A stretch of 64,000 bases of DNA from Catenulispora sp. MAP5-51 (GTDB lineage Bacteria > Actinomycetota > Actinomycetes > Streptomycetales > Catenulisporaceae): positions 62,001 through 126,000 of the forward strand of contig NZ_JBGCCH010000027.1 in assembly GCF_041261205.1 (NCBI RefSeq), given 5' to 3'. Positions within the stretch are counted from its first letter, which is position 1, and each line of letters begins with the position of its first letter. Below the pieces are notes generated by a model that was given only the letters and a program-made list of their open reading frames with translations, had not been told where the DNA came from and did no database searches. Below are positions 1 through 64,000 of the stretch, piece after piece. Made by a program: the position numbers and the translations under genes.

Positions 1-168
1 GGTCCGCACGGCGCGGTGCTCCGCCAGCTCGGACGTGTACCGCACGGGCATGGACCAGCCGGCGAAATCAGTGAAGCGCGCGCCGAGTCCGGCGTGGACG
101 GCGTGCAACGGCGTCTTCTTCGCGGCGGCGGTGAGCGCGCCCGAAGAAGGGGGCCCGGATGAGGTCAT
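1..168 (-). CDS. gcvT: Glycine cleavage system T protein, N-terminal fragment
   Basis: Aminomethyltransferase of the glycine cleavage complex, which moves the methylene group of glycine to tetrahydrofolate in the cytosol. Only the first 56 codons are inside the window; the gene continues past the left edge. The visible residues include [20 protein letters not shown] and [10 protein letters not shown], the characteristic GcvT opening with its folate-domain start. The ATG at 168 is preceded by AGGGAG about 9 bases upstream. A tandem glycine riboswitch lies directly upstream on the same strand, which agrees with the identification and suggests glycine-induced expression. Confidence 0.93.
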
Positions 169-221
169 GACGGGAGGCTCCCTGGGGAGGCACCGTGATT
201 TCCGGTGCCGTGGACGGGTGA

Positions 222-416
222 CCTCCCCGCTCTGTCATCGATGCCTGAGAGCTTCGCCACCGAGTCGGGTGGCTTGCACCGTGGGCGCGGGACGCGAGGT
301 CCCGACTTTCCAGAGTCGCCTGGCTGAAGCGGTAGGTGGGCCTGAGAGATTCTGGGGAGTGTTGCTCCTTCGGCGCCTCGCAGACACAGAAATCCTGCGA
401 GGACTCTCCCGCTTCA
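222..416 (-). ncRNA. Tandem glycine riboswitch (two aptamers) upstream of gcvT
   Basis: Read on the minus strand, the 5' aptamer starts near 416 with GCGGGAGAG, followed by GCGCCGAAGGAGCAA and CTCTCAGGC, and closes with ACTCTGGAAAGTC. The second aptamer (about 222-310) has a GGTGCAAGC element, GGTGGCGAAG and again CTCTCAGGC, then ends in GAGCGGGGAGG. These are the recognised conserved blocks of the gcvT-type glycine aptamer, present twice in tandem. Downstream, GGCACCG and CGGTGCC (about 187-207) can pair just before the gcvT ribosome site, a possible expression platform (inference). Confidence 0.9.
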
Positions 417-627
417 GTTCGAACGGCATGTGTTCAGTTGTCGTCTCGGCCGACGAGCTCGATTCGAGATGAGCTCGATCGGTCGATGCTGCGGATCGTA
501 AAAGCACGGCGGCGCGGCCGTCAAGGTATGTCCGAAAGGTCCCCGGTGAGACCTCCGGGTCGCCGGCACCCGTCTTAGTAGGCGAGGGGGACACCGGTCC
601 GCGGCAGGCGTCCCCGAGGGTTCGACC

Positions 628-1155
628 ATGGGGGAGACGAGCTTGAGCATCGAAGCAGAGTTCACCGCTTACGCGGCTGCTCGGGCCCAGCGCCTTCGCG
701 ACACGGCGTTTCTGCTGTGTGGGGACTGGCACACCGCGCAGGACCTGACGCAGACGACGCTCGCGAAGCTCTACACGGCCTGGAAACGGGTCGAGCGCAG
801 CGAGAGCGTCGACGCCTACGCACGCCAGGTCATGCTGCGCACGTTCCTGGACTCGCGCCGGCTGAAGCGCTCCTCGGAGCGGCCGACGACCCAGGTTCCC
901 GACATCGCCGCACCGGCGGACAGCGATCCCGCGTTGCGGCTGACCCTGCTGTCGGCCCTGGCGCAGCTGCCGCTGAACCGGCGGGCCGTGTTGGTCCTGC
1001 GCTTCTGGGAGGACCAGACGGTCGAGGCGACCGGGGCGGCGATGGGCCTGTCCGCCAGCGCGGTCAAGTCGCTGACCCAGCGGGCGCTGGCCGATCTGCG
1101 GTCCGCGCTCCGCGACGACGACGCGATGGCAGAGCTCGACTTCCTCCTGGTCTGA
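628..1155 (+). CDS. SigE-family ECF RNA polymerase sigma factor
   Basis: A 175-residue sigma-70 factor of the short ECF class (SigE/SigM-type of actinomycetes), directing RNA polymerase to a small regulon. Region 2 lies at about residues 10-75 (ARAQRLRDTAFLLCGDWHTA, then DLTQTTLAKLYTAW). Region 4 lies at about 105-165 (LPLNRRAVLVLRFWEDQTV, then LSASAVKSLTQRAL, a helix-turn-helix). The ATG at 628 has GAGGG about 8 bases upstream. The next gene encodes a membrane-anchored protein that may be its partner. The 5' region from 417 to 627 contains no other gene that I can see. Confidence 0.9.
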   Translation: MGETSLSIEAEFTAYAAARAQRLRDTAFLLCGDWHTAQDLTQTTLAKLYTAWKRVERSESVDAYARQVMLRTFLDSRRLKRSSERPTTQVPDIAAPADSDPALRLTLLSALAQLPLNRRAVLVLRFWEDQTVEATGAAMGLSASAVKSLTQRALADLRSALRDDDAMAELDFLLV

Positions 1156-1195
1156 ACCACACGGAACTGAAGCCTCCTCACGGAACGAGAGAATC

Positions 1196-2074
1196 TTGAC
1201 TCCGGAAGACTCGATGCGCGACCGCATCTCCGCGGAACTGGAAGCCGGCCGCCCGCCCCTGGGCGACCTCGTCGGCCTGGCCGTCGCCGAGGGGCGGCGC
1301 AAGAAGCGGCGCACCCGCCTGGGCGCCGGCGCCCTGAGCGCGGTCGGCGTACTGGCCGTCGCGGGCGCCGTGGCGCAGCTCGGATCGGCCTCCCCGGCGA
1401 CGACGCAGAACGCCGCCGCCCACCCGGCCGCCACGACGCCGACGCGCTCCCCGTCGCCGGCGGCGCCGCACTCGTCGGCCCCGACCACTCCCCCGACGAC
1501 GTCCCCGACCACGCCCACCGCGCCGGCCACCACTCCCCTGCCGGTCGCCGCGATCGTGAAGAACGTCAACCCCGGCACCTTCTCCCTGGAGAAGGGCATC
1601 TACCTCAACTACACCACCAGCGCCATGTCCTACTGGGAGTACGAGGGCGGGCTGACGGTGCAGTACAACGGCAGCAACACCTGGGGCTCCGACTTCGTCA
1701 CCATGGGCGCGACCGACCGCCTGTTCACCGGCTTCTACGTCGGCGACAAGGACGTCGCGGCGGCGTCCATGACCATCGACGGCAAGCAGATCGCGGCCAC
1801 CGTGGTGAAGGTGAACGGCGCGCAGGGCTGGTGCGGCATCTACTACCTGCGGCCGAAGGGGGCGACGTCGTACGAGCGGTTCCAGATCGACGTCTACGAC
1901 GCCAGCGGCAAGATCATCGCCACGTCCTACACCGGGCTGAGCGACGGCCCGCCGCCCACCCACTCTTCCGGTGAGCCCGAGAACCGGACCCTGCCGGTCA
2001 CGAACATCCCGACCGACACCCCGTTCCCGGGTGTGACGGTCATGGCCCCGCCTCCGGGATCGCCCACCAAGTAG
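1196..2074 (+). CDS. Membrane-anchored protein downstream of sigma factor, possible anti-sigma partner
   Basis: This 292-residue protein has a short cytoplasmic N terminus with the basic run GRRKKRRTR, one membrane segment (about residues 43-61), a long Pro/Thr/Ser linker to about residue 120, and a roughly 170-residue extracytoplasmic domain that I do not recognise. The position 40 bases after the SigE-type sigma gene and the topology fit a sigma-partner membrane protein, but no zinc-binding anti-sigma motif is visible, so the role is inference. The start is uncertain: TTG at 1196 or ATG at 1214 (preceded by GGAAG). The second would remove six residues. Confidence 0.65.
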   Translation: MTPEDSMRDRISAELEAGRPPLGDLVGLAVAEGRRKKRRTRLGAGALSAVGVLAVAGAVAQLGSASPATTQNAAAHPAATTPTRSPSPAAPHSSAPTTPPTTSPTTPTAPATTPLPVAAIVKNVNPGTFSLEKGIYLNYTTSAMSYWEYEGGLTVQYNGSNTWGSDFVTMGATDRLFTGFYVGDKDVAAASMTIDGKQIAATVVKVNGAQGWCGIYYLRPKGATSYERFQIDVYDASGKIIATSYTGLSDGPPPTHSSGEPENRTLPVTNIPTDTPFPGVTVMAPPPGSPTK

Positions 2075-2107
2075 GCGCATCCCGAGCTCAAACCCAAGCC
2101 CAAGGGC

Positions 2108-2144
2108 AAGTGCCCGGTACCGGTCGCCCCGGTGCCGGGCACTT
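2108..2144 (+). terminator. Strong hairpin between membrane protein and P-type ATPase genes
   Basis: AAGTGCCCGGTACCGG (2108-2123) pairs with CCGGTGCCGGGCACTT (2129-2144) over 16 pairs with one G-U pair and a five-base loop. No long T tract follows, as is usual in actinomycetes. It probably ends the sigma-factor transcript. Confidence 0.75.
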
Positions 2145-2231
2145 GCTGTCGCCCGTTGCCATCACCCGAACAACCCATCCCGCGCTGACCCCGCAGTTGC
2201 ACCACGCATCACGCGCCCCAACGCTTGATCC

Positions 2232-4979
2232 ATGACCGTTCCGGCAGCGGCTGACAGTGCCGCCCAGCCGTGGTACACCCGCGGTCCCCAGGAAGTGGCC
2301 GAGGCGTTCGGCGTGGATCCGGAGGCCGGGCTCTCGCCGGAACGCGCCGCGGACGTCCTGGCCCGCACCGGCCCCAACGAGCTGCCGCAGGAGGAGCCGC
2401 CGGCCGGCTGGCGCCGGTTCCTGGACCAGTACCGCAGCTACATGCAGATCATCCTGGTCGGGGCCGCGATCGTCTCCTTCGCGATCCAGGAGTGGTCGAC
2501 CGCGATCCTGCTGGTCGTGCTGACGCTCGTCAACGCGGTCATCGGGTTGCGGCAGGAGGGCAAGACCGAGAGCGCCATGAACGCGCTCAAGTCGATGATG
2601 AAGGTGACCGCGCGGGTGCGGCGGGGCGGTGCCGAGACCGAGATCCCCGCCGAACAGGTGGTGCCCGGGGACATCGTGCTGCTGACGGCCGGCGACGAGG
2701 TGCCGGCGGACGGGCGGATCCTGGCGGCCAGCGCGCTGCAGATCGACGAGTCCGCGCTGACCGGCGAGAGTGTGCCGGCTTTGAAGCAGCCGGAGGCTCT
2801 GGCGCCCGGGGCGGCGCTCGCTCCCGGCGACCAGGTCAACATGGCCTTCATGAACACGCCGGTGACGCACGGCAGCGGGGTCGTGGTGGTCACCGGCACC
2901 GGGGCGGACAGCGAGCTCGGCAAGATCTCGGGCCTGCTGAAGGCGACCGCGAAGGAGCAGTCGCCGCTCACCAGGCAGCTGGACAACCTCACGCTGTGGA
3001 TCGCCGGGGCGGCCGGGCTGACCATGATCGTGATGTTCGCGCTCGGGCGCTCCCGGGGGACGGCCTGGGACGCGCTGTTCATCAGCGCGGTCTCGCTCGC
3101 GGTCGCGGCGATACCCGAGGCGCTGCCGACCGTCACCCAGGTCATCCTCTCGCTCGGCAGCGTCGAGCTGGCGCGGCGCAACGCGCTGGTCAAGGAACTG
3201 CCGGCGGTGGAGACGCTCGGGTTCACCTCCTCGATCAACTCCGACAAGACCGGGACCCTGACGCTGAATCAGGTGACGGTCGTCGAGGTGGTCTCCCCTG
3301 CCAACCGGTACACGGTCAGCGGGACCGGCTACCAGTTGGACGGCCGGGTGCACCACGCGGTCGGCACCCAGATCGCGGTCGAGGAGGCGATCCTGCCCTA
3401 CCTGGTGGCCAACGACGCCTCCCTGGTCGACGGCGCCGTGGTCGGCGACCCGACCGAGGGCGCGCTGCTGGTCCTGGGCCACAAGGCCGGTGTGGACATC
3501 GACGGCACCCGCGAGCGGTACCCGCGGCTGGCCACCCTGCCGTTCGACCCCGGCTACAAGCTGATGGCCACCTTCCACAAGGCCATGGACGACGCCGGGC
3601 AGGACGTGATCCGCTGCTTCGTCAAGGGCGCCGCCCCGGCGGTCATCGGCCGCGCGGACAGCGCGCAGGCCGACGGCCGCAGCATCCCGTGGGACGCCGA
3701 GGCCGGCGCGCGGGCGCAGGAGCACATCGGCCGGATGGGCCGGGAGGGCCTGCGCGTCATGGCCTCCGCGACCCGCGACCTGGACGCCGCCGCGTTCGAC
3801 CCCGAGGGCGACCTGCTCGGGTACGTCACCGGGCTGCGGATGACGAGCCTGGTGGCGATGGTCGACCCGCCGCGCGCCGAGTCCGGGGACGCGGTGGCCG
3901 AGGCGCAGGCCGCGCACATCAGGGTCCGCATGGTCACCGGCGACGACGTGGTGACCGGCGCCGCGATCGCCCAGCAGCTCGGCATCCCCGGCGAGGCCAT
4001 CCTCGGCGCCGACTTCGCCGCGCTGGACGAGGCCGAGCGGCTGGCGCGCATCGACCGGATCGGGGTGGTCGGCCGGGTCGCCCCGGAGCACAAGGTGCTG
4101 CTGGTCGACACGCTCAAGAAGAAGGGCGAGGTCGTCGCGATGACCGGGGACGGCGTCAACGACGCCCCGGCCATCAAGGCGGCCGACATCGGCATCGCCA
4201 TGGGCAGCGGCACCGAGGTCGCCAAGGACGCCAGCCGCATGATCCTGTCCGACGACAACTTCGCCTCCATCGTCTACGCCGTCGAGCAGGGCCGGAAGAT
4301 CTTCGACAACCTGCTGAAGTACATCCGGTTCGTGCTGGTCCTGCTGGTGGTCTTCGTCGTCGCCTTCCTGGGGGCGGCCGTCTTCAACATCGCCGCCGGC
4401 GAGCCGTTCACCCCGCCGCAGGTGCTGTGGATCCACTTCGTGGTCAACGCCGCCTTCGGCTTCTCCCTCGGCTTCGACCGGGAGACCCCGGGCCTGATGA
4501 CGCGCGTGCCGCGGGCCCGCGGGACCTCGCTGCTGACCCGGAGCCTGCTGATCACGGTCGGGCTCACCGGCCTGGTCATCGCCGCGATGCTGCTCGGGAT
4601 GATCCAGCTCGGCGCCCGGCACTACGGCGACGTGGACACCGGCGTCTCGATCGCCTTCACCGCGTTCGCGCTGTGCCTGGTCGTGGCCGCGCTGCAGTGC
4701 CGCAGCGAGACCGACTCCGTCCTGACCACGGCCACGTTCGACAGCCCGCAGATGAACCGGGCGATCGCCGCCGAGATCGTCATCGCCGTGCTGACCACGC
4801 AGATGGACGCCCTGCGCCGGGTCCTGGGCACCACCGACCTCAGCCTGCCGCAGTTCGGCTGGGCCCTGCTGCCGCCGGTGGTGCTGTTCGTCCTGTGGGA
4901 ACTGGGCAAGCTGGTCGCGCGCCGGACGATCGCGGGCCGGACGATCGCGGGCCGGACGATCGCGGGCCGGGAACGCTGA
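2232..4979 (+). CDS. P-type cation-transporting ATPase (Ca2+-type, P2)
   Basis: A 915-residue membrane pump that couples ATP hydrolysis to cation export. An N-terminal cation-ATPase domain (about 12-75) precedes the actuator domain with LTGES near residue 176. The phosphorylation motif SDKTGTLT has the acceptor aspartate at D338, and the hinge TGDGVNDAP is at 638-646. IPEALP in the fourth membrane helix is the P2-type metal-binding signature. The C-terminal membrane block (about 700-900) completes the usual ten-helix plan. The last residues carry a threefold RTIAG repeat from a 15-base tandem duplication. The substrate (Ca2+, Mg2+ or another divalent ion) cannot be fixed from the sequence. 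Confidence 0.93.
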   Translation: MTVPAAADSAAQPWYTRGPQEVAEAFGVDPEAGLSPERAADVLARTGPNELPQEEPPAGWRRFLDQYRSYMQIILVGAAIVSFAIQEWSTAILLVVLTLVNAVIGLRQEGKTESAMNALKSMMKVTARVRRGGAETEIPAEQVVPGDIVLLTAGDEVPADGRILAASALQIDESALTGESVPALKQPEALAPGAALAPGDQVNMAFMNTPVTHGSGVVVVTGTGADSELGKISGLLKATAKEQSPLTRQLDNLTLWIAGAAGLTMIVMFALGRSRGTAWDALFISAVSLAVAAIPEALPTVTQVILSLGSVELARRNALVKELPAVETLGFTSSINSDKTGTLTLNQVTVVEVVSPANRYTVSGTGYQLDGRVHHAVGTQIAVEEAILPYLVANDASLVDGAVVGDPTEGALLVLGHKAGVDIDGTRERYPRLATLPFDPGYKLMATFHKAMDDAGQDVIRCFVKGAAPAVIGRADSAQADGRSIPWDAEAGARAQEHIGRMGREGLRVMASATRDLDAAAFDPEGDLLGYVTGLRMTSLVAMVDPPRAESGDAVAEAQAAHIRVRMVTGDDVVTGAAIAQQLGIPGEAILGADFAALDEAERLARIDRIGVVGRVAPEHKVLLVDTLKKKGEVVAMTGDGVNDAPAIKAADIGIAMGSGTEVAKDASRMILSDDNFASIVYAVEQGRKIFDNLLKYIRFVLVLLVVFVVAFLGAAVFNIAAGEPFTPPQVLWIHFVVNAAFGFSLGFDRETPGLMTRVPRARGTSLLTRSLLITVGLTGLVIAAMLLGMIQLGARHYGDVDTGVSIAFTAFALCLVVAALQCRSETDSVLTTATFDSPQMNRAIAAEIVIAVLTTQMDALRRVLGTTDLSLPQFGWALLPPVVLFVLWELGKLVARRTIAGRTIAGRTIAGRER
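4922..4970 (+). repeat. 15-base tandem repeat at 3' end of ATPase gene
   Basis: The unit CCGGACGATCGCGGG occurs three times exactly, followed by a partial fourth copy. It adds RTIAG repeats to the ATPase C terminus just before the stop codon, so it looks like a recent slippage expansion. Confidence 0.9.
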
Positions 4980-5096
4980 TCCGGCTCGCGTCATATCAGG
5001 GGTGGAATACGTCGGGCTTCACATTCCTGGGATGCCGCGGCCTGTCAGAGTCCTGGTCAAGCGGATATGCTTTCCGGTCGGGGGCATGACGAAGTC

Positions 5097-5125
5097 TTGA
5101 CATAAATCAGGGCATTGGGTCGATT
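5097..5125 (+). promoter_or_regulatory. Possible promoter of the Rhs toxin gene
   Basis: A perfect TTGACA lies at 5097-5102. At 17 bases spacing the -10 candidate is TCGATT, which is weak. It precedes the GTG start at 5143, which has GGGGGG about 8 bases upstream. Only the -35 box is convincing. Confidence 0.4.
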
Positions 5126-5142
5126 CATGGGGGGTCTGACAC

Positions 5143-8100
5143 GTGGCGCGTCCGACTGGGTGGGACATTCTGGGCTTGGACGGGGATCCGACTCCGGGCG
5201 TGGTGGAGTCGGTGCAGGCCTTGGCGAAGCAGTTCGGCGACTTCGCGCACGACGTCGAGGCGGCGTACCACAGTCTGAACTCGTTCGGTTCCGACACCGC
5301 GGCGATGCGGTGGATAGGTCAGACCGCTGATGCCTTCAAGGGCCAATACGGTCCCCTGCCGGGGCGTTTGCAGAAGCTTTATACGTCTTACAGCGAAGCC
5401 TCTGACGCTCTGTCCGCTTATGCGCCGAAGTTGCAGGCCGCCCAGACCAAGGCCGACACGGCGCTGCGTCAGGCGCAGGATGCGCATGCCGATCTGCAAC
5501 GCGCCACTTCCACGGCCAACAATGCGGCGACGGATCTGAAGACGGCGCAACAGAATCAGGCCGCCAACCCGAATCAGAAGGCTGTCACGGATGCGCAAAC
5601 AGCGCATGACACCGCGCAGACCAACCTGAACAACGCCAAAGCACAGATGGCGTCGTTGACCAAGCAGGCCAACGACGCCTACAACGACCGCATCGAGGCG
5701 GCCAAGGCCTGCCAGAGCGCGCTCGGCAAGGCCCAGGGCGACGGTATCCACAACAAGTCCTGGTGGGACCACGTCGGCGAGGACCTGTCCGAGTGGGGCG
5801 GCAAGATCGCCGACATCGCCAACGACCTCGCCCCCTTCCTCGACGTCCTGGCCCTGGCCACCTCTTGGATCCCCGGCGTCGACGTGGTCACCGCGGCCTT
5901 GGCCGAGGCCGACAACATCATCGCCCTGGTCGGCACCGGCATGCAGATCGCCGGCGACGCCATGCAGGGCCACTGGGGCGACGCCCTGATGGGCGCCGGC
6001 ATGCTCGGCCTGCAGTTCGCCGGCGGCAAGCTCCTGGACAAGGTCGGCGGGAAGCTGATCGAGAAGATCGGGGCCCGCGGCAACAAGTTCGCCTGCGAGG
6101 GCGGCGACCCGGTGGACGTCGTCTCCGGGAACATGATCACCGCCGAGGCCGACATCGACCTTCAGGCCGTGCTCCCGTTGGTCCTGCGACGGGCCTACTC
6201 CTCCGGCAACCCCTACGGGAGGCTGTTCGGACCCGGATGGTCCTCCACGCTGGACATCCGGCTGTCGGTCAACGCCGCGGGCATCCACTTCGTCGGCGAC
6301 GACGCACAGGCGCTGGACTACCCGGTCCCCGAGGCGGGCGCCGTCGTCCTGCCCTCGGAGGGCGCACGGTGGCCGCTGGAATGGGATCGTGACGCCGACG
6401 AGATCCGCGTCACGGACCCCGTCTCGGCCTTCGTGTGGCGGTTCGCCAGGGTCCACCACCGGGACGACGACGGCGAGATCCGGGACCTGACGTCGGTCAC
6501 GGACCGCAACGGCAACCGCATCGGTTTCCTGAGGAACGACGACGGCACCCCGTTCGGCGTCGAGCACAGCGGCGGCTACCGCCTGGCGGTCGACACCGTC
6601 GCCGCGCAGGCCGGTCCCCGGGTGACCGGCCTGCGGCTGCTGAGCGCCGACGGGGACGTCCCGGTCCGGACTTTCGGCTACGACGAACGCGGCCGGCTGA
6701 CCGCCGTCGTCGACGACAGCGGCGAGCCGTACACCTACGGCTACGACGACGACAACCGCATCACCGTCTGGACCGACCGCCTCGGCTACAGCTATGGCTA
6801 CGAGTACGACGAGACCGGCCGGGTCGTCCGCGCCATCGGCGACGGCGGCGTGCTGAACGCCGCGTTCTCCTACGACGACGACAACCGCGCCAACACCCTC
6901 GTGAACTCCCTCGGCCAGGCCGTCGTCTACCGCTACAACGAGCACGGCGGCCTGGCGTCGATCACCGATCCGCTCGGCAACGCCCTCACCACGGACTACG
7001 ACCGCTACGGCCGCCTGATATCCGGCACCGACGCCCTCGGCCATTCGACCCACCGGGAATACGACGAGTTCGGCAACACCGCGTGCATCCGCCGCGCCGA
7101 CGGCACGGAGATCACCGGGGTGTTCGCCGGGCCGGCGCAGCCGACCGAGGTCCGGCTGCCGGACGGCTCCGTATGGCGGTACACCTACGACGGCCGCGGC
7201 CGGCTCGCGACGATCACCGACCCGATCCAAGCGGTCACCGAATACCGGTACAGCGACAACGGCGGCGTCCTGGAGGTCGTGGACCCGGGCGGTGCCGTCC
7301 GCCGGACCACCACCGACGCCGCCGGCCTGCCTGTCGCCGTCCAGGACGGCGACGGTCCCGCGACCGTCCTGGAGCGCGACGCGTTCGGCCGGGTCGTCCG
7401 GATGACCCTGCCCGACGGGGCCACCACGAGGACGCAGTGGTCGGTCGACGGCATGTCGCTGTGGGACACGGCGCCCGACGGATCGCGCACGACACGCTCC
7501 TACGACGTCCAGGGGCAGCTTGTCGAGCACACCGACCCGCTCGGCGGCGTCACCCGCTTCGAGTACGGGCCGTTCGGCAAGATCACCGCCAGAACCGACG
7601 CGTCCGGCGCGCGCTACGAGTTCGCCTATGACACCGAGCTCAACCTCGTGGCGGTCACCAACCCGGCCGGCGCAGTCTGGTCCTACACCTACGACGACGC
7701 CGGGCGCATGGTCGCCGAACGCGACTTCACCGGACGGCTCCAGCAGTACACGTACGACGCGATCGGCCAGCTCGCGGCACGCGTGAACGGCGCGGGCCAG
7801 ACGACGCGCTTCCTGCGCGGCGTGACCGGGGACATCCTCGAGCGCCACACCGCGGACGGGACGTTCACCTACGACTACGATCCGGCCGGCCGGCTGCTCG
7901 GCGCGACGGGCCCGACGTCCTCGATGACCTACCAGCACGACCTCGCCGGCCGGGTGGTCGCCGAGACCGTCAACGGCCGGACGGTCAGCTTCGAGTACGA
8001 CGCGGCCGGACGCCAGGTGCGGCGGGTCACGCCGTCCGGCGCCGTCTCCGAATGGGGTTTCGACACAGCCCGCGGCACAGCCCGGCTGGCGACCACGGCC

Positions 8101-9756
8101 GGCGTGCTCGAGTTCTTCTACGACGAGCTCGGGCGCGAGGTCGAGCGCACGTTCGGCGGCGGCGGCCTGGCCCAGCAGTACGACGTGGAGGGCCGGCTCA
8201 GCGAGCAGCGGCTGTGGCGGGGCGACACGGCGTCGGCATCGGTGTCGGCATCGGCGTCGGCATCGGCGTCGGCCGGCGCCTCGGTCGCGCCGGGCGCGGC
8301 GCAGCTGCTCCTGGAGCGCACGTACAGCTACCGCGCCGACGACACGCTGACCCGGGTCAGCGACTCCCGGCGCGGCACCCGCGACTACCAGCTGGACGCC
8401 CTGGGCCGCGTGCTCGCGGTCGAGGCGGCCACCTGGGGCGAGTCCTACGCGTACGACGCCTTCGGCAACATCGCGCGGGCGGCGGTGGACACCCCGGCGG
8501 GCGCGGCCCGCGGCGACGAGGACGACGTGAGCCGCGACCGCGACTTCGACGGCCCCCTGGTCCGGCGCGCCGGCCACACCCACTATGACTTCGACGCGCA
8601 GGGACGGATGATCCGGGCCCTGCGGCGGACGTTGTCCGGCGGGCGCAAGGAATGGGTCTACGACTGGGACGCCGACGACCGCCTGGTACGGGTCACGCTG
8701 CCGGACGAGACGGTATGGCAGTACTCGTACGACCCGTTCGGCCGCCGGATCGGCAAGGAACGCCTTGTCGCCGGCCGGGTCACCGACCGCGTCGAGTTCT
8801 CCTGGGACGGCGGGACGCTCATCGAGCAGTCCGTCTGGAACGACGCCGGCGGCGAGGCGCTGACGTGGGACTACGACGCGGGGGCGGCGGAGACCTGGCG
8901 CCCGGTCGCGCAGCGTCGGCGGAGCTGGAGCGGACACGCCGAGGCCCGGGCCGCCGAAGAGGCGTTCCACATGATCGTCACGGACGTGGCCGGGACCCCG
9001 ACCGAGCTGGTCGCCCCGGACGGATCCGTCGACTGGTACCTCACCACGAGCCTGTACGGCCTGCCCATCGCCTCGTCCGACCACGCGGTGGACTGCCCGC
9101 TGCGATTCCCCGGACAGTACCTGGACGACGAGACCGGGCTGCAGTACAACGTCCACCGCTACTACGACCCGCACACCGGCGGCTATCTGAGTGCCGACCC
9201 GCTGGGACTGGCGCCGGCGCCCAATGATCACGGGTACGTCCCCAACCCGCTGACCGACTTCGACCCGCTGGGCCTGCTGTGCCAGAACGCGCTGAACTCG
9301 ATCCAGGATCGCGTCGACACCCTGCACGCCAAGCAGGTCGGCGCCACCGGCCGGCGCAGCACCGCCATCATCCGCGCGCTCGACAAGCAGGGGAACCCGG
9401 TCGACGTCGTCGGCTGGAGCGGAGCGGGTCCGCTCGACAAGCGCGTGCTGAACGAACTGGGGAAGAACGGGCTCAACGAGGTCCCGGCCATCCGCATGGA
9501 CGCCGACGCCGAAATCAGCGCTCTTGCGACGATTCGGCAGAACGGCTGGACCCCTCTGGGCGGCGCGGCGAACCGTCCTGTGTGCCCCTGGTGCCAGGAC
9601 ACATTGTTCAAGCCGTTCAGTGCTAAGGTCGGGGCTGCCCAGCTGACGGGGCCTTTGCGGACCCAACGGATCAAGCTGTTCGACGGCAAGGGCGGGACCA
9701 TCGCGAAGGACGTCGCCGGCGTCAAGCTTGTCAGCGAAACACAGTTCACATGGTGA
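5143..9756 (+). CDS. Rhs-family polymorphic toxin with WXG-like N terminus and probable deaminase C terminus
   Basis: A 1,537-residue contact-dependent toxin. Residues 1-90 resemble WXG100-type secretion domains (RWIGQTADAFKGQYG), followed by an Ala/Gln-rich coiled coil (about 95-200) and a hydrophobic helical stretch (about 225-290). A DUF6531-type opening (GDPVDVVSGNM) begins near residue 318. YD/RHS repeats follow, and the Rhs core closes with GLQYNVHRYYDPHTGGYLS and DPLGL near residue 1380. The remaining roughly 150 residues vary in such toxins. Here they carry DAE (1455-1457) and CPWC (1481-1484), the arrangement of zinc-dependent nucleic-acid deaminases, with Asp where His or Cys is more usual. 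An Ala/Ser repeat interrupts the core at 8232-8276. Export by a type VII-like route is inference. Confidence 0.85.
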   Translation: MARPTGWDILGLDGDPTPGVVESVQALAKQFGDFAHDVEAAYHSLNSFGSDTAAMRWIGQTADAFKGQYGPLPGRLQKLYTSYSEASDALSAYAPKLQAAQTKADTALRQAQDAHADLQRATSTANNAATDLKTAQQNQAANPNQKAVTDAQTAHDTAQTNLNNAKAQMASLTKQANDAYNDRIEAAKACQSALGKAQGDGIHNKSWWDHVGEDLSEWGGKIADIANDLAPFLDVLALATSWIPGVDVVTAALAEADNIIALVGTGMQIAGDAMQGHWGDALMGAGMLGLQFAGGKLLDKVGGKLIEKIGARGNKFACEGGDPVDVVSGNMITAEADIDLQAVLPLVLRRAYSSGNPYGRLFGPGWSSTLDIRLSVNAAGIHFVGDDAQALDYPVPEAGAVVLPSEGARWPLEWDRDADEIRVTDPVSAFVWRFARVHHRDDDGEIRDLTSVTDRNGNRIGFLRNDDGTPFGVEHSGGYRLAVDTVAAQAGPRVTGLRLLSADGDVPVRTFGYDERGRLTAVVDDSGEPYTYGYDDDNRITVWTDRLGYSYGYEYDETGRVVRAIGDGGVLNAAFSYDDDNRANTLVNSLGQAVVYRYNEHGGLASITDPLGNALTTDYDRYGRLISGTDALGHSTHREYDEFGNTACIRRADGTEITGVFAGPAQPTEVRLPDGSVWRYTYDGRGRLATITDPIQAVTEYRYSDNGGVLEVVDPGGAVRRTTTDAAGLPVAVQDGDGPATVLERDAFGRVVRMTLPDGATTRTQWSVDGMSLWDTAPDGSRTTRSYDVQGQLVEHTDPLGGVTRFEYGPFGKITARTDASGARYEFAYDTELNLVAVTNPAGAVWSYTYDDAGRMVAERDFTGRLQQYTYDAIGQLAARVNGAGQTTRFLRGVTGDILERHTADGTFTYDYDPAGRLLGATGPTSSMTYQHDLAGRVVAETVNGRTVSFEYDAAGRQVRRVTPSGAVSEWGFDTARGTARLATTAGVLEFFYDELGREVERTFGGGGLAQQYDVEGRLSEQRLWRGDTASASVSASASASASAGASVAPGAAQLLLERTYSYRADDTLTRVSDSRRGTRDYQLDALGRVLAVEAATWGESYAYDAFGNIARAAVDTPAGAARGDEDDVSRDRDFDGPLVRRAGHTHYDFDAQGRMIRALRRTLSGGRKEWVYDWDADDRLVRVTLPDETVWQYSYDPFGRRIGKERLVAGRVTDRVEFSWDGGTLIEQSVWNDAGGEALTWDYDAGAAETWRPVAQRRRSWSGHAEARAAEEAFHMIVTDVAGTPTELVAPDGSVDWYLTTSLYGLPIASSDHAVDCPLRFPGQYLDDETGLQYNVHRYYDPHTGGYLSADPLGLAPAPNDHGYVPNPLTDFDPLGLLCQNALNSIQDRVDTLHAKQVGATGRRSTAIIRALDKQGNPVDVVGWSGAGPLDKRVLNELGKNGLNEVPAIRMDADAEISALATIRQNGWTPLGGAANRPVCPWCQDTLFKPFSAKVGAAQLTGPLRTQRIKLFDGKGGTIAKDVAGVKLVSETQFTW
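8232..8276 (+). repeat. Six-base repeat inside the Rhs gene
   Basis: Alternating TCGGCA, TCGGTG and TCGGCG units encode an Ala/Ser stretch in the Rhs core. The insertion is in frame and probably variable between strains. Confidence 0.8.
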
Positions 9757-9770
9757 GGCGGTGACGGGGC

Positions 9771-10385
9771 ATGGACGATCCCTGGGATGAAGACGTCATG
9801 CTGAGCTCGTTCGAGGCGCTCAGCTCCTACCAGCAGGCGGTGGTGGCCGGCCTGGTCGCCCACCGGGTGGGCGTGCTCGCCGAGTTCCCCGACATCGACC
9901 AGTACTTCTCCTTCGCGCCCGGCTACACCTTCCTGATCGAGGATGTGCTCCGCGCGATCGACAAGGCGGTCGTCGCCGGCGAGGTGGACGCCGCCGAGGC
10001 CGGCGCGCTGAAGGAGCGCCTCGAGGAACTGCTCGGCCCGGACGGCGAGGAGTACGAGGAGCCGGACGGCTGGGTACCCGCCAACTACGTCAATGTCGCG
10101 TCGATGGTCGATCACGCGCTGCGCGCCTGGGCCCGGCCCGGCGAGAGCGCCACGAACGGCTTCACGGTCCTCAGCTCCAGCGACGCCTTCACCGCCGGCC
10201 TGCACGACAACGAGCCGACGCTCGAAGCCGTCGAGGTCGCGCGCCAACGGGCTGACATGGAAGCGGTGCGAGCCCTCCCCGAGCCGATGGCGGAGGCGGA
10301 CCTCGCCGCGTTGAAGGCGCAGTCGGAGGAGGTCCGCGAGGCGATCCGGGCCCAGTTCCAGGTGATCATCGACGACGAGGGCTGA
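9771..10385 (+). CDS. Putative immunity protein for the Rhs toxin, copy 1
   Basis: A 204-residue acidic soluble protein starting 15 bases after the Rhs stop codon, so almost certainly cotranscribed with it. The family is not recognised by name. Its N-terminal YQQAVVAGLVAHR, central ERLEELLG and C-terminal VARQRADMEAVRALPEPM match the next gene, showing the two are tandem paralogues. Position directly after a polymorphic toxin and acidity are the usual marks of immunity proteins; the assignment is inference from context. Confidence 0.65.
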   Translation: MDDPWDEDVMLSSFEALSSYQQAVVAGLVAHRVGVLAEFPDIDQYFSFAPGYTFLIEDVLRAIDKAVVAGEVDAAEAGALKERLEELLGPDGEEYEEPDGWVPANYVNVASMVDHALRAWARPGESATNGFTVLSSSDAFTAGLHDNEPTLEAVEVARQRADMEAVRALPEPMAEADLAALKAQSEEVREAIRAQFQVIIDDEG

Positions 10386-10419
10386 GCAGGCGGCCAGGCA
10401 GGAACGGGCCGCCGCCGTC

Positions 10420-11034
10420 GTGAACGCCCGCCAGGCCGCCGGGATCGACGAGCGCATCGCCGCCTGCACGCCCTACCAGGCGGCGGTCGTCGTCGCACTG
10501 GCCGCGCGCCGGACCACCGCCGTCGGCGACCTGCCGAAGGCCGAGGAGGACTTCGAGGAGTTCGGGAAACTCCTCGAGGCCGCGGCACGCATGAACCTGG
10601 CGTACCTGGTGGCGGCGCCGGCGAAGACGGTGACCGCCGAGGTCGGCGCGCGCCTGGAGGAGATCATCGGGTCGGACGACTTCCCGGTCGAGAACCCGGG
10701 CGGCTCCGAGGGGTGCTTCCAGAGCGCGGCGGTCTCGGTCGCCTTCGTGCGCGACGTCTGGAGCCGCCAGGATCTGAACTACGCACGCTCAGCGCTCGAC
10801 TACGCCTTCTACTCGTTCGCGAACAAGCTCGACCGGCAGCTGCCGACGCCTCCGGCCGAGCCGCTGGACGAGGTGGAGACGGCGTGTCAGGCGGCTGATC
10901 TGGACGCGGTGACGGCGCTGGGCGAGCCGATCAGCGTGGAACAGTTCGACGAGTTGGCCGCCGCTCCGGCTTCGGTCGCGCTGGGGCGGGCTTATCGGGC
11001 CCGGGTCGAGGAGATCATCGCTGCGGGGCGGTGA
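10420..11034 (+). CDS. Putative immunity protein for the Rhs toxin, copy 2
   Basis: A 204-residue paralogue of the preceding gene: YQAAVVVALAARR, ARLEEIIG and CQAADLDAVTALGEPI align with the corresponding blocks. It begins at GTG 10420, 34 bases after copy 1, with no strong ribosome site, so translation may depend on the upstream gene. Toxin arrays often keep a second, diverged immunity gene against another toxin variant. That interpretation is inference, and the family name is unknown to me. Confidence 0.62.
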   Translation: MNARQAAGIDERIAACTPYQAAVVVALAARRTTAVGDLPKAEEDFEEFGKLLEAAARMNLAYLVAAPAKTVTAEVGARLEEIIGSDDFPVENPGGSEGCFQSAAVSVAFVRDVWSRQDLNYARSALDYAFYSFANKLDRQLPTPPAEPLDEVETACQAADLDAVTALGEPISVEQFDELAAAPASVALGRAYRARVEEIIAAGR

Positions 11035-11066
11035 AGCCGCGTCCTCGGAATTCGGTGGCGGTCGCC

Positions 11067-11096
11067 GACCCGCGGCGGCTAATGTCGCCGCGGGTC
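11067..11096 (+). terminator. Hairpin ending the Rhs-immunity operon
   Basis: GACCCGCGGCG (11067-11077) and CGCCGCGGGTC (11086-11096) form an 11-base perfect stem with an eight-base loop, 33 bases after the last putative immunity gene. Confidence 0.75.
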
Positions 11097-11128
11097 TAAC
11101 GAAGGCCCCCGATCAGGAGGTGGTCACG

Positions 11129-11375
11129 ATGAGCCGCTACGAAGACACCGAGCTCTCCTTTTGAGCGAACCGCCAAGCGTCGCCGGGGGTTCCCTCTAGC
11201 GAAACGCAGGTGAAGCGGGGCGATCGCAGTGTCGGCCTCGGTAAGGAACTGATGGAGAAGCTCGGCGGAGCCGACCCCTGCCCTTGCGGGTCCGGGCGGC
11301 GGTTTCCGCAGGTGCTGTCGGGCCAGCGGGCGGTTCGACGGGGTTCTGGGTGACTACTACGTCCGCGAACGCTAG
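11129..11375 (+). pseudogene. Broken SEC-C motif gene
   Basis: A good ribosome site (CAGGAGG) precedes ATG 11129, which opens MSRYEDTELSF and then hits an in-frame TGA at 11162. The same frame stays open and reaches [11 protein letters not shown], the start of a SEC-C zinc motif. The second half, [19 protein letters not shown], continues only after a one-base shift at the TTT near 11311; removing one T restores [13 protein letters not shown]. The gene therefore carries one nonsense codon and one frameshift. SEC-C domains are small zinc-binding modules found alone and in SecA. It was probably a short soluble protein of about 80 residues. Confidence 0.7.
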
Positions 11376-11379
11376 TCGG

Positions 11380-11679
11380 TCAGCCGCCATTGACTGCTAT
11401 GCGGTCGATGGCGGCGGCCAGGTCCGCCATGGTCTGGAGGATCTCGTCGGGGTCTGATTCCGGCGGGGCGTGGTAGGGGCGCAGGATGGTGGCGGCGTCG
11501 AGGCCGCGGGCGTTCAGGACGCTGGCGGTCATGGTGCGGGCCAGATCCAGGCCGGTGGCCGGGTCGTCGACGAAGACGCCGTAGGCGTGTCTCATCGCGG
11601 TGTCGAGGTAGTCGATGTCCTCGGGGGTCAGGCGGCGCGGAAGGGTCGAGCCCGGGTAGACCCGGAACCATGCGGTCAT
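11380..11679 (-). CDS. Hypothetical protein, 99 residues
   Basis: A small soluble acidic protein with no family that I recognise. The start is ATG 11679, chosen because GGAGG lies seven bases upstream; longer readings of the frame run into the divergent gene. The predicted product is mostly helical (LTPEDIDYLDTAMRHAYGVF, then a C-terminal TMADLAAAIDRIA). It is divergent from an anti-sigma-type ATPase gene at 11902, with about 220 bases between them. Confidence 0.7.
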   Translation of the reverse strand: MTAWFRVYPGSTLPRRLTPEDIDYLDTAMRHAYGVFVDDPATGLDLARTMTASVLNARGLDAATILRPYHAPPESDPDEILQTMADLAAAIDRIAVNGG

Positions 11680-11901
11680 CGTGTCCTCCTTTGTTGTGCG
11701 GTGTTTCATGGCCGCTATGTCCATGTCTTCCCACGTCAAACGGGGGCGGTTGTTTAGCCGCGGGGATCGGGGACATTTCGATGTACTGGCGACGGCATTC
11801 GCATCGTCCGCGCCCCTTGGGCGGTGGCCGATGCCCGCTGGGCGAACCGGATCGCGCAGTCGGCCGTCGCGCTCGGATCGGCGACATTGCGAGGCGGCGT
11901 C

Positions 11902-12396
11902 ATGCAGCATTCCCGCGGTACCGGACCGGTCGACATGGGCGCTGCGGTCCGGCGGAAACCGGGTGGGCAGCGGGGTCGGGCGGTGCCCGACCGTCCGCGT
12001 GTCAATTCCCTGTCCTGGTCGTTTCCCGGGACGCCCGCGGACGTGTCGTGTTCGCGGCGGTGGCTGGCGATGGCGGCCACCGAGGTGTGGGGCGAATGTG
12101 AGGACACTGATCGGCTCGTGCTCGCCTACAGCGAGATCGCGACCAACGCCGTGATGCACGGCGCCGGCCCGGTGACGGTGGCCGCGCGGATCTGTCCCAC
12201 CAGCGCGCATTGCGAGATCGCCGACCGGTCGGCGCGGCTGCCGAGGATCCGGCACGCGACGGCCTCCGATGTCGGCGGGCGGGGGCTGGAGATGGTGCAG
12301 CTCACCGTGGACCGGTTGCGAGTGGCGGCCGATGAGGCGGGGAAGACCGTGTCGTTCGAGGTGGGGCGGCGGAATGGCGCGGAGAAAGGGTCCTAA
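11902..12396 (+). CDS. Anti-sigma-factor-type ATP-binding protein (HATPase_c, RsbW-like)
   Basis: A single-domain GHKL ATPase of the type that phosphorylates STAS antagonists or holds sigma factors in actinomycetes. The N box is YSEIATNAVMHG and the glycine-rich G1/G2 region is DVGGRGLEMVQ. ATG 11902 is preferred because GAGGCGG sits about eight bases upstream; a GTG at 11824 would add 26 residues. The partner is not adjacent, but STAS and other ATPase genes of the same signalling type occur 6-10 kb downstream. A 17-base tandem repeat contains its stop codon. Confidence 0.8.
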   Translation: MQHSRGTGPVDMGAAVRRKPGGQRGRAVPDRPRVNSLSWSFPGTPADVSCSRRWLAMAATEVWGECEDTDRLVLAYSEIATNAVMHGAGPVTVAARICPTSAHCEIADRSARLPRIRHATASDVGGRGLEMVQLTVDRLRVAADEAGKTVSFEVGRRNGAEKGS

Positions 12397-12416
12397 GGTG
12401 AGAAAGGGTCCTAAGG
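12382..12416 (+). repeat. 17-base tandem repeat at stop codon of ATPase gene
   Basis: GAGAAAGGGTCCTAAGG occurs at 12382-12398 and again at 12400-12416. The first copy supplies the TAA stop of the upstream gene. The duplication lies in the short gap before the convergent regulator gene. Confidence 0.9.
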
Positions 12417-12419
12417 CCG

Positions 12420-12791
12420 CTATTTCTGTACAGCCTTCACTGCGTTCGCGGCTTTGAGGGCCTTCGCGGCCTTGGCCACCTGCGGCGCCGACTCGCCCGG
12501 AAGTTCGGCGAGCATCCTGAGGAATGGGCCCACCAGCAGATCGTGCTGAGCCGGGTGGCGGAACGGGAGGTCGAGGTGGACGACGTAGCGGTTCCGCCGC
12601 CCGACGCGGCTGCGCGTCACGTAGCCGGCGGCGTCCAGGTCGGCGATGATCGCCATCGCGGCACGCTCCGTGATCCCGGCCGCCGCGCTGATGTCCCTGA
12701 TCCTGGCGTCGGGGTTCCTGGCGATCTCGACCAGGACGTGGCCGTGTGACGTCAACAGGGTCCAAGCGTCACGTTTGCGGTCATTCGCCAC
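12420..12791 (-). CDS. Winged-helix transcriptional regulator, paralogue 1 of 3
   Basis: A 123-residue regulator whose N-terminal 75 residues form a winged helix-turn-helix (SHGHVLVEIARNPDARIRDI, GITERAAMAIIADL, VTRSRVGRRNRYVV). Two close paralogues lie at 14928 and 15538; all share TLLTSHGHVLVEIAR and the block following VGPFL. The GTG start at 12791 aligns with the paralogues and sits six bases after TATGAT, so the message is probably leaderless. A GTG at 12824 with GGGGGAG upstream is an alternative. The C-terminal tail is an Ala/Lys repeat (KAAKALKAANAVKAVQK). Targets are unknown. Confidence 0.8.
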   Translation of the reverse strand: MANDRKRDAWTLLTSHGHVLVEIARNPDARIRDISAAAGITERAAMAIIADLDAAGYVTRSRVGRRNRYVVHLDLPFRHPAQHDLLVGPFLRMLAELPGESAPQVAKAAKALKAANAVKAVQK

Positions 12792-12803
12792 CTCCCGATC
12801 ATA
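12792..12803 (-). promoter_or_regulatory. Leaderless -10 element of winged-helix paralogue 1
   Basis: On the minus strand TATGAT is followed by six bases and the GTG start. The same spacing appears before both paralogues (TATGGT before 14928, TATCAT before 15538), which supports leaderless transcription of all three. Confidence 0.55.
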
Positions 12804-12934
12804 TCGAACCGGGTGGCGCCCCACCCTGTTCCGCTCCCCCGGTACGACCGACCTCTGCTAGCGTTCATATGTAAAATTAAGCATGAAAAGGAGATCAGGT
12901 ATAGGCGCGGTATGAGCACGGGCGGGAGGACGCC

Positions 12935-13291
12935 ATGGCCGGCCTTTCGCGGGGCTGCACATCCGTCGGGAAGGACATCCTGACCCGGCTCATCGCCGCT
13001 GCCCGGGTCAACGAGGCGGTGGCCTGGTCCGACGCGGCCACGCACGCCGAGCAGGAGGTCGCCGCCCTGTGGAGCGACCGCGCGCACGCCGACCGGGCGG
13101 CGCCGGTGGAAGTGACCACCGAGGTGCTGTACCAGCTCGCGGCGGCGGCCGACGCGGCGATCAGCGCGCGGCACGCCTCGGGCTCCGAATGGGCGCTACA
13201 GGTGGGGCTGGACCTGGTGGAGATCCGCGGACTCATCGCAGCGGCGGCGGTAAGGGCCGCAGCAGCAGGGGCAGGGGGAAGGGCAGAGTAA
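12935..13291 (+). CDS. Hypothetical protein, 118 residues, Ala-rich
   Basis: A helical, Ala-rich protein with GGGAGG seven bases before the ATG. No family recognised. The upstream region (12855-12900) is unusually AT-rich for this genome and may hold its promoter. After the stop codon the same frame enters a Gly/Ser/Lys-rich repeat tract, and the string around the stop (GGGCAGAGTA) is duplicated 50 bases further on, so the present stop may have arisen within an expanding repeat. Confidence 0.6.
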   Translation: MAGLSRGCTSVGKDILTRLIAAARVNEAVAWSDAATHAEQEVAALWSDRAHADRAAPVEVTTEVLYQLAAAADAAISARHASGSEWALQVGLDLVEIRGLIAAAAVRAAAAGAGGRAE

Positions 13292-13470
13292 GCAGCGGCG
13301 GCAAGGGCGGCAGCGGCAGGGCGGGGCAGAGTAGGCAGCGGCGGCGGCAAGGGCGGCCGGAGCGGCGGCAGCGGCAAGGGCGGCCGGAGCGGCGGCGGCG
13401 GCAAGGGCGGCCGGAGCGCTGGCAGCGGCGGCAGCGGCGTAAGCAGCAGCAGGCAGCGGCAGCCGAAGTG
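13255..13470 (+). repeat. GGC-rich low-complexity tract with 18-base repeats
   Basis: The element GGCAAGGGCGGCCGGAGC occurs three times between 13346 and 13418, separated by 9 or 12 bases of GGC and AGC units. Every frame here gives simple-sequence peptides, and none is a convincing gene. The stretch between the genes at 13291 and 13596 holds only this tract and a hairpin. Confidence 0.75.
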
Positions 13471-13533
13471 AGCAGCAGCCGAGCGAGCGAGCCCGTGATG
13501 CCACCGCCGGTGCTGGCGGCCCAAAACAGCAGA

Positions 13534-13565
13534 CCGGCCCGGCGGGCGGGAAAGCCCGGGGCCGG
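13534..13565 (-). terminator. Hairpin downstream of csbD-like gene
   Basis: CCGGCCC (13534-13540) pairs with GGGCCGG (13559-13565). In the minus direction it follows the CsbD-like stop codon by about 30 bases and is followed by a short T-rich run (TGTTTT). Confidence 0.5.
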
Positions 13566-13595
13566 CCGGTCGGCGAGCAGCCGCTCAGCGAACTC

Positions 13596-13892
13596 CTACT
13601 TGTTCAGATGCTGCTTGGCGCGCGCGCCCAGCTGCTCCACCTTGCCCTTGGCCTCCATGCCGTCGTCGTCCGTGACGGCGCCGGCCACTTCGCGGGCCTT
13701 GCCCTTGGCCTCCTGGCCGACGTTCTTCGCGGTGTCCTTCGCCTTGTCGGCGGCGTGGGCGGCGTGCGCCTTGTCCTGGTCGACCTGGCCTTCGGCCTGC
13801 ATGCGCTCGTTGCCGGTGGCCTTGCCGGCGGCTTCCTTGGCCTTGCCCTTCGCGTCCTGGACCGCGTGCTTGGCCTTGTCACCGACGCTCAT
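13596..13892 (-). CDS. CsbD-family general stress protein
   Basis: A 98-residue hydrophilic Lys/Ala/Glu-rich protein with two CsbD-type repeats: KGKAKEAAGKATGNERMQAE near the N terminus and KGKAREVAGAVTDDDGMEAK near the C terminus. CsbD proteins are induced by general stress in Bacillus and actinomycetes; their biochemical role is unknown. The ATG has AAGGGAA upstream. A site resembling a SigB-type promoter lies upstream (13935-13958), fitting stress control. Confidence 0.9.
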   Translation of the reverse strand: MSVGDKAKHAVQDAKGKAKEAAGKATGNERMQAEGQVDQDKAHAAHAADKAKDTAKNVGQEAKGKAREVAGAVTDDDGMEAKGKVEQLGARAKQHLNK

Positions 13893-13934
13893 GGTGGTTC
13901 CCTTCGTCGAGCGGTTCGTCCTGAGGCGTCCTCG

Positions 13935-13958
13935 TAGCCCGTCGTGCGGGGATGAAAC
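13935..13958 (-). promoter_or_regulatory. SigB-like promoter upstream of csbD-like gene
   Basis: On the minus strand GTTT (13958-13955), a 14-base spacer and GGGCTA (13940-13935) match the SigB/SigF-type consensus GTTT-N14-GGGTAT except in one or two -10 bases. It lies 42 bases before the start codon. Confidence 0.5.
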
Positions 13959-13962
13959 GGGC

Positions 13963-13987
13963 GTTTACTTCCCTGCGGGCCGGGCAC
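13963..13987 (+). promoter_or_regulatory. Possible SigB-like promoter of the amidotransferase gene
   Basis: GTTT (13963-13966), a 15-base spacer and GGGCAC (13982-13987) resemble a SigB-type promoter and would place the transcript start at or just before the ATG at 13998. The -10 match is weak. It is divergent from the csbD-side element. Confidence 0.3.
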
Positions 13988-13997
13988 CCGGCCACGT

Positions 13998-14867
13998 ATG
14001 TGCCGTTTGTTCGCCATGACGAGCGCTCCGCAGCGCGTGCGGGCCACATTCTGGCTCCTTGACGCCCGGGACAGCCTCTCCGCCCAGAGCAGGCGGGATC
14101 CGGACGGGACCGGGCTGGGCTACTTCCGGCCCGATGGTGAGCCGGTGCTGCACAAGGCGCCGATCGCCGCGTACGAGGATCGGGCCTTCGCCGAGGAGGC
14201 CAGGACCGTCGAGTCCGCGACCTTCATCGCCCACGTCCGGTACGCGACCACCGGGGCGCTTTCCGTGCGCAACACTCACCCCTTCTGTGCCGAAGGCCGC
14301 ATGCTGGCGCACAACGGCGTCATCGAGGGCAAGGACATCCTCGAGCGGCATCTCGGCGACGCCATGGCGCAGGTGCAAGGTGACACCGACTCAGAACGCT
14401 TCTTCGCGTTGGTGAATCGCGAGACCGAGGCCGCCGCTGGCGACGTGACGGCCGGCCTGGAATCCGCGGCGCGCTGGGTCGCCGAGAATCTGCCGCTGCT
14501 CGCTCTCAACATCGTGATGACCACCGCCGACAGCCTGTGGGCCTTGCGGTATCCCGAGACGCACAGCCTCTACGTGCTGGAACGGCGTGCCGACGGTCCG
14601 CATCGGGGGCGCCGGCTGGACCAGAACGGCAGCGGCGGGCGCCTGCGCGTGCGGGCCGACAGTCTCGCCGAGCTGTCGTCCGTGGTCGTGGCCAGCGAAC
14701 GGCTCGACGACCACCCCGGGTGGCGGGCGCTGCGCTCCGGCGAACTCCTTCATGTCGGCCCCGATCTGCACGTCACGAGCCGCATCGCGCTCCCCGATCC
14801 GCCGGCGCATCCGCTCACGCTCGCCGACCTCGATCCGCAGGCCGCGCAGGCCCAGAAAACGAGCTGA
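13998..14867 (+). CDS. Class II glutamine amidotransferase (YafJ/EgtC-like)
   Basis: A 289-residue N-terminal-nucleophile amidotransferase. Cys2 directly after the initiator Met (MCRLFAM) is the catalytic nucleophile. The glutaminase signatures HVRYATTGALSVRNTHPF and LAHNGVIEG follow at about residues 77-115. The length is that of stand-alone GATase_6 proteins, with no synthase domain, so the acceptor substrate is unknown. Neighbours are stress and signalling genes and there is no pathway context such as ergothioneine synthesis. Confidence 0.88.
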   Translation: MCRLFAMTSAPQRVRATFWLLDARDSLSAQSRRDPDGTGLGYFRPDGEPVLHKAPIAAYEDRAFAEEARTVESATFIAHVRYATTGALSVRNTHPFCAEGRMLAHNGVIEGKDILERHLGDAMAQVQGDTDSERFFALVNRETEAAAGDVTAGLESAARWVAENLPLLALNIVMTTADSLWALRYPETHSLYVLERRADGPHRGRRLDQNGSGGRLRVRADSLAELSSVVVASERLDDHPGWRALRSGELLHVGPDLHVTSRIALPDPPAHPLTLADLDPQAAQAQKTS

Positions 14868-14927
14868 ACCCCGGCCAGCGGACCCGGCGTCAACCTCGTT
14901 CCATTGCCACAGGGATATGGTGGAGGA

Positions 14928-15419
14928 ATGGAGGAGGCAGAGGAACGTCGAAAGTGGACGCTGCTCACCTCCCACGGACACGTCCTCGTGGAGATCGCCC
15001 GCAATCCGCGGGCCCGCGTGCGGGACATCAGCGCGATCATCGGCATCACCGAGCGCGCCACCCAGGCCATCATCGCCGACCTCGAACGGGCCGGATACGT
15101 CCAGCGTGTCCGGGTCGGACGGCGCACGCGCTATGTGGTGCACATGGAGAATCCGTTCCGGCACTCGGCGCAGGACGGTCTGCTGGTGGGGCCGTTCCTG
15201 GAGATGCTCGCCGGCACCACCGACTTGGTCGGCTCCATGGCGCTCGAGGAAGGCGTCCCCGCCGAAGACCTCGTGATGGGCCCCGTCGTCGCGCTGCCGG
15301 ACCCGCTCGCCGCGGTTGCCGACCCGCGCGCCGCGGCCGCCGAGCCGACCGTCGTCGCGCCGATGCCCCTGACCGCCTCGGAGCCCGCGATCCCGGAGTT
15401 CCCAGAGTTCCCGACGTAG
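14928..15419 (+). CDS. Winged-helix transcriptional regulator, paralogue 2 of 3
   Basis: A 163-residue regulator with the same N-terminal winged helix as the genes at 12420 and 15538 (TLLTSHGHVLVEIARNPRAR, GITERATQAIIADLERAGYV). The ATG at 14928 is six bases after TATGGT, consistent with a leaderless start. The C-terminal half is a Pro/Ala/Glu-rich tail ending in PEFPEFPT. The stop codon lies inside a hexapeptide-coding repeat; the next repeat has TTG where this one has TAG, and without it the frame would run 28 more codons to 15503. Confidence 0.82.
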   Translation: MEEAEERRKWTLLTSHGHVLVEIARNPRARVRDISAIIGITERATQAIIADLERAGYVQRVRVGRRTRYVVHMENPFRHSAQDGLLVGPFLEMLAGTTDLVGSMALEEGVPAEDLVMGPVVALPDPLAAVADPRAAAAEPTVVAPMPLTASEPAIPEFPEFPT

Positions 15420-15470
15420 CCAGAGTTCCCGACGTTGCCAGAGTTCCCGGCGTTGCCAGAGTTCCCGGGG
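15390..15470 (+). repeat. 18-base repeat encoding PEFPTL units across a stop codon
   Basis: Units of the form GAGTTCCCGACGTTGCCA repeat about four times with small changes. The first full unit has TAG in place of TTG and ends the upstream gene. The later units stay in frame (PEFPTL, PEFPAL) to a TAA at 15501-15503. Confidence 0.85.
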
Positions 15471-15537
15471 CCCCCGCCCGGCGGGGAATACCCGAAGAAT
15501 TAATCACGATTCGCGCTTCCGCGGGTATCATCGCGAC

Positions 15538-15882
15538 GTGGCAGCAGGCGACGGCAGACGCGACGCATGGACGTTGCTCACCTCGCACGGCCACGTCCTG
15601 GTGGAGATCGCCCGCGATCCGCAGGCCCGGATCAGGGAGCTGAGCGCCGCGGCCGGGATCACCGAGAGGGCGACCGCCGCGATCGTCGCCGACCTGGTGG
15701 CCGCCGGATACGTGACCCGCAGCCGGGTCGGGCGGCGCAACCACTACGCCGTGAACCTGGATCTGGGCTTCCGCCACACGGCGCAGCGCGATCTGCGGGT
15801 GGGCCCCTTCTTGGCCTTGCTGTCGGGGCAGCCCTTCGCCGAGACGGCTGTGGACCGGGATAAATCACTCAAGGACGTGTGA
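15538..15882 (+). CDS. Winged-helix transcriptional regulator, paralogue 3 of 3
   Basis: A 114-residue regulator, the shortest of the three paralogues and nearly all winged helix: SHGHVLVEIARDPQARIREL, GITERATAAIVADLVAAGYV, SRVGRRNHYAVN, then a short VGPFL block. The GTG start follows TATCAT by six bases, so it is probably leaderless. It lies directly before a Ser/Thr kinase gene (28 bases), and the two may be linked functionally, though each probably has its own promoter. Confidence 0.82.
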   Translation: MAAGDGRRDAWTLLTSHGHVLVEIARDPQARIRELSAAAGITERATAAIVADLVAAGYVTRSRVGRRNHYAVNLDLGFRHTAQRDLRVGPFLALLSGQPFAETAVDRDKSLKDV

Positions 15883-15910
15883 AGCAGCGGATCGCGGTTA
15901 TCGGGCTGCG

Positions 15911-17032
15911 GTGAGTCTTACCGCTGTGAGCCAGGGTCTGTTGGGAAACCGCTACCGGCTCGGTGAGCGCATCGGGCTGGGCGGTGCGGCCGAGATCTAC
16001 CAAGCCGCCGACTTCCACCTGCGGCGCGCCGTCGCGGTCAAGGTCCTCAAGACCGGCGCGGACCGCCCCGACTTCGCCGCGCGCTTCGCCGAGGAGGCAC
16101 GGCTGCTGGCCGCGGTCGGCCATCCGAACCTCGTCCCGCTGTTGGACGCCGGCCGCGACGGCGCGTGGCGCTACCTCGTGATGCCGCTGATCCACGGCGA
16201 GGATCTGGCCCGGATCATCGGGCGCGGACCACTGCCGCCGGCGGAGGTCGCGCGGCTGGGAGTCGCGCTGGCCGACGCGCTGGACCACATCCACTCGCGC
16301 GGCATAGTCCATCGCGACCTGAAGCCGGCCAACGTCCTCGTGGAACCGGACGGCGGGATCTTCCTGGCCGACTTCGGGATCGCCCACGCGTGGGACGGGC
16401 CGGTGCACACCGGCAGCGGCCTGGTGGTGGGTACCGCCGGATACATGGCGCCGGAGCAGGCACAGGGCTCCGGCCCGATGCCCGCCTCGGACGTGTTCTG
16501 TCTCGGGCTGGTCCTGCTGGAAGCGCTCACCGGACAGCCTGAGTATCCCGGTCCGGCCCAGGACCGCATCGCCGGCGTGGTCACCAGGTCGCCGCGCATC
16601 CCGGCAGGACTTTCGCCGCGATGGCGTGCGCTGCTCGCCGCGACGCTGCGCCGCGAGCCCGAGAAGCGTCCGTCGGCGGGGCAACTGCGGGACCTGATCC
16701 GCGCGGAATGCGAGCAGGCCGCCCCGGCCGGGCCGGTCCACCCGCGGCACCGCCGGCCGGCCGAGACGACAGCACAGGCAGCACAGGCAGCACAGGCAGC
16801 GACAGCTCCGCCTCCCGCGCCACCGTTTATCGCCGATCCGACTGGACACCCGGAGGACTCCGCCGGATCCGCCGGATCGGTGGACACGGAGCGATGCGGG
16901 AGGAGCGACTTCAATGATCGAGACCTCAAGCGACGACGTCATAGCCGTCCTCACCCACGATCATCGGGAAATCCGGGCACTGTTCGACGAGCTGGCCAGG
17001 ACGCGGGACAGCGCCGATCCGAAGCGGCGTAA
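15911..17032 (+). CDS. Serine/threonine protein kinase (PknB-type catalytic domain)
   Basis: A 373-residue soluble kinase. The glycine loop is IGLGGAAEIY, the ATP lysine is in AVKVL, the catalytic loop is HRDLKPANV, DFG is present in LADFGIAHAW, and the APE motif is YMAPEQA. The domain occupies residues 12-270. A low-complexity Ala/Pro tail follows and there is no membrane segment or PASTA domain. The start is GTG 15911 or the in-frame GTG 15926. Its last 119 bases overlap the hemerythrin gene in another frame, and the end of the tail is basic and unlike kinase tails, so the natural stop may have been lost. Confidence 0.88.
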   Translation: MSLTAVSQGLLGNRYRLGERIGLGGAAEIYQAADFHLRRAVAVKVLKTGADRPDFAARFAEEARLLAAVGHPNLVPLLDAGRDGAWRYLVMPLIHGEDLARIIGRGPLPPAEVARLGVALADALDHIHSRGIVHRDLKPANVLVEPDGGIFLADFGIAHAWDGPVHTGSGLVVGTAGYMAPEQAQGSGPMPASDVFCLGLVLLEALTGQPEYPGPAQDRIAGVVTRSPRIPAGLSPRWRALLAATLRREPEKRPSAGQLRDLIRAECEQAAPAGPVHPRHRRPAETTAQAAQAAQAATAPPPAPPFIADPTGHPEDSAGSAGSVDTERCGRSDFNDRDLKRRRHSRPHPRSSGNPGTVRRAGQDAGQRRSEAA

Positions 17033-17486
17033 GAACCTGGCCGACCGGGTCACGATCGAGCTCGTCCGGCACGCGACGGTCGAGGAGCAGTTCCTGTACC
17101 CCGCGGTGCGGCTCAACGTCGACGGCGGCGCGGACCTGGCCGACCGCGAGATCCACGAGCACGCGCTGGTCGAGCAGAGCCTGAAGGAACTCCACGGGAT
17201 GCAGCCCGGCGACGCGGCGTTCGAGGCGACGCTGCAGCTCGTCGTCGACCTGGTCACCGTGCACATCGCCGAAGAGGAACGGATCCTGTTCCCCCGGCTG
17301 CGGTCCGTCTGCACCGCCGAGGACCTCGCGGCGATCGGCAAGATGGTCTCGGCGGCCAAGAAGCTCGCCCCCACCAGGCCCCATCCCGGCGCGCCCGACA
17401 CGCCGCCGGGGAATCTCACCGCTCCCGGCCTCGGTGTCGTCGACCGGATCCGCGACGCGTTCAGCGGTCGCGGGCGCGAAGTCTGA
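16914..17486 (+). CDS. Hemerythrin HHE-domain protein
   Basis: A 190-residue helical protein that should bind a di-iron site and O2 or NO. The ligand pattern is visible as HDHREIRALF (residues 15-24), HATVEEQFLYP, EIHEHALVEQ and HIAEEERILFP. The ATG has GGGAGGAG about eight bases upstream, inside the 3' end of the kinase gene. A second hemerythrin, fused to an SRPBCC domain, lies at 19397. A role in redox or oxygen sensing is inferred from the family. Confidence 0.92.
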   Translation: MIETSSDDVIAVLTHDHREIRALFDELARTRDSADPKRRKNLADRVTIELVRHATVEEQFLYPAVRLNVDGGADLADREIHEHALVEQSLKELHGMQPGDAAFEATLQLVVDLVTVHIAEEERILFPRLRSVCTAEDLAAIGKMVSAAKKLAPTRPHPGAPDTPPGNLTAPGLGVVDRIRDAFSGRGREV

Positions 17487-17534
17487 GCTTGAAGCCAGAA
17501 GCCTGAAGCCTGAACACCCCGAAGGAGTAGCAGG

Positions 17535-17882
17535 GTGATGACGAACGAATTCGACGTCCACACCGCCACCGAGGCGGACCAGGAACTCGGCGAGGGCACC
17601 GCCGCCCGGCCGCGGGACGTCTCACTGCTCGACGACCAGCAGCGGGCGGCCTTCCTCGGCGAATGGCAGTCGGTGCAGACCGGTTTCGCCACCAGCCCGC
17701 AGCAAGCCGTCGAGGCCGCCGAACGGCTGGTGGCCGCGCTCGCCGAGAACGTCGCCCGCGTGGTCGCCGAGATCGCGGACTCGGTGAGAAGACCCGCCGC
17801 GGACCAAATTCCCGACGAGGAGACCTGGCGCGCGCAACTGCTGCGCTGTCGCGAGGCGTTCCATCTCCTCATCGACAGCTGA
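17535..17882 (+). CDS. Conserved actinobacterial hypothetical protein
   Basis: A 115-residue soluble helical protein. FLGEWQSVQTGFATSPQQAV followed by AAERLVAAL resembles a short module common in actinomycete stress loci, in which a W-x-x-VQ-x-x-F core precedes AV-x-x-A-x-x-LV; no function is known to me. The GTG at 17535 has AAGGAG seven bases upstream; ATG 17538 is the next codon and is equally possible. It sits between the hemerythrin and a small membrane protein, all on one strand. Confidence 0.72.
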   Translation: MMTNEFDVHTATEADQELGEGTAARPRDVSLLDDQQRAAFLGEWQSVQTGFATSPQQAVEAAERLVAALAENVARVVAEIADSVRRPAADQIPDEETWRAQLLRCREAFHLLIDS

Positions 17883-17943
17883 CATCGCCGCGCGAAGCGG
17901 CATCGGGAGCACGACAAGCAGCGAACCAGAGGAGTGGTCACAG

Positions 17944-18186
17944 ATGACGAACATCATCGACGAGAGTGTCGGCCTGCTCCAGGCAGCCGGACACAAGGTG
18001 CAGGACGGCGTCGGCGCTGTCCAGAAGCAGGCCCAGAAGCAAGCGCAGAAGCAGACGAAGAAGCGGAAGAAGTCCGCTTGGCCCATGCGCGTGATCGGCG
18101 TCGCGGCCTCCATAGCCGGGGCGGTGGCGGCGTTCTTCGCCGGCAGCAGGCTGGTTCGCTCCCGGCTCGGCCGGCGCGGGCGGTGA
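17944..18186 (+). CDS. Small single-pass membrane protein with basic Gln-rich segment
   Basis: An 80-residue protein. Residues 27-44 contain the repeat QKQAQKQAQKQTKKRKK, followed by one hydrophobic segment (about 50-68, VIGVAASIAGAVAAFFAG) and a basic end. GGAG lies eight bases before the ATG. No family recognised; the topology suggests a membrane-bound protein with an exposed positively charged helix. Confidence 0.65.
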   Translation: MTNIIDESVGLLQAAGHKVQDGVGAVQKQAQKQAQKQTKKRKKSAWPMRVIGVAASIAGAVAAFFAGSRLVRSRLGRRGR

Positions 18187-18204
18187 TCCGCCGATGGGCA
18201 TCCG

Positions 18205-18666
18205 ATGAGCCCGGCTGTCGCCATGGACTACGGAAGCCCGCGGACGCGGCCGGGTGGATCGGAAACCGGACGGACCGTCGTCACGATCCACATACCGGCC
18301 CAGGCCGAGTACATCGCGGTCCTGCGCGGCGCGTGCGCGCAGCTCGCGCCGCGGCTGGGCTGCAGCCCGGCCGAGACCGCCGACCTGCAGTTGGTGGTGG
18401 ACGAGGCGTGCGGGTTCCTGCTGCGCAACTGCCTCACGGCCGGCGACCCGGACCACGACGGCGGGCTGGCGGCGGCCTTCGTCGTCGAAGGCCCGAGCCT
18501 GCACATCACCCTGGAGATGCAGGCCGACGTTTTCATCTCCCCGGACGACGACGAGTTCGCCGACGCCATCCTCACCGCGCTGGTGGATCACTTCGCATGG
18601 CATGTGGAGGACTCGGCCGTCCGCGTGGAGATCCGGAAACAGCGCGCGGACGGGAGGCACGAATGA
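18205..18666 (+). CDS. Anti-sigma factor, RsbW-like ATPase, coupled to a broken sigma gene
   Basis: A 153-residue protein of the RsbW-like class that pairs with SigB/SigF-type sigma factors in actinomycetes. Recognisable features are the LGCSPAETADLQLVVDEACG helix, which contains the degenerate N box, and the ISPDDDEFADAILTALVDHF C-terminal region. Its stop codon overlaps the ATG of the next gene (ATGA), the usual sign of an anti-sigma/sigma pair. The sigma gene has lost its central regions, so this regulator appears to have lost its cognate target or has acquired another. Confidence 0.78.
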   Translation: MSPAVAMDYGSPRTRPGGSETGRTVVTIHIPAQAEYIAVLRGACAQLAPRLGCSPAETADLQLVVDEACGFLLRNCLTAGDPDHDGGLAAAFVVEGPSLHITLEMQADVFISPDDDEFADAILTALVDHFAWHVEDSAVRVEIRKQRADGRHE

Positions 18667-18984
18667 ACACGACAGCCCTTGTGACCGACCAGGAACGGGC
18701 CCGCGAGTCCGTCGTGACCGACCAGGAACGGGCCCGCGAGCGGTCCGAGGCGCGGGACGCGCTGTTCCACCTGCACGAGCTTCCCGCTGACGACCCCGAG
18801 TACGAGGCCCTCGCTGTTGCACCGGCTGACCGGCCGGGAGAAGCGGATCCTGCTCATGCGCTACTTCCGGAACATGTCGCAGGCCGAGATCGGTGCCGAG
18901 CTGCACGTCTCGCAGATGCAGGTGTCGCGGCTGCTGTCCCAGATCCTGGAGCGGCCGCGGCATCGGCTGGGTGTGGCGGGCTGA
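18663..18984 (+). pseudogene. SigB/SigF-type sigma factor gene with internal deletion
   Basis: The first part encodes a typical actinomycete SigF-like N terminus (LFHLHELPADDPEYEAL). The rest, in a different frame, encodes a full sigma region 4: LLHRLTGREKRILLMRYFR then MSQAEIGAELHVSQMQVSRL, ending at TGA 18984. The two meet at about 18813. Regions 2 and 3, normally about 150-180 codons, are missing and the frame is shifted, so no working sigma factor can be made. The N terminus also contains a 27-base tandem duplication. The upstream anti-sigma gene overlaps it by four bases. Confidence 0.85.
18681..18740 (+). repeat. 27-base direct repeat in the sigma pseudogene
   Basis: The string encoding VTDQERARE (GTGACCGACCAGGAACGGGC and the next seven bases) occurs at 18681-18707 and 18714-18740, separated by six bases. 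It is a local duplication within the decayed gene. Confidence 0.9.
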
Positions 18985-19095
18985 CCTGAGCGGACGCCCC
19001 GCCTGGGCTACGCACAGTCACGTTTGCCCGGGCACGGCCGGGGGCACGAGGGCCGTGTCGGGGTGTGAAGCCGCCACTCTGGCGGAGGTGAAGCC

Positions 19096-19356
19096 ATGAC
19101 GTGCGAAGAAGAGTTCAACGCCTTGCGGCGGGCCGAGAGGGATCTGGCCGCCTGGAGGCGACTGCATTCCGGCCCGGGCGACGTTCCCGAGGCCGAAGTC
19201 CGGCAGCGATCCGCGGAATTGAGCGCAGCTCTCCGCGAGCGGCAGGACGCCTACAACAGGTGCCGGGGTGCGAAGACCGCGCACGACGCCTTCGAGGCGC
19301 TGATGCGGGACGCATCCGGTGCACCGCTCGGTGGTGGTGCCGGGCCGCCCATGTAG
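19096..19356 (+). CDS. Hypothetical protein, 86 residues
   Basis: A small charged helical protein (FNALRRAERDLAAWRRLH, then ELSAALRERQDAYNRCRGAK) resembling a short coiled coil. CGGAGGTG lies before the ATG. No family recognised. It lies 41 bases before the SRPBCC-hemerythrin gene and may be cotranscribed. Confidence 0.65.
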   Translation: MTCEEEFNALRRAERDLAAWRRLHSGPGDVPEAEVRQRSAELSAALRERQDAYNRCRGAKTAHDAFEALMRDASGAPLGGGAGPPM

Positions 19357-19396
19357 GGCGCCGCCCGGCGCCGCACAGGAGAAGGGATCGAAATAG

Positions 19397-20323
19397 ATGA
19401 ACGACGTGACGAAGTCCGTGGATGTCCACGTCCCGCTTCGGACCGCCTACAACCAATGGACCGACGTCGAGTCCTTCCCGCACTTCATGTCCGGCGTCAT
19501 CGCGGTGCGCCGGGTCGACGACCGGCACACGCACTGGGTGACCGAGGTCGGCGGCGCGCGGCGGGAGTTCGACGCCGAGATCGTCGAGCAGCTGCCCGAT
19601 GAGCGCATCGCGTGGCGCAGCGTCGACGGCGACGTACGGCACGGAGGAGTCGTGACGTTCGAGCCGATCTCCGACCGCGAGACCCGGGTCACCGTGGACC
19701 TGGCCTGGGAACCGGGCGGATTGCTGGAGAAGGCCGGCGGCGCCGTCGGCTTGGACCGTCTCCAGATCCAGGCCGACCTTGAGCGGTTCCGCCAGTACGT
19801 GGAAGAGAAGTCGCCTGGCGACGGGACCGTCCCGGCCACCCCGGCCACTCCGAACAGCCCAGACACCCCGGCCACCCATGACGACGTCGTCGCCGTCCTG
19901 GTCTCCCAGCACGCCCAGCTGAAGGACCTGATGGCGCGGACCTCGAACGCCGAGGGGGATGAGAAGCACCGGCTGTTCTCCGAGGTCGTGCGCGAACTGC
20001 GCTCGCACGAGCTCGGCGAGCAGCGCGTGGTCCACCCCGTGACGCGCTCCTGCATCGAGAACGGCGAGCGGACGGCCGCCGACCGGCTGGGCGAGGAGGA
20101 GCGGGCCGACCAGCTGATCGCCGAAGCCGAAGTCGCGAACGTGACCGCGGACTCCGAGGAGTTCGACGCCTGGTTCGAGCGGCTGCGCAAGGCCGTCCTC
20201 AACCACGCCGAACACGAGGAACGCGAAGAGTTCCCGAAGCTGCGCCAGGAATTGAGCCCGGCTCGGCTGCACGCGATGGCCGACGAGTTGGTCGCGGTGC
20301 AGACCGCCGCGAATCTGGGTTAG
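19397..20323 (+). CDS. SRPBCC (polyketide-cyclase-like) and hemerythrin fusion protein
   Basis: A 308-residue two-domain protein. Residues 1-140 form an SRPBCC/START-like ligand-binding fold typical of stress-associated COQ10-like proteins (VPLRTAYNQWTDVESFPHFM, ERIAWRSVDG, GLLEKAGG). After a Pro/Thr linker, residues 163-305 form a hemerythrin domain (SQHAQLKDLM, RELRSHELGEQRVVHP, NHAEHEEREEFPKL). It would combine a hydrophobic ligand pocket with a di-iron sensor. The stop codon overlaps that of the convergent RsbA-like gene. Confidence 0.88.
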   Translation: MNDVTKSVDVHVPLRTAYNQWTDVESFPHFMSGVIAVRRVDDRHTHWVTEVGGARREFDAEIVEQLPDERIAWRSVDGDVRHGGVVTFEPISDRETRVTVDLAWEPGGLLEKAGGAVGLDRLQIQADLERFRQYVEEKSPGDGTVPATPATPNSPDTPATHDDVVAVLVSQHAQLKDLMARTSNAEGDEKHRLFSEVVRELRSHELGEQRVVHPVTRSCIENGERTAADRLGEEERADQLIAEAEVANVTADSEEFDAWFERLRKAVLNHAEHEEREEFPKLRQELSPARLHAMADELVAVQTAANLG

Positions 20324-21300
20324 ACGACCCGGCTGGTGCCCCCGAAGCGAGCACGGACAACGGTTCCCTGCCCCGGCGCCGAGCGGATCTGCAACAGGTC
20401 GCACACCTGGTTGGCGATCCACAGCCCGGCCTTCCCGCCCAGCCCGCCGGAAGGCCGGCGCCGCCCGGCCAGGGGATCGGTGATCACACCGTCGTCCCGC
20501 ACCTCGCACACCAGGGCCGCGACGTCGCGCCACAGGCGCAGGACACCCGCTCCCCCGCCGTACTTGATGCTGTTCGCCGCGAGCTCGCTGACGACCAGGA
20601 CGGCGTCGTCCGCGCCCCGGCCGCCCAGCACGGGCTCGGCGAACTTCGCGACGTGAGCGCGCAGCTCCCTGAGGCCGGCCAGATCGAAGCCGAGTTCCCA
20701 CACCGGCCCCGAGGGTTCCTCCAGGGGATCATCGGACATGGCGGTCTGGCCGAACCCGGATCGCGAGTAGCTGGCACTGGGTTCTCTGGTGTCGTGGTCG
20801 ACGACGGTGGGATGGCTTTGCCGCGCGCCGTCGAGGACCGGCTGCGCCAGCGCTTCGGTGTCATAGGGACACAGCAGCCACCAGGCCGGTCCGTTGTCGA
20901 AGGCGGTGTTGAGCAGGTGCTCGTGGGTGCGGCATTCGGTGATCTCGCTGGGGGTGCGGCCGCTCCAGATCGGTTCGCCGATCCCCCGGAAGCCCCGCGG
21001 CGCGGGCAGGTTGCGGTCGACCCAGTCCTGCCAGGCCGGGATGATGCGGGCGGGGTTGCGGCCGGTGCCGGCCATGTCGAGGAACTCGACGCGGTCGGCG
21101 TCGCGGCCCAGCGCCCGCCGCAGCGCCGCGGCGCGGGCCGCGACGACGGCGACCAGCACCGCCTCGCCGGCGTCGAGCCCGTCGCGCACGAAGGCGGTGG
21201 CACCGGCCAGGAACTGCTCATCCCCGGAATACAGAAACGCCTCGTGGCGGAAGGACTCCGCCGGATCGAGGGTCTGAGCAGCGAAGGGAAGCCTGCTCAT
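20320..21300 (-). CDS. RsbA-like regulator: MEDS domain plus anti-sigma ATPase domain
   Basis: A 326-residue protein of the anti-sigma RsbA family. Residues 1-180 are a MEDS/DcmR-like sensory domain (RHEAFLYSGDEQFLAGATAF, FLDMAGTGRNPARIIPAW, WWLLCPYDTEAL). Residues 200-326 are a HATPase_c domain with the N box VVSELAANSIKYGGG and the glycine loop GLGGKAGLWIANQV. It probably senses a signal and controls a SigB-type partner-switching pathway. The start codon has GGTGAG upstream, and a SigB-like promoter lies at 21333-21357. Confidence 0.87.
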   Translation of the reverse strand: MSRLPFAAQTLDPAESFRHEAFLYSGDEQFLAGATAFVRDGLDAGEAVLVAVVAARAAALRRALGRDADRVEFLDMAGTGRNPARIIPAWQDWVDRNLPAPRGFRGIGEPIWSGRTPSEITECRTHEHLLNTAFDNGPAWWLLCPYDTEALAQPVLDGARQSHPTVVDHDTREPSASYSRSGFGQTAMSDDPLEEPSGPVWELGFDLAGLRELRAHVAKFAEPVLGGRGADDAVLVVSELAANSIKYGGGAGVLRLWRDVAALVCEVRDDGVITDPLAGRRRPSGGLGGKAGLWIANQVCDLLQIRSAPGQGTVVRARFGGTSRVV

Positions 21301-21332
21301 GCTCTCACCTCACCATGAACGACTGACCACGC

Positions 21333-21357
21333 ATTACCGCTCCGGCGCGGGCTAAAC
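21333..21357 (-). promoter_or_regulatory. SigB-like promoter upstream of the RsbA-like gene
   Basis: On the minus strand GTTT (21357-21354), a 15-base spacer and GGTAAT (21338-21333) resemble the SigB-type consensus. It lies 33 bases before the start codon, a normal distance. Confidence 0.5.
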
Positions 21358-21673
21358 GAACAAATGGGCGAGGAATGGCCGCGATCCGGCCTCGATTCGG
21401 TCACGCCGGACGCGCTCCGCGCCTGTCGCGAGCGCGCCCGCCGCCGGAGCTCGACAAACGATTCCGGTCTTGGCCCCGGCCGGTGCCCGCTGAGAATATG
21501 CTTCAGGACCCTTCGGTGCCCGAGTCGAACGTCTGGGTGAACCCACCCCCGAAGTCTAAAACACGAGACATAATTCATGTATCAGTTGACAGAGTTGTCG
21601 GCGATGCCGAAAGCTGGAGCCGCCACCGACGGCGGCCCGACGCCGCATCGGGGCCCATACCAAGGAGCCGGCC
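21358..21673. other. Intergenic region between divergent signalling genes
   Basis: About 370 bases (21301-21673) separate the RsbA-like and STAS genes. Open frames exist but have no ribosome site or recognisable product. A TTGACA lies at 21589-21594 without a good -10 at 17 bases, and the 21550-21600 portion is AT-rich for this genome. The STAS promoter is probably here. Confidence 0.4.
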
Positions 21674-22021
21674 ATGGAGTTCTCTAGTACCGCGACACGG
21701 ATCGCGGACCGCGTGGTCCTCACCGTCGCCGGCGACGTCGACCTCGCCGCCCACGCCCGGTTCCAGAACGACCTCGACCAGGCCTGGGACGCCACCTGCG
21801 ACCTGGTCATCGACTGCTCCCGCATCACCTTCCTGGACTCCATGGGGCTGCGCGTCCTGGTCCACGCCATGCAGCGGGCCGCCGCCAACGGCCGCGACAT
21901 CGCCCTGGCCGCGCCCTCCGAACCGGTCCAGCGCGTCCTGGACCTGGCCGGCATCAGGACCCTGTTCACCGAGATCGGCCCGGTCCCGGACCCCGAAACC
22001 GATCCGGATCACGCCGTCTAA
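21674..22021 (+). CDS. STAS-domain anti-sigma factor antagonist
   Basis: A 115-residue single STAS domain. The phosphorylation loop ITFLDSMGLRVLV carries the conserved Ser (about residue 55), which is normally phosphorylated by an RsbW-type kinase to release the sigma factor. GGAG lies shortly before the ATG. Together with the RsbA-like, RsbW-like and HATPase genes in the preceding 10 kb it fits a partner-switching network (known from the families; the pairing here is inferred). Confidence 0.92.
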   Translation: MEFSSTATRIADRVVLTVAGDVDLAAHARFQNDLDQAWDATCDLVIDCSRITFLDSMGLRVLVHAMQRAAANGRDIALAAPSEPVQRVLDLAGIRTLFTEIGPVPDPETDPDHAV

Positions 22022-22069
22022 GCCTCGCGGGTCTGGGTACCCGCTCTCCCTGACGGCGAAAGGAGAATC

Positions 22070-23101
22070 ATGAGGCCACCGCGGATCATGGTCCTGGGCG
22101 ATTCGCTCGCCAGCGGGATGCAGGACGACTACACGTGGCGCTGGCAGCTGGCACAGCACTTCCGGCGCACGGGCACGGCGGCCGAGTTCGTCGGCCCGCA
22201 CACCGGGACCTTCTCGATGTACGAGGACCCGGTGCTTCTGGCCTTGGTGGAAGGACGTCCGGTACCCACAGGACCCGATGTCGGCAACCCGATGACCGGG
22301 GCCTATCGCGAAGGCGGCTTCGAGGGCGGGCACTGCGCGCGCCCGGGATGGACGGCGAACTCCGCGAAGTCGGCGGTGCGCGAGCACGTCGCCGCCGAAC
22401 ACCCGGATTTCCTGTTGGTCCAGTTGGGCTTCAACGACCTCGCCATGGTGGGACCGCCGGACCAGGCGTTGGAGGATCTGGCGGCCGTCGTGGCCGAAGC
22501 GCGCGCCGGCGCACCCTCGGCGGTCTTCCTGGTGGCGAACGTCGCCGGGACCCGCACGTGGGGCAACGAGTGGTTCCGGGAGGCCATCCGGGACTACAAC
22601 GCCAAGCTCCCCTCGGCCCTCGCGGACCTCTCGACGGAGCAGTCGCCGGTCGCCTTGGTGGACGTGCACAGCGGCTTCGACTCCGACACCGACACCTACG
22701 ACGGCATCCATCCGAATGCGGCGGGCGAGCTGGTCATGGCCGGCCACTTCGCCGAGGCGCTGTGGCGGTTCGGGGTCGGCAGCGTGGCGTTGCGGTCACC
22801 GCGGACGCGGCCGTACGAGATTCCGTTGGCCGAACCGACGATCGTCGCCGCGCGGGCCCAGGACACCGCGAGCGTCAGGCTTGAGTGGAGCCGGGTGCGG
22901 GGAGCCTCCGCGTACCGGGTCGCGCTCCGCGACGTCACGCTCGGGCAGCCGCGCCGAATGGGGCCGATCCCGGTCCTGGGCGATCACTGGCTGGCCCAGG
23001 GGCTGACGGCGGGCCACGTCTACGAGTTCGACGTGACCTCGGCGCGCGGTGAGCAGCTGGGGCCGCGCTCGGAGCCGCTGCGGCTGGCCGCCGGGCTCTG
23101 A
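22070..23101 (+). CDS. SGNH/GDSL-type hydrolase with C-terminal Fn3-like domain
   Basis: A 343-residue esterase-like protein. GDS at residues 10-12 is the nucleophile block (RIMVLGDSLASG), GFND (about residue 122) is the oxyanion block, and DGIHPN (about residue 210) holds the catalytic Asp and His. Residues 255-340 resemble a fibronectin type III domain (SVRLEWSRVRGASAYRVAL, then YEFDVTSARGEQLG). No signal peptide is seen; the protein begins almost directly with the catalytic strand, unlike many SGNH-Fn3 proteins, which are secreted. AAAGGAG precedes the ATG. Confidence 0.87.
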   Translation: MRPPRIMVLGDSLASGMQDDYTWRWQLAQHFRRTGTAAEFVGPHTGTFSMYEDPVLLALVEGRPVPTGPDVGNPMTGAYREGGFEGGHCARPGWTANSAKSAVREHVAAEHPDFLLVQLGFNDLAMVGPPDQALEDLAAVVAEARAGAPSAVFLVANVAGTRTWGNEWFREAIRDYNAKLPSALADLSTEQSPVALVDVHSGFDSDTDTYDGIHPNAAGELVMAGHFAEALWRFGVGSVALRSPRTRPYEIPLAEPTIVAARAQDTASVRLEWSRVRGASAYRVALRDVTLGQPRRMGPIPVLGDHWLAQGLTAGHVYEFDVTSARGEQLGPRSEPLRLAAGL

Positions 23102-23116
23102 ACCCTTACCTGACCC

Positions 23117-23284
23117 TCACCTGGTGTGGGTGCCGCTGCGGGACCGGGACCTGACCGCACCGACGCCCACGCCGATGACGAACAGGACGATGCCGATGAC
23201 CAGGAGCCACAGCAGGCCCTTGATCACGACGCCCAGGACGCCGAACAGCACAGCCAAGACGATGATGAGAAGGATCCATGCCAT
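23117..23284 (-). CDS. Small hydrophobic membrane protein, 55 residues
   Basis: The product is almost wholly hydrophobic, with two membrane segments (WILLIIVLAVLFGVLGVV and LLWLLVIGIVLFVIGVGVG) and a basic tail ending RSRSRSGTHTR. The ATG at 23284 lacks a clear ribosome site. It ends 15 bases from the convergent SGNH gene. Small two-helix proteins of this kind are common in actinomycetes; the function is unknown. Confidence 0.65.
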   Translation of the reverse strand: MAWILLIIVLAVLFGVLGVVIKGLLWLLVIGIVLFVIGVGVGAVRSRSRSGTHTR

Positions 23285-23496
23285 GTCTTCATGATTCGCC
23301 CGTTTCGGCGATGTCGCAGCCGCAGGGGCGGCTACGGCCCGCGCCGATAGAGCGCCCCAGCCGCGTCGTCCTGCCCCATCGGGGTCTGGAGCGGCGCCTG
23401 GGGTGGCTGTGAAACCTGGGGCACATGCGCGGAACCTGCGCGTATACCCCCATCCGGTGACGTCGAGCTGTCGTAGCATGGGCAGATCGACGCCCG

Positions 23497-23538
23497 CCGC
23501 CCGAGTGACCCGAATGACCCCGAGTGACCCCGAGTGAC
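23497..23538 (+). repeat. 10-11-base tandem repeat before the phosphoesterase gene
   Basis: CGAGTGACC-type units occur four times (with one GAATGACC variant) directly before the ribosome site of the phosphoesterase gene. Confidence 0.75.
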
Positions 23539-23552
23539 GAAGGAGCCGCCGC

Positions 23553-24056
23553 TTGCGCCTGCTGCTGATGGCGGACACCCACGTCCCGACCCGCGCCCGG
23601 CTGCTCCCCGAGCCGCTGCTCGACGCGGTGGACGCGGCCGACGTCGTGTTCCACGCCGGCGACTGGGTCGACGTCGAGACCCTCGACGTGCTGCAGCAGC
23701 GCTCCCGACGACTGGTCGCGGTCTACGGCAACAACGACGGGCCGGAGCTGCGGGCGCGACTGCCGCTGGTGGCGGAGGTCGAGCTCCAGTCGTGCCGGTT
23801 CGCCGTGGTGCACGAGACCGGTCCGGCCAAGGGGCGCGAGCAGCGGTGCGAGGCGGAGTTCCCCGGTGTCGACGTCCTGGTGTTCGGGCACAGCCACATC
23901 CCTTGGGACAGCCACGCCCCCGGCGGCATGCGGCTGCTCAATCCCGGCTCGCCCACCGACCGGCGCCGGCAGCCCTACGCCACCTACCTGACCGCGTCGT
24001 TGGAAGACGGGCGCCTCGGCGATGTCCGTGTGCACGAGCTGCCGCGCCGGGGCTGA
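23553..24056 (+). CDS. Metallophosphoesterase, YfcE/MJ0936 family
   Basis: A 167-residue calcineurin-like phosphodiesterase that hydrolyses phosphodiesters with two metal ions. Motifs are MADTHVP (residues 6-12; the usual D-x-H), HAGDWVD, GNNDG (GNxD type), VVHETG in place of the usual GH-type block, and FGHSHIP. The start is TTG 23553 with AAGGAG seven bases upstream; the protein begins at the first strand, as expected. No pathway context. Confidence 0.88.
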   Translation: MRLLLMADTHVPTRARLLPEPLLDAVDAADVVFHAGDWVDVETLDVLQQRSRRLVAVYGNNDGPELRARLPLVAEVELQSCRFAVVHETGPAKGREQRCEAEFPGVDVLVFGHSHIPWDSHAPGGMRLLNPGSPTDRRRQPYATYLTASLEDGRLGDVRVHELPRRG

Positions 24057-24103
24057 GCCCGGCGTTCACATGCTGTCGGCGGCGGGGACTATCGTCGCTC
24101 GGC

Positions 24104-24565
24104 ATGACGACAGATGAGCGTGGCGGTCCGCGACTCCCCACCGACGACGAAGAAAACCGTTTCTGGTCATTGCTGACCGAGGCGCGGTCGAAGTCCGACG
24201 GCTCCACCGAGGGTTTCCTGACAGCCTTGTCAGACCTCTGCGAGCCGATGTCGTCCAGCGAGCTCACCGACCTCGACCGGGTCGTGGAGCGCAAGCTGTA
24301 CGACATCGACCGCGCCGACATCCAGGCCGTCACCGACGGCTCGGACGACGGATTCCTTTATGCCCGCGGACACATCGTCGCCTCGGGCCGCGAGACGTAC
24401 TACGCCGTCCTCGCCGACCCGGACAACGCCGAGGCCGATGAGGAGCTGGAGGAGATGTGCTACTTCTTCGCCCATCTCCACGACAAGAAGTACGGCTCGT
24501 GGCCCCAGACGGATTCCGGGATCTCGCGCGAATCGTGCTCGAACGCCGGAGGATGGCGCCCCTAA
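24104..24565 (+). CDS. DUF4240-domain protein
   Basis: A 153-residue acidic protein. [17 protein letters not shown] at residues 17-33 and [20 protein letters not shown] in the middle match the DUF4240 pattern seen alone and with WGR domains; no biochemical role is established. TATCGT lies eight bases before the ATG, which may be a leaderless start. Its stop overlaps that of the convergent epoxide hydrolase gene. Confidence 0.75.
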
Positions 24566-25725
24566 TCCGCGTCCCGGAGCGTCCGGACGAACTCCCGGAC
24601 ATCTCCCACCAACTCCGCCGGCGCCTGCAACGAAGCGAAGTGCCCGCCCACCGGATACTCCCGCCACCGGACAACCTTGTTCGCCCGCTCCGCGAGGCCG
24701 CGCACAGCCCGGTCCCCGAGGAAGTTCGCAACGGCCGTCGGCACCCCCGACGGCTCCGGCTTGCTGCCCCACGAGGTCCCGGACTCCCGGTAGAGCCGCG
24801 CGGCCGAACCCGCGGTCCCGGTCAGCCAATACGTCGCCACGTTCGTCAGAACCGCGTCGCGGTCGATCGGCGCGTGGTCGGTGGCCGTCGGATCCCAGTC
24901 CACGAACCACTCCAGGTTCCAGGCCAGCTGCCCGGCCGGCGAGTCGTTGAGGGAGTAGGCGATCGTCTGCGGACGCAGCGCCATCTGCGTCGCGTAGCCG
25001 TTGTGGCCGAACCACCACATCTGGTTCGCGACCGCCTTCTGCCGGTCCGCCTCCGACAGCTCACTGAGCTCCTGCCCCGAGCCGGACGCCGTCGCGGCGT
25101 CGGCGAGGGCGTTCACGTGCACGCCGATGACCGCCTCCGGCGCCACCCGGCCCAGGGCGCAGGAGACGAGGCTGCCGTAGTCGCCGCCTTGTGCGACGTA
25201 ACGCTCGTAGCCCAGGCGCGCCATCAGCTCCGCCCACGCGCGGGCGATGCGGGGGACGTCCCAGCCGCTTTCGCGGGTCGGGCCCGAGAAGCCGAAGCCG
25301 GGCAGGGAGGGGGCCACCACGTGGAAGGCGTCGGCCGGGTCGCCGCCGTGGGCGCGCGGGTCGGTCAGCGGGCCCAGGATGTCGAGGAAGTCGGCCGGGG
25401 TGCTGGGCCAGCCGTGCGTGAGGACCAGCGGCGTGGCGTCGGGCTCGGGCGAGCGCATGTGCAGGAAGTGCACGTTCTGCCCGTCGACGGCCGTGGTGAA
25501 CTGCGGGATCTCGTTCAGCCGCGCCTCGTGCGCGCGCCAGTCGTAGCCGGTGCGCCAGTACTCGGCGAGGTCGAGCAGGTAGTCGCGGTCGACGCCGTAG
25601 GACCAGCCGACGCCGGGCAGCGCGTCAGGCCAGCGGGTGCGCGCGAGCCGGTCGTTCAGATCGTCGAGGTCCGCCTGCGGGACGTCGATGCGGAAAGGGC
25701 TGATTTCAGAGGAAGTGCCGCTCAT
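24562..25725 (-). CDS. Epoxide hydrolase, alpha/beta-hydrolase fold with EHN domain
   Basis: A 387-residue cytosolic epoxide hydrolase. The N-terminal EHN region (residues 10-105) begins [30 protein letters not shown] is the oxyanion HGxP motif, QGGDYGS carries the nucleophile Asp, and [11 protein letters not shown] carries the catalytic His. The length is standard for the family. It is divergent from a WYL-type regulator with a palindrome in the shared promoter region, so it is probably controlled by that protein. The substrate is unknown. Confidence 0.92.
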
Positions 25726-25744
25726 GGATTAAGCATCTATCCCA

Positions 25745-25767
25745 TGTAGGACAGTTTCGGTCCTACA
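25745..25767. promoter_or_regulatory. Palindromic operator between epoxide hydrolase and WYL regulator
   Basis: TGTAGGAC (25745-25752) and GTCCTACA (25760-25767) form a perfect 8-base inverted repeat with a 7-base spacer, in a 62-base divergent promoter region. It is a probable binding site of the adjacent regulator, which would repress its own gene and the hydrolase. Confidence 0.75.
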
Positions 25768-25787
25768 CATACGAGAAGATCGGTCCC

Positions 25788-26759
25788 ATGTCGGAGACCA
25801 CCCCCGCACGGTTGCTGCGCCTGCTGTCCCTGCTCCAGATGCACCGCGACTGGACCGGCACCGAGCTGGCCGAACGTCTTGAATGCACCACCCGCACCAT
25901 CCGGCGCGACGTGGACCGGTTGCGGGAGCTGGGATATCCGGTGCACGCCTCGATGGGACCGGTCGGCGGGTACCGGCTCGGGGCCGGCGCGAAGCTGCCC
26001 CCGCTGCTGCTGGACGACGACGAGGCCATCGCGGTCACGCTCGGCCTGCAGAGCAACGCGACCGGGAGCGTCACAGGGATCGAGGAAGCCTCGCTGCGCG
26101 CGCTGACCAAGGTCGAGCAGGTCCTCCCGGACCGGCTGCGGCATCAGGCCGCTGCGTTGCGGGCCGCGGTCGTGGCCATGCCGCCGCGCTACGACACCGG
26201 CGCCGACATCACCGCGGAGACACTCACCGCCATCTCGGCCGCCATCCGCGCCGCGGAGACCCTGCGGTTCGACTACCTGAGCCACCACCGTGACGCCACG
26301 CGCCGGGCCGTCGAGCCGCACCGGATCGCGCACTGGGGCCGGCGGTGGTACCTCGTCGGGTGGGACACCGACCGGGACGCCTGGCGGACCTTCCGCGTCG
26401 ATCGCATGACCCTGCGAACCCCGAACGGTCGGCGCTTCACGCACCGCCCCTCCCCCGACGGCGACGTCGCGGCGTACCTGCGCCGTACGATCTCCTTCGA
26501 CCCGTGGCCGTACCGCTCGGTGTTCCGGGTGCACGTCCCCGCCGAGGAACTCACCGGACGCATCGAGGGAATCATCACCCCGCTCGACGAACACTCCTGC
26601 CGGCTGGAGATGGGTTCGGACTCCTACGCGCTGGTCGCCTTGGCGATCGGGATGCTGGACGTGGAGTTCGAGGTCGAGTCCCCGCAGGAGTTGCGCGAGC
26701 ACTTGAACGCGCTCGCAGGCCGGTTCACCCGCGCCGCAGCCATCAAGCAAGGATCTTGA
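25788..26759 (+). CDS. YafY-type transcriptional regulator (HTH_11 plus WYL domain)
   Basis: A 323-residue regulator. The N-terminal helix-turn-helix (LLRLLSLLQMHRDWTGTELA, CTTRTIRRDVDRLRELGYPV) is of HTH_11/DeoR type. The WYL domain (about 140-230) includes RAVEPHRIAHWGRRWYLVGW, and a WCX-like C-terminal domain follows. WYL domains bind small ligands or nucleic acid. It is divergent from the epoxide hydrolase and probably controls it through the palindrome between them. Confidence 0.9.
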   Translation: MSETTPARLLRLLSLLQMHRDWTGTELAERLECTTRTIRRDVDRLRELGYPVHASMGPVGGYRLGAGAKLPPLLLDDDEAIAVTLGLQSNATGSVTGIEEASLRALTKVEQVLPDRLRHQAAALRAAVVAMPPRYDTGADITAETLTAISAAIRAAETLRFDYLSHHRDATRRAVEPHRIAHWGRRWYLVGWDTDRDAWRTFRVDRMTLRTPNGRRFTHRPSPDGDVAAYLRRTISFDPWPYRSVFRVHVPAEELTGRIEGIITPLDEHSCRLEMGSDSYALVALAIGMLDVEFEVESPQELREHLNALAGRFTRAAAIKQGS

Positions 26760-26765
26760 CCCGTT

Positions 26766-26781
26766 ACTGGTCTGGACCAAT
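26766..26781 (+). promoter_or_regulatory. DasR-type operator (dre) 1 before the chitinase gene
   Basis: ACTGGTCTGGACCAAT matches the Streptomyces dre consensus ACTGGTCTAGACCACT at 13 of 16 positions. In Streptomyces, GlcNAc-6-phosphate and related ligands relieve DasR control of chitin genes; application here is inference. Confidence 0.8.
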
Positions 26782-26799
26782 TTTTGGCAAAACGCCTTG

Positions 26800-26815
26800 A
26801 CTGGTCTGTACCAAT
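26800..26815 (+). promoter_or_regulatory. DasR-type operator (dre) 2 before the chitinase gene
   Basis: ACTGGTCTGTACCAAT is the second copy, 34 bases (about three helical turns) after the first. It overlaps a -35-like TTGACT (26797-26802), whose -10 at 17 bases spacing would be TTCACT. Direct repeats of this kind are typical of Streptomyces chitinase promoters. Confidence 0.8.
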
Positions 26816-26870
26816 TTTGTTCACTCCGAAGTGACCCCGCTCACACCTTTCCCCCACGGAGGAGTGGCTC

Positions 26871-27995
26871 ATGACCCTTACTCACAGACCGAGAAGTACT
26901 CGGCTGCTGGCACTGCTGGCCGTACTGGCCAGCATGCTCGGTCTGGCGCTCGTCGCCCTGCCGGCCACGCCCGCCCACGCCTCGGCCGCGTGCGCCGCGC
27001 CGTGGAGTTCCACCGTCGCCTACACCGGCGGACAGAGCGCCTCGTACAACGGGGACAACTGGTCCGCGAAGTGGTGGACCCAGGGCGACATCCCCGGCAA
27101 CAACGCCCAGGACGTCTGGGTGGATCAGGGTGCGTGCACCTCGGGCGGGGGCGGCGGCGGAGGCGGCGGGGGCAGCAGTTGCAGCTACCCGGCCTGGGTC
27201 GCCGGCCAGTACTACAACGTCGGCGCCATCGTGACCTACACGCCCAACGGCAACCTCTACATAGCCACCAACGCGAATCCCGGCTATGACCCGACCATCA
27301 GCACTTGGTACTGGTCGCCGTACACCTGCACCGGCGGCGGTGGCGGAGGGGGCGGAGGGGGCGGCGGCGGAGGCGGCGGCTCGAACGGCTTCGTCGTCAG
27401 CCAGGCGCAGTTCAACCAGATCTTCCCGAACCGGAACTCCTTCTACACCTACGACGGCCTGGTCGCCGCCCTGAGCGCCTTCCCCGCCTTCGCCACCACC
27501 GGCAGCACCGCGACGCAGCAGCAGGAAGCCGCGGCGTTCCTGGCCAACGTCGACCACGAGACCGGCGGCCTGGTCTACATCAGGGAGATCGACCAGTCCG
27601 GCAACTACTGCGCCAGCGAGCCCTACGGCTGCCCGGCCGGCAGCAACCAGTACTACGGCCGCGGCCCGCTGCAGATCAGCTGGAACTTCAACTACTACGC
27701 AGCCGGAAACGCTATCGGCGTCGACCTCCTGGACAACCCCGACCTGGTGGCCACCGACTCGGCCACCTCATGGAAGTCGGCCCTCTGGTACTGGATGACC
27801 CAGAACGGACCCGGCACCATGACCGCGCACAACGCGATGGTCAACGGCTCCGGCTTCGGCCAGACCATCTGGGCCATCAACGGCAGCATCGAGTGCAACG
27901 GCGGCAACACCGCCGAGATGCAGGACCGCGTCAACGACTACGAGAGCATCACCGGAGTCCTCGGCGTCTCACCCGGCGGGAACCTCACCTGCTGA
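26871..27995 (+). CDS. Secreted GH19 chitinase with two CBM5/12 chitin-binding domains
   Basis: A 374-residue secreted endochitinase. The signal peptide is residues 1-37 (LLALLAVLASMLGLALVAL, cut near AHA-SA). Two CBM5/12 modules follow (about 40-88 and 103-152; WSSTVAYTGGQSASYNGDNW and YPAWVAGQYYNVGAIVTY), joined by poly-Gly linkers. The GH19 domain (about 172-374) has the catalytic Glu in DHETGGLVYI, a second Glu in IREI, and the signature YYGRGPLQISWNFNY. GGAGGAG precedes the ATG. Two DasR-type operators upstream place it in a chitin or GlcNAc regulon with the importer genes that follow. Confidence 0.95.
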   Translation: MTLTHRPRSTRLLALLAVLASMLGLALVALPATPAHASAACAAPWSSTVAYTGGQSASYNGDNWSAKWWTQGDIPGNNAQDVWVDQGACTSGGGGGGGGGGSSCSYPAWVAGQYYNVGAIVTYTPNGNLYIATNANPGYDPTISTWYWSPYTCTGGGGGGGGGGGGGGGGSNGFVVSQAQFNQIFPNRNSFYTYDGLVAALSAFPAFATTGSTATQQQEAAAFLANVDHETGGLVYIREIDQSGNYCASEPYGCPAGSNQYYGRGPLQISWNFNYYAAGNAIGVDLLDNPDLVATDSATSWKSALWYWMTQNGPGTMTAHNAMVNGSGFGQTIWAINGSIECNGGNTAEMQDRVNDYESITGVLGVSPGGNLTC

Positions 27996-28008
27996 TCGAG
28001 CAGGCAGC

Positions 28009-28038
28009 GGTGGAGCCGGTGCCCACGCCGGCTCCACC
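28009..28038 (+). terminator. Terminator hairpin after the chitinase gene
   Basis: GGTGGAGCCGG (28009-28019) and CCGGCTCCACC (28028-28038) form a perfect 11-base stem with an eight-base loop, 13 bases after the stop codon. Confidence 0.85.
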
Positions 28039-28369
28039 GTCGGCACGTACGCAGCAGCCCAGCCCCGTACGGAACCGGAACAAAGCCGAACCGTCGCGGG
28101 TGCCCACGGAAACCGCCGGCCGCCGACGCATCACGCCTGGCTCCACCGAACTGCGCCACCAGCGGATCCCGTAAACCATGCGCGAAGCCGTAAAAAGCTT
28201 CTAAAACCAACCACCCGACCGCACCAGCGCACCCGCCCACGCCAGAACCGCGCGCCACCGCCACCAGCGATCGAAGCACCGGCAAGGCCAGCCAAGCGCG
28301 AACCTCTCCTTGAGTAAGGCCGCTGACTATCCTCGTGCTGGAAACGAAGATCGGCTGGAAGGCGGAACG
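28039..28369. other. Intergenic stretch without a recognisable gene
   Basis: Between the chitinase terminator and the SDR gene lie 330 bases. The portion 28195-28300 is strikingly C-rich and G-poor on the plus strand. No open frame has a ribosome site or recognisable product. The SDR promoter probably lies near 28320-28340. Confidence 0.4.
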
Positions 28370-29224
28370 ATGAGTGCTCTGACCGTGGTCACCGGAGCGA
28401 CCGGCAACGTCGGCGGATCCCTGGTGGCGGCCCTGGTCGCGGCGGGCATGCCGGTGCGTGCGGTGGTGCGGGGCGAGGCGGACGCGGCGCGGTTCGGGGA
28501 TGGCGTGCAGGCCGTGATCGGCGACCTGAACGAGCCTGCGTCGCTGGCCGCCGCGCTGGACGGTGCGCAGGCGCTGTTCCTGCTGCCCGGCTACGCGGAC
28601 ATGCCGGGCCTGTACGCGGCGGCGCGCGAAGCGGGTGTCGGGCACGTCGTGCAGTTGTCGGGGGTGTCGGCGGGGAGCGGCGACATGTCCAACGCCGTCA
28701 CGGAGTACATGGTGCGCAGTGAGCAGGCCGCGGCGGAGTCGAAGCTGCCGTACACCGTGGTCCGGCCGTCGGCGTTCATGACCAACGCGCTGCGGTGGGC
28801 CGGGCAGGTGCGCGACGGCGACACCGTCACCCTGCCCTTCCCGACCGTGGCCACCGCCTGCCTGCATCCGGCGGACCTGGGCGCCGTCATCGCGGCGGTG
28901 ATCGCCGAGCCGGACAGGTACGCCGGTGCGACGCTGCTGCCGACCGGTCCGGAGGCGCTGCTCCCCCGCGACCAGGTGGCGATCGTGGCCGGCGTCCTGG
29001 ATCGGCCGCTGCGCTTCGAAGGGCTCACCGACGAGCAGGCCCGCGAGTCCATGGTCGCGGACGGTACGCCGCAGCGGTACATCGACGCGTTCCTCGACTT
29101 CTATGCCAACGGGAGTCTGGACGAATCTCCGGTGCGCACCACCGTCGCCGACGTGACCGGCAGTGCGCCCCGGACGTTCGCCGCGTGGGCGGCGGACCAT
29201 GCCGCCGCTTTCACGCGGAGCTGA
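28370..29224 (+). CDS. NmrA-like NAD(P)-binding SDR family protein
   Basis: A 284-residue atypical short-chain dehydrogenase. The nucleotide-binding motif is VTGATGNVGGSLVAAL (residues 6-21), with VRAVVRG after the second strand. VVRPSAFMTN (about 135-144) is characteristic of NmrA/QOR2-like proteins. The ATG at 28370 is chosen for its GGAAGGCGG ribosome site and because the fold begins at once. It may be a quinone or flavonoid reductase or a redox sensor. The neighbours give no pathway. Confidence 0.85.
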   Translation: MSALTVVTGATGNVGGSLVAALVAAGMPVRAVVRGEADAARFGDGVQAVIGDLNEPASLAAALDGAQALFLLPGYADMPGLYAAAREAGVGHVVQLSGVSAGSGDMSNAVTEYMVRSEQAAAESKLPYTVVRPSAFMTNALRWAGQVRDGDTVTLPFPTVATACLHPADLGAVIAAVIAEPDRYAGATLLPTGPEALLPRDQVAIVAGVLDRPLRFEGLTDEQARESMVADGTPQRYIDAFLDFYANGSLDESPVRTTVADVTGSAPRTFAAWAADHAAAFTRS

Positions 29225-29231
29225 CACTCAC

Positions 29232-29259
29232 GTCGATCAGGGCAGGTCGATCAGGGCAG
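29232..29259 (+). repeat. 14-base tandem repeat between convergent genes
   Basis: GTCGATCAGGGCAG occurs twice, exactly adjacent, in the 54-base gap between the SDR and hexosaminidase genes. Confidence 0.9.
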
Positions 29260-29278
29260 GTTGGCCAAGGCAAATTGG

Positions 29279-30877
29279 TCAGGGCATTGTCAGCCCCGCG
29301 CCAGGATCCCACCCCTCCGGCCGACCGGCAGGCAGCGCCCGGAGCGCGTCCAACCGCAGCAAGTGGTGCTGCAGGCGGTCGGCGAAGTCGGCCGGATCGC
29401 GGCGCTCGTCGCTCCACGCCCCCTCGGCCAGGGCGCACAGGCGCGGGTAAAGCAGATGCCTGACGACCTCGGTCGTCGGTGCGGACTCGGTCCACAGCTG
29501 GGCCTGGGTCCCCAGGACGCCGGGTCCGCCGGAGGCGTCGTCCAGGGCGGCGGCGCCGACGGCGGTCAGGCCGGTCGGCAGCGGGTCGAAGGAGTAGGTG
29601 TCGGCGAGGGTCAGGACCCGGTCGTCCGCCGACGGCGGTTCGTCCGGGTGGCCGGTCTGACGGTAGTCCAGGTAGGTGTGCTCGTGCGGGGCCACGATCA
29701 CCTGGTGGCCGCGCGCGATGGCCTCCGCGGCGTGTTCCTGTTTCAGCCAGGCGGTGGCGACCACGCCGGGGTCGAGGTTGCCGACGCCCACCGCGTCGTT
29801 CCAGCACACGGCGCGGCGGCCGTGCTCGGACAGGAAGTCGTGCATCCGGCTCAGGAACCAGCCCAGGAGTTCGGCGACGTCGGGCAGGCCGGCCTGCGCG
29901 GCCCGGCGGCGGGCGGCGTCGCTGTTCGCCCACTGGACGGTCCGGCACTCGTCGCCGCCGATGTGGATGGCGCGGGAGGGGAAGATGGCCATGACGTCCG
30001 ACAGCACGTGCCGGCAGAAGTCGAGGGCCTGGTCGTGCACCGCGAGGATGTCCTCGCTGATGCCCCACGAGGTCCACACCGGGAGCCGGACGTCGGGGTG
30101 GTTGCCCAGCTCCGGGTACGCGGCGATGGCCGCGCGGGTGTGGCTGGGCATGCCGATCTCGGGGACGACGGTCACGCCGCGGGCCGCCGCGTACTCGACG
30201 AGCCCGGCGAGTTCCCGCCGCGTGTAGTAGCCGGAGTGCGGGACGCCGTCGAACACGGTCGACCCGGCGCGGCCGACCATCGACTCGGTGCGGGTCGCGC
30301 CGATCTCGGTGAGCCGCGGCAGGCCGTCGATCTCGACGCGCCAGCCCTGGTCGTCGGTGAGGTGCAGATGCACGATGTTGAGCTTGTGCAGGGCGGCCTC
30401 GTCGACGAGGCGGTGCAGGAACTCGATCGGCATGAAGTGCCGCGCCACGTCCAGCATCACGCCGCGCCAGGCCAGGCGGGGCGCGTCGCGGACGTGACAG
30501 GCCGGCCAGCGCCAGTCGGCGGCCGAGGCGGCGGCGGGATCGGCGGACAGCGCCTGAGCCGGGAGCAGCTGCCGCAGGGTCTGCACGCCGTTGAAGAGCC
30601 CTGCTTCGCTCGGTGCCGCGAGCCTCACCTGGTCCGGGGTGATCAGCAGGTCGTAGCCGTGGGGATGGTCGTGGGCGCCGTCGGCGAGACAGAGGAAGAT
30701 ACCGGTGCCTTCGCCCGCGGCCGGGCCGGCGCCGGTGCGCGGGCGGTCGGTGCCGAGGTAGGCCGCGAGCAGGTCGGCGGGGCGCTCGGCACCGGAACCG
30801 GCGTGCAGGTCCAGCACCGGTCCCAGGACGAACTCGCCGGAGTGCGCGGTGTACTCGGCGGGGCGGGGGATTATCAC
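29279..30877 (-). CDS. GH20 beta-N-acetylhexosaminidase, probably cytoplasmic
   Basis: A 532-residue enzyme that releases GlcNAc from chitobiose and similar oligosaccharides. The N-terminal GH20b domain (about 1-130) precedes the catalytic barrel, which starts near WRGVMLDVARHFMP. HIGGDE (about 303-308) holds the catalytic Asp-Glu pair, and WTESAPT is near the C terminus. No signal peptide is present (MIIPRPAEY), so it should act inside the cell on sugars brought in by the adjacent ABC transporter. It is the last gene of that operon, 28 bases after the second permease. The start is GTG 30877 with AAAGG upstream. Confidence 0.93.
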   Translation of the reverse strand: MIIPRPAEYTAHSGEFVLGPVLDLHAGSGAERPADLLAAYLGTDRPRTGAGPAAGEGTGIFLCLADGAHDHPHGYDLLITPDQVRLAAPSEAGLFNGVQTLRQLLPAQALSADPAAASAADWRWPACHVRDAPRLAWRGVMLDVARHFMPIEFLHRLVDEAALHKLNIVHLHLTDDQGWRVEIDGLPRLTEIGATRTESMVGRAGSTVFDGVPHSGYYTRRELAGLVEYAAARGVTVVPEIGMPSHTRAAIAAYPELGNHPDVRLPVWTSWGISEDILAVHDQALDFCRHVLSDVMAIFPSRAIHIGGDECRTVQWANSDAARRRAAQAGLPDVAELLGWFLSRMHDFLSEHGRRAVCWNDAVGVGNLDPGVVATAWLKQEHAAEAIARGHQVIVAPHEHTYLDYRQTGHPDEPPSADDRVLTLADTYSFDPLPTGLTAVGAAALDDASGGPGVLGTQAQLWTESAPTTEVVRHLLYPRLCALAEGAWSDERRDPADFADRLQHHLLRLDALRALPAGRPEGWDPGAGLTMP

Positions 30878-30890
30878 GAAAGGCCTTTCG
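30877..30890. promoter_or_regulatory. Perfect 14-base palindrome at the GH20 ribosome site
   Basis: CGAAAGGCCTTTCG covers the Shine-Dalgarno AAAGG and touches the GTG start. In RNA it could fold and limit translation of the hexosaminidase within the operon. Whether this is functional is not shown. Confidence 0.45.
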
Positions 30891-30904
30891 GTTCGGCCAG
30901 GGTT

Positions 30905-31735
30905 TCAGCCCTTGACGGCGCCGGCGGTCATGCCGGCGGTGAGCCGGGTCTGCGCGATCAGGAAGAAGACGACGGCGGGCAGTGCGAACAGCGTCGAGCC
31001 GGCGATCAGGCCCGCGTAGTCGGTGCCGGTGTTGGTGGAGAACGTGGCCAGCCACACCGGCAGCGTGTAGTGGGCGTCGTCCTTCATCATCACGTAGGCG
31101 TAGATGTAGTCGTTCCAGGCCGTGATGAACGCGAAGATCGAGGTGGCGATGATGCCGGGGGCCAGCAGCGGGAGCATGACGTGCCGGATGACCTGCGCGG
31201 GGCTCGCGCCGTCGAGTCGGGCGGCCTCCTCCAGCTCGACCGGGATGCCCTGGGCGAAGCCGCGCAGGATCCAGATCGTGAGGGGGACGACGAAGGCGGT
31301 GTAGGTGAGCCCCAGGGAGAGCAGGTTGTCGAGCAGGTGCAGGTTCTTCATGGTGAGGAACATCGGGATCACCAGCGCCGGGGCCGGGATCATCTGGATG
31401 CCGAAGATCGTGACCAGGATGGCGCGCCGCCCCACGAACTTGAAGCGGGCCAGGGCCAGCGCCGCCAGGAACCCCACGACGGTCGCCACGACCACCACCG
31501 ACAGCGTCACGACGAGACTGTTGACGACGTAGTGGCCGAAGTTCGGCTTGCCGACGGCGTCGGCGAAGTTCGCCAGCGTCAACGGGAACGGCAGGAACTT
31601 CGGGGTGGCGGTGAGGATGTCGTGCTGCGGCTTGAAGGCGGTGTTCACCATCCAGTACAGCGGGAACGCCCAGACCAGGACGAAGACCGACGCACCGATG
31701 TTCAGCAGGACCCGGTTGCGGCCCTTGGCTCTCAT
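30905..31735 (-). CDS. Sugar ABC transporter permease, DasC-like
   Basis: A 276-residue MalG-type permease with six membrane segments, including an N-terminal LLNIGASVFVLVWAFPLYW. The ATPase contact loop is EEAARLDGASPAQVIRHVML. GGAGG lies shortly before the ATG, and the gene overlaps the previous permease by four bases, so the two are translationally coupled. It should form the heterodimeric channel with the upstream permease for import of chitobiose or GlcNAc. No ATPase gene is present; such importers in actinomycetes use a shared MsiK-type ATPase encoded elsewhere (family knowledge). Confidence 0.9.
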   Translation of the reverse strand: MRAKGRNRVLLNIGASVFVLVWAFPLYWMVNTAFKPQHDILTATPKFLPFPLTLANFADAVGKPNFGHYVVNSLVVTLSVVVVATVVGFLAALALARFKFVGRRAILVTIFGIQMIPAPALVIPMFLTMKNLHLLDNLLSLGLTYTAFVVPLTIWILRGFAQGIPVELEEAARLDGASPAQVIRHVMLPLLAPGIIATSIFAFITAWNDYIYAYVMMKDDAHYTLPVWLATFSTNTGTDYAGLIAGSTLFALPAVVFFLIAQTRLTAGMTAGAVKG

Positions 31736-32715
31736 GATTCCTCCCCGGACACGACCAGACGCCGGACCCACCAGCCGACCAGTACGGCCAGCAGGACCAC
31801 CGAGAACACCGCGATTGCCGCGCCCTGTCCGTAGGACTGGGAGGCGAAGGCCTTGGTGAAGGACCAGATCGCGATCGTGGTGGTGGCGCCGTCGGGGCCG
31901 CCCTTGGTGAGGATCCAGATCTGGTTGAAGACGTTGAAGTCCCAGATCACCGACAGGACGGTGACCAGCATGAGCACCGGGCGCAAGAAGGGCAGCGTGA
32001 CGGTGCGCAGCTGCCGCAGGTACCCGGCGCCGTCGATCGCGGCGGCCTCGTAGTAGTCGCCGGGGATCTGGCTCAGCCCGGCGTACAGGGTCAGCGCGAC
32101 GAAGGGCACTGATATCCAGACCACGAGCAGCCACACCACGACGAAGCCGGAGGTGGTCCCGGCGAGGAAGTCGTGCTGCCGCAGGTCGCCGAACACGTGC
32201 AGCTGGGTGAGCAGCCAGTTGATGACGCCGTAGGTGGGTTGGAAGAGCCACTGCCAGACCAGCGTCGAGGCGACGGTCGGCATGGCCCAGGCGCCCAACA
32301 GCGCGAGCATCATCGCCACGCGCAGCCGCCGGCCCACGGCGACCATCATCAGCGCCGCCCCGAAACCGATGACGACGGTCCCGGCGACGAGCGTCGCGGC
32401 GAACACGACGGTGCGCACCAGGACCGGGAACAGCTGCGAGTCGTGCAGGATCGCGGTGTAGTTCGCGCCGCCGACGGAGGTGGCGCGCCCGGTGATCAGG
32501 GTACGGAGACCGAAACCCTGGGTGGAGATGACGCCGAGGCGCACGAGCGGGTAGCCGACGACGGCGGCCAGCAGGACGATCGCGGGCAGCAGCAGGACGT
32601 AGGGCTGGATCTGGCGGCGCCGGCGCGGCCCGGCCGCCCCCGGGGTGTCGGGGGCGGCGGGCTGGTGCGGCGGCGTGCCCTGGCGCCGGGGCGCCTGGGT
32701 GGGCAGCGCGTTCAC
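31732..32715 (-). CDS. Sugar ABC transporter permease, DasB-like
   Basis: A 327-residue MalF-type permease. A Pro-rich cytoplasmic N terminus (1-35) precedes six or more membrane segments starting IQPYVLLLPAIVLLAAVVGY. The ATPase contact loop is EAAAIDGAGYLRQLRTVTLP. GGAGG lies near the ATG. It is the second gene of the binding protein, permease, permease and hexosaminidase operon. Confidence 0.9.
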   Translation of the reverse strand: MNALPTQAPRRQGTPPHQPAAPDTPGAAGPRRRRQIQPYVLLLPAIVLLAAVVGYPLVRLGVISTQGFGLRTLITGRATSVGGANYTAILHDSQLFPVLVRTVVFAATLVAGTVVIGFGAALMMVAVGRRLRVAMMLALLGAWAMPTVASTLVWQWLFQPTYGVINWLLTQLHVFGDLRQHDFLAGTTSGFVVVWLLVVWISVPFVALTLYAGLSQIPGDYYEAAAIDGAGYLRQLRTVTLPFLRPVLMLVTVLSVIWDFNVFNQIWILTKGGPDGATTTIAIWSFTKAFASQSYGQGAAIAVFSVVLLAVLVGWWVRRLVVSGEES

Positions 32716-32773
32716 GGGTGGGTACCTCCCGGGAACGCGGAGGTCGGGGCGGCGGCCGTGACCATCAGGACCC

Positions 32774-34111
32774 TCATTGCGCCGGGGCGTTCAGCGCCTG
32801 GTCCAGGTGCGCGTCCAGGGTCTTGGCCGCGTCGGCCGGGGACTTGCGGCCGGTGGCGATGTCGGCGAAGAAGTCGTTGATGGACTTGTCCGACTCGATC
32901 GTCGCCCAGCCGGCCACGGCGGGGGTCGCCACCGAGGTCTTGGCCGCGGTGAAGAAGGCCTTGGAGACGTCCGGCAGGGAGCTCATCGACTGGTCGATGA
33001 CCTCGGAGGAGGCCGGGATCCAGTGGTCGATGCCGACGATCGCCGAGGTCTGGACCCCGGGGTCGGTGGCGGCCTTCAGGTAGGCCAGGGCCAGGGCCTG
33101 GTTCTTGCTCTTGGCCGCGACCACCAGGTCCGAGCCGCCGAGGAAGACCGGCTGGGTCTTGCCGTCGGTGGCGCTGGGGAAGGGGAAGGTGCCGATCTGG
33201 TCCTGGAGCGAGGGGTCCACCTTCAGGATCTTGTTGACGTTCGAGTTCAGGATGGTCGCGGTCTTGCCCTGGGCGAACAGGGTGTTGAAGTCCGGGGCCG
33301 TGGTGTCGACGTCCTGGGAGGCGGTCGAGGAGTACTTGTCGATGAAGCTCTTCCAGTTCTGGAGCCCCTGCTGGGCCTGGGGCGATTCCAGCTGGCCGGT
33401 CCACTTGCCGCCGGACTGCGCGGCGAGCTGGCCGCCGGCGTCCCACACGAACTGCAGCGCGCCGTACCAGTAGCGGCCCGGGAAATAGAAGGCCGAGAAG
33501 TCCGGAGCGGTGTTCTTGGCCTTGATGGCGTCCAGGTCCGCGGTCAGCTGGGAGTAGGTCGTCGGGACGGCGGTGATGCCGGCGTCGGCCCAGATCTTCT
33601 TGTTGTAGATGACCGCGCGGTTGCCGGCGAACAGGGGCGCGCCGTAGCTGTGGCCGTCGATGGTGGCCGGGCCCGCGAGCCCGGGCAGCCAGTGCTGGCC
33701 GGCCTGCAGCTGCGCCAGGACGGGGTTGAGGTCCGTCAGACCGGAGCTGGCGGCGAACAGCGGGACGTCGGTGTTGCCGATCTCGATGACGTCCGGCGGG
33801 TTGTCCTGGGCCAGCGCGGTGGCGATCTTGGTGTTGATGCCGTCCCACTGCTGGATCTCGACCTTCACCTGGGCGCCGGTCGAGGCGGTGAACTTGTCGT
33901 TGATCGCCTTGGTGGCGGCGTCGGACAGGTCGCCGTCCATGTACCAGACGGTCAGGGTCTTGCCGGCGCCGGAGCCCGCCCCGGCGATCGCGGCCGGCTG
34001 CGCGGCCGAGCCGGCGGACCCGGAGGATCCGGAGCCGGCGCTGGAGCAGGCCGCGACGCCGAGCACGAGGACACTTCCCACGGCCAGCGCGGCCGATGTG
34101 CGTATGCGCAT
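32774..34111 (-). CDS. Sugar ABC transporter substrate-binding lipoprotein, DasA-like
   Basis: A 445-residue extracytoplasmic solute-binding protein (family 1). The lipobox LVLGVAAC puts the lipidated Cys near residue 22, followed by a Ser/Gly linker. TLTVWYMDGD opens the mature fold and DVIEIGNTDVPLFAAS is a typical cluster-1 segment. ATG 34111 is chosen because it begins the signal sequence and has AGGAT upstream. With the permeases and cytoplasmic hexosaminidase it resembles the Streptomyces DasABC chitobiose importer; ligand identity is inferred from context. Confidence 0.88.
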   Translation of the reverse strand: MRIRTSAALAVGSVLVLGVAACSSAGSGSSGSAGSAAQPAAIAGAGSGAGKTLTVWYMDGDLSDAATKAINDKFTASTGAQVKVEIQQWDGINTKIATALAQDNPPDVIEIGNTDVPLFAASSGLTDLNPVLAQLQAGQHWLPGLAGPATIDGHSYGAPLFAGNRAVIYNKKIWADAGITAVPTTYSQLTADLDAIKAKNTAPDFSAFYFPGRYWYGALQFVWDAGGQLAAQSGGKWTGQLESPQAQQGLQNWKSFIDKYSSTASQDVDTTAPDFNTLFAQGKTATILNSNVNKILKVDPSLQDQIGTFPFPSATDGKTQPVFLGGSDLVVAAKSKNQALALAYLKAATDPGVQTSAIVGIDHWIPASSEVIDQSMSSLPDVSKAFFTAAKTSVATPAVAGWATIESDKSINDFFADIATGRKSPADAAKTLDAHLDQALNAPAQ

Positions 34112-34215
34112 GGTGATCCTTAGCTTCGAGCTCTGCCGGCTGACGGCAGATGAAGACGGATGGAGAGGAGCTGGACGAGCTCGACGAGCGAGGTGCGACG
34201 GATGCTTGCACTTTC

Positions 34216-34234
34216 CCATTGGTAATGTCAATGG
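34216..34234 (-). promoter_or_regulatory. Inverted repeat and possible promoter of the sugar-transporter operon
   Basis: CCATTG and CAATGG flank a seven-base spacer. On the minus strand the repeat overlaps TTGACA, whose -10 candidate at 18 bases is AAGCAT. This lies about 100 bases before the binding-protein start and may be the operon operator. It is not a standard dre. Confidence 0.45.
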
Positions 34235-34325
34235 TCACCCCGCACGGCCTGCCGACTTCGGGCAGAAGCGGACCGAAGATGTTGTGTGACCTCAAGAAAT
34301 GACCAAATCGGACGTCCCGCGACGA

Positions 34326-34353
34326 GGTCTTGACAGACCAGTGGCGTGGTCGC
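34326..34353 (+). promoter_or_regulatory. Possible promoter and operator of the GH16 gene
   Basis: GGTCT (34326-34330) and AGACC (34335-34339), the half-sites of a dre, flank TGAC. They overlap TTGACA (34330-34335), whose -10 candidate at 17 bases is CATCCT. The half-sites are four bases further apart than in a standard dre. About 100 bases of leader precede the GH16 start. The whole divergent region 34112-34455 holds no other feature I can see. Confidence 0.45.
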
Positions 34354-34455
34354 ATCCTGAACGCCAGCACCGCCAAGAAGTTACCTATGGTCCTCTCGGT
34401 GGTCACCTCACCGCACCGTCACGGCAGCACCAACCCCACCAAGGAGTTCCCTGAC

Positions 34456-35877
34456 ATGCGCCACCGTCCCGCCCCGCGCCGCTCGCTCGCGGCCTTCACC
34501 GCCGCCGGCGTGGCCGGCGCCTTCGGCCTCACCGCGGCCGTGCTGACCACCACCGCGCACGCCGCCGGCGCCCCCGCCTCGCTGGCCTACCACGTCGGCT
34601 CGACCGGCTCGGACATGGTCGAGCCCTGGTTCACCGTCACCAACACCAGCGGCGCGACGCTGAACCTGTCGACGGTGAAGATCCGCTACTACTTCACGGT
34701 CGACTCCTCGCCCTCGTACCAGTTCACGTGCGAGTGGGCGCAGATCGGCTGCGGGAACATCACCGGCGCCATCGGCACCCTGCCCTCGCCGACCGCGACC
34801 GCGGACCACTACCTGGAGGTCGGGTTCTCCGGCGGCACGCTGGCCCCCGGCGCCTCGACCGGCGACCTGCAGCTGCGCATGAACGCCGCCGGCTGGGCCC
34901 CGGTGAACCAGGCCGACGACTACTCGTTCAACGCCTCGCAGACCTCCTACGGCCCGTCGAGCACGATCACGCTGGCGGTCAACGGGGCGATCGTCTCGGG
35001 CACCGCGCCCGGCGGGAACCCGCCGCCCACCAGCCCGTCCAGCTCGCCGAGCACGAGTCCGTCGAGCTCGCCGTCCGGCGGTGGCGGCGGGACACCGTCC
35101 GGGACGTTGTTCGACGACTTCTCCTACTCCGGGCCGACCGACCCGAACCTGGGCGCGCACGGCTGGGCGATCCGCACCGGCTCCGGCGGCCCGGGCGTGC
35201 AGAACACGTGGTCGGCGGACACGTTCAGCTTCCCGAGCGACTCCACCGCCCAGGGCGGGCACGCCATGGACCTGACGGCCTCGACCGACGGCACCACCGG
35301 CGGCACCAAGCAGGCCGAGATCGACACCACGCAGCAGAAGTTCTTCGAGGGCACCTACGCCGCCCGTGTCTACTTCAACGACGCCCCGACCACCGGCCCC
35401 AACGGCGACCACGTGAACGAGACCTTCTACACGATCACCCCCGACAACTCGCTCTACAGCGAGGACGACTTCGAGTACCTCCCCAACGGCGGCTGGGGCG
35501 GCCCGGCGAACTCGATGTACACGACCAGCTGGTACAGCGCCGACGCGATGGACCGCGTCACCAACGACACCACCGGCAGCCTCCAGGGCTGGCACACCCT
35601 GGTCGCCACGGTCTACGGCGGCACGGTCACCTACTACATCGACGGCAAGCAGGTGTTCAGCAGCACCGGCAAGTACTACCCCCGCGAGGCGATGACCATC
35701 GACTTCAACGAGTGGTTCATCGACCTGCCGATCACCGGCGCCCGCACCTGGGACGAGAAGGTCAACTGGGTGTACTACGCCAAGGGCGTCGCGCAGTCGC
35801 CGACCGACGTGCAGAACGCGGTCAACGCCTACTACAAGGGTGGCACGCACTTCACCGACACCGTGCCGAGCAGCTGA
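34456..35877 (+). CDS. Secreted GH16-family glycoside hydrolase with N-terminal CBM3-like domain
   Basis: A 473-residue secreted protein. The signal peptide is residues 1-36, ending AHAAG. Residues 37-178 resemble a family 3 carbohydrate-binding module (VEPWFTVTNTSGATLNLSTV, KIRYYFTVD, DHYLEVGFSGGTLAPGAST). A Ser/Pro linker follows (about 190-215). The GH16-like jelly roll (about 216-455) holds the E-x-D-x-E catalytic pattern as EDDFE at 336-340. ATG 34456 is chosen because AAGGAG lies nine bases upstream and the signal peptide begins there. The substrate could be a beta-glucan; it cannot be fixed from the sequence. Confidence 0.87.
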   Translation: MRHRPAPRRSLAAFTAAGVAGAFGLTAAVLTTTAHAAGAPASLAYHVGSTGSDMVEPWFTVTNTSGATLNLSTVKIRYYFTVDSSPSYQFTCEWAQIGCGNITGAIGTLPSPTATADHYLEVGFSGGTLAPGASTGDLQLRMNAAGWAPVNQADDYSFNASQTSYGPSSTITLAVNGAIVSGTAPGGNPPPTSPSSSPSTSPSSSPSGGGGGTPSGTLFDDFSYSGPTDPNLGAHGWAIRTGSGGPGVQNTWSADTFSFPSDSTAQGGHAMDLTASTDGTTGGTKQAEIDTTQQKFFEGTYAARVYFNDAPTTGPNGDHVNETFYTITPDNSLYSEDDFEYLPNGGWGGPANSMYTTSWYSADAMDRVTNDTTGSLQGWHTLVATVYGGTVTYYIDGKQVFSSTGKYYPREAMTIDFNEWFIDLPITGARTWDEKVNWVYYAKGVAQSPTDVQNAVNAYYKGGTHFTDTVPSS

Positions 35878-35901
35878 TCGCCGAGTCCGGCGGACGCCCC
35901 C

Positions 35902-35939
35902 GCGTTCCGGCCACGGGTCCCGACCCGCGGCCGGAACGC
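35902..35939 (+). terminator. Terminator hairpin after the GH16 gene
   Basis: GCGTTCCGGCC (35902-35912) and GGCCGGAACGC (35929-35939) pair perfectly, with further inner pairing (CGGGT with ACCCG). Confidence 0.85.
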
Positions 35940-36074
35940 TCCCGAGCGGCGGCGCGGCCCGACCTGAGCCCGGGCCGCGCCGCCCCAACCATCCGACCAC
36001 CCAGCCCGCCCCACCCCCCGCCGCCCCGTCCATCCGGGGCGCCCGACCGGCCAGACCTGGCAGAATCATCCGAT

Positions 36075-36833
36075 GTGACTGGCCAGACCCGCCCGGCCCG
36101 CAAAGTGGCCACCGCCAAGCGCGACCGTGTGCGCGATCACCTGCTGCAGCTGATCGACACCGCCGCGCCGGGGACCAGCCTGGACTCCGAGCGCGACCTC
36201 GCCGAGTCGCTGGGGGTTTCGCGGCCGACCGTACGGGCCGCGTTGCAGGATCTGGCGCGGTCCGGATACCTGGTGCGCCACCAGGGGCGGGGGACGTTCA
36301 CCAGTCCGCGCAAGATCGATCAGGCTCTGACCGGCGACAGCCCCGATGGGGCGGCTGCTTTGGCCGCGCCGTCCGCGGAGGGGACCTGGACCAGCCATGT
36401 CGTCGCCTTCCGGACCTCCCCTGCCGGGCCGTCCCGGGCGACGCGCTTCGACATCGCCGCCGACGCGCTGATTCTGCGGATCGTGCGGGTGCGGCTGGTG
36501 GAGGGGGAGCCGATCGCGATCGAGCGGCTCGATGTGCCCGCGGCACTCGTGCCGAATCTGAAGCCGGCCGATGTCGAGTCCGGCAACTTCTACCATCTGC
36601 TGCGCGACCGGCACGGGATCACGGTCTCCGACGCCGTGCAGACCATGGAGCCCACGGTCGCCAATCCCGAGCAGGCCGAGCTGCTCGACATCGAGGTCTA
36701 CGCGCCGCTGCTCCAGGTCGAGCGCACCACCAAGGACACCACGGGCCGGGTCGTGGAGTTCGCGCACTCGGTGTACCGCGGTGACCGGTACCGCATCACG
36801 ACGCGGCTGCACCTGGACGCGACCTCCGGCTGA
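36075..36833 (+). CDS. GntR/HutC-family regulator with UTRA domain, DasR-like
   Basis: A 252-residue repressor-type regulator. The N-terminal winged helix is at about 15-80 (LDSERDLAESLGVSRPTVRA, LVRHQGRGTF), and the UTRA ligand-binding domain is at about 100-250 (LRIVRVRLVEGEPIAIERL, VVEFAHSVYRGDRYRI). The closing SVYRGDRY motif and layout match DasR and NagR proteins, which bind phosphorylated amino sugars. GTG 36075 begins the folded part; an AT-rich AATCAT five bases before it hints at a leaderless start. It is a good candidate for the factor binding the two dre sites at 26766-26815, although the true DasR may be elsewhere. Confidence 0.85.
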   Translation: MTGQTRPARKVATAKRDRVRDHLLQLIDTAAPGTSLDSERDLAESLGVSRPTVRAALQDLARSGYLVRHQGRGTFTSPRKIDQALTGDSPDGAAALAAPSAEGTWTSHVVAFRTSPAGPSRATRFDIAADALILRIVRVRLVEGEPIAIERLDVPAALVPNLKPADVESGNFYHLLRDRHGITVSDAVQTMEPTVANPEQAELLDIEVYAPLLQVERTTKDTTGRVVEFAHSVYRGDRYRITTRLHLDATSG

Positions 36834-36847
36834 CGGGCACGCAGTAA

Positions 36848-36875
36848 GGCCGCCCACTGGTATGTGTGGGCGGCC
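36848..36875. terminator. Bidirectional terminator between gntR-type and chorismate mutase genes
   Basis: GGCCGCCCAC (36848-36857) and GTGGGCGGCC (36866-36875) form a perfect 10-base stem with an eight-base loop between two convergent genes. Confidence 0.85.
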
Positions 36876-36895
36876 GAGGTTTGCGTTCCCCGCTG

Positions 36896-37222
36896 CTATT
36901 GCGTCTGGTGGGCCCGGTGGTTGCGGACGACCTCATCGATGATGAAGTTCAGGAACTTCTCCGCGAACTCCGGATCCAGCCGTGCCTCCTCGGCCAGGGA
37001 GCGCAGCCTCTTGATCTGGACGGCCTCCCGATCGGAGTCGACCGCCGGCATCCCGTGCTTCGCCTTGAGCCGCCCGACCTGCTGGGTGCACTTGAAGCGC
37101 TCCGCGAGCAGGTGCACGACCGCCGAGTCGAGGTTGTCGATGCTGGCGCGGAGCTCCAGGAGGCGGCTGCGCGCGTCCTGCGATGCCTCTTCGTCTTGCA
37201 ATGTGGACAAATCGCTCGTCAT
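36896..37222 (-). CDS. Monofunctional chorismate mutase, AroQ type
   Basis: A 108-residue all-helical enzyme converting chorismate to prephenate in phenylalanine and tyrosine synthesis. RLLELRASIDNLDSAVVHLL contains the first catalytic Arg and the helix-1 pattern, and RFKCTQQVGRLKAKHGMP carries the second Arg and Lys of the AroQ active site. DREAVQIKRLRSLAEEA and FLNFIIDEVVRNHR complete the fold. The ATG at 37222 lies seven bases after TACCCT, so a leaderless start is likely. There are no pathway neighbours. Confidence 0.92.
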   Translation of the reverse strand: MTSDLSTLQDEEASQDARSRLLELRASIDNLDSAVVHLLAERFKCTQQVGRLKAKHGMPAVDSDREAVQIKRLRSLAEEARLDPEFAEKFLNFIIDEVVRNHRAHQTQ

Positions 37223-37349
37223 GCCGATCAGGGTACCCGAGGACAGGGCACTGATCGCTTGAGCATCATCTCGTATCGCAAGACGAGACGGACAAAGGCA
37301 TAGTAGAACCCTGAATAAGCCTGTATCGAGCACTCACGAGGTGACCCCC

Positions 37350-38240
37350 ATGGCCCGTCCCTACCGCTTCGGCGTCAACATGATCACCCCGTCGGACGCC
37401 GGCGCGTGGCGGGAGAAGTGCCGCAGGGCCGAGGCGATCGGCTTCGACGTCATCACCGTGGCCGACCACCTCGGGATGCCCGCGCCGTTCCCCGCGCTCG
37501 TGGCCGCGGCCGAGGCGACGGAGCGGCCGCGGCTGGGCACGTTCACGCTCAACGCGGGCTTCTTCAATCCCACCCTGCTCGCCCGCGAGGTGGCCACCAC
37601 CGACCAGCTCACCGGCGGCCGCCTCGAACTCGGGCTCGGCACCGGCTATGTGCGGGCCGAGCACGACACGGCGGGCCTGCCCTTCGGGACGCCGGGCCGG
37701 CGCGTGGCACACCTGCGCCGCACCGTCGAGGAGCTCGAACGGCTTGCCCAGGCTGAGGATTTCGCGCCGAACCCGATCCAGAAGCCCCGGCCGCCGCTCC
37801 TGATCGGCGGCAACGGCGACCGCGTCCTGGAACTGGCCGCCCGCCACGCGGACATCGTCGCGTTCACCGGCGCGGGCTTCGACCCCGCCGACCTGACCGG
37901 CACGCCGCGCGCGATCAGCGCGGAGCAGCTGGACGAACGCGTCGCCGCGTACCGCACGTTCGCCGCCGACCGCGCCGAGCCCGCCGAACTCAATCTCCTG
38001 ATCCAGATGGTCACGCCCGCGCCCGACCGCCGCGCCGCCATCCGGCCGCACCTGGACCAAATTCCGCACCTCACCGAGGACCAGGTGCTCGATCTGCCGA
38101 TCCTGCTCATCGGCACCACCGAGCAGATGGCCGAGCAGATCCGCGCGCAGCGGGAGCGCTACGGCTTCACGTACCTGACCGTGCTCGAACCGTGGATGGA
38201 GGCGTTCGCGCCGGTCATGGAGGCTTTGCGCGGGGAGTAG
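37350..38240 (+). CDS. LLM-class F420-dependent oxidoreductase
   Basis: A 296-residue luciferase-like TIM-barrel enzyme, probably using coenzyme F420 rather than FMN, as most actinomycete relatives do. Motifs include KCRRAEAIGFDVITVADHLG, TFTLNAGFFNPTLLAREVAT, GGRLELGLGTGYVRAEH and PPLLIGGNGDRVLELAARHA. ATG 37350 is preferred (GAGGTG upstream); GTG 37341 would add three residues. The substrate is unknown. The gene is followed by a TetR/bicupin pair. Confidence 0.9.
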   Translation: MARPYRFGVNMITPSDAGAWREKCRRAEAIGFDVITVADHLGMPAPFPALVAAAEATERPRLGTFTLNAGFFNPTLLAREVATTDQLTGGRLELGLGTGYVRAEHDTAGLPFGTPGRRVAHLRRTVEELERLAQAEDFAPNPIQKPRPPLLIGGNGDRVLELAARHADIVAFTGAGFDPADLTGTPRAISAEQLDERVAAYRTFAADRAEPAELNLLIQMVTPAPDRRAAIRPHLDQIPHLTEDQVLDLPILLIGTTEQMAEQIRAQRERYGFTYLTVLEPWMEAFAPVMEALRGE

Positions 38241-38247
38241 GCGCCTC

Positions 38248-38267
38248 TGTACCTACTAGTATGTACA
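38248..38267. promoter_or_regulatory. TetR-type operator overlapping its promoter
   Basis: TGTAC (38248-38252) and GTACA (38263-38267) are inverted around the perfect palindrome TACTAGTA. TACACT (38264-38269) lies six bases before the ATG at 38276, so the operator overlaps a probable leaderless promoter, as expected for autorepression. Confidence 0.65.
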
Positions 38268-38275
38268 CTGGTCCC

Positions 38276-38842
38276 ATGACGACGAGGGAACGGCTCATCG
38301 AGAGCACCCGCACCCTGCTGTGGGAGCGCGGCTACGTCGGGACCAGCCCGAAGGACATCCAGCACCTGGCCGAGGCCGGCCAGGGCAGCATGTACCACCA
38401 CTTCTCCGGCAAGGAGGAGCTGGCGCGCATCGCGATCGACCGGACCGCCGAGGACATGCGCGCCAAAGTGGACGCGCTCCTCTCCGGGCCGGGCACCGCG
38501 CTGGAGCGCATCGCGGCCTACCTGCGCAGGGAGCGCGACGTCCTGAAGGGCTGCCCTATCGGCCGGCTGACCCAGGACCCTGACGTGATGGACGCGCCGC
38601 TGCTGGTGGCGCCGGTCGCCGAGACGCTCACCTGGCTGCGCGAGCGTCTGGCGGCCCTGGTGGCCGAGGGCGTCGCCGACGGCGAGCTGAACCCGGCCCT
38701 GGATCCGGCGGCCACGGCGGCCGCGATCGTCGCCACGCTCCAGGGCGGATACGTCCTGGCCCGCGCCGACGACGACCCCGGAGCCTTCCAGCAGGCGATA
38801 GAAGGCGTTCTGGCGCTGCTCGGCGCCCCGGCCGCCCGCTGA
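38276..38842 (+). CDS. TetR/AcrR-family transcriptional regulator
   Basis: A 188-residue repressor. The helix-turn-helix is at residues 3-50 (ERLIESTRTLLWERGYVGTS, IQHLAEAGQGSMYHHFSGKE). The C-terminal ligand-binding domain has CPIGRLTQDPDVMD, a feature of TetR proteins resembling LfrR and YxaF. It precedes the bicupin gene by 36 bases and probably controls both genes through the operator at 38248-38267. Confidence 0.9.
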   Translation: MTTRERLIESTRTLLWERGYVGTSPKDIQHLAEAGQGSMYHHFSGKEELARIAIDRTAEDMRAKVDALLSGPGTALERIAAYLRRERDVLKGCPIGRLTQDPDVMDAPLLVAPVAETLTWLRERLAALVAEGVADGELNPALDPAATAAAIVATLQGGYVLARADDDPGAFQQAIEGVLALLGAPAAR

Positions 38843-38878
38843 CCACCGAACCAACCCAGGCTCGAAGGAAGAGTGATC

Positions 38879-39652
38879 ATGCAGATCTCCCGCGCTCCCC
38901 GCACCGGCGTACCCGCTTTGTCCGAGTGGATCACCGGCGACGCCGTCATCGAAGAACTCGCGGCCCCGACAGGGCCGTCGCGCACGCAGGTCGACAGTGT
39001 GCGCTTCACCCCCGGCGCCCGCACCCGCTGGCACAACCACCCGCTCGGGCAGGTACTCGTCGTCACAAACGGCACGGCTTTGGTCCAGCGGCGAGGCGGC
39101 GAGGTCGAGACCGTCCCCGCCGGCGACACCGTGCGGATCGAGGCCGGCGAATGGCACTGGCACGGCGCGACCCCCGACGCGGCGATGACCCATCTGGCCA
39201 TCGAAGAGCTGCCCGAGGACGGCCGGACCGCCGAGTTCGCCGAAGCGGTCACCGACGAGGAATACGCCGCGTGGCGCACGGATTCGGCCCAGGCAGCCGA
39301 CGCGGAAACCGAGCCGGCGCCGCCCATGAGCCGCGTCATCGTCATGGACCAGAAGCTGCCCGACCCCCTGCTCACCCACCGCCTCGAGATCCGGCGGATC
39401 ACCGTCGCACCCGGATACGCCGCCGGGCTGCACGTCCACAACGGACCGGTCTTCGGCAACATCGTGTCCGGCGCGGCCGTGTACCAGATCGAGGGCGAGC
39501 AGGCCGTGCTGCTCCGGCCCGGCGACGTGTTCTACGAGCCGGAGGGCGTCCGGATCGCGCGTTTCGACGCGCAGGAGGACGGCGTCACCTTCTTCGGCTA
39601 CTTCCCGCTCGCCGACGGGATCGACGCCGAGCTGGTGATCCCGGAAGACTGA
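38879..39652 (+). CDS. Bicupin-domain protein
   Basis: A 257-residue protein with two cupin barrels. The first (about 10-120) has the metal ligands in TRWHNHPLGQVLVV and EWHWHGA. The second (about 150-255) has LHVHNGPVFGNIVSG and a weaker second motif. Domain 1 resembles RmlC-like carboxymuconolactone-associated cupins. GGAAGAG lies upstream of ATG 38879. It is probably cotranscribed with the TetR gene and likely to be an enzyme or small-molecule-binding protein with one metal site. Confidence 0.85.
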   Translation: MQISRAPRTGVPALSEWITGDAVIEELAAPTGPSRTQVDSVRFTPGARTRWHNHPLGQVLVVTNGTALVQRRGGEVETVPAGDTVRIEAGEWHWHGATPDAAMTHLAIEELPEDGRTAEFAEAVTDEEYAAWRTDSAQAADAETEPAPPMSRVIVMDQKLPDPLLTHRLEIRRITVAPGYAAGLHVHNGPVFGNIVSGAAVYQIEGEQAVLLRPGDVFYEPEGVRIARFDAQEDGVTFFGYFPLADGIDAELVIPED

Positions 39653-39715
39653 ACGCGCGCCGGCCGGGCGCCACCCGGGCGCCCCCTGGCATCCGCCGAC
39701 CCCCCTCTTCTTCGC

Positions 39716-39744
39716 TTAGGCATACCTAAGTAAGGTGTGCCTAG
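39716..39744 (+). promoter_or_regulatory. Double iron box (DtxR/IdeR/DmdR-type operator)
   Basis: TTAGGCATACCTAA (39716-39729) followed by TAAGGTGTGCCTAG (39731-39744) gives overlapping TTAGG/CCTAA dyads, the hallmark of iron-dependent DtxR-family repressor sites. It lies 26 bases before the iron-binding protein start and matches the function of the operon. Confidence 0.88.
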
Positions 39745-39770
39745 TCTCGTCGTCCCCAGGGAGGTTCTCG

Positions 39771-40847
39771 GTGCTCACGCATGCCGTACGGTCCGGTCGG
39801 AAGTCAGCGGTGGTCGCGGTCGGAGCGGCCCTGACCAGTGTGGTGCTGGCGGCGTGCGGCAGCGGGTCCTCGAAGCCGGTGGCGGCCGGCCGGTCAGCGG
39901 GCGGGTCGCTGGCCGGCCAGTCGATCACCCTCTACAGCGGTCAGCACGAGCAGACCGTGCAGGCGCTGGTGAAGGCCTTCGAGGCCAAGACCGGCGTGAA
40001 GGTGAACGTGCGCTCCGGGGACGAGGCCGAGCTCGCGAACCAGATCCTCACCGAGGGCAAGGCCTCCCCCGCCGACGCGTTCTTCGCCGAGAACCCTCCG
40101 GCGCTGACCACGCTGGAGGAGAAGGGCCTGCTGGCCAAGGTGGACGCGAGCACGCTGAGCGCGGTGCCGGCCGCGGACAGCTCGGCCGGCGGCGACTGGC
40201 TCGGGGTGTCGGCCCGCAGCGCCGTGTTCGCGTACAACACCTCGGCGGTGCAGACCTCGCAGCTGCCGACGTCGGTGCAGGACCTGGCGGGCGCGGCGTG
40301 GAAGGGGAAGCTCGGGATCGCGCCGAGCGAGACCGACTTCACCCCGATCGTCACGCGCATGATCAAGGCGGTCGGCGCCGACGCGACCAAGACCTGGCTA
40401 CAGGGGCTCAAGGCCAACGGCAAGGTCTACGACTCGAACGAGGACCTGATCTCCGCCATCAACAAGGGCGAGGTCGCCGGGGGCGTCGTCGACCACTACT
40501 ACTGGTACCGCATGCGCGACGAGGTCGGCGCGGGCGCCGTGCACAGCGCGCTGGCCTCCTTCGCCGCCGGGGACCCGGGGTCGATGGTGGACGTCTCCGG
40601 CATCGGGATCCTGTCCTCCAGCAAGCACCAGGCGGCGGCCCAGGCGCTGCTCGCCTACTTGGTTTCCCAGCCGGGTCAGCAGATCATCGCCACCTCGCAG
40701 AGCTATGAGTACCCGCTGCTGCCCGGCGTGACCGCCGCGAAGCTGGACAAGCCGCTGTCGGCCGCCGGACCGCTGGTGCCGGCCACCGATCTGGGCGACG
40801 GCAAGCAGGCACTGGATCTGCTGCAGAGCGTCGGCCTGCTTTCGTGA
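39771..40847 (+). CDS. Ferric iron ABC transporter substrate-binding lipoprotein
   Basis: A 358-residue FbpA/FutA-type binding protein. The lipobox TSVVLAAC sets the lipidated Cys near residue 27. ITLYSGQHEQTVQALVKAFE is the family opening, PADAFFAENPPAL follows, and VVDHYYWYRMRDE includes the tandem Tyr pair that binds ferric iron. GTG 39771 is chosen for its GGGAGG site and signal sequence; the frame begins earlier at 39735 inside the iron box. It overlaps the permease gene by four bases (GTGA). Expression is probably derepressed by iron limitation. Confidence 0.92.
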   Translation: MLTHAVRSGRKSAVVAVGAALTSVVLAACGSGSSKPVAAGRSAGGSLAGQSITLYSGQHEQTVQALVKAFEAKTGVKVNVRSGDEAELANQILTEGKASPADAFFAENPPALTTLEEKGLLAKVDASTLSAVPAADSSAGGDWLGVSARSAVFAYNTSAVQTSQLPTSVQDLAGAAWKGKLGIAPSETDFTPIVTRMIKAVGADATKTWLQGLKANGKVYDSNEDLISAINKGEVAGGVVDHYYWYRMRDEVGAGAVHSALASFAAGDPGSMVDVSGIGILSSSKHQAAAQALLAYLVSQPGQQIIATSQSYEYPLLPGVTAAKLDKPLSAAGPLVPATDLGDGKQALDLLQSVGLLS

Positions 40848-42472
40848 GCCAGCCCGCTGCTCCCGCCCGCGCCGCCCTGCCGCGTTCGGTCCTGAGGGCG
40901 ATGAGCCCGGCGGCGTTGCGCCGCCGGGCTTCCGGCGCTCCGTTGGTGCTGTCGCTGGTGGCCGCGGCGGTCGCGGTCGTCGTGTGCTGCCCGCTGGTGT
41001 TCGTGGTGATGCAGGCCGGCCAGTCCGGATGGGACTCCGTCCGCCGGCTGCTCGGCCGCCCGCTGGTCACCACGCTGTTGTGGCACACGCTGGAGCTCAC
41101 CGTCACCGTCACGGCGGCGACGCTGCTCATCGGCTTCTGCGCCGCCTTCCTGACGCAGCGCACTGACATCCCGGGGCGCCGGGTGTTCACGGTGCTGCTG
41201 GCGATGCCTTTGGCGGTCCCGGAGTTCGTGCACGGGTACTGCTGGGTCTCGTTGTTCCCGTCGGTCCAGGGCTTCCGGGGCGCGGTGCTGGTGATGACCA
41301 CCTCGCTGTACCCGCTGGTGTTCCTGCCGGTGGCCGCGACCCTGCGGCGCAGCGACGCCGCCACCGAGGAGGTGGCGCGCAGCCTCGGCCACAGCCGGTG
41401 GCGCGTCCTGTGGCGGGTGACGCTGCCGCAGACCCGGCCGGCGCTGGCCGGCGGCGCGCTGCTGGTGTCGCTGTACCTGCTCGGCGAGTACGGGGCGTTC
41501 GCGATGGTGCGCTACACCACCTTCGCCACCGCGATCTACACGCAGTTCGAGACGAGCTTCGACACCGTCTCGGCGTCCGTGCTGGCGCTGGTGCTGATCG
41601 TGCTGGCCGTACTGGTGACCGGGGCCGAGGCCGGAGCCGGACGCCGGCGGGGCCGGGGGGTCAGGGTGGTCCGGGAAGGCGCGGCGGCGCGGCCCGCCGA
41701 TCCGCTGGCGCTGGGCCGGGGCCGGATTCCGGCCCTCCTGGGACTGGCCGCGGTGGTCGGCACCACGCTCGGCGTCCCGGTATACGCACTCGGATACTGG
41801 CTGGCCAAGGGCAACTCCAGCACGCTGCCCTCGGCCTCGATCTGGACGGCGACCGCCACCACCGCCGGGTACGCGCTGGTCACCGCCGCGGTGGCGACGG
41901 CGGCCGCGGTCCCGGTCGCGCTGCTGGCCTGGCGCCACCCGGGGCACGCGTCCGAGGGGATCGTGCGCCTGGCCTACCTGACGCGGGCCCTGCCGGGCAT
42001 CGCGGTCGCGCTGGCCGTGGTGTTCTTCGCGATCCGCTACGCCCAGCCCTGGTATCAGCAGCCTCCGATGCTCGTCGCCGGCTACGTGGTGTTGTTCTTC
42101 CCCCTCGCCCTGACGGCCGTGCGCGCCTCGCTGGCCCACGTCCCGCACGGGGTCGAGGACGTGGCGCGCTCGCTCGGCCGGCGCCGCCTGGCCGTGCTGG
42201 GCCGGGTCACGCTGCCGCTGATCGCGCCGGGGCTGGCCGCCTCGTTCGCGATGGTGGCGCTGACCGCCAGCACCGAGCTGACCGCGACGCTGCTGTTGCA
42301 TCCCACCGGGACCGAGACCCTGGCGACCCGGTTCTGGTCGTACACCACCGGACTGGCCTACGGCGCCGCCGCTCCCTACGCGGCGATGATGACCGTCCTG
42401 TCGGTCCCGGCCGTGATCCTGCTGACCCGCCGCACGCTCGGACCCGCCCGCAGCTTGAAGGAAGAAGCCTGA
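40844..42472 (+). CDS. Ferric iron ABC transporter permease, fused two-domain type
   Basis: A 542-residue FbpB-like permease made of two fused halves with about twelve membrane segments. Each half carries an EAA loop for the ATPase: EEVARSLGHSRWRVLWRVTL in the first and EDVARSLGRRRLAVLGRVTL in the second. The middle contains a basic cytoplasmic loop (GRRRGRGVRVVR). It starts at GTG 40844, overlapping the binding-protein stop, and ends one base before the ATG of the ATPase gene. Confidence 0.93.
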   Translation: MSQPAAPARAALPRSVLRAMSPAALRRRASGAPLVLSLVAAAVAVVVCCPLVFVVMQAGQSGWDSVRRLLGRPLVTTLLWHTLELTVTVTAATLLIGFCAAFLTQRTDIPGRRVFTVLLAMPLAVPEFVHGYCWVSLFPSVQGFRGAVLVMTTSLYPLVFLPVAATLRRSDAATEEVARSLGHSRWRVLWRVTLPQTRPALAGGALLVSLYLLGEYGAFAMVRYTTFATAIYTQFETSFDTVSASVLALVLIVLAVLVTGAEAGAGRRRGRGVRVVREGAAARPADPLALGRGRIPALLGLAAVVGTTLGVPVYALGYWLAKGNSSTLPSASIWTATATTAGYALVTAAVATAAAVPVALLAWRHPGHASEGIVRLAYLTRALPGIAVALAVVFFAIRYAQPWYQQPPMLVAGYVVLFFPLALTAVRASLAHVPHGVEDVARSLGRRRLAVLGRVTLPLIAPGLAASFAMVALTASTELTATLLLHPTGTETLATRFWSYTTGLAYGAAAPYAAMMTVLSVPAVILLTRRTLGPARSLKEEA

Positions 42473-42473
42473 C

Positions 42474-43637
42474 ATGAGCGGACTCACGATCACCGGACTG
42501 CGGGCCGGCCACGGCGCCTCCGCGGTCCTGGACGGCCTGGATCTGACGATCGAGGACGGGACGCTGGCTTGCATCCTCGGCCCCTCCGGATGCGGCAAGA
42601 GCACACTGCTGCGGGTCATCGCCGGATTCCACCGGTCGAGCGCGGGAACGGTCGCGGTCGGCGGACGCGTGCTGAACGACGAGCGCACGCAGGTCGCGGC
42701 CGAACGCCGGCGGATCGGCTACGTCCCGCAGGACGGCGCGCTGTTCCCGCACCTCTCGGCCGCCGCGAACATCGGCTTCGGCCTGCCGCGTGCCGGACGC
42801 GGTGAGCGCGTGGAGGAGCTGCTGGACCTGGTCGGGCTGTCAGGGCTCGGCGACCGGCATCCGCATCAGCTCTCCGGCGGCCAACAGCAGCGCGTCGCAT
42901 TGGCGCGGGCACTCGCCCCGCGCCCGGAACTGCTGTTGTTGGACGAGCCGTTCGCCGCGTTGGACGCCGCACTGCGCACCGAGGTACGGGCCCAGGTCGC
43001 GGCGGCACTGAGGGCGGCGAACGCCACCGCGATCCTCGTGACGCACGACGTCGACGAGGCGTTGTCGTTCGCCGACCTCATCGCGGTGCTGCGCGGCGGG
43101 CGGATCGTGCAGGCCGACAGCGGCCACGCGCTGTACCACCGGCCTGCCGATGCCGACATAGCGCGGACGCTCGGCGAGGCCAACCTGCTCCCCGCGGTCG
43201 TGCGCGGCGGTCTGGCCGAGACGGCGCTGGGTACCGTGGCGCTGCCCGACGGGGCCGAGGTCCCCGACGGATTGGCGACCGTCATGCTGCGCCCCGGCCA
43301 GGTGCGGATCGCGGCCCCCGGGCCGGACACAGACACTGGCGCCGACACCAACACTGGCACCGGCACCGGCACCGGCACCGACGCCTTCCCGGCGCGGATC
43401 CTCGATTCCCGGTTCCGGGGCACCGACTGGCGGATCGAGCTCACCCTCGAGGACAGCCACATCGCCGGGCCGCCGCTGATCGCCTACGTCACGCAGGAAC
43501 CGCCGGCGGCCGGGCAGCAGGTCCACCTCGGCGTCGACGGCTGCGCCTTTCCGCTCGGCACCCCGGCCGATCCCGGGCACGCCGCCGGCGCGGACGAGCA
43601 GCCTTCGAAGGCGGCCGCCGGCACCGTCGTGTCCTGA
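42474..43637 (+). CDS. Ferric iron ABC transporter ATP-binding protein
   Basis: A 387-residue FbpC-like ATPase. Walker A is GPSGCGKST (near residue 38), the signature is LSGGQQQRVALARAL, Walker B is LLLLDEPFAALD, and the switch His is in VTHDVDEAL. The C-terminal regulatory TOBE region (about 240-370) is interrupted by a short repeat of Asp/Gly/Thr residues encoded at 43324-43382. It energises the upstream permease. One base separates its stop from the next gene. Confidence 0.93.
   Translation: MSGLTITGLRAGHGASAVLDGLDLTIEDGTLACILGPSGCGKSTLLRVIAGFHRSSAGTVAVGGRVLNDERTQVAAERRRIGYVPQDGALFPHLSAAANIGFGLPRAGRGERVEELLDLVGLSGLGDRHPHQLSGGQQQRVALARALAPRPELLLLDEPFAALDAALRTEVRAQVAAALRAANATAILVTHDVDEALSFADLIAVLRGGRIVQADSGHALYHRPADADIARTLGEANLLPAVVRGGLAETALGTVALPDGAEVPDGLATVMLRPGQVRIAAPGPDTDTGADTNTGTGTGTGTDAFPARILDSRFRGTDWRIELTLEDSHIAGPPLIAYVTQEPPAAGQQVHLGVDGCAFPLGTPADPGHAAGADEQPSKAAAGTVVS
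43324..43382 (+). repeat. Six-base GACACN/GGCACC repeat inside the iron ATPase gene
   Basis: Repeated GACACN and GGCACC units encode a Thr-, Gly- and Asp-rich stretch in the regulatory domain of the ATPase. It is in frame and probably a length-variable linker. Confidence 0.75.
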
Positions 43638-43638
43638 T

Positions 43639-45000
43639 ATGCCCGAGCTGCTGGATCAGGCGGGACGCGGCGCGCTCTACTGCTGTGTTCCGCACCGCGC
43701 CGACGCCGACCAATCGCCGGTCGATGCCCAGGAGCGGCAAGGCCGCGCGCTGGCCGCGAAGCTCCGGATCAGCGTGCGCCCCGAGTCGGTGTTCGCCGAC
43801 CGGCAGCGGTCGGTGTGGCAGCCGGAGGCCGGCCGACCCGGCTGGACTCGGCTCTTGCAGGCGGTCCGCGCCGACCGGGTGGACACGGTTCTGGTGTTCC
43901 GGCCCTCGATGCTGATCCGTCACCGCCCGGCCGACGCGATGGAGCTGCTGGCCCTGGCCGAGGAGAATCTGGTGGTGCTCCACGGTTTCGGCGACGGTGT
44001 GGACCTCCGGGACACGAGAGCGCGCAAGGCCGCCCTGGCTCAAGCCCGGCAGCTGAGCCGCACCTCCGCTGCTTTGTCGGATTCGGTTCGGGCGGCTCAT
44101 CGCCTGGCCGCGGAGTCCGGGCATCCGCACGGCGGCGGACGCCGCGCGTACGGCTACGAGGTCGGTATGCGGGCCCTGATTCCGAGCGAAGCCCGGGTGG
44201 TGCATGAGATCTACTCCCGGTATCTGGACGGCGAGAGTCTGCGCGCCATCGCGTGGGATCTGAACGCGCGCGCCGTCCCGACGTCCACCGGCAGCACGTG
44301 GACCACCACCGGCATCGACCGGATCCTGGCGGCCCCTCGGTACGCCGGCCTGCGGGTCTTCCGCGGCAGTGTGAACCGCGAGGAGGGCGGGCTTCGCCCG
44401 GGGACGTGGGCACCGTGCGTCGGTGTCGAGGTCTGGCGGACGGTGCAGGAGGAGCGTGCGGCGCGGGCCGCGGCGTATGCCGGGCACCGGAAACGTGCGC
44501 GTTATCTGCTGACCGGCCTGGTCGTGTGCGGGCAGTGCCGCGTCCACATGGTCGGCTCGATCGTCGGCGACTACCGCATGTACGCCTGCGCTTCCTTGAA
44601 CAGCCCGCTGCCCAGGAAGTGCAACCAGCACATAGCCGCCGGTTCTTTGGAACGTTTCGTCAGCGAGGCGGCCGTGGCGCTGCTGACCGCTCGGGACGGC
44701 TCGATCAACCACGACGGCCCGGTGAGCGTGCGCCGCGGACTGGCGGAGCCGGCACCCGGCCGGCCCGACGGACTCCGCCACGAATTCCGGCACGAACACG
44801 GCCAGGTGGATCTGCGCGATCTCGGCGCGCTGGACGGTGTGGCCACCGGGGCGGAAGCGGCGGGCGATTGGGAGCGGCTGCCCGACACCCGCAAGGCCGC
44901 GGTGCTGCGGGCGTTGTTCGCCGCGATCGTGATCGGGCCGAAGACGACCGTTCGCAGTGTTTTCGACATCAGCCGGATCACTCTGGTGCGCGACAGCTGA
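43639..45000 (+). CDS. Large serine recombinase homologue lacking catalytic residues
   Basis: A 453-residue protein with resolvase N-terminal (about 10-150), recombinase (about 155-260; YGYEVGMRALIPSEARVVHE, TTGIDRILAAPRYAGLRVF) and zinc-ribbon (about 290-330; CGQC and CASLNSPLPRKCNQ) domains. The catalytic block, normally YxRVS, reads YCCVP, so both the Arg and the nucleophilic Ser are lost. The later DRLSR motif reads SMLIR, which loses another Arg. It should not cut DNA but may still bind it. It begins one base after the iron ATPase stop, so it is probably translated from the iron-regulated message. Confidence 0.85.
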   Translation: MPELLDQAGRGALYCCVPHRADADQSPVDAQERQGRALAAKLRISVRPESVFADRQRSVWQPEAGRPGWTRLLQAVRADRVDTVLVFRPSMLIRHRPADAMELLALAEENLVVLHGFGDGVDLRDTRARKAALAQARQLSRTSAALSDSVRAAHRLAAESGHPHGGGRRAYGYEVGMRALIPSEARVVHEIYSRYLDGESLRAIAWDLNARAVPTSTGSTWTTTGIDRILAAPRYAGLRVFRGSVNREEGGLRPGTWAPCVGVEVWRTVQEERAARAAAYAGHRKRARYLLTGLVVCGQCRVHMVGSIVGDYRMYACASLNSPLPRKCNQHIAAGSLERFVSEAAVALLTARDGSINHDGPVSVRRGLAEPAPGRPDGLRHEFRHEHGQVDLRDLGALDGVATGAEAAGDWERLPDTRKAAVLRALFAAIVIGPKTTVRSVFDISRITLVRDS

Positions 45001-45167
45001 CAACTATGGTCCGTAGCACTCAGCTGCCGGAGGATGACGGACTCCCGCCAGCGATCAAGGGTTACTTCGTAACCTGACTGAAAAACGCAGGCCAAAAGAC
45101 GTTACCGGTGCGTACGCCTTCTACGGTATCCAATGGACCCTCATCCATACTCTTACATAAGAAAACG

Positions 45168-45196
45168 TTGACCGACCAACTCCGTGGCGCTACTTT
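45168..45196 (+). promoter_or_regulatory. Promoter of the S53 peptidase gene with long leader
   Basis: TTGACC (45168-45173) and TACTTT (45191-45196) are spaced by exactly 17 bases, a good vegetative promoter. Transcription from about 45203 would leave some 270 untranslated bases before GTG 45476. The gap 45001-45475 holds no gene that I can support; its first 170 bases are AT-rich for this genome. Confidence 0.65.
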
Positions 45197-45475
45197 CCCT
45201 AGTCGAGGCCTGGAGGGAACCGTCCGTTCGGTCGGCACGACGCACGGTCGTTCTCGCCCAGCAGAACAGCAAGGCGTACACAAACGGCACGGCCGGATCG
45301 AGACGCGTTGGTCAACTGCGGCGGAGACCTACCAGGTACCCCACCTCCGCATGCGGCTGGCGCACACCCACACGCACCGCCAGGTCTCCTCTCGATCGAC
45401 CGCGCCCAAACCCCACCACAGGCGGCCGGCCTGCACGTCCTGCCGCCTCCCCACAGCGAGAGGGAAACCATCCCC

Positions 45476-47572
45476 GTGAGAAACACTTCACGCCTGCGCG
45501 CGACCGCGCGCCTGGCAACAGCCGTTGCCCTGGGCAGCGCGCTGACCGTCGCCGTCGCTTCGGGGGCCACCGCCTCCCCGGCGCCGGCGGCGACCACTTC
45601 GGCATCCGTGAACCTGATCGCCGCAGAGGCCGCCGGTTCCGCCCACGCCGCGCAGCCCGCGGCGAGCGCGGAGAACCAGGGCTCGACCCACGCCTGTTCG
45701 GCCGTGATCGTGGCCGGGCACCAGTCCTGCTTCGCGCTGAAGCGGAACGGCATCCACTCCATGACCGCCGCGGTCTCGCCCAACGCGATCCCGTCCGGTG
45801 TCGGGTACGGCCCCTCTCAGCTGCAGTCGGCGTACAACCTGACCTCCGCCGCCGCCGCCAACGGCGCCGGCCGCACCATCGCCATCGTCGACGCCTACGA
45901 CGACGCGAACGCCGCCTCCGACCTGGCCGCCTACCGCACCGCGGCGGGCCTGCCGGCGGCGAACTTCAAGAAGGTCAACCAGAACGGCGCGACCTCCCCG
46001 CTGCCCTCCGCGCCGCCCTCGGGCGACGACTGGACGCTGGAGGAGTCGCTGGACCTGGACATGGCCTCCGCGATCTGCCCGCTGTGCAGCATCGTGCTGG
46101 TCGAGGCGCAGGACGACCAGAGCACCGGCCTCTACACCGCGCAGGCCGCCGCCGCCAACGTCGCCACGTACATATCCAACTCCTGGGGCGGCTCGGAGTC
46201 CTCGACCGACCCGTCGTCGGACAACACCTACTTCAAGCACGCGACCGGCACCGTGACCACGGTGTCCGCCGGTGACTCCGACTACGGCGCGTCCTACCCG
46301 GCGACCTCGCCGAACGTGGTCTCGGTCGGCGGCACGAACCTGGCCACCGCCTCCAACAGCCGCGGCTGGACCGAGTCGGTCTGGAACACCACCACCGGCT
46401 CCGAGGGCACCGGCTCGGGCTGCTCGGCCTACGAGGCACAGCCCGCGTGGCAGACCTCGCTGAACCTGCCGTCGGGCTGCTCCAAGCGCGTCGACAACGA
46501 CGTCGCCGCGGACGCCGACCCGGCCACCGGTGTCGCCGTCTACGACACGTCCAACGGCAACACCGGCTGGAACGAGGTCGGCGGCACGTCGGCGTCCTCC
46601 CCGATGGTCGCCGCGATGTACGCCCTGGCCGGCAACGCCGGCGCCACCCCGGCGCAGGACATCTACCAGCACACCAGCAACTTCTACGACGTCACCTCGG
46701 GCAACGACGGCTCCTGCAGCCCGTCCTACCTGTGCACCGCGGGCACCGGCTACGACGGCCCCACCGGCATCGGCACCCCGAACGGCATCGCCGGCCTGCA
46801 GACCGGCGGCAGCGGCGGCACCGAGACCGTCTCGGTGACCAACCCGGGCAACCAGTCCTCGACCGCCGGCACCGCGATCAGCACCCTGCAGATCTCGGGT
46901 TCGGACTCGGCGAGCAAGGCGCTGACCTACTCGGCCACCGGCCTGCCGGCCGGCCTGTCGATCAGCAGCTCCGGCGCCATCACCGGCACCCCCACCACGG
47001 CCAGCACCTCCTCCGTGACCGTGACCGCCTCCTCCGGCACCGCCTCGGGCTCGACGTCCTTCACCTGGACGGTCAGCTCCACCGGCGGCGGCTGCTCCGC
47101 GACCCAGCTGCTGGGCAACGCCGGCTTCGAGACCGGTAGCGCCGCCCCGTGGTCGGCCTCCACCGGTGTCATCAACAGCGACACCAGCAGCGAGCCGGCC
47201 CACTCCGGCAGCTACGACGCCTGGATGGACGGCTACGGCACCACCCACACCGACACCCTCTCGCAGGCGGTGAGCATCCCCGCCACCTGCAAGACGGCGA
47301 CCTTCTCCTTCTGGCTGCACATCGACACCGCCGAGACCTCGACCAGCACCGCGTACGACACGCTCAAGGTGCAGGTCCTGAACTCCTCCGGCACCGTCCT
47401 GGGCACCCTGGCCACCTACTCCAACCTCAACCACAACACCGGGTACGCCCAGCACTCGTTCAGCCTGGCCAGCTACATCGGCCAGAACGTGACGCTGAAG
47501 TTCACCGGCGCCGAGGACTCCTCGCTGCAGACCTCGTTCGTCGTCGACGACAACGCGCTGAACGTCAACTGA
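45476..47572 (+). CDS. Secreted S53-family (sedolisin) peptidase with Ig-like and C-terminal accessory domains
   Basis: A 698-residue exported serine-carboxyl peptidase. A signal peptide (1-38, ending near ATAS) is followed by a short region and then the catalytic domain from about residue 105. The Glu/Asp pair lies in EESLDLDMA (about 189-195) and the Ser is in GTSASSP (about 372). A putative Ig domain (about 450-540; [20 protein letters not shown]) and a jelly-roll-like C-terminal domain (about 545-698; [21 protein letters not shown]) follow. The large Pro-kumamolisin prodomain is absent, as in some actinomycete members. GTG 45476 begins the signal peptide. Confidence 0.9.
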
Positions 47573-47598
47573 CGCCGGTAGCGCTGTTCTGAGACAGC

Positions 47599-47637
47599 GG
47601 GCGGCGGATCGGGTTCTCCCGGTCCGCCGCCCTTTTT
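47599..47637 (+). terminator. Rho-independent terminator after the S53 peptidase gene
   Basis: GGGCGGCGGATCGGG and CCCGGTCCGCCGCCC form a 15-base stem (one G-U pair) with a four-base loop, followed by TTTTT at 47633-47637. It is the only intrinsic terminator in the window that I found with a clear T run. Confidence 0.92.
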
Positions 47638-47711
47638 CCATCGTGGTCCGACATCCATGGCGAATCGTGTCTAACATGCGGTAACCGACATCTGTAGGCG
47701 AAACTCATTGC

Positions 47712-49085
47712 ATGGGATTCGACCTCGCCGAACTACTCGCCGCGCGCCGAGGCGAGGGGTATGACCTGCACACCAGGTACTGCAACCCCCAGCTGGCCCG
47801 GACGCTGCGGACCATCGGGTTCGACACCGTTTATGAGAAGGCGGACGGGGCCTACCTGACGGGTGCCGACGGACAGCGGTACCTGGACTTCCTCAGCGGG
47901 TTCGGCGTGTTCGGGCTGGGCCGCAACCATCCGGTTGTCCGGAAGGCGCTGCACCAGTACCTCGATATGCAGTTCGCGGACCTCGTGCAGTTCGACTGCG
48001 CGCTGCTGGCCGGCCTGTTGGCCGAGCAGCTGGTCGTGAAGTCGCCGGGGATGGAGCGGGCGTACTTCGCGAACAGCGGGACGGAGGCGGTGGAGACCGC
48101 GCTGAAGTTCGCGCGGTGTGCGACCGGCAAGCCGCGGGTGCTGTACGCCGACCACGCGTTCCACGGGCTGACCGCGGGGTCGTTGTCGGTCAACGGGGCC
48201 AAGGAGTTCCGGGCCGGGTTCGGGCCGTTGCTGCCCGGCGACGCCGTCGCCTTCGGGGACCTGGCGGCGTTGGCGGCCGAGCTCGGCAAGGGCGACGTCG
48301 CGGCGTTCATCGTCGAGCCGATCCAGGGCAAGGGCGTGTTCCTGCCGCCGGCCGGGTACCTGCCGCAGGCCCAGGAGCTGCTGCGCAAGCACAAGGCGCT
48401 GCTGATCTGCGACGAGGTGCAGACCGGGTTGGGGCGGACCGGCACCTTCTTCGCGTACGAGGCCGAGGGGCTGGAGCCGGACCTGGTCACCGTCGCCAAG
48501 ACGCTGTCGGGCGGATTCGTGCCGGTCGGCGCGACGCTGGGCAAAGACTGGATCTTCCAGAAGGTCTACTCCTCGATGGACCGGGTCCTGGTGCACGACT
48601 CGACCTTCGGGTCGATGGCGATGGCCATGACCGCTGGGCTGGCCACGCTGGCGGTGCTGGAGGACGACGACCTGACGGCGAACGCCGCGCAGGCCGGCGA
48701 CCAGCTCGTGGCGGGACTGAAGGAGATGATCGGACGATACGAGATGCTCGCCGACGTGCGCGGCCGGGGGCTGATGATCGGGATCGAGTTCGGCAAGGCC
48801 TCCTCGCTGCGGCTGAAGGCCGGGTGGTCAATGCTCCAGGCGGCCCGCAAGGGGCTGTTCTCACAGATGATCGTCATGGCCCTGTATCGGCGGCACCGGA
48901 TCCTGACACAGGTGTCGGGGGACTATCTGGAGGTGGTGAAGCTGCTGCCGCCGCTGACCATCGGCGAGCGGGAGGTCGCGGAGTTCCTGGCGGCCTTCGA
49001 GGACGTCATGGAGGACGCGCACAAGGGGACCGGGATGATGTGGGACTTCGGGAAGACGCTGATGAAGCAGGCCCGCGGGGCTTGA
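47712..49085 (+). CDS. Class III PLP-dependent aminotransferase, HpnO-like
   Basis: A 457-residue PLP enzyme. NSGTEAVETALKFAR is the cofactor phosphate loop, DEVQTGLGRTG carries the PLP-stacking Asp, and the Schiff-base Lys is in AKTLSGGFVPVGATL. The N terminus (FDLAELLAARRGEGYDLHTR) and the C-terminal GLMIGIEFG block resemble HpnO-like enzymes found in hopanoid clusters. No other hopanoid gene lies in the window, so that role is only a suggestion. The final 20 bases of the gene are part of a 33-base direct repeat. Confidence 0.88.
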   Translation: MGFDLAELLAARRGEGYDLHTRYCNPQLARTLRTIGFDTVYEKADGAYLTGADGQRYLDFLSGFGVFGLGRNHPVVRKALHQYLDMQFADLVQFDCALLAGLLAEQLVVKSPGMERAYFANSGTEAVETALKFARCATGKPRVLYADHAFHGLTAGSLSVNGAKEFRAGFGPLLPGDAVAFGDLAALAAELGKGDVAAFIVEPIQGKGVFLPPAGYLPQAQELLRKHKALLICDEVQTGLGRTGTFFAYEAEGLEPDLVTVAKTLSGGFVPVGATLGKDWIFQKVYSSMDRVLVHDSTFGSMAMAMTAGLATLAVLEDDDLTANAAQAGDQLVAGLKEMIGRYEMLADVRGRGLMIGIEFGKASSLRLKAGWSMLQAARKGLFSQMIVMALYRRHRILTQVSGDYLEVVKLLPPLTIGEREVAEFLAAFEDVMEDAHKGTGMMWDFGKTLMKQARGA

Positions 49086-49138
49086 GGCAGCGGCCGGCCG
49101 GCGGGAAGCAGGCCTGCGGGGCTTGAGACAGCGGCTGG
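49065..49138 (+). repeat. 33-base direct repeat spanning the aminotransferase stop codon
   Basis: Copies at 49065-49097 and 49106-49138 (both starting AAGCAGGCC and containing GCGGGGCTTGAG) differ at three positions. The first copy contains the end and stop of the gene; the second lies downstream. Confidence 0.85.
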
Positions 49139-49147
49139 TGGCCCCGG

Positions 49148-49777
49148 TCAAGCGGCGCGCTGGAGCTCCGCGAGCACCAGTTCGCGAAGGTGTTCCAGGG
49201 ACACGCCCTCGTCGCGCAGGATCTGGGCGGCCAGGCCTTGGCCCTCGCGGATGAGCCCGAGCAGAAGGTGCTCCGTCCCGATGTAGTTGTGCTTGAGCGC
49301 CAGGGCTTCGCGCAGCGACAGCTCCAGGACCTTCTTGGCCCGCGGCGTGAGGGGGATGTGGCCGCGCGGGGCTCCGCCGGCACGCTGCTCCTGCCGATGC
49401 CGCCGGCGCCACCACGGACCCTGATGACCCTGGCCGTGGGCACCTCCCCCGTCCAGAGCGCCGGGCCCGAAGGACTCCTCGACGGCGGCGCGTACCGCGT
49501 CGAGGTCTATGCCGATGCTCCGCAGGGCCGCGGTGTCCTTCTCGACCAGATCTTGATCCGGCGCCTGCCCGGCCTGCTCGATCCGCCCGATGCCGGCGAT
49601 CACCCGCTCCCGCGTGACCCCGGCCCCGCCGAGCACCCGCCCCGCGACCCCCTCGGACTCGCCGAGCAGCCCGAGCAGGAGGTGCTCGGTCCCGATGTGC
49701 CAGTGCCCCAGAGCCCGCGCCGAGTCCTGGGCGCCCGCCACAGACGCCCGCGCACGGGCCGTGAACCGTTCGAACAT
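49148..49777 (-). CDS. Stand-alone Clp N-terminal domain protein (ClpN pair)
   Basis: A 209-residue protein with two Clp_N-type repeats as in the substrate-binding N domain of ClpC: FTARARASVAGAQDSARALG with HIGTEHLLLGLL, and LTPRAKKVLELSLREALALK with YIGTEHLLLGLI. There is no AAA module. It may act as an adaptor or decoy for ClpC-type substrates (inference). A Gly/His/Arg-rich linker joins the two repeats. Its ATG overlaps the stop of the upstream HTH gene (TGATG), and the pair recurs in actinomycetes. Confidence 0.9.
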   Translation of the reverse strand: MFERFTARARASVAGAQDSARALGHWHIGTEHLLLGLLGESEGVAGRVLGGAGVTRERVIAGIGRIEQAGQAPDQDLVEKDTAALRSIGIDLDAVRAAVEESFGPGALDGGGAHGQGHQGPWWRRRHRQEQRAGGAPRGHIPLTPRAKKVLELSLREALALKHNYIGTEHLLLGLIREGQGLAAQILRDEGVSLEHLRELVLAELQRAA

Positions 49778-50025
49778 CACATCTCCTGTTCGGACGCCGC
49801 CACGGACGCTCCCCGCGTCCGCCCGGCGTGCTTCTTGTGGACAGCCTGCTTACTCACGCCGAGCTCATCGGCGATCTCCTGCCATGACCAGCCCTTGGCC
49901 CGGGCATGGCCGACCTGGAGCGTCTCCAGGTTCTCCAGCAGCCGGCCCAGCGCGGCGACCGCACGGAGCCCTTCGCGCGGATCGGTGCTCCCGGCCGCGG
50001 CGGCCAGATCTGTTGCCTCGGTCAT
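49777..50025 (-). CDS. Small helix-turn-helix regulator paired with the ClpN gene
   Basis: An 82-residue protein. GWSWQEIADELGVSKQAVHK is a clear helix-turn-helix, preceded by a helix LGRLLENLETLQVGHAR. ATG 50025 is supported by a strong leaderless promoter, with TACATT six bases upstream and TTGACA 18 bases before that. Repeats of GGTTGAC and GTCAACC overlap the promoter and are probable autoregulatory sites. It is translationally coupled to the ClpN gene. Confidence 0.88.
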   Translation of the reverse strand: MTEATDLAAAAGSTDPREGLRAVAALGRLLENLETLQVGHARAKGWSWQEIADELGVSKQAVHKKHAGRTRGASVAASEQEM

Positions 50026-50031
50026 GGTGTC

Positions 50032-50072
50032 AATGTAGGTTGACGACGGGGCGGCTGTCAACCGGGGTTGAC
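50032..50072 (-). promoter_or_regulatory. Leaderless promoter and GTTGAC operator array of the HTH-ClpN operon
   Basis: Minus-strand TACATT (50037-50032) ends six bases before the ATG at 50025, and TTGACA lies 18 bases upstream of it (50061-50056). GGTTGAC (50038-50044), GTCAACC (50057-50063) and GGTTGAC (50066-50072) overlap the promoter. The inverted pair spans about two helical turns and covers both promoter boxes. Confidence 0.72.
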
Positions 50073-50129
50073 GGCCACGGCCGGGCCGATGAAGCAGCAG
50101 AAGCCCGCGCCGATCGCGCTCAGGGCACG

Positions 50130-50275
50130 AATCGGGCGCGGGCATGCCGGCCAGGCTTGCGGCGGGAGCCAGCGCGAGCGCACCGGCCAGGCTCGCGGCA
50201 GGTCTGGCCGGCGCGGACGCACCAGCCAGACCTGCGGCAGCAGCCGGCGCGGGCTCACCGGCCATGTCCACGATC
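50130..50275. repeat. Imperfect GC-rich repeats of about 36 bases
   Basis: Segments of the form GCACCGGCCAGGCTCGCGGC and GCACCAGCCAGACCTGCGGC recur three to four times with changes. The minus-strand frame gives an Ala/Pro-rich peptide joined to the HTH gene, but the leaderless promoter at 50025 argues against its translation. Confidence 0.65.
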
Positions 50276-50294
50276 GAGCGGGCTCAGGCACCCC

Positions 50295-50852
50295 TCAATG
50301 CGCGAGCGTGAACACCATCGTCGAGGCGACGTCCGTCTGCCCCTTGGCCGTCCCGCATCCCGGGCCGGAGGTCATCACCGCGGCGTCGATGGAGTCGCCG
50401 GTGAACTTGGTACTGTCGGGGGTCGCGGTGCCGGTGCCGGTGGTCGAGGCGGTGCCGAGGACCGCGATGACGGTGGCCTGGTCCAGGGTCAGGGTGGTGG
50501 TGGTGCCGTCGGCCCAGGCGATTCGGGTCGTCGAGGGGTCGCTGTAGGTGATGCCGCTGCACTGCGCTGCCGGGAGGTCCGCGGTGCGGGTGACGGTGCC
50601 GCGGACCAGGGGCTGGCCGGCGTCGTCGACGCAGGTCACGGTGCCGGTCTGGGGTAGGGAGTCCGGCTGCTGGGCGTTCGTCGAGCCCGGGTCCAGGGGC
50701 GAGGTGTAGGTGCCGGTCATCGTCGCGGTGCAGCTGGCCAGCAGGACCTGTCCGCCGGCGTCGGCGTGCGCGGGCGCGGTGAGGGCCAGGGTGAGGGCCG
50801 TTGTCGCGGTCAGAGTCAGGGTCAGGGCGGCGCCGAGGGTGGCGGTTCTCAT
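50295..50852 (-). CDS. Secreted hypothetical protein
   Basis: A 185-residue exported protein. The signal peptide (1-30) is Leu/Thr-rich and ends APAHADA. The mature part is Thr-rich and predicted to be beta-stranded, with four Cys (CTATMTG, TVTCVDD, AQCSG, GPGCG) that could form two disulfides. No family recognised. It lies at the downstream end of the cyclase-like cluster on the same strand, but 124 bases separate them. Confidence 0.7.
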   Translation of the reverse strand: MRTATLGAALTLTLTATTALTLALTAPAHADAGGQVLLASCTATMTGTYTSPLDPGSTNAQQPDSLPQTGTVTCVDDAGQPLVRGTVTRTADLPAAQCSGITYSDPSTTRIAWADGTTTTLTLDQATVIAVLGTASTTGTGTATPDSTKFTGDSIDAAVMTSGPGCGTAKGQTDVASTMVFTLAH

Positions 50853-50975
50853 CAGGGGTCTCCGGGTCCGTGATCGGGGCTGTCATGATCAACTTTGCCG
50901 AAGGCTACTGGCCTCGGTGCGTTCCTCCGGTTCGGCACGCCGACGGGGACACACGCACGAAGTACCCGAATATGA

Positions 50976-51419
50976 CTATTGAGAGTCGTCGTCCCGGCGT
51001 TGCCGGTGCTGGATGATGTTCCCGTCCATCACCGCGAACAGTGTCGAGTGGTCCCTGGCGATGTTCGTCATCGTCTTCCCGGCACGCTCCGTGCCCAGGG
51101 CCGCCGCGCCGATCCGCTCGACCAGCCGGCGCACCGCCTCGTCCGCGCCGGGGTTCTCGGCCAGGACCCGCGCCAGGTGTCCGCTCCAGCGCGCCGCCAG
51201 CATCTGGCGCAGGACCGGGACGTGCTCGGGGGCGGCGCCGGCGAGCATCCGCGCGTTCACGTCGAGCTCGGCGACCAGGACGGCCTCCAGCTCCCGTCCC
51301 ACCCCGTGGAACACCTCCAGCGCATCCTCGCGCAGGGCCGGCCAGGCCGGGGTCGGCATCGCGGCGACCAAGGCCTTGCCGCCCTCGGCGGCCAGGCGGG
51401 AGGGCTGCTCGGCGGGCAT
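50976..51419 (-). CDS. Small tagged protein of the cyclase-like cluster, copy 2
   Basis: A 147-residue helical protein whose C terminus, DHSTLFAVMDGNIIQH, aligns with the DxHxH-type tag of the two upstream gene products. The region ARWSGHLARVLAENPGADEA aligns with GRWTLEFAALLNDDPDCLVP of the neighbour, showing they are paralogues. It starts one base inside the preceding stop (TGATG), so it is translationally coupled. No domain of known function is visible. Short proteins with such tails accompany NTPase and effector systems in Streptomyces (general knowledge, low certainty). Confidence 0.65.
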   Translation of the reverse strand: MPAEQPSRLAAEGGKALVAAMPTPAWPALREDALEVFHGVGRELEAVLVAELDVNARMLAGAAPEHVPVLRQMLAARWSGHLARVLAENPGADEAVRRLVERIGAAALGTERAGKTMTNIARDHSTLFAVMDGNIIQHRQRRDDDSQ

Positions 51420-51865
51420 CAGGGTCCTGTCCTGTCGGTGGTGGTCCGCGGGTGGCCGTACAGGTGCATGTCGCCGTGCTGGACGGCGAACACCGTGGCG
51501 TATTCGTGCGCGGCGGCCGTCTGGTTCGCCAGGAAGACCCGCCGGTTCTCACCGAGGTCCGAGGCGTAGGCCACGACCAGTTCGGCGAGCGGGACCAGGC
51601 AGTCCGGGTCGTCGTTCAGCAGCGCGGCGAACTCCAGCGTCCACCGGCCGAGCAGCGCGCGCCGGGCGGCGTCGGGTTCGGCGGCGCGGGCCACGGCGGC
51701 CGCGTCCGCGTCGAGTTCGGCCTCGATCCGCTCGGCGGCCCGGCCGCGCCGCCGGCGGCGGAACAGCTTCGCGACCTTGTCGCGGACCCCGGTCCAGGTG
51801 TCGGTGGCCATCGCCGTCACCAGGGTCGCGGCGGCCGCGGCCGCCAGGGTTGCCATCTCGTCCAT
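51419..51865 (-). CDS. Small tagged protein of the cyclase-like cluster, copy 1
   Basis: A 148-residue protein. A hydrophobic Ala-rich N terminus (MATLAAAAAATLVTAMATD) may be a membrane-associated helix. It is followed by the basic run AKLFRRRRRGR, an acidic helical region and the tail EYATVFAVQHGDMHLYGH. The VQHGDMH string is nearly identical to VQHGDVHIH at the C terminus of the cyclase-like protein immediately upstream, nine bases away. It is a paralogue of the next gene. Function unknown. Confidence 0.65.
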   Translation of the reverse strand: MDEMATLAAAAAATLVTAMATDTWTGVRDKVAKLFRRRRRGRAAERIEAELDADAAAVARAAEPDAARRALLGRWTLEFAALLNDDPDCLVPLAELVVAYASDLGENRRVFLANQTAAAHEYATVFAVQHGDMHLYGHPRTTTDRTGP

Positions 51866-51874
51866 GGGATCCGT

Positions 51875-52597
51875 TCAGAGGTTGTGGATGTGCACGTCGC
51901 CGTGCTGGACGCCGATCGCCCGGGCGGAGTCGTTGGCGACGACGGACATGGACGCGTGGCCCTCCGACCGCTGTGATGGAGCAGACGGAGCACCCTTCGG
52001 CATCGGTTCGTCGGACGGCGCCCCGGGTACGTACAGCCACGCCCCGGCCGCATACTCCTTCTCCTCCACCTCGACCCGGCGGAAGTCGTCCGCCTCGATG
52101 CCCACGTAGCCGTGGGCGATCGTCTCGTCGTGGAAGTGCTGCGAGACGAGCAGCGCAAGCGGCGTCGACTCCGGCGCGTCGGCCAGCGCCTGGCGGCAGG
52201 CCCGCGAGTCGAGCATGCGGGCCAGGACGATCAGCGAGCTGCCGGCGGGGACGCCCTGCGGCCCGATGAAGACGTCGCCGGCGTGCATCGCCATCCGCAC
52301 CCGGATCCGGCCGAGGGCGGCATGCAGCCGGTTGTGGTCGCGAAGCCGCGCGACCAGTTCGGGGACCAGCGGATGGACCAGGAAGGCGCGCGGGGTGCCG
52401 GCCGGCATCGTCACGCGGAGCCCGTCCCCCAGGTCCTCGACCAGGCAGTCGTCCCAGACGACGCCGCTGCGCCCGACCGCCTCGGCCAGGCAGCGCCCGA
52501 GCGCCTCGCGGATCGTCAGCAGGGCCTGGTTGCCGCGTCCCGAGGACTTCTCGATGTCGACGGCGAGGATCGAGCGGTATTCCGGTTGATCGTTCAC
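51875..52597 (-). CDS. Nucleotidyl-cyclase-like protein with C-terminal HGDVHIH tag
   Basis: A 240-residue protein. Residues 5-190 resemble a class III nucleotidyl cyclase homology domain: SILAVDIEKSSG holds the first metal Asp, VEDLGDGLRVTMP the second, and RVRMAMHAGDVFIGPQG and LALLVSQHFHDETI the later strands. Both metal-binding Asp positions are kept, so catalysis is possible. The C terminus (about 200-240) ends AIGVQHGDVHIHNL, shared with the two downstream proteins. GTG 52597 is chosen for AGGGGA just upstream. It is followed by the tagged small genes and divergent from a cyclic-nucleotide-binding regulator. Confidence 0.68.
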   Translation of the reverse strand: MNDQPEYRSILAVDIEKSSGRGNQALLTIREALGRCLAEAVGRSGVVWDDCLVEDLGDGLRVTMPAGTPRAFLVHPLVPELVARLRDHNRLHAALGRIRVRMAMHAGDVFIGPQGVPAGSSLIVLARMLDSRACRQALADAPESTPLALLVSQHFHDETIAHGYVGIEADDFRRVEVEEKEYAAGAWLYVPGAPSDEPMPKGAPSAPSQRSEGHASMSVVANDSARAIGVQHGDVHIHNL

Positions 52598-52605
52598 GAT
52601 TCCCC

Positions 52606-53127
52606 TCACGTCTGCACCGCGTCGAAGCAGCGGAACCACGCACCCGAGCTCTGTACTCGGTGCCAGTCCTCGAGCGCGTATCCCTCGTCGCACAGGTCGG
52701 TGTACAAGCCGTCGGACAGCACTACCGCGAATCCCGGACGTGCCTGGCCGCCGACCGCCGTGCGGACCGCGGCGTCGTTCGCCAGGCCCCGGGCCCGGTC
52801 CAGGCCGGCTCCCGCGAAGCCGTCGTCGAGCACCCGCATGATGCCGACGTTCAGCGCCAGCAGCGTCGGCCGCGGATCAGCCCTCGGCGCGCCGGGCAGC
52901 TGCGCGCTCACCGCCCCCACCAGATCGCGGACCAGCCGCACCTCGTCGATGCCCGCGGGCGCGATCGCGGCCTGCGTCCCGTCGTCCAGCACCGCCAGGA
53001 ACAGGCGGCCGAACTGTCCGCGTCCGCACGCGTCGGCCAGGATTCCCGGCCGGTCCGAGGACAGCGCCACGCACAGCCGCCGGGACCCGGTATCCGGGCC
53101 TTGCGATCCATTCCCCTCGTCGGTCAT
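52606..53127 (-). CDS. Degenerate nucleotidyl-cyclase-like protein
   Basis: A 173-residue protein, first gene of the minus-strand cluster. Its second half (LLALNVGIMRVLDDGFAGAG, FAVVLSDGLYTDL) aligns with MAMHAGDVFIGPQGVPAG and LALLVSQHFHDET of the downstream cyclase-like protein. The first metal Asp region is replaced by ALSSDRPG, so it is probably catalytically inactive and may be a sensor or partner. GGGGG precedes the ATG at 53127. It ends eight bases before the cyclase-like start, indicating an operon. Confidence 0.58.
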   Translation of the reverse strand: MTDEGNGSQGPDTGSRRLCVALSSDRPGILADACGRGQFGRLFLAVLDDGTQAAIAPAGIDEVRLVRDLVGAVSAQLPGAPRADPRPTLLALNVGIMRVLDDGFAGAGLDRARGLANDAAVRTAVGGQARPGFAVVLSDGLYTDLCDEGYALEDWHRVQSSGAWFRCFDAVQT

Positions 53128-53221
53128 AGGAACCCCCTTGGTAACAGAGCATTGGAGCCGGCTCCTCCCCTCCGGACCCCCACTGTTCACCAATTCGAGC
53201 GAGCGAACCCCGTACCAATAC

Positions 53222-53237
53222 GGATTCCGTGGAATCC
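53222..53237. promoter_or_regulatory. Inverted repeat between the cyclase-like cluster and the Crp/Fnr gene
   Basis: GGATTCC (53222-53228) and GGAATCC (53231-53237) form a perfect 7-base dyad with a two-base centre, in the 204-base divergent promoter region. It is a plausible regulator site; it differs from the TGTGA-type Crp consensus. Confidence 0.55.
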
Positions 53238-53331
53238 CCCGGGCTTCCGGGTAAACGGCCCGGCTCAGAAGTCCGCGGCGCACAATGTTCTCGGCAATCC
53301 GATTTCTCGGGCGATGGCGGAGGAGAACCGC

Positions 53332-54072
53332 ATGGACCGTCTGGACCGTTCGGGCCCGGATCCCCTGCGAAGGCCACGGCGGTCCGCCGCGCGCGGCACG
53401 TGGCGCTGGCCGGAGACCAGCCTGCTGGGCGGCCTGTCCGACGCCGCGCGCGAACGGTTCCTGAACCTGGGAATCATGGTGCAGCGCCCGCCGGGCACGG
53501 TGCTGATCCGGGAGGAGGACCAGTCGACGTCGGTGCTGATCCTGCTGGACGGCGTCGTCAAGGTCACCGGCCGCACTCAGGACCAGCGCGAGGCGCTGCT
53601 GGCGGTGCGGGTCGGCGGCGATCTGGTCGGCGAGTTCGGCGCGCTGGACGGCAAGCCGCGCTCGGCCACCGTCACCACCTGCGGCACGCTGGTGTACCGG
53701 CTGGTCACCCGGTCCGACTTCCTCGCCGCGCTCACCGCGGACGCGGTGCTGTCGCAGGCGGTCAGCCGCTCGGTCGTGGACAAGCTGCGGGTCGCCAACA
53801 GCCGCCGGATCGACTTCGCCGGCAGCAACGCGCCGACCCGCCTGGCCCGTGTCATATACGACCTGGCCATGACATACGGCGAGCACGAGGGCACGGACAT
53901 CGTCATCCGCTGGCCGCTGACGCAGCCGGAGATCGCGTCTCTGGTCGGGGCCGCCGAGCCCACCGTCTTCAAAGCACTGAAACATTTGCGCGAAGCCGGC
54001 ATTGTCAACAACGGTTATCGTCGGATCGCGGTGCGGGATATCGAGAAGCTGCGCGCCGTGGCGTTCCCTTGA
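53332..54072 (+). CDS. Crp/Fnr-family regulator with cyclic-nucleotide-binding domain
   Basis: A 246-residue regulator. The cNMP-binding domain is at about 38-150; the phosphate cassette reads GEFGALDGKPRSATV, keeping the Glu and Arg needed for cyclic nucleotide binding. The C-terminal winged helix is at about 170-240 (LTQPEIASLVGAAEPTVFKA, NNGYRRIAV). There is no Cys cluster, so it is Crp-like rather than Fnr-like. ATG 53332 has GGAGGAG six bases upstream; ATG 53314 is in frame. It is divergent from the cyclase-like genes, making them candidates for ligand supply and regulation. Confidence 0.9.
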   Translation: MDRLDRSGPDPLRRPRRSAARGTWRWPETSLLGGLSDAARERFLNLGIMVQRPPGTVLIREEDQSTSVLILLDGVVKVTGRTQDQREALLAVRVGGDLVGEFGALDGKPRSATVTTCGTLVYRLVTRSDFLAALTADAVLSQAVSRSVVDKLRVANSRRIDFAGSNAPTRLARVIYDLAMTYGEHEGTDIVIRWPLTQPEIASLVGAAEPTVFKALKHLREAGIVNNGYRRIAVRDIEKLRAVAFP

Positions 54073-54188
54073 AAAGGTGTTGTCCGCGAGGGTAACCTCC
54101 GATCGGAAATCTCGCGAATCCCGTACTAAAACCGTTTGTCCGCCTCGCAACAGGTCCACCGTGGTCCTGACACTCGAGGAGGACGAAC

Positions 54189-55013
54189 ATGACCGAGCCG
54201 AACGAAGGCCCCGGCTCCGGCTCCGACGTCGGAGCCATGGACCATGTGCGCGCGGCCTTGCAGACCCCCGGCGGCAAGATACTCGCCGTGGTCCCGCCGG
54301 TCGTCGCGTTGATCGTCGGGGGTGCGCTGGGCGCCATATTCGGCGGCGGCGGCGGTGGCGGGTCGACGCCAAGCGCCGGCGCGCCCGGCCCGACGATCAC
54401 CGTGACCGCGCCGGGGGCGACGTCCGCGATATCCGGCGACGGAGGGGGCACGGGAGCCACCGGCACCGGCACCGGCACCGGCACTGGCACTGGCACTGGC
54501 ACTCCGACCGGGACCGGCACCGGATCGCAGCCCGCCACCCCGCTGACCCCGAACACCACGGAGATCGGCGTCGTCCCGCTGTCCGACCTGACGCCGGCCG
54601 GCGGGGCGTGGAAGTCGCAGGACGCGAACCCCATGCTCAACGGGACGCTTCAGCAGTTCACGATCGCCCAGGACCTGCAGGACGCGAACAACAACGGTGA
54701 CGTGGGCTACAACCTCGGCCGCGACTACACGAAGTTCACCGGCCTGATCGGACTCGACGACAACTCGGCGAAGTCCACCCTGCACCCGACGATCGAGATC
54801 GACGGGGACGGCGACAAGATCGCCACCTTCACGCCCACGCTCGGCCACCCGGCGCAGATCAACCTCGACGTGAGCGGCGTGCTGCGGCTCGACATCAAGT
54901 ACGTCAGCCTCGACAGCGACGGCATCGGGAGCATCGCCGGGACGCTCATCCTCGGCAACGGCCAGCTGACGACGGTCGCCGGCTACCACCCGCCGCCGCC
55001 GAGCTCGTCCTGA
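54189..55013 (+). CDS. Membrane-anchored protein with NPCBM-like domain and Gly-Thr repeat
   Basis: A 274-residue protein. One membrane segment (about 31-52, ILAVVPPVVALIVGGALGAI) is followed by an extracellular low-complexity linker containing a Gly-Thr repeat, then a domain (about 125-270) resembling NPCBM/NEW2 carbohydrate-binding modules (YNLGRDYTKFTGLIGLDDNS, then ALGHPA-like and LDVSGVLRLDIKYV strands). GGAGG precedes the ATG. It may bind cell-surface glycans. The next gene, a DUF898 protein, lies 48 bases downstream. Confidence 0.75.
   Translation: MTEPNEGPGSGSDVGAMDHVRAALQTPGGKILAVVPPVVALIVGGALGAIFGGGGGGGSTPSAGAPGPTITVTAPGATSAISGDGGGTGATGTGTGTGTGTGTGTPTGTGTGSQPATPLTPNTTEIGVVPLSDLTPAGGAWKSQDANPMLNGTLQQFTIAQDLQDANNNGDVGYNLGRDYTKFTGLIGLDDNSAKSTLHPTIEIDGDGDKIATFTPTLGHPAQINLDVSGVLRLDIKYVSLDSDGIGSIAGTLILGNGQLTTVAGYHPPPPSSS
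54458..54527 (+). repeat. Six-base GGCACC/GGCACT repeat encoding Gly-Thr
   Basis: Alternating GGCACC and GGCACT units encode a Gly-Thr linker in the membrane protein. A similar simple repeat occurs in the iron ATPase gene. Confidence 0.85.
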
Positions 55014-55061
55014 GACCCACCGCTTCGCTCCACCGCGACACCGCTGAAAGGAGTCAGCACC

Positions 55062-55406
55062 ATGGCACGCGAAGGCACCCGCTTCACGTTCGACGGAGGC
55101 GCGGCCACGTTCTGGGGCACCGCCCTGCTGGCCGGACTCGTCACCGTGTTCACGCTCGGCATCTGCTACCCGTTCGGCGTGGTGCTGATGCAGCGCTGGC
55201 AGGCCAAGCACTCCTACATCGACGGCCGGCGGCTGGCGTTCACCGGGTCGGCCTGGGGCCTGTTCGGCAACTGGATCAAATGGTGGTTCTTCACCTGCAT
55301 CACCCTCGGGATCTACGGGTACTGGGTCATACCGCGGCTGACCCGGTGGAAGTGGGAACACACCGAGTTCGACCCGGCGGCCGAGGTGGCCTCGTACGTC
55401 CCGTAA
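55062..55406 (+). CDS. DUF898-type small membrane protein
   Basis: A 114-residue protein with two membrane segments (WGTALLAGLVTVFTLGICYP and FGNWIKWWFFTCITLGIYGY). The duplicated pattern of TLGI(C/Y)YP and TLGIYGYW, and the RWQAKHSYIDGRRLAFTG motif, match the DUF898/YjgN family. GGAG precedes the ATG. The function is unknown. It is probably cotranscribed with the upstream NPCBM-like gene. Confidence 0.82.
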   Translation: MAREGTRFTFDGGAATFWGTALLAGLVTVFTLGICYPFGVVLMQRWQAKHSYIDGRRLAFTGSAWGLFGNWIKWWFFTCITLGIYGYWVIPRLTRWKWEHTEFDPAAEVASYVP

Positions 55407-55455
55407 GGCAACCGGTAAGGCAGCCCAGTAAGGCAACCAGTAAGACAGCCAATAG
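55402..55455 (+). repeat. Short tandem repeats after the DUF898 gene
   Basis: GTAAGGCAACCG, GTAAGGCAGCCCA, GTAAGGCAACCA and GTAAGACAGCCA follow each other directly after (and partly including) the stop codon. Nothing else was seen between this and the ROK gene end. Confidence 0.8.
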
Positions 55456-55500
55456 GTCTGGCGCCTCGGACATCCGAAACAACCGTGCGCGGGGGCGGGC

Positions 55501-56763
55501 TCAGCCGTCCCCGCGCCGTCCGCCGTCGGCCAGCAGCCGCGCCACCGGCAACGTCGCCGCGCCGAGCGCCGTGGCCGAAGGGCCGAGCTCGCCCGGCTCG
55601 ATGCGGGTGAACTCGTCCAAGTACGGAAGCGCGTGCTGGCGCACGGCGGCCCGGACCGCCGGCAGGATCGACGCCTGGCACAGCAGCGCGCCGGCCCAAC
55701 CGGAGATGATCACGCGGTCCGGGGCCATCAGATTGATCAGGTTGCTGATTCCCACGCCGAGGTACGTGGCGGTCGCGTCCAGGAGGTCGAGCGCCGCGGG
55801 TTCGCGGTGCTGTGCGGCGCGGGCGACGAGTTCGGCGAGCCGCGCCTCGATACCGTTCGCGCTCAGCGGCGTGCTGCCCGGCGTGGCCTCATAGCGCGCG
55901 AGAATGGCCTCGGCGCCGATGTACGCCTCCAGGCAGCCGCGTGCTCCGCAACGGCAGACGGGGCCTTCGAGGTCGACGACCGTGTGTCCCCACTCCATGG
56001 TGAAGCTGCGCGCCCGGCCGCCGGGGCCGGCGGCCAGCGACAGCGCTCCGCCGGCGCCGATGCCGAGCAGGAGGGTCACGGCGCGTTCGGCGCCGCGTGC
56101 GGCTCCGCGCCAGGCTTCGGCCTGGCCCAGGGCCATGGCGCCGTTGTCGACGTCGGGAGTGAAGCCGAGCCGGTCGCGGAGCAGGCCGGCCAGCGGGACC
56201 GCGGACCAGCCGAGGGTGGGCGCGTGGATCACCGAACCGCCGGCGCCCGGGACGCCGATGCCGACGCCGACCAGGTCCTCCACGGTGATCCCGGCGCGGA
56301 AGGTGACCGCCGATATCTCGGACAGGATCTGGTCGGCCACCTGCCGGGGCGGCACCCTGGGGGTGTCCACCGGCCGCACCTCGTCGGCGACCGGGGTCAG
56401 CGTCCAGTCGAACAGCCCGACCCGGATCTCGGTCTCGCCGATGTCGACGCCCACGACGTGACCGAAGCCGGGGAGCACGCGCAGCAGCGAGCGCGGGCGG
56501 CCGCCGGCCGAGCTCTGCGAGCCGTTCTCGCCGACGAGGCCGTCGGCGATCAGGTCGGAGACCACGTTGCTGACCGTCGCCGCGCTCAGGCCGGAGGCCC
56601 GCGCCAGATCGTTGCGGTTGGTGACCTCGCCCAGATACAGCCGCGTCAGCAGATCCGAGCGGTTGTGCCACCGCAGGTCACGTGTCGTTTTCTGGGCGCG
56701 GGAGGTCACGGGAGGCGATTCTGCCACGACCTCGGCGCCGGGGTCTGGTCCGTGCTGATCCAC
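55501..56763 (-). CDS. ROK-family transcriptional repressor
   Basis: A 420-residue regulator. The N-terminal winged helix (RSDLLTRLYLGEVTNRNDLA, GLSAATVSNVVSDLIADGLV) is followed by a ROK sugar-kinase fold: GVDIGETEIRVGLFD, then EWGHTVVD, with the zinc motif CRCGARGCLEAY. The catalytic ND of ROK kinases is replaced by NG (VDNGAMAL), so it is a regulator and probably not a kinase. GTG 56763 is chosen because GGGGGAAGG lies six bases upstream. It is divergent from the GH30 gene with two dyads between them and probably controls sugar-hydrolase genes. Confidence 0.9.
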   Translation of the reverse strand: MDQHGPDPGAEVVAESPPVTSRAQKTTRDLRWHNRSDLLTRLYLGEVTNRNDLARASGLSAATVSNVVSDLIADGLVGENGSQSSAGGRPRSLLRVLPGFGHVVGVDIGETEIRVGLFDWTLTPVADEVRPVDTPRVPPRQVADQILSEISAVTFRAGITVEDLVGVGIGVPGAGGSVIHAPTLGWSAVPLAGLLRDRLGFTPDVDNGAMALGQAEAWRGAARGAERAVTLLLGIGAGGALSLAAGPGGRARSFTMEWGHTVVDLEGPVCRCGARGCLEAYIGAEAILARYEATPGSTPLSANGIEARLAELVARAAQHREPAALDLLDATATYLGVGISNLINLMAPDRVIISGWAGALLCQASILPAVRAAVRQHALPYLDEFTRIEPGELGPSATALGAATLPVARLLADGGRRGDG

Positions 56764-56783
56764 ACCGGACACCTTCCCCCCGG

Positions 56784-56799
56784 ATTGGTTTAGACCCTT
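56784..56799. promoter_or_regulatory. dre-like element between ROK and GH30 genes
   Basis: ATTGGTTTAGACCCTT matches the DasR consensus at 12 of 16 positions, with the core TGGTNTAGACC kept. It lies 20 bases before the ROK start codon, near its ribosome site. Confidence 0.5.
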
Positions 56800-56818
56800 G
56801 ACGAGAGCGGGCGCCCGG

Positions 56819-56839
56819 AGTTCAATCACGTCTTGAACT
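56819..56839. promoter_or_regulatory. Perfect inverted repeat, probable ROK operator
   Basis: AGTTCAA (56819-56825) and TTGAACT (56833-56839) are separated by seven bases. The dyad lies in the divergent ROK-GH30 promoter region, where a ROK repressor would be expected to bind. Confidence 0.7.
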
Positions 56840-56923
56840 AAGAAGTGAAATAAAAGGGCTGATGATCAAGCAGCAGCCCGTGCACCTTCCCCACTCCCCC
56901 ACACGCAGTTCCGAGGTGCCCCC

Positions 56924-58828
56924 ATGCCGAAAACGTCCCCAGGCTCGGCCGTCAGAGGCCGGATCAGACTTCTGATCCGGGCGGTGACGGCCGCGGCGCT
57001 CGTCACGTCCGGGTTCGCGCTCGCCGACAGCCCCGCGCACGCCGCGAACGAGTCGGTCAACATCTGGCTGACGACCACCAGCGACTCCGGCGGACGCAAC
57101 GTCACGCGCGGCCTGCAGCAGCAGGCCCCGATCACCTTCACCGCCGGCGCCGGCAGCGCCGGCCAGGTGGTGAACGTCAACGAGAACACGCACTACCAGC
57201 AGTTCACCGGCGCCGGAGCGTCCTTCACCGACACCGCGGCGTGGCTGATCAACAGCAGCGGCGCGCTCAGCGCCGCCACCCGCAACACCCTGATGACCAA
57301 CCTGTTCAGCCCCACGTCGGGCATCGGCCTGGACTTCCTGCGCAACCCGATGGGCGCCTCGGACCTGGCCCGGTACAACTACACCTTCGACGACATGCCC
57401 GCCGGCCAGACCGACCCCACGCTGGCGAACTTCTCGATCGCCCACGACCTGGCCGACGTCCTGCCGTTGACCAAGCAGGCTCAGCAGCTCAACCCGGGCC
57501 TGAAGGTGATGGCCACGCCGTGGACCGCGCCGCCGTGGATGAAGGACAGCGGCGCCTACAGCCAGGGCTATCTCCAGTCGCAGTACTACGCCGCCTACGC
57601 GCAGTACTTCGTCAAGTACATCCAGGCCTACCAAGCCCAGGGCGTCCCGATCGACTTCGTGTCGGTGCAGAACGAGCCCACCTGCTGCTCGGGCTATCCC
57701 TCGATGCAGTGGAACGGATCGGGCCTGGACTACTTCACGGCCAACGACCTGCTGCCGGCCTTCCACGCCGCGGGGCTGTCGACGAAGGTGCTGGCCCTGG
57801 ACTGGAACCCGGACAGCTACGCCTCGTACGGCGCCCCCACCGTCGACGACGCGACCGTCCGCAACGACCCGAACTTCGGCGGCATCGCCTGGCACGGCTA
57901 CGAAGGCAGCGTCACCACGCAGACGGACATCCACAACCAGTACCCGAACGTGGACGCCTACGACACCGAGCACTCCGGCGGCACCTGGATCGCCAACCAG
58001 CAGCAGGAGGACATGAACAACATCGTCGACTACACCCGCAACTGGGGTAAGTCGGTGGTGAAGTGGTCGCTGGCCGTGGACCAGAACATGGGCCCGCACA
58101 ACGGCGGCTGCGGCACCTGCACCGGCCTGGTCACCGTGCACAACGGCGACGGCGAGTCCGGCCACGTGGACTACAACATCGAGTACTACGACATGGGGCA
58201 GCTGACCAAGTTCGTGAAGCCCGGCGCGTACCGCATCGACTCCACGGCGAACAGCAGCATCCCGAACGTCGCCTGGCAGAACCCCGACGGGTCCAAGGCC
58301 CTGGTGGCGTACAACGAGTCCGGCAGCACCCAGACGCTGACGGTGAACTGGGGCAACGAGACCTTCAGCTACTCGCTGCCGGCGCAGACCTCCGCGACCT
58401 TCACCTGGAGCGGAACCCAGGGCACCGGCGGCGGCACCGGCACCCCGACCGGCCAGATCACCGGCTACGGCGGCAAGTGCGTCGACGTGGCGGGCGCGAA
58501 CTCGGCGAACGGCACCGCGGTGCAGCTGTACGACTGCAACGGCACCGGCGCCCAGCAGTGGACGGTCGCGGCGGACGGCTCGCTGCAGGCCCTCGGCAAG
58601 TGCATGGACGTGACGAGCGCCGGAACGGCGAACGGGACGCAGGTGCAGCTGTACGACTGCAACGGGACCGGGGCGCAGAAATGGCAGCACCAGGCCAACG
58701 GCGAGTTGGTGAACACCGCCTCCGGACGGTGCCTGGACGCCACGGGACCGAGTTCGGCGAACGGGACCAGGTTGCAGATCTGGGACTGCACGGACGGGGC
58801 GAACCAGCAGTGGAACCTTCCTTCCTGA
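56924..58828 (+). CDS. Secreted GH30 glycoside hydrolase with ricin-type CBM13 lectin domain
   Basis: A 634-residue exported enzyme. The signal peptide (about 1-40) ends AHAAN. The GH30 barrel (about 45-500) has the acid/base Glu in VQNEPT (about 251), the nucleophile Glu in AYDTEHSGG (about 349) and the early QFTGAGASFTDTAAWL motif. A beta-sandwich closes the domain. After a Gly/Thr linker, the CBM13 lectin (about 508-634) has two Q-x-W motifs (AQQWTV, AQKWQH) and a final NQQWNL. The activity may be beta-1,6-glucanase or glucocerebrosidase-like. The ROK repressor is divergent. Confidence 0.92.
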   Translation: MPKTSPGSAVRGRIRLLIRAVTAAALVTSGFALADSPAHAANESVNIWLTTTSDSGGRNVTRGLQQQAPITFTAGAGSAGQVVNVNENTHYQQFTGAGASFTDTAAWLINSSGALSAATRNTLMTNLFSPTSGIGLDFLRNPMGASDLARYNYTFDDMPAGQTDPTLANFSIAHDLADVLPLTKQAQQLNPGLKVMATPWTAPPWMKDSGAYSQGYLQSQYYAAYAQYFVKYIQAYQAQGVPIDFVSVQNEPTCCSGYPSMQWNGSGLDYFTANDLLPAFHAAGLSTKVLALDWNPDSYASYGAPTVDDATVRNDPNFGGIAWHGYEGSVTTQTDIHNQYPNVDAYDTEHSGGTWIANQQQEDMNNIVDYTRNWGKSVVKWSLAVDQNMGPHNGGCGTCTGLVTVHNGDGESGHVDYNIEYYDMGQLTKFVKPGAYRIDSTANSSIPNVAWQNPDGSKALVAYNESGSTQTLTVNWGNETFSYSLPAQTSATFTWSGTQGTGGGTGTPTGQITGYGGKCVDVAGANSANGTAVQLYDCNGTGAQQWTVAADGSLQALGKCMDVTSAGTANGTQVQLYDCNGTGAQKWQHQANGELVNTASGRCLDATGPSSANGTRLQIWDCTDGANQQWNLPS

Positions 58829-58931
58829 TGCGGGAGGGCTGACGGGAGGATGAGTGGGGCGCGCGTGTTGGTGGACGCGCGCCCCACAGTTGTTCCCGGT
58901 GGCCGGCCTGTGTTCTTGGTGGCCGGCCTGC

Positions 58932-60320
58932 TTAGTGCGTGACCACGAGTGCGGCGCTGCCGGCCGGAACGTTGACGGTCATCCGAGTGCCGGAGACGGC
59001 GATGTGCGTCGGATGCGGAGCAAAGGCGCCGGCGCCGCTCACACTGGAACCGGCGATGGTGATCGCTGTCGAGGTGAGCGACGGCGCCGTCAGGATGTAG
59101 GACGAGCCGGAAGTCGCCGGGGCGGGAAGGGTGACGGTCGCGGTGATCGCGGTCGTGCCCTTGTTGTCGAGGATGACGTTGTCGCCGATCGCCCAGGCCG
59201 AGACGCCGGTACCGCCGGTGACCGCGGCCGTGTGGAGCGTGCCGGGGCCGGCGAGTCTCCACAGGAGTTCGCCGTAGTAGACGCCCTGCACTCCGGTGGG
59301 AGTCAGACCGTTGAAGGCGATCGGCGAGTAGTTCAGGGTGAACTGCGACGAGGTGCCGCCGTGGAAGTTCACGCCGGCGGCGCCGTCGGCCGCCAGCCCT
59401 TCCATGAAGTCCAGCGACCACAGCGAGGCAGCCTGCACGTTGCTGATGTCGGCGGCCCCGCCGTGGAAGTAGGAGTTGGCCTCGGTCATACGCCACTGCG
59501 GGATGTGGTCGGCGGACTTGGCGCCGGCGATCGCCGCCGCGTCGGCGGCGAAGCTGCTCGGGTTGGAGGAGAGCATGCCGGCGATCGAGGCCGTGGTGTT
59601 GCTGCCGATGTACATGTGCATCGACAGCATGGCCAGGCCGTTGTCCTTCTCGTCGGCGGCGAACTGGGCGTCCCAGCTGCCGTGGCGGTAGGTGCCGGGA
59701 CCGTCGAACACCGCGTGCGGCACCTTGGCGCGAATCGCGGCGGCGTAGGTGTTGAACGAGGCCTCGTAGGCGGCCTCGGTGTCGTAGACGTTGGGCTCGT
59801 TGCCGATCTCGAAGGCCACCAGGTTCGGGCCCAGCGCGTGCGCGGCGAAGGCCGCCTCGGACGCGGCGTTGGCGGGAGTGTTCGTCTTGAGGTTGATGCC
59901 GTAGATGACGTGCCAGCCGGTCGCCTTGGCGAACGCGGCCAGCTTCGTGACGTCGGCCGGCGCGATCTCCGAGGCGGAGCCGCCGGCACCGGCCGGGTTC
60001 CAGTTCACGATGTCGACCAGGTTCCCGCCGATGCGCAGGTAGCCGGGACCGAGCAGGCGGAACAGGGCGACCAGCGCGGTGTCGTGCGGGTCGAACATGC
60101 CGGCGCCGACGCGGTCCTTCTCGTAGCTGAAGCCTGCGAAGCCGGTACCGACGCTGCCTGCGGCGGCGTGGTCGACGGTGACGGTCACGGGGGTGGCAGC
60201 GGCCGGGGTCCGGGTGCCGGCGGACGCGTGCCCGGCTGCGGGGAGCGCGACGAGAACGCCGGCCAGGCTCGCGGCGACCAGACGGCCGGAGCGCCGGGCC
60301 GGAGTCGCTCCCGTCTTCAC
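58932..60320 (-). CDS. Secreted GH79-like glycoside hydrolase
   Basis: A 462-residue exported enzyme. The signal peptide (about 1-34) ends AGHASAG. The catalytic barrel carries acid/base Glu in EIGNEPNVY and nucleophile Glu in RMTEANSYFHGG, with an early GYLRIGGN. A C-terminal beta domain (about 375-462) resembles the GH79 C-terminal domain. Relatives act on beta-glucuronides such as arabinogalactan or heparan fragments; the actual substrate is unknown. It starts at GTG 60320 and overlaps the upstream beta-helix gene by four bases, so the two are coupled. Confidence 0.83.
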   Translation of the reverse strand: MKTGATPARRSGRLVAASLAGVLVALPAAGHASAGTRTPAAATPVTVTVDHAAAGSVGTGFAGFSYEKDRVGAGMFDPHDTALVALFRLLGPGYLRIGGNLVDIVNWNPAGAGGSASEIAPADVTKLAAFAKATGWHVIYGINLKTNTPANAASEAAFAAHALGPNLVAFEIGNEPNVYDTEAAYEASFNTYAAAIRAKVPHAVFDGPGTYRHGSWDAQFAADEKDNGLAMLSMHMYIGSNTTASIAGMLSSNPSSFAADAAAIAGAKSADHIPQWRMTEANSYFHGGAADISNVQAASLWSLDFMEGLAADGAAGVNFHGGTSSQFTLNYSPIAFNGLTPTGVQGVYYGELLWRLAGPGTLHTAAVTGGTGVSAWAIGDNVILDNKGTTAITATVTLPAPATSGSSYILTAPSLTSTAITIAGSSVSGAGAFAPHPTHIAVSGTRMTVNVPAGSAALVVTH

Positions 60321-62398
60321 TTCGACACCGGCGGCAGCGGGGCCTGCGTCCAGCTGAGGACGCCCTTGTAGGCGGCCTCGATGCCGGCGTTGGCCGCGAT
60401 CGAGGCGGGGACCTGCGAGAGGCCGGTGATCGTGGTGTTGTTCGCGACCGTGACCCCGCCGCCGGTGGTGTAGCCCGAGGGGTTCTGGAAGTAGTTGCCC
60501 TCGACGTCGGTCGGGTCGTAGGTCGTGGTCGCGCCGGGAGCGTAGTCGGAGTGCCGCGAGGCCCAGGCCTGGGCGTTGGGGTTGTTGGACACCGCGTTGC
60601 CGGTGATGGTCTCGAAGGTGCAGCCGTTGTCGGTGTAGATGACGTGTCCGCTGCCGGTCTGGTCGTGGATGTCGTTGCCGGAGACGTGCTCGCCGTTGGC
60701 CAGGGAGCTGCCGGTGATGCCCTGGGTGTAGATGGCGCCGCCGTCGTTGAGCAGGCTCATGTGGTCGAAGATCAGGTTGTTGGAGATGGCGTTGTCGTGC
60801 GAGAAGTTCGCCTGCGGCGCCTCCTTCTCCTTGTCCGGCCAGCCGCCCCAGCCCTGCGAGATCGCGGTGTAGGGCGTGTGGTCGATCTGGTTGTGGCTGA
60901 CCGTGTCGTGCGCCGTGTAGCCGGAGTCGATGCCGATGCCGCCGTGGAACTCGACCGGGACGTCGAAGACGTGGTTGTCCGTCACCGAGTTGCCAGAAGT
61001 CTGCGACGCGCCGGTGGCCGTCGGCAGGTCGACGTTGCCGAGCTCGATCCCGGTGCCGGACACGTCGGTGACCACGTCGTCCTTGACCACGTCGTTCTGC
61101 GAGCCGTCGCCGAGGGCCAGGCCGGCCGCGCCGAGGTGGACGAAGGCGTCGCCGGTGAACTGGATGTGCTGGTCGTAGGTCAGCGAGACGTTGCCGGGGA
61201 TCTGGGTCCACGCCGCGTAGGGGCACGATCCGAGCGTGTAGCTCGACGGCGGCACATGGCACAGCCCCTGCGAGGCCGCCCCCTTCGCTCCGGTCACCTG
61301 GTAATTCGCCTGGATCTCGGAGAAGCCGTCGCTGGTGCCCTGGGTGTGGAACTGCGGCCCGAGCCAGGTCGCGTAGGAGAACTGGATGCCGGAGAACACC
61401 ACGTTGTGCAACGGCGCCGACGCGGTGCCGCCGCCGGCGACCAGCTGTTGCAGCACCGGCGCCTCGACGTCGGCGGAGCTCATCGTCTCGCCGGGGCGCG
61501 GGACGTAATACAGCTTGCTGTCACCCTGGTCGAGGAACCACTGGCCGGGAGTACTGGCGCTGAGGAACTGGAAGGCGTTCTCCACGCTCGTCGGCTGCTC
61601 GGTGATGGAGCTGCGGCCGACCAGGTTGTACGCGCGGCCGTCGGGGAACGAGCCGGCCCGGGCCGTGGAGTTGGTCCAGCACGGCTGCGCCATGGCCACC
61701 GCCGCGCCGCTGAACGAGGCGACCGGGCAGCGGGGCTCGGTCCAGGCGCCGAGACCGCCCCGGTAGACGAACTCCAGCTGCGGCTTGGCGCCGCTGGGAT
61801 TGCGCCAGCCGGCCATCGTCGAGGCGCCGCCGCTGTAGCCGGTCGAGTTCTGACCGGTCAGGGCAGCCGGGAGGGCGCCGTTGGCCCGGGCCGCGCGGGA
61901 GCCGTTGACGTAGAGCTGCCGCGTCTGGAGGCCCGAGGGCGCCTGCGCGACCCAGATCGCGCTGCCGGTGCTCATCTGTTTCCAGCCGGTGATCTGGGCC
62001 GAGCCGGCCAGCACCGGATGGGCGCCGGTGTCCGCGGTCCAGATCACGTTGTGGCCGTTGGTGCCGGAGTCGGCGGCGGTCAATGTCAGGGGACTGTTCA
62101 TGCGGTAGAAGCCGTCTTCCAGGACGACTGTCACGTCGGCGCTCATGTTCTGGTCCAGCGCACGGACCAGGGATTGCGCCTTGCCGATCGTCTGGACCGG
62201 GGCGGAGGCGGTACCAGGGTTGCTGTCGCTGCCGCTCGGCGAGACGTAGACCTGTCCGGTGACGGCATGGGCCTGTCCGGCGACCGCCGGCGTGGCGGCG
62301 CGGCCGATCGTCATCGATCCCGCCGCACCCAGAAGGGAGACCGTCGCCGCTGCGATCATCAGAGATCTGATACCGGGCGGCACAGAACGCTTTGTCAT
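60317..62398 (-). CDS. Secreted right-handed beta-helix protein
   Basis: A 693-residue exported protein. The signal peptide (about 1-35) includes SLMIAAATVSLLGAAGSM. VYVSPSGSDSNPGTASAPVQ (about 50-69) is the opening of polysaccharide-lyase-like beta-helix proteins, and repeated coils with H-N/D ladders (NDVVKDDVVTDVSGTGIELG, NQIDHTPYTAISQGWGG, NDIHDQTGSGHVIYTDNG) fill about 370-640. It is coupled to the GH79-like gene, and both are probably involved in degrading the same plant or microbial polysaccharide. The exact activity (lyase, GH or epimerase) is not determinable. Confidence 0.85.
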   Translation of the reverse strand: MTKRSVPPGIRSLMIAAATVSLLGAAGSMTIGRAATPAVAGQAHAVTGQVYVSPSGSDSNPGTASAPVQTIGKAQSLVRALDQNMSADVTVVLEDGFYRMNSPLTLTAADSGTNGHNVIWTADTGAHPVLAGSAQITGWKQMSTGSAIWVAQAPSGLQTRQLYVNGSRAARANGALPAALTGQNSTGYSGGASTMAGWRNPSGAKPQLEFVYRGGLGAWTEPRCPVASFSGAAVAMAQPCWTNSTARAGSFPDGRAYNLVGRSSITEQPTSVENAFQFLSASTPGQWFLDQGDSKLYYVPRPGETMSSADVEAPVLQQLVAGGGTASAPLHNVVFSGIQFSYATWLGPQFHTQGTSDGFSEIQANYQVTGAKGAASQGLCHVPPSSYTLGSCPYAAWTQIPGNVSLTYDQHIQFTGDAFVHLGAAGLALGDGSQNDVVKDDVVTDVSGTGIELGNVDLPTATGASQTSGNSVTDNHVFDVPVEFHGGIGIDSGYTAHDTVSHNQIDHTPYTAISQGWGGWPDKEKEAPQANFSHDNAISNNLIFDHMSLLNDGGAIYTQGITGSSLANGEHVSGNDIHDQTGSGHVIYTDNGCTFETITGNAVSNNPNAQAWASRHSDYAPGATTTYDPTDVEGNYFQNPSGYTTGGGVTVANNTTITGLSQVPASIAANAGIEAAYKGVLSWTQAPLPPVSK

Positions 62399-62555
62399 GC
62401 GGCGGAGTCAAGCAAACATCCGAGGTTTCGGCAATGGGATCCGAAAAGTGTGGGACTTGAACAGGGTTTCGTGGGGATTCATCATCGAACCTTGAGATCA
62501 TTCATCCGACCCTTGTCGTGGACCGCGTGACGCAGTACCTTGCGCTGCGGAACCG

Positions 62556-62572
62556 AGTAAATCTACTTTACT
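62556..62572. promoter_or_regulatory. Inverted repeat before the GH27 gene
   Basis: AGTAAA (62556-62561) and TTTACT (62567-62572) with a five-base centre lie immediately before the ribosome site of the GH27 gene. It is a plausible repressor site. The divergent promoter region is 62399-62586. Confidence 0.5.
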
Positions 62573-62586
62573 AGCGGGAGCCCACG

Positions 62587-64000
62587 ATGAGGCGACGTTC
62601 GCGAGCAATCACCGGGATCAGGACGTGGACCGCGGCCGTCGGGCTGGCGGTGGTGGCCGCGCTGCTGCCGCCGGTCGGGGCCGCCGCCCCGGCGCACGCG
62701 GAGGACAACGGCGTCGGGCTCACCCCGGCGCTCGGGTGGTCCAGCTGGAGCTTCGTGCGCAAGGACCCGACCGCCGCGAAGATCGACGCGCAGGCCGACG
62801 CGATGAAGGCGTCGGGGCTGGCCGCGGCCGGCTTCCAGTACGTCAACGTCGACGACTTCTGGTACCAGTGCCCGGGGAGCCAGGGCCCGAATGTGGACGC
62901 CAACGGCCGCTGGGTCACCGACGCCACCAAGTTCCCGGCCTCCGGCAGCACCAACGGGATCAAGACCGTCGCCGACCACGTGCACGCCGACGGCCTCCAG
63001 TTCGGCCTCTACGTCACACCGGGCGTCTCCCAGCAGGCCGTCGCCCAGAACAGCGCGATCCTCGGCACGTCCTACCACGTCAAGGACATCGCGACCACCA
63101 CGGCGGAGAAGAACTACAACTGCAAGGGCATGGTCGGCATCGACTACAGCAAGCCCGGCGCGCAGGCGTTCATCGACTCCTGGGCCGACGAGTTCGCGTC
63201 CTGGGGCGTGGACTACGTGAAGATCGACGGCGTCGGCACCTCCGACGTCCCGGACATCCAGGCGTGGTCGAAGGCGCTGGTGCAGACCGGACGGCCGATC
63301 CACCTGGAGCTGTCCAACAACCTGGCGATCGGCAGCGCCGCGACCTGGAAGCAGTACGCCAACGGCTGGCGCACCAGCGGCGACATCGAGTGCTACAGCA
63401 GCTGCAGCACGGCCGGGACCCTCACCGACTGGTCCCACGTTCAGAGCCGGTTCGGGCAGGTGGCCTCGTGGCAGCCGGACGGCGGCCCCGGGGCGTTCAA
63501 CGACTACGACTCGCTGGAAGTCGGCAACGGCTCGGCCACCGGCCTGACCGACGCCGAGCAGCAGTCGCAGATGAGCCTGTGGGCGCTGGGCGCGAGCCCG
63601 CTGATCCTGGGCACCGATCTGACCGCCCTGACCCAGACCGAGCTCGGCTACCTGAAGAACGGTCGCGTCCTGGCTGTCGACCAGGACGCGATCGATGCCT
63701 CGCGCATCGTGAACAGCGGGAACCAGCAGGTGTACAGCAAGAAGGAGAAGGACGGCAGCGTCGTCATCGGCCTGTTCAACTACAGCGGCACCGGCTCGAC
63801 CACGGTGAGCGTCCCGCTGTCGGCCGCGGGAATTTCCGACAGTGCGAGCGCGACCGATCTGTGGAGCGGCGCGTCGCTGGGGACCGTCAGCGGCACGTAC
63901 AGCGTGACGCTCGGCCCCGGCGCGGTGAAGCTGATCAAGGCGGTGCCGACCGGCAGCGGCGGGAGCGTCACGATCGAGGCCGAGGCGGCCGGCAACACCG
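62587..64000 (+). CDS. Secreted GH27 alpha-galactosidase, C-terminal part beyond the window
   Basis: At least 471 residues; the gene runs off the right edge. The signal peptide is 1-39 (ending AHAED). The GH27 barrel opens TPALGWSSWSF, contains NVDDFWYQ, has the nucleophile Asp in VDYVKIDGVG (about 213) and the acid/base Asp in RTSGDIECY (about 264), and later SPLILGTDL. The C-terminal beta domain (about 375-455) is followed by the start of a carbohydrate-binding module (TIEAEAAGN), typical of CBM35 or CBM6. It releases alpha-galactose from galactomannan or similar sugars. GGGAG precedes the ATG. Confidence 0.93.
   Translation, partial: MRRRSRAITGIRTWTAAVGLAVVAALLPPVGAAAPAHAEDNGVGLTPALGWSSWSFVRKDPTAAKIDAQADAMKASGLAAAGFQYVNVDDFWYQCPGSQGPNVDANGRWVTDATKFPASGSTNGIKTVADHVHADGLQFGLYVTPGVSQQAVAQNSAILGTSYHVKDIATTTAEKNYNCKGMVGIDYSKPGAQAFIDSWADEFASWGVDYVKIDGVGTSDVPDIQAWSKALVQTGRPIHLELSNNLAIGSAATWKQYANGWRTSGDIECYSSCSTAGTLTDWSHVQSRFGQVASWQPDGGPGAFNDYDSLEVGNGSATGLTDAEQQSQMSLWALGASPLILGTDLTALTQTELGYLKNGRVLAVDQDAIDASRIVNSGNQQVYSKKEKDGSVVIGLFNYSGTGSTTVSVPLSAAGISDSASATDLWSGASLGTVSGTYSVTLGPGAVKLIKAVPTGSGGSVTIEAEAAGNT

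Follow-up and report, generated by a model that had tools for sequence, protein, structure and literature searches.

The gene that closes a ferric-iron uptake operon in Catenulispora sp. MAP5-51 belongs to a genus-wide family of large serine recombinases that lack the residues for cutting DNA, and on present sequence evidence the family looks like a mobile-element enzyme turned host gene regulator. We consider it somewhat more probable than otherwise that this dead integrase family acts as a palindrome-binding self-regulator, with one paralogue, here called line A, serving as an iron-responsive input. The broader statement, that pseudo-integrases have throughout the genus become self-regulating transcription factors with an operator of their own and one paralogue wired to iron, we hold at about even confidence. 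A private palindrome at the promoters of two other lines, B and C, together with a shift of conservation towards the DNA-binding domain, supports a self-regulating DNA-binding regulator, as far as sequence can indicate. The stretch analysed, referred to as the window, comprises 64,000 nucleotides, and its relevant features are listed in Table 1. The comparison covered nine family-bearing Catenulispora genomes (G000, G001, G002, G003, G004, G005, G006, G008 and G009); the same-genus genomes in the public collection are C. rubra, C. pinisilvae and C. pinistramenti.

Table 1. Features of the window around the line A gene (positions are those of the window).
Feature	Position	Strand	Basis or remark
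Tandem iron-box-like operator, TTAGGCATACCTAA (39716-39729) and TAAGGTGTGCCTAG (39731-39744), at the operon head	39716..39744	.	Cross-genome conservation
Ferric-iron-binding lipoprotein, FbpA/HitA type	39771..40847	+	Likely start GTG 39771
Fused two-domain ABC permease	40844..42472	+	Pfam; orthologues in relatives
ABC ATPase with TOBE domain	42474..43637	+	Pfam
Dead large serine recombinase, line A	43639..45000	+	453-aa ORF, Pfam, fold, alignment
N-terminal (ex-catalytic) domain, residues 10-120	43666..43998	+	C16 for R8, P18 for S10, S90-M91 for DR
Recombinase (DNA-binding) domain, residues 161-280	44119..44478	+	Most conserved part between paralogues
Zinc-ribbon domain, residues 281-350; coiled-coil insertion absent	44479..44688	+	C297, C300, C317, C328 invariant in lines A-C
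Degenerate counterpart of the operator-like site that follows line A	45000..45022	.	Weak in the window, not significant
Secreted sedolisin-type (S53) peptidase with Ig-like domain	45476..47572	+	Pfam, neighbourhood, subfamily

An integrase family without its active site

The 453-aa product carries the Resolvase, Recombinase and Zn_ribbon_recom domains, each above its Pfam cut-off, so that the recombinase and zinc-ribbon domains are indeed kept, as an earlier note on this DNA had stated. The order in which they occur is that of a large serine recombinase, in agreement with profile and fold matches: the family profile matches the solved integrases of SPbeta, Bxb1, A118 and TP901-1, and the best fold matches of an AlphaFold2 model are the Bxb1, phiC31 and A118 integrases (Z about 14-15; mean pLDDT 80, with a pTM of 0.43 that leaves the placement of the domains unsure). 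The residues that define the enzyme are, however, missing. Against Bxb1 (9iu2) and active relatives, R8 has become C16, the nucleophilic S10 has become P18, and the D-R of DRLxR reads S90-M91; the altered motifs YCCVP and SMLIR are residues 14-18 and 90-94. The loss of the nucleophile and two arginines proposed in the earlier note is thereby borne out, with the third arginine, R94, retained and invariant across lines A-C. All four zinc cysteines (C297, C300, C317 and C328) are present in the alignment and likewise invariant in these lines. The coiled-coil segment, which mediates synapsis in A118-type integrases (PMC3783163), is found in the active relatives F and H and is a gap in A, B, C and the divergent relative E. 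Judged from its residues, the window protein has the ancestry and fold of a large serine recombinase but not the activity that defines one, and is predicted to be unable to cut DNA.

The residue loss is conserved among the homologues that we collected, being common to 22 family members in nine Catenulispora genomes that form a single clade with 100% support. Whole-genome searches placed line A in five genomes (G000, G001, G002, G006 and G009), line B in seven, line C in nine, and E in G003 and G005. Every member of lines A, B and C lacks the serine, R8 and DR and retains the zinc cysteines. The tree unites A, B, C and E as (E,(C,(A,B))) with 100/100 support and leaves the active F and H outside, so that a single early loss of the nucleophile and DR is the simplest account; R8 would most simply have been lost after E split off. 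The tree thus dates the loss of the cutting residues, by sequence, to before the known Catenulispora species diverged. Neighbouring genes are conserved within each line and the branching is species-like, two observations that point away from a mobile-element integrase. When 84,980 species were scanned with the dead-family alignment, only Catenulispora yielded members of the dead family; the scan is pattern-based, so that remote cases may escape it. A catalytically intact F-type recombinase lies 4 bp behind an ECF-type sigma factor gene in three Catenulispora genomes (L056:7603-9706, L057:133-2194 and L058:7599-9546), a pairing that looks fixed.

Could the window gene simply be a decayed mobile-element integrase, a broken copy drifting at the end of an operon? 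Among 392 genomes of the order, relatives outside the Catenulisporaceae were found in about 20 streptomycete genomes, where they occur scattered and keep YCR(I/F)S and DRL in 20/20 sequences read, and in one Catenulispora genome, G008, the line A gene is cleanly gone. The earlier note had granted that mobile homologues with a catalytic serine elsewhere would make this only a decayed copy; the streptomycete homologues do keep the serine, but the window gene shows no decay. Its loss of catalytic residues goes back to an ancestor and is common to three lines, the reading frames are intact across the genus (the line C of G003 being present as contig-end pieces only), the zinc cysteines are invariant, a private promoter element is conserved, and NG86 estimates of dN/dS lie well below 1: 0.25-0.33 for line A, and 0.08-0.22 for lines B and C, rising to 0.31 with the distant G005 copy. 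These ratios indicate that the family is kept under purifying selection and is not decaying. As such, the decayed-copy reading is largely refuted on sequence grounds, and we regard it as highly improbable.

What has been kept points to DNA recognition. Between paralogues the recombinase domain is conserved at 0.56-0.69, against 0.40-0.57 for the ex-catalytic domain, and active relatives show the reverse, with 0.93 for the catalytic and 0.71 for the DNA-binding part between F sequences, and 0.66 and 0.44 between F and H. This is the pattern expected if selection had moved from chemistry to DNA recognition. As a point against our reading, line A itself evolves faster than the transporter that precedes it (73-79% compared with 91-94% for the permease).

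A palindrome exclusive to line B and C promoters

Alignment of the line B and line C promoters reveals a common palindrome, ATCTMCTA-N7-TAGTAG. Exact matches lie only just upstream of B and C genes, both in G000, G004, G006 and G008, which were searched with a pattern one base shorter, and in G001, G002, G003, G005 and G009, where a reversed control pattern gave no exact match; none of five outgroup genomes contains the palindrome. In 16/16 cases TAGTAG precedes the start codon by 9 bp (once by 10), a spacing that would fit the -10 element of a leaderless transcript, and G002 and G009 carry a 23-bp version with perfect 9-bp arms. Matches with one mismatch elsewhere stay within the chance rate of the reversed control. 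One of these, at L095:5392 (G000 C23), is flanked by a kinase-like gene and another ORF and may be due to chance.

At line B a BlaI-type gene diverges from the recombinase, with the palindrome in between. The palindrome could hence be bound by this BlaI-type protein, or by some other factor, with the recombinase doing other work, for example on nucleoid or DNA architecture. A BlaI paralogue with 78% identity is present genus-wide, which would fit such an arrangement. Yet line C carries the palindrome as well although BlaI is not among its neighbours, and so do G003 and G005, in which a search turned up no near-identical line B BlaI; the upstream region of the genus-wide paralogue was searched for the palindrome without a match. 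The recombinase is the sole gene common to all palindrome sites. Because the BlaI paralogue has no palindrome upstream and line C no BlaI neighbour, the recombinase is by position the likeliest binder, and we judge binding by another factor to be unlikely.

A different role for a dead integrase would be to interfere with live ones, either by occupying the attachment sites of incoming elements or by poisoning active integrases in a dominant-negative manner. Active F-type relatives do occur in the same genus, and the integrase fold appears to be kept in the model. However, identity to F in the DNA-binding domain is no more than 39-44%, the palindrome was not found at F or H loci, and the coiled-coil that brings integrases together has been lost. 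We therefore consider this role very unlikely, and return to a DNA-binding regulator as the preferred reading.

For line A the target is less clear. With up to three mismatches allowed, the palindrome was not found in the window, so that line A has no proven target there. An operator-like sequence related to the palindrome, TACTACGCNGCRTAG, lies just after the line A genes and before the sedolisin gene in G001, G002, G006 and G009; by score it is distinct only in G002 and G009, being weak in G000, G001 and G006. The sedolisin subfamily concerned adjoins recombinases of line A or B, or the G008 locus that lost line A, and G004 holds one further member with no recombinase alongside. A pairing at line C was considered and dropped, as the sedolisin beside the line C gene of G005 falls into a different sedolisin clade; the recombinase-sedolisin pair is thus supported for A and B only, and the duplication that separated these two lines probably carried the peptidase along. 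The line B locus at L038:5936-12374 contains the BlaI-type regulator, and in G006 and G009 sedolisin genes flank the line B recombinase on both sides.

Line A and the ferric operon

The solute-binding protein of the upstream operon matches HitA/FbpA structures (E 6e-71) and retains the YYWY stretch, and by this match the operon is truly ferric. Its longest ORF opens at 39735, within the iron box; a GTG at 39771, shortly behind AGGGAGG, is the better start. For the iron-box pattern TTAGGN4CCTAAG with at most one mismatch, the chance expectation is 0.05 per window. The box is kept before the same operon in G001, G002 and G006, and also in G009, and the operon of G003 and G005 carries a canonical TTAGGTAAGCCTTACCTGA. 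As in an iron-box regulon, this predicted operator stands upstream of the operon and is conserved between species. The permease has orthologues in G001, G002, G006 and G008, and counterparts at 67-69% in G003, G004 and G005. The earlier note had placed the recombinase behind a double iron box; the tandem box is real, but it heads the whole operon 3.9 kb upstream and not the recombinase gene itself. That the recombinase begins one base after the ATPase stop is exact, as the stop occupies 43635-43637 and is followed by a single T and the ATG.

This TGAyATG junction is found at 5/5 line A loci, and in four species (G000, G001, G002 and G006) line A stands behind the full operon with a shared promoter. 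The remaining genomes show that the two can part. In the single assembly of G009 about 3.7 kb of transporter genes has been lost by an in-frame deletion that runs from the 5' end of the binding-protein gene to the 3' end of the ATPase gene (L035, around 8516-8606). What remains is the iron box, a short in-frame leader ORF with a terminal TGA, and an intact recombinase. In G008, also a single assembly and close to the window genome (its transporter and sedolisin proteins are 87-96% identical), the line A gene is cleanly deleted with the transporter and sedolisin intact, and G004 has the transporter without line A. The linkage to the iron operon, which the earlier note had proposed to follow across homologues, is as such conserved, though broken in G004, G008 and G009.

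In G003 and G005, E lies about 144 bp after the same ATPase, and a C-terminal remnant of another family member lies upstream of the ferric operon (L054:4350-4517, and likewise in L055), so that in these genomes the operon is flanked on both sides by family sequence. A sister placement of A and E, as simple operon-linked orthologues would show, was rejected (p-AU 2e-4), subject to possible long-branch effects; the linkage therefore arose twice, or its history has been blurred by gene conversion or long branches.

Does the place of line A carry meaning? The gene could be functional and have landed behind an iron transporter without regulatory consequence, a view that can be combined with the DNA-binding part of our explanation. 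In its favour, G004 and G008 have the transporter without line A, and lines B and C are not linked to iron. On the other hand, the TGAyATG junction is retained in five species, in G009 the iron box, leader and junction have outlived the transporter, and the divergent E gene also adjoins this ferric operon. We find mere hitch-hiking rather doubtful. The absence of an iron link at lines B and C does mean that iron is the special input of one copy and not the function of the family, and the link of line A appears conserved but separable, not obligatory. Of the suggestion in the earlier note that the protein was domesticated as a DNA-binding regulator tied to iron, the first part is thus well supported, by the ancestral loss of catalysis, the loss of the coiled-coil, purifying selection, the shift in conservation and the B/C palindrome, all of them sequence-based; the tie to iron is real in gene order and shared promoter but not obligatory.

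We propose that an ancestor of Catenulispora captured a large serine integrase, which would have lost its cleavage chemistry and synapsis coiled-coil, been retained as a dimeric DNA-binding protein, and been duplicated into lines C, B and A. Its candidate target would be ATCTMCTA-N7-TAGTAG, overlapping the probable -10 region of line B and C genes, where binding would repress or tune its own family, and at line B also the divergently oriented BlaI-type gene and the sedolisin that goes with it. Line A shares the iron-box promoter of the ferric operon and is translated immediately after its ATPase; it would rise when iron is short and so might pass iron status on to this network. What we infer from sequence here is that the protein binds the palindrome, in which direction it regulates, and how line A is expressed when iron is limiting.

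Relation to known systems

If correct, this would directly document the conversion of an integrase into a regulator, in a conserved, catalytically dead family with an operator of its own. Survival of the recombinase domain and zinc ribbon, and disappearance of the active site and coiled-coil, would further indicate which parts of such an enzyme outlast catalysis and which do not. With three paralogues, a ready target site and natural gene losses the hypothesis is testable. A literature search covering mostly papers outside subscription journals found no inactive or domesticated serine recombinase acting as a regulator.

With the phage integrases Bxb1, phiC31, SPbeta and A118 the Catenulispora family shares domain order and fold. 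It differs from them in lacking the nucleophilic serine, R8, the DR motif and the coiled-coil, and in being apparently vertically inherited and not seen on an element. Tn3 and gamma-delta resolvases repress their own promoter by binding res, and the proposed arrangement is alike in that a serine recombinase would sit on a site overlapping its own promoter; those resolvases are, however, active enzymes of the small class, whereas the present family has lost catalysis and its proposed site is a short private palindrome. SpoIVCA, which acts on skin, is a domesticated active large serine recombinase of sporulation, and to our knowledge the known domesticated serine recombinases are active DNA-cutting switches. 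The skin recombinase of C. difficile is a further active, domesticated large serine recombinase of sporulation (PMC5025042). The sporulation recombinases resemble the present family as mobile-element integrases in host regulation and differ in acting by DNA cutting and excision, of which the Catenulispora protein is predicted to be incapable. Finally, DmdR1 has iron boxes in actinobacteria (PMC12161575), and the window operon resembles a DmdR1/IdeR/DtxR regulon in being a ferric transporter operon headed by an iron-box-like palindrome; it is unlike such regulons in that its last cistron is a recombinase-derived gene and its iron regulation is predicted from sequence.
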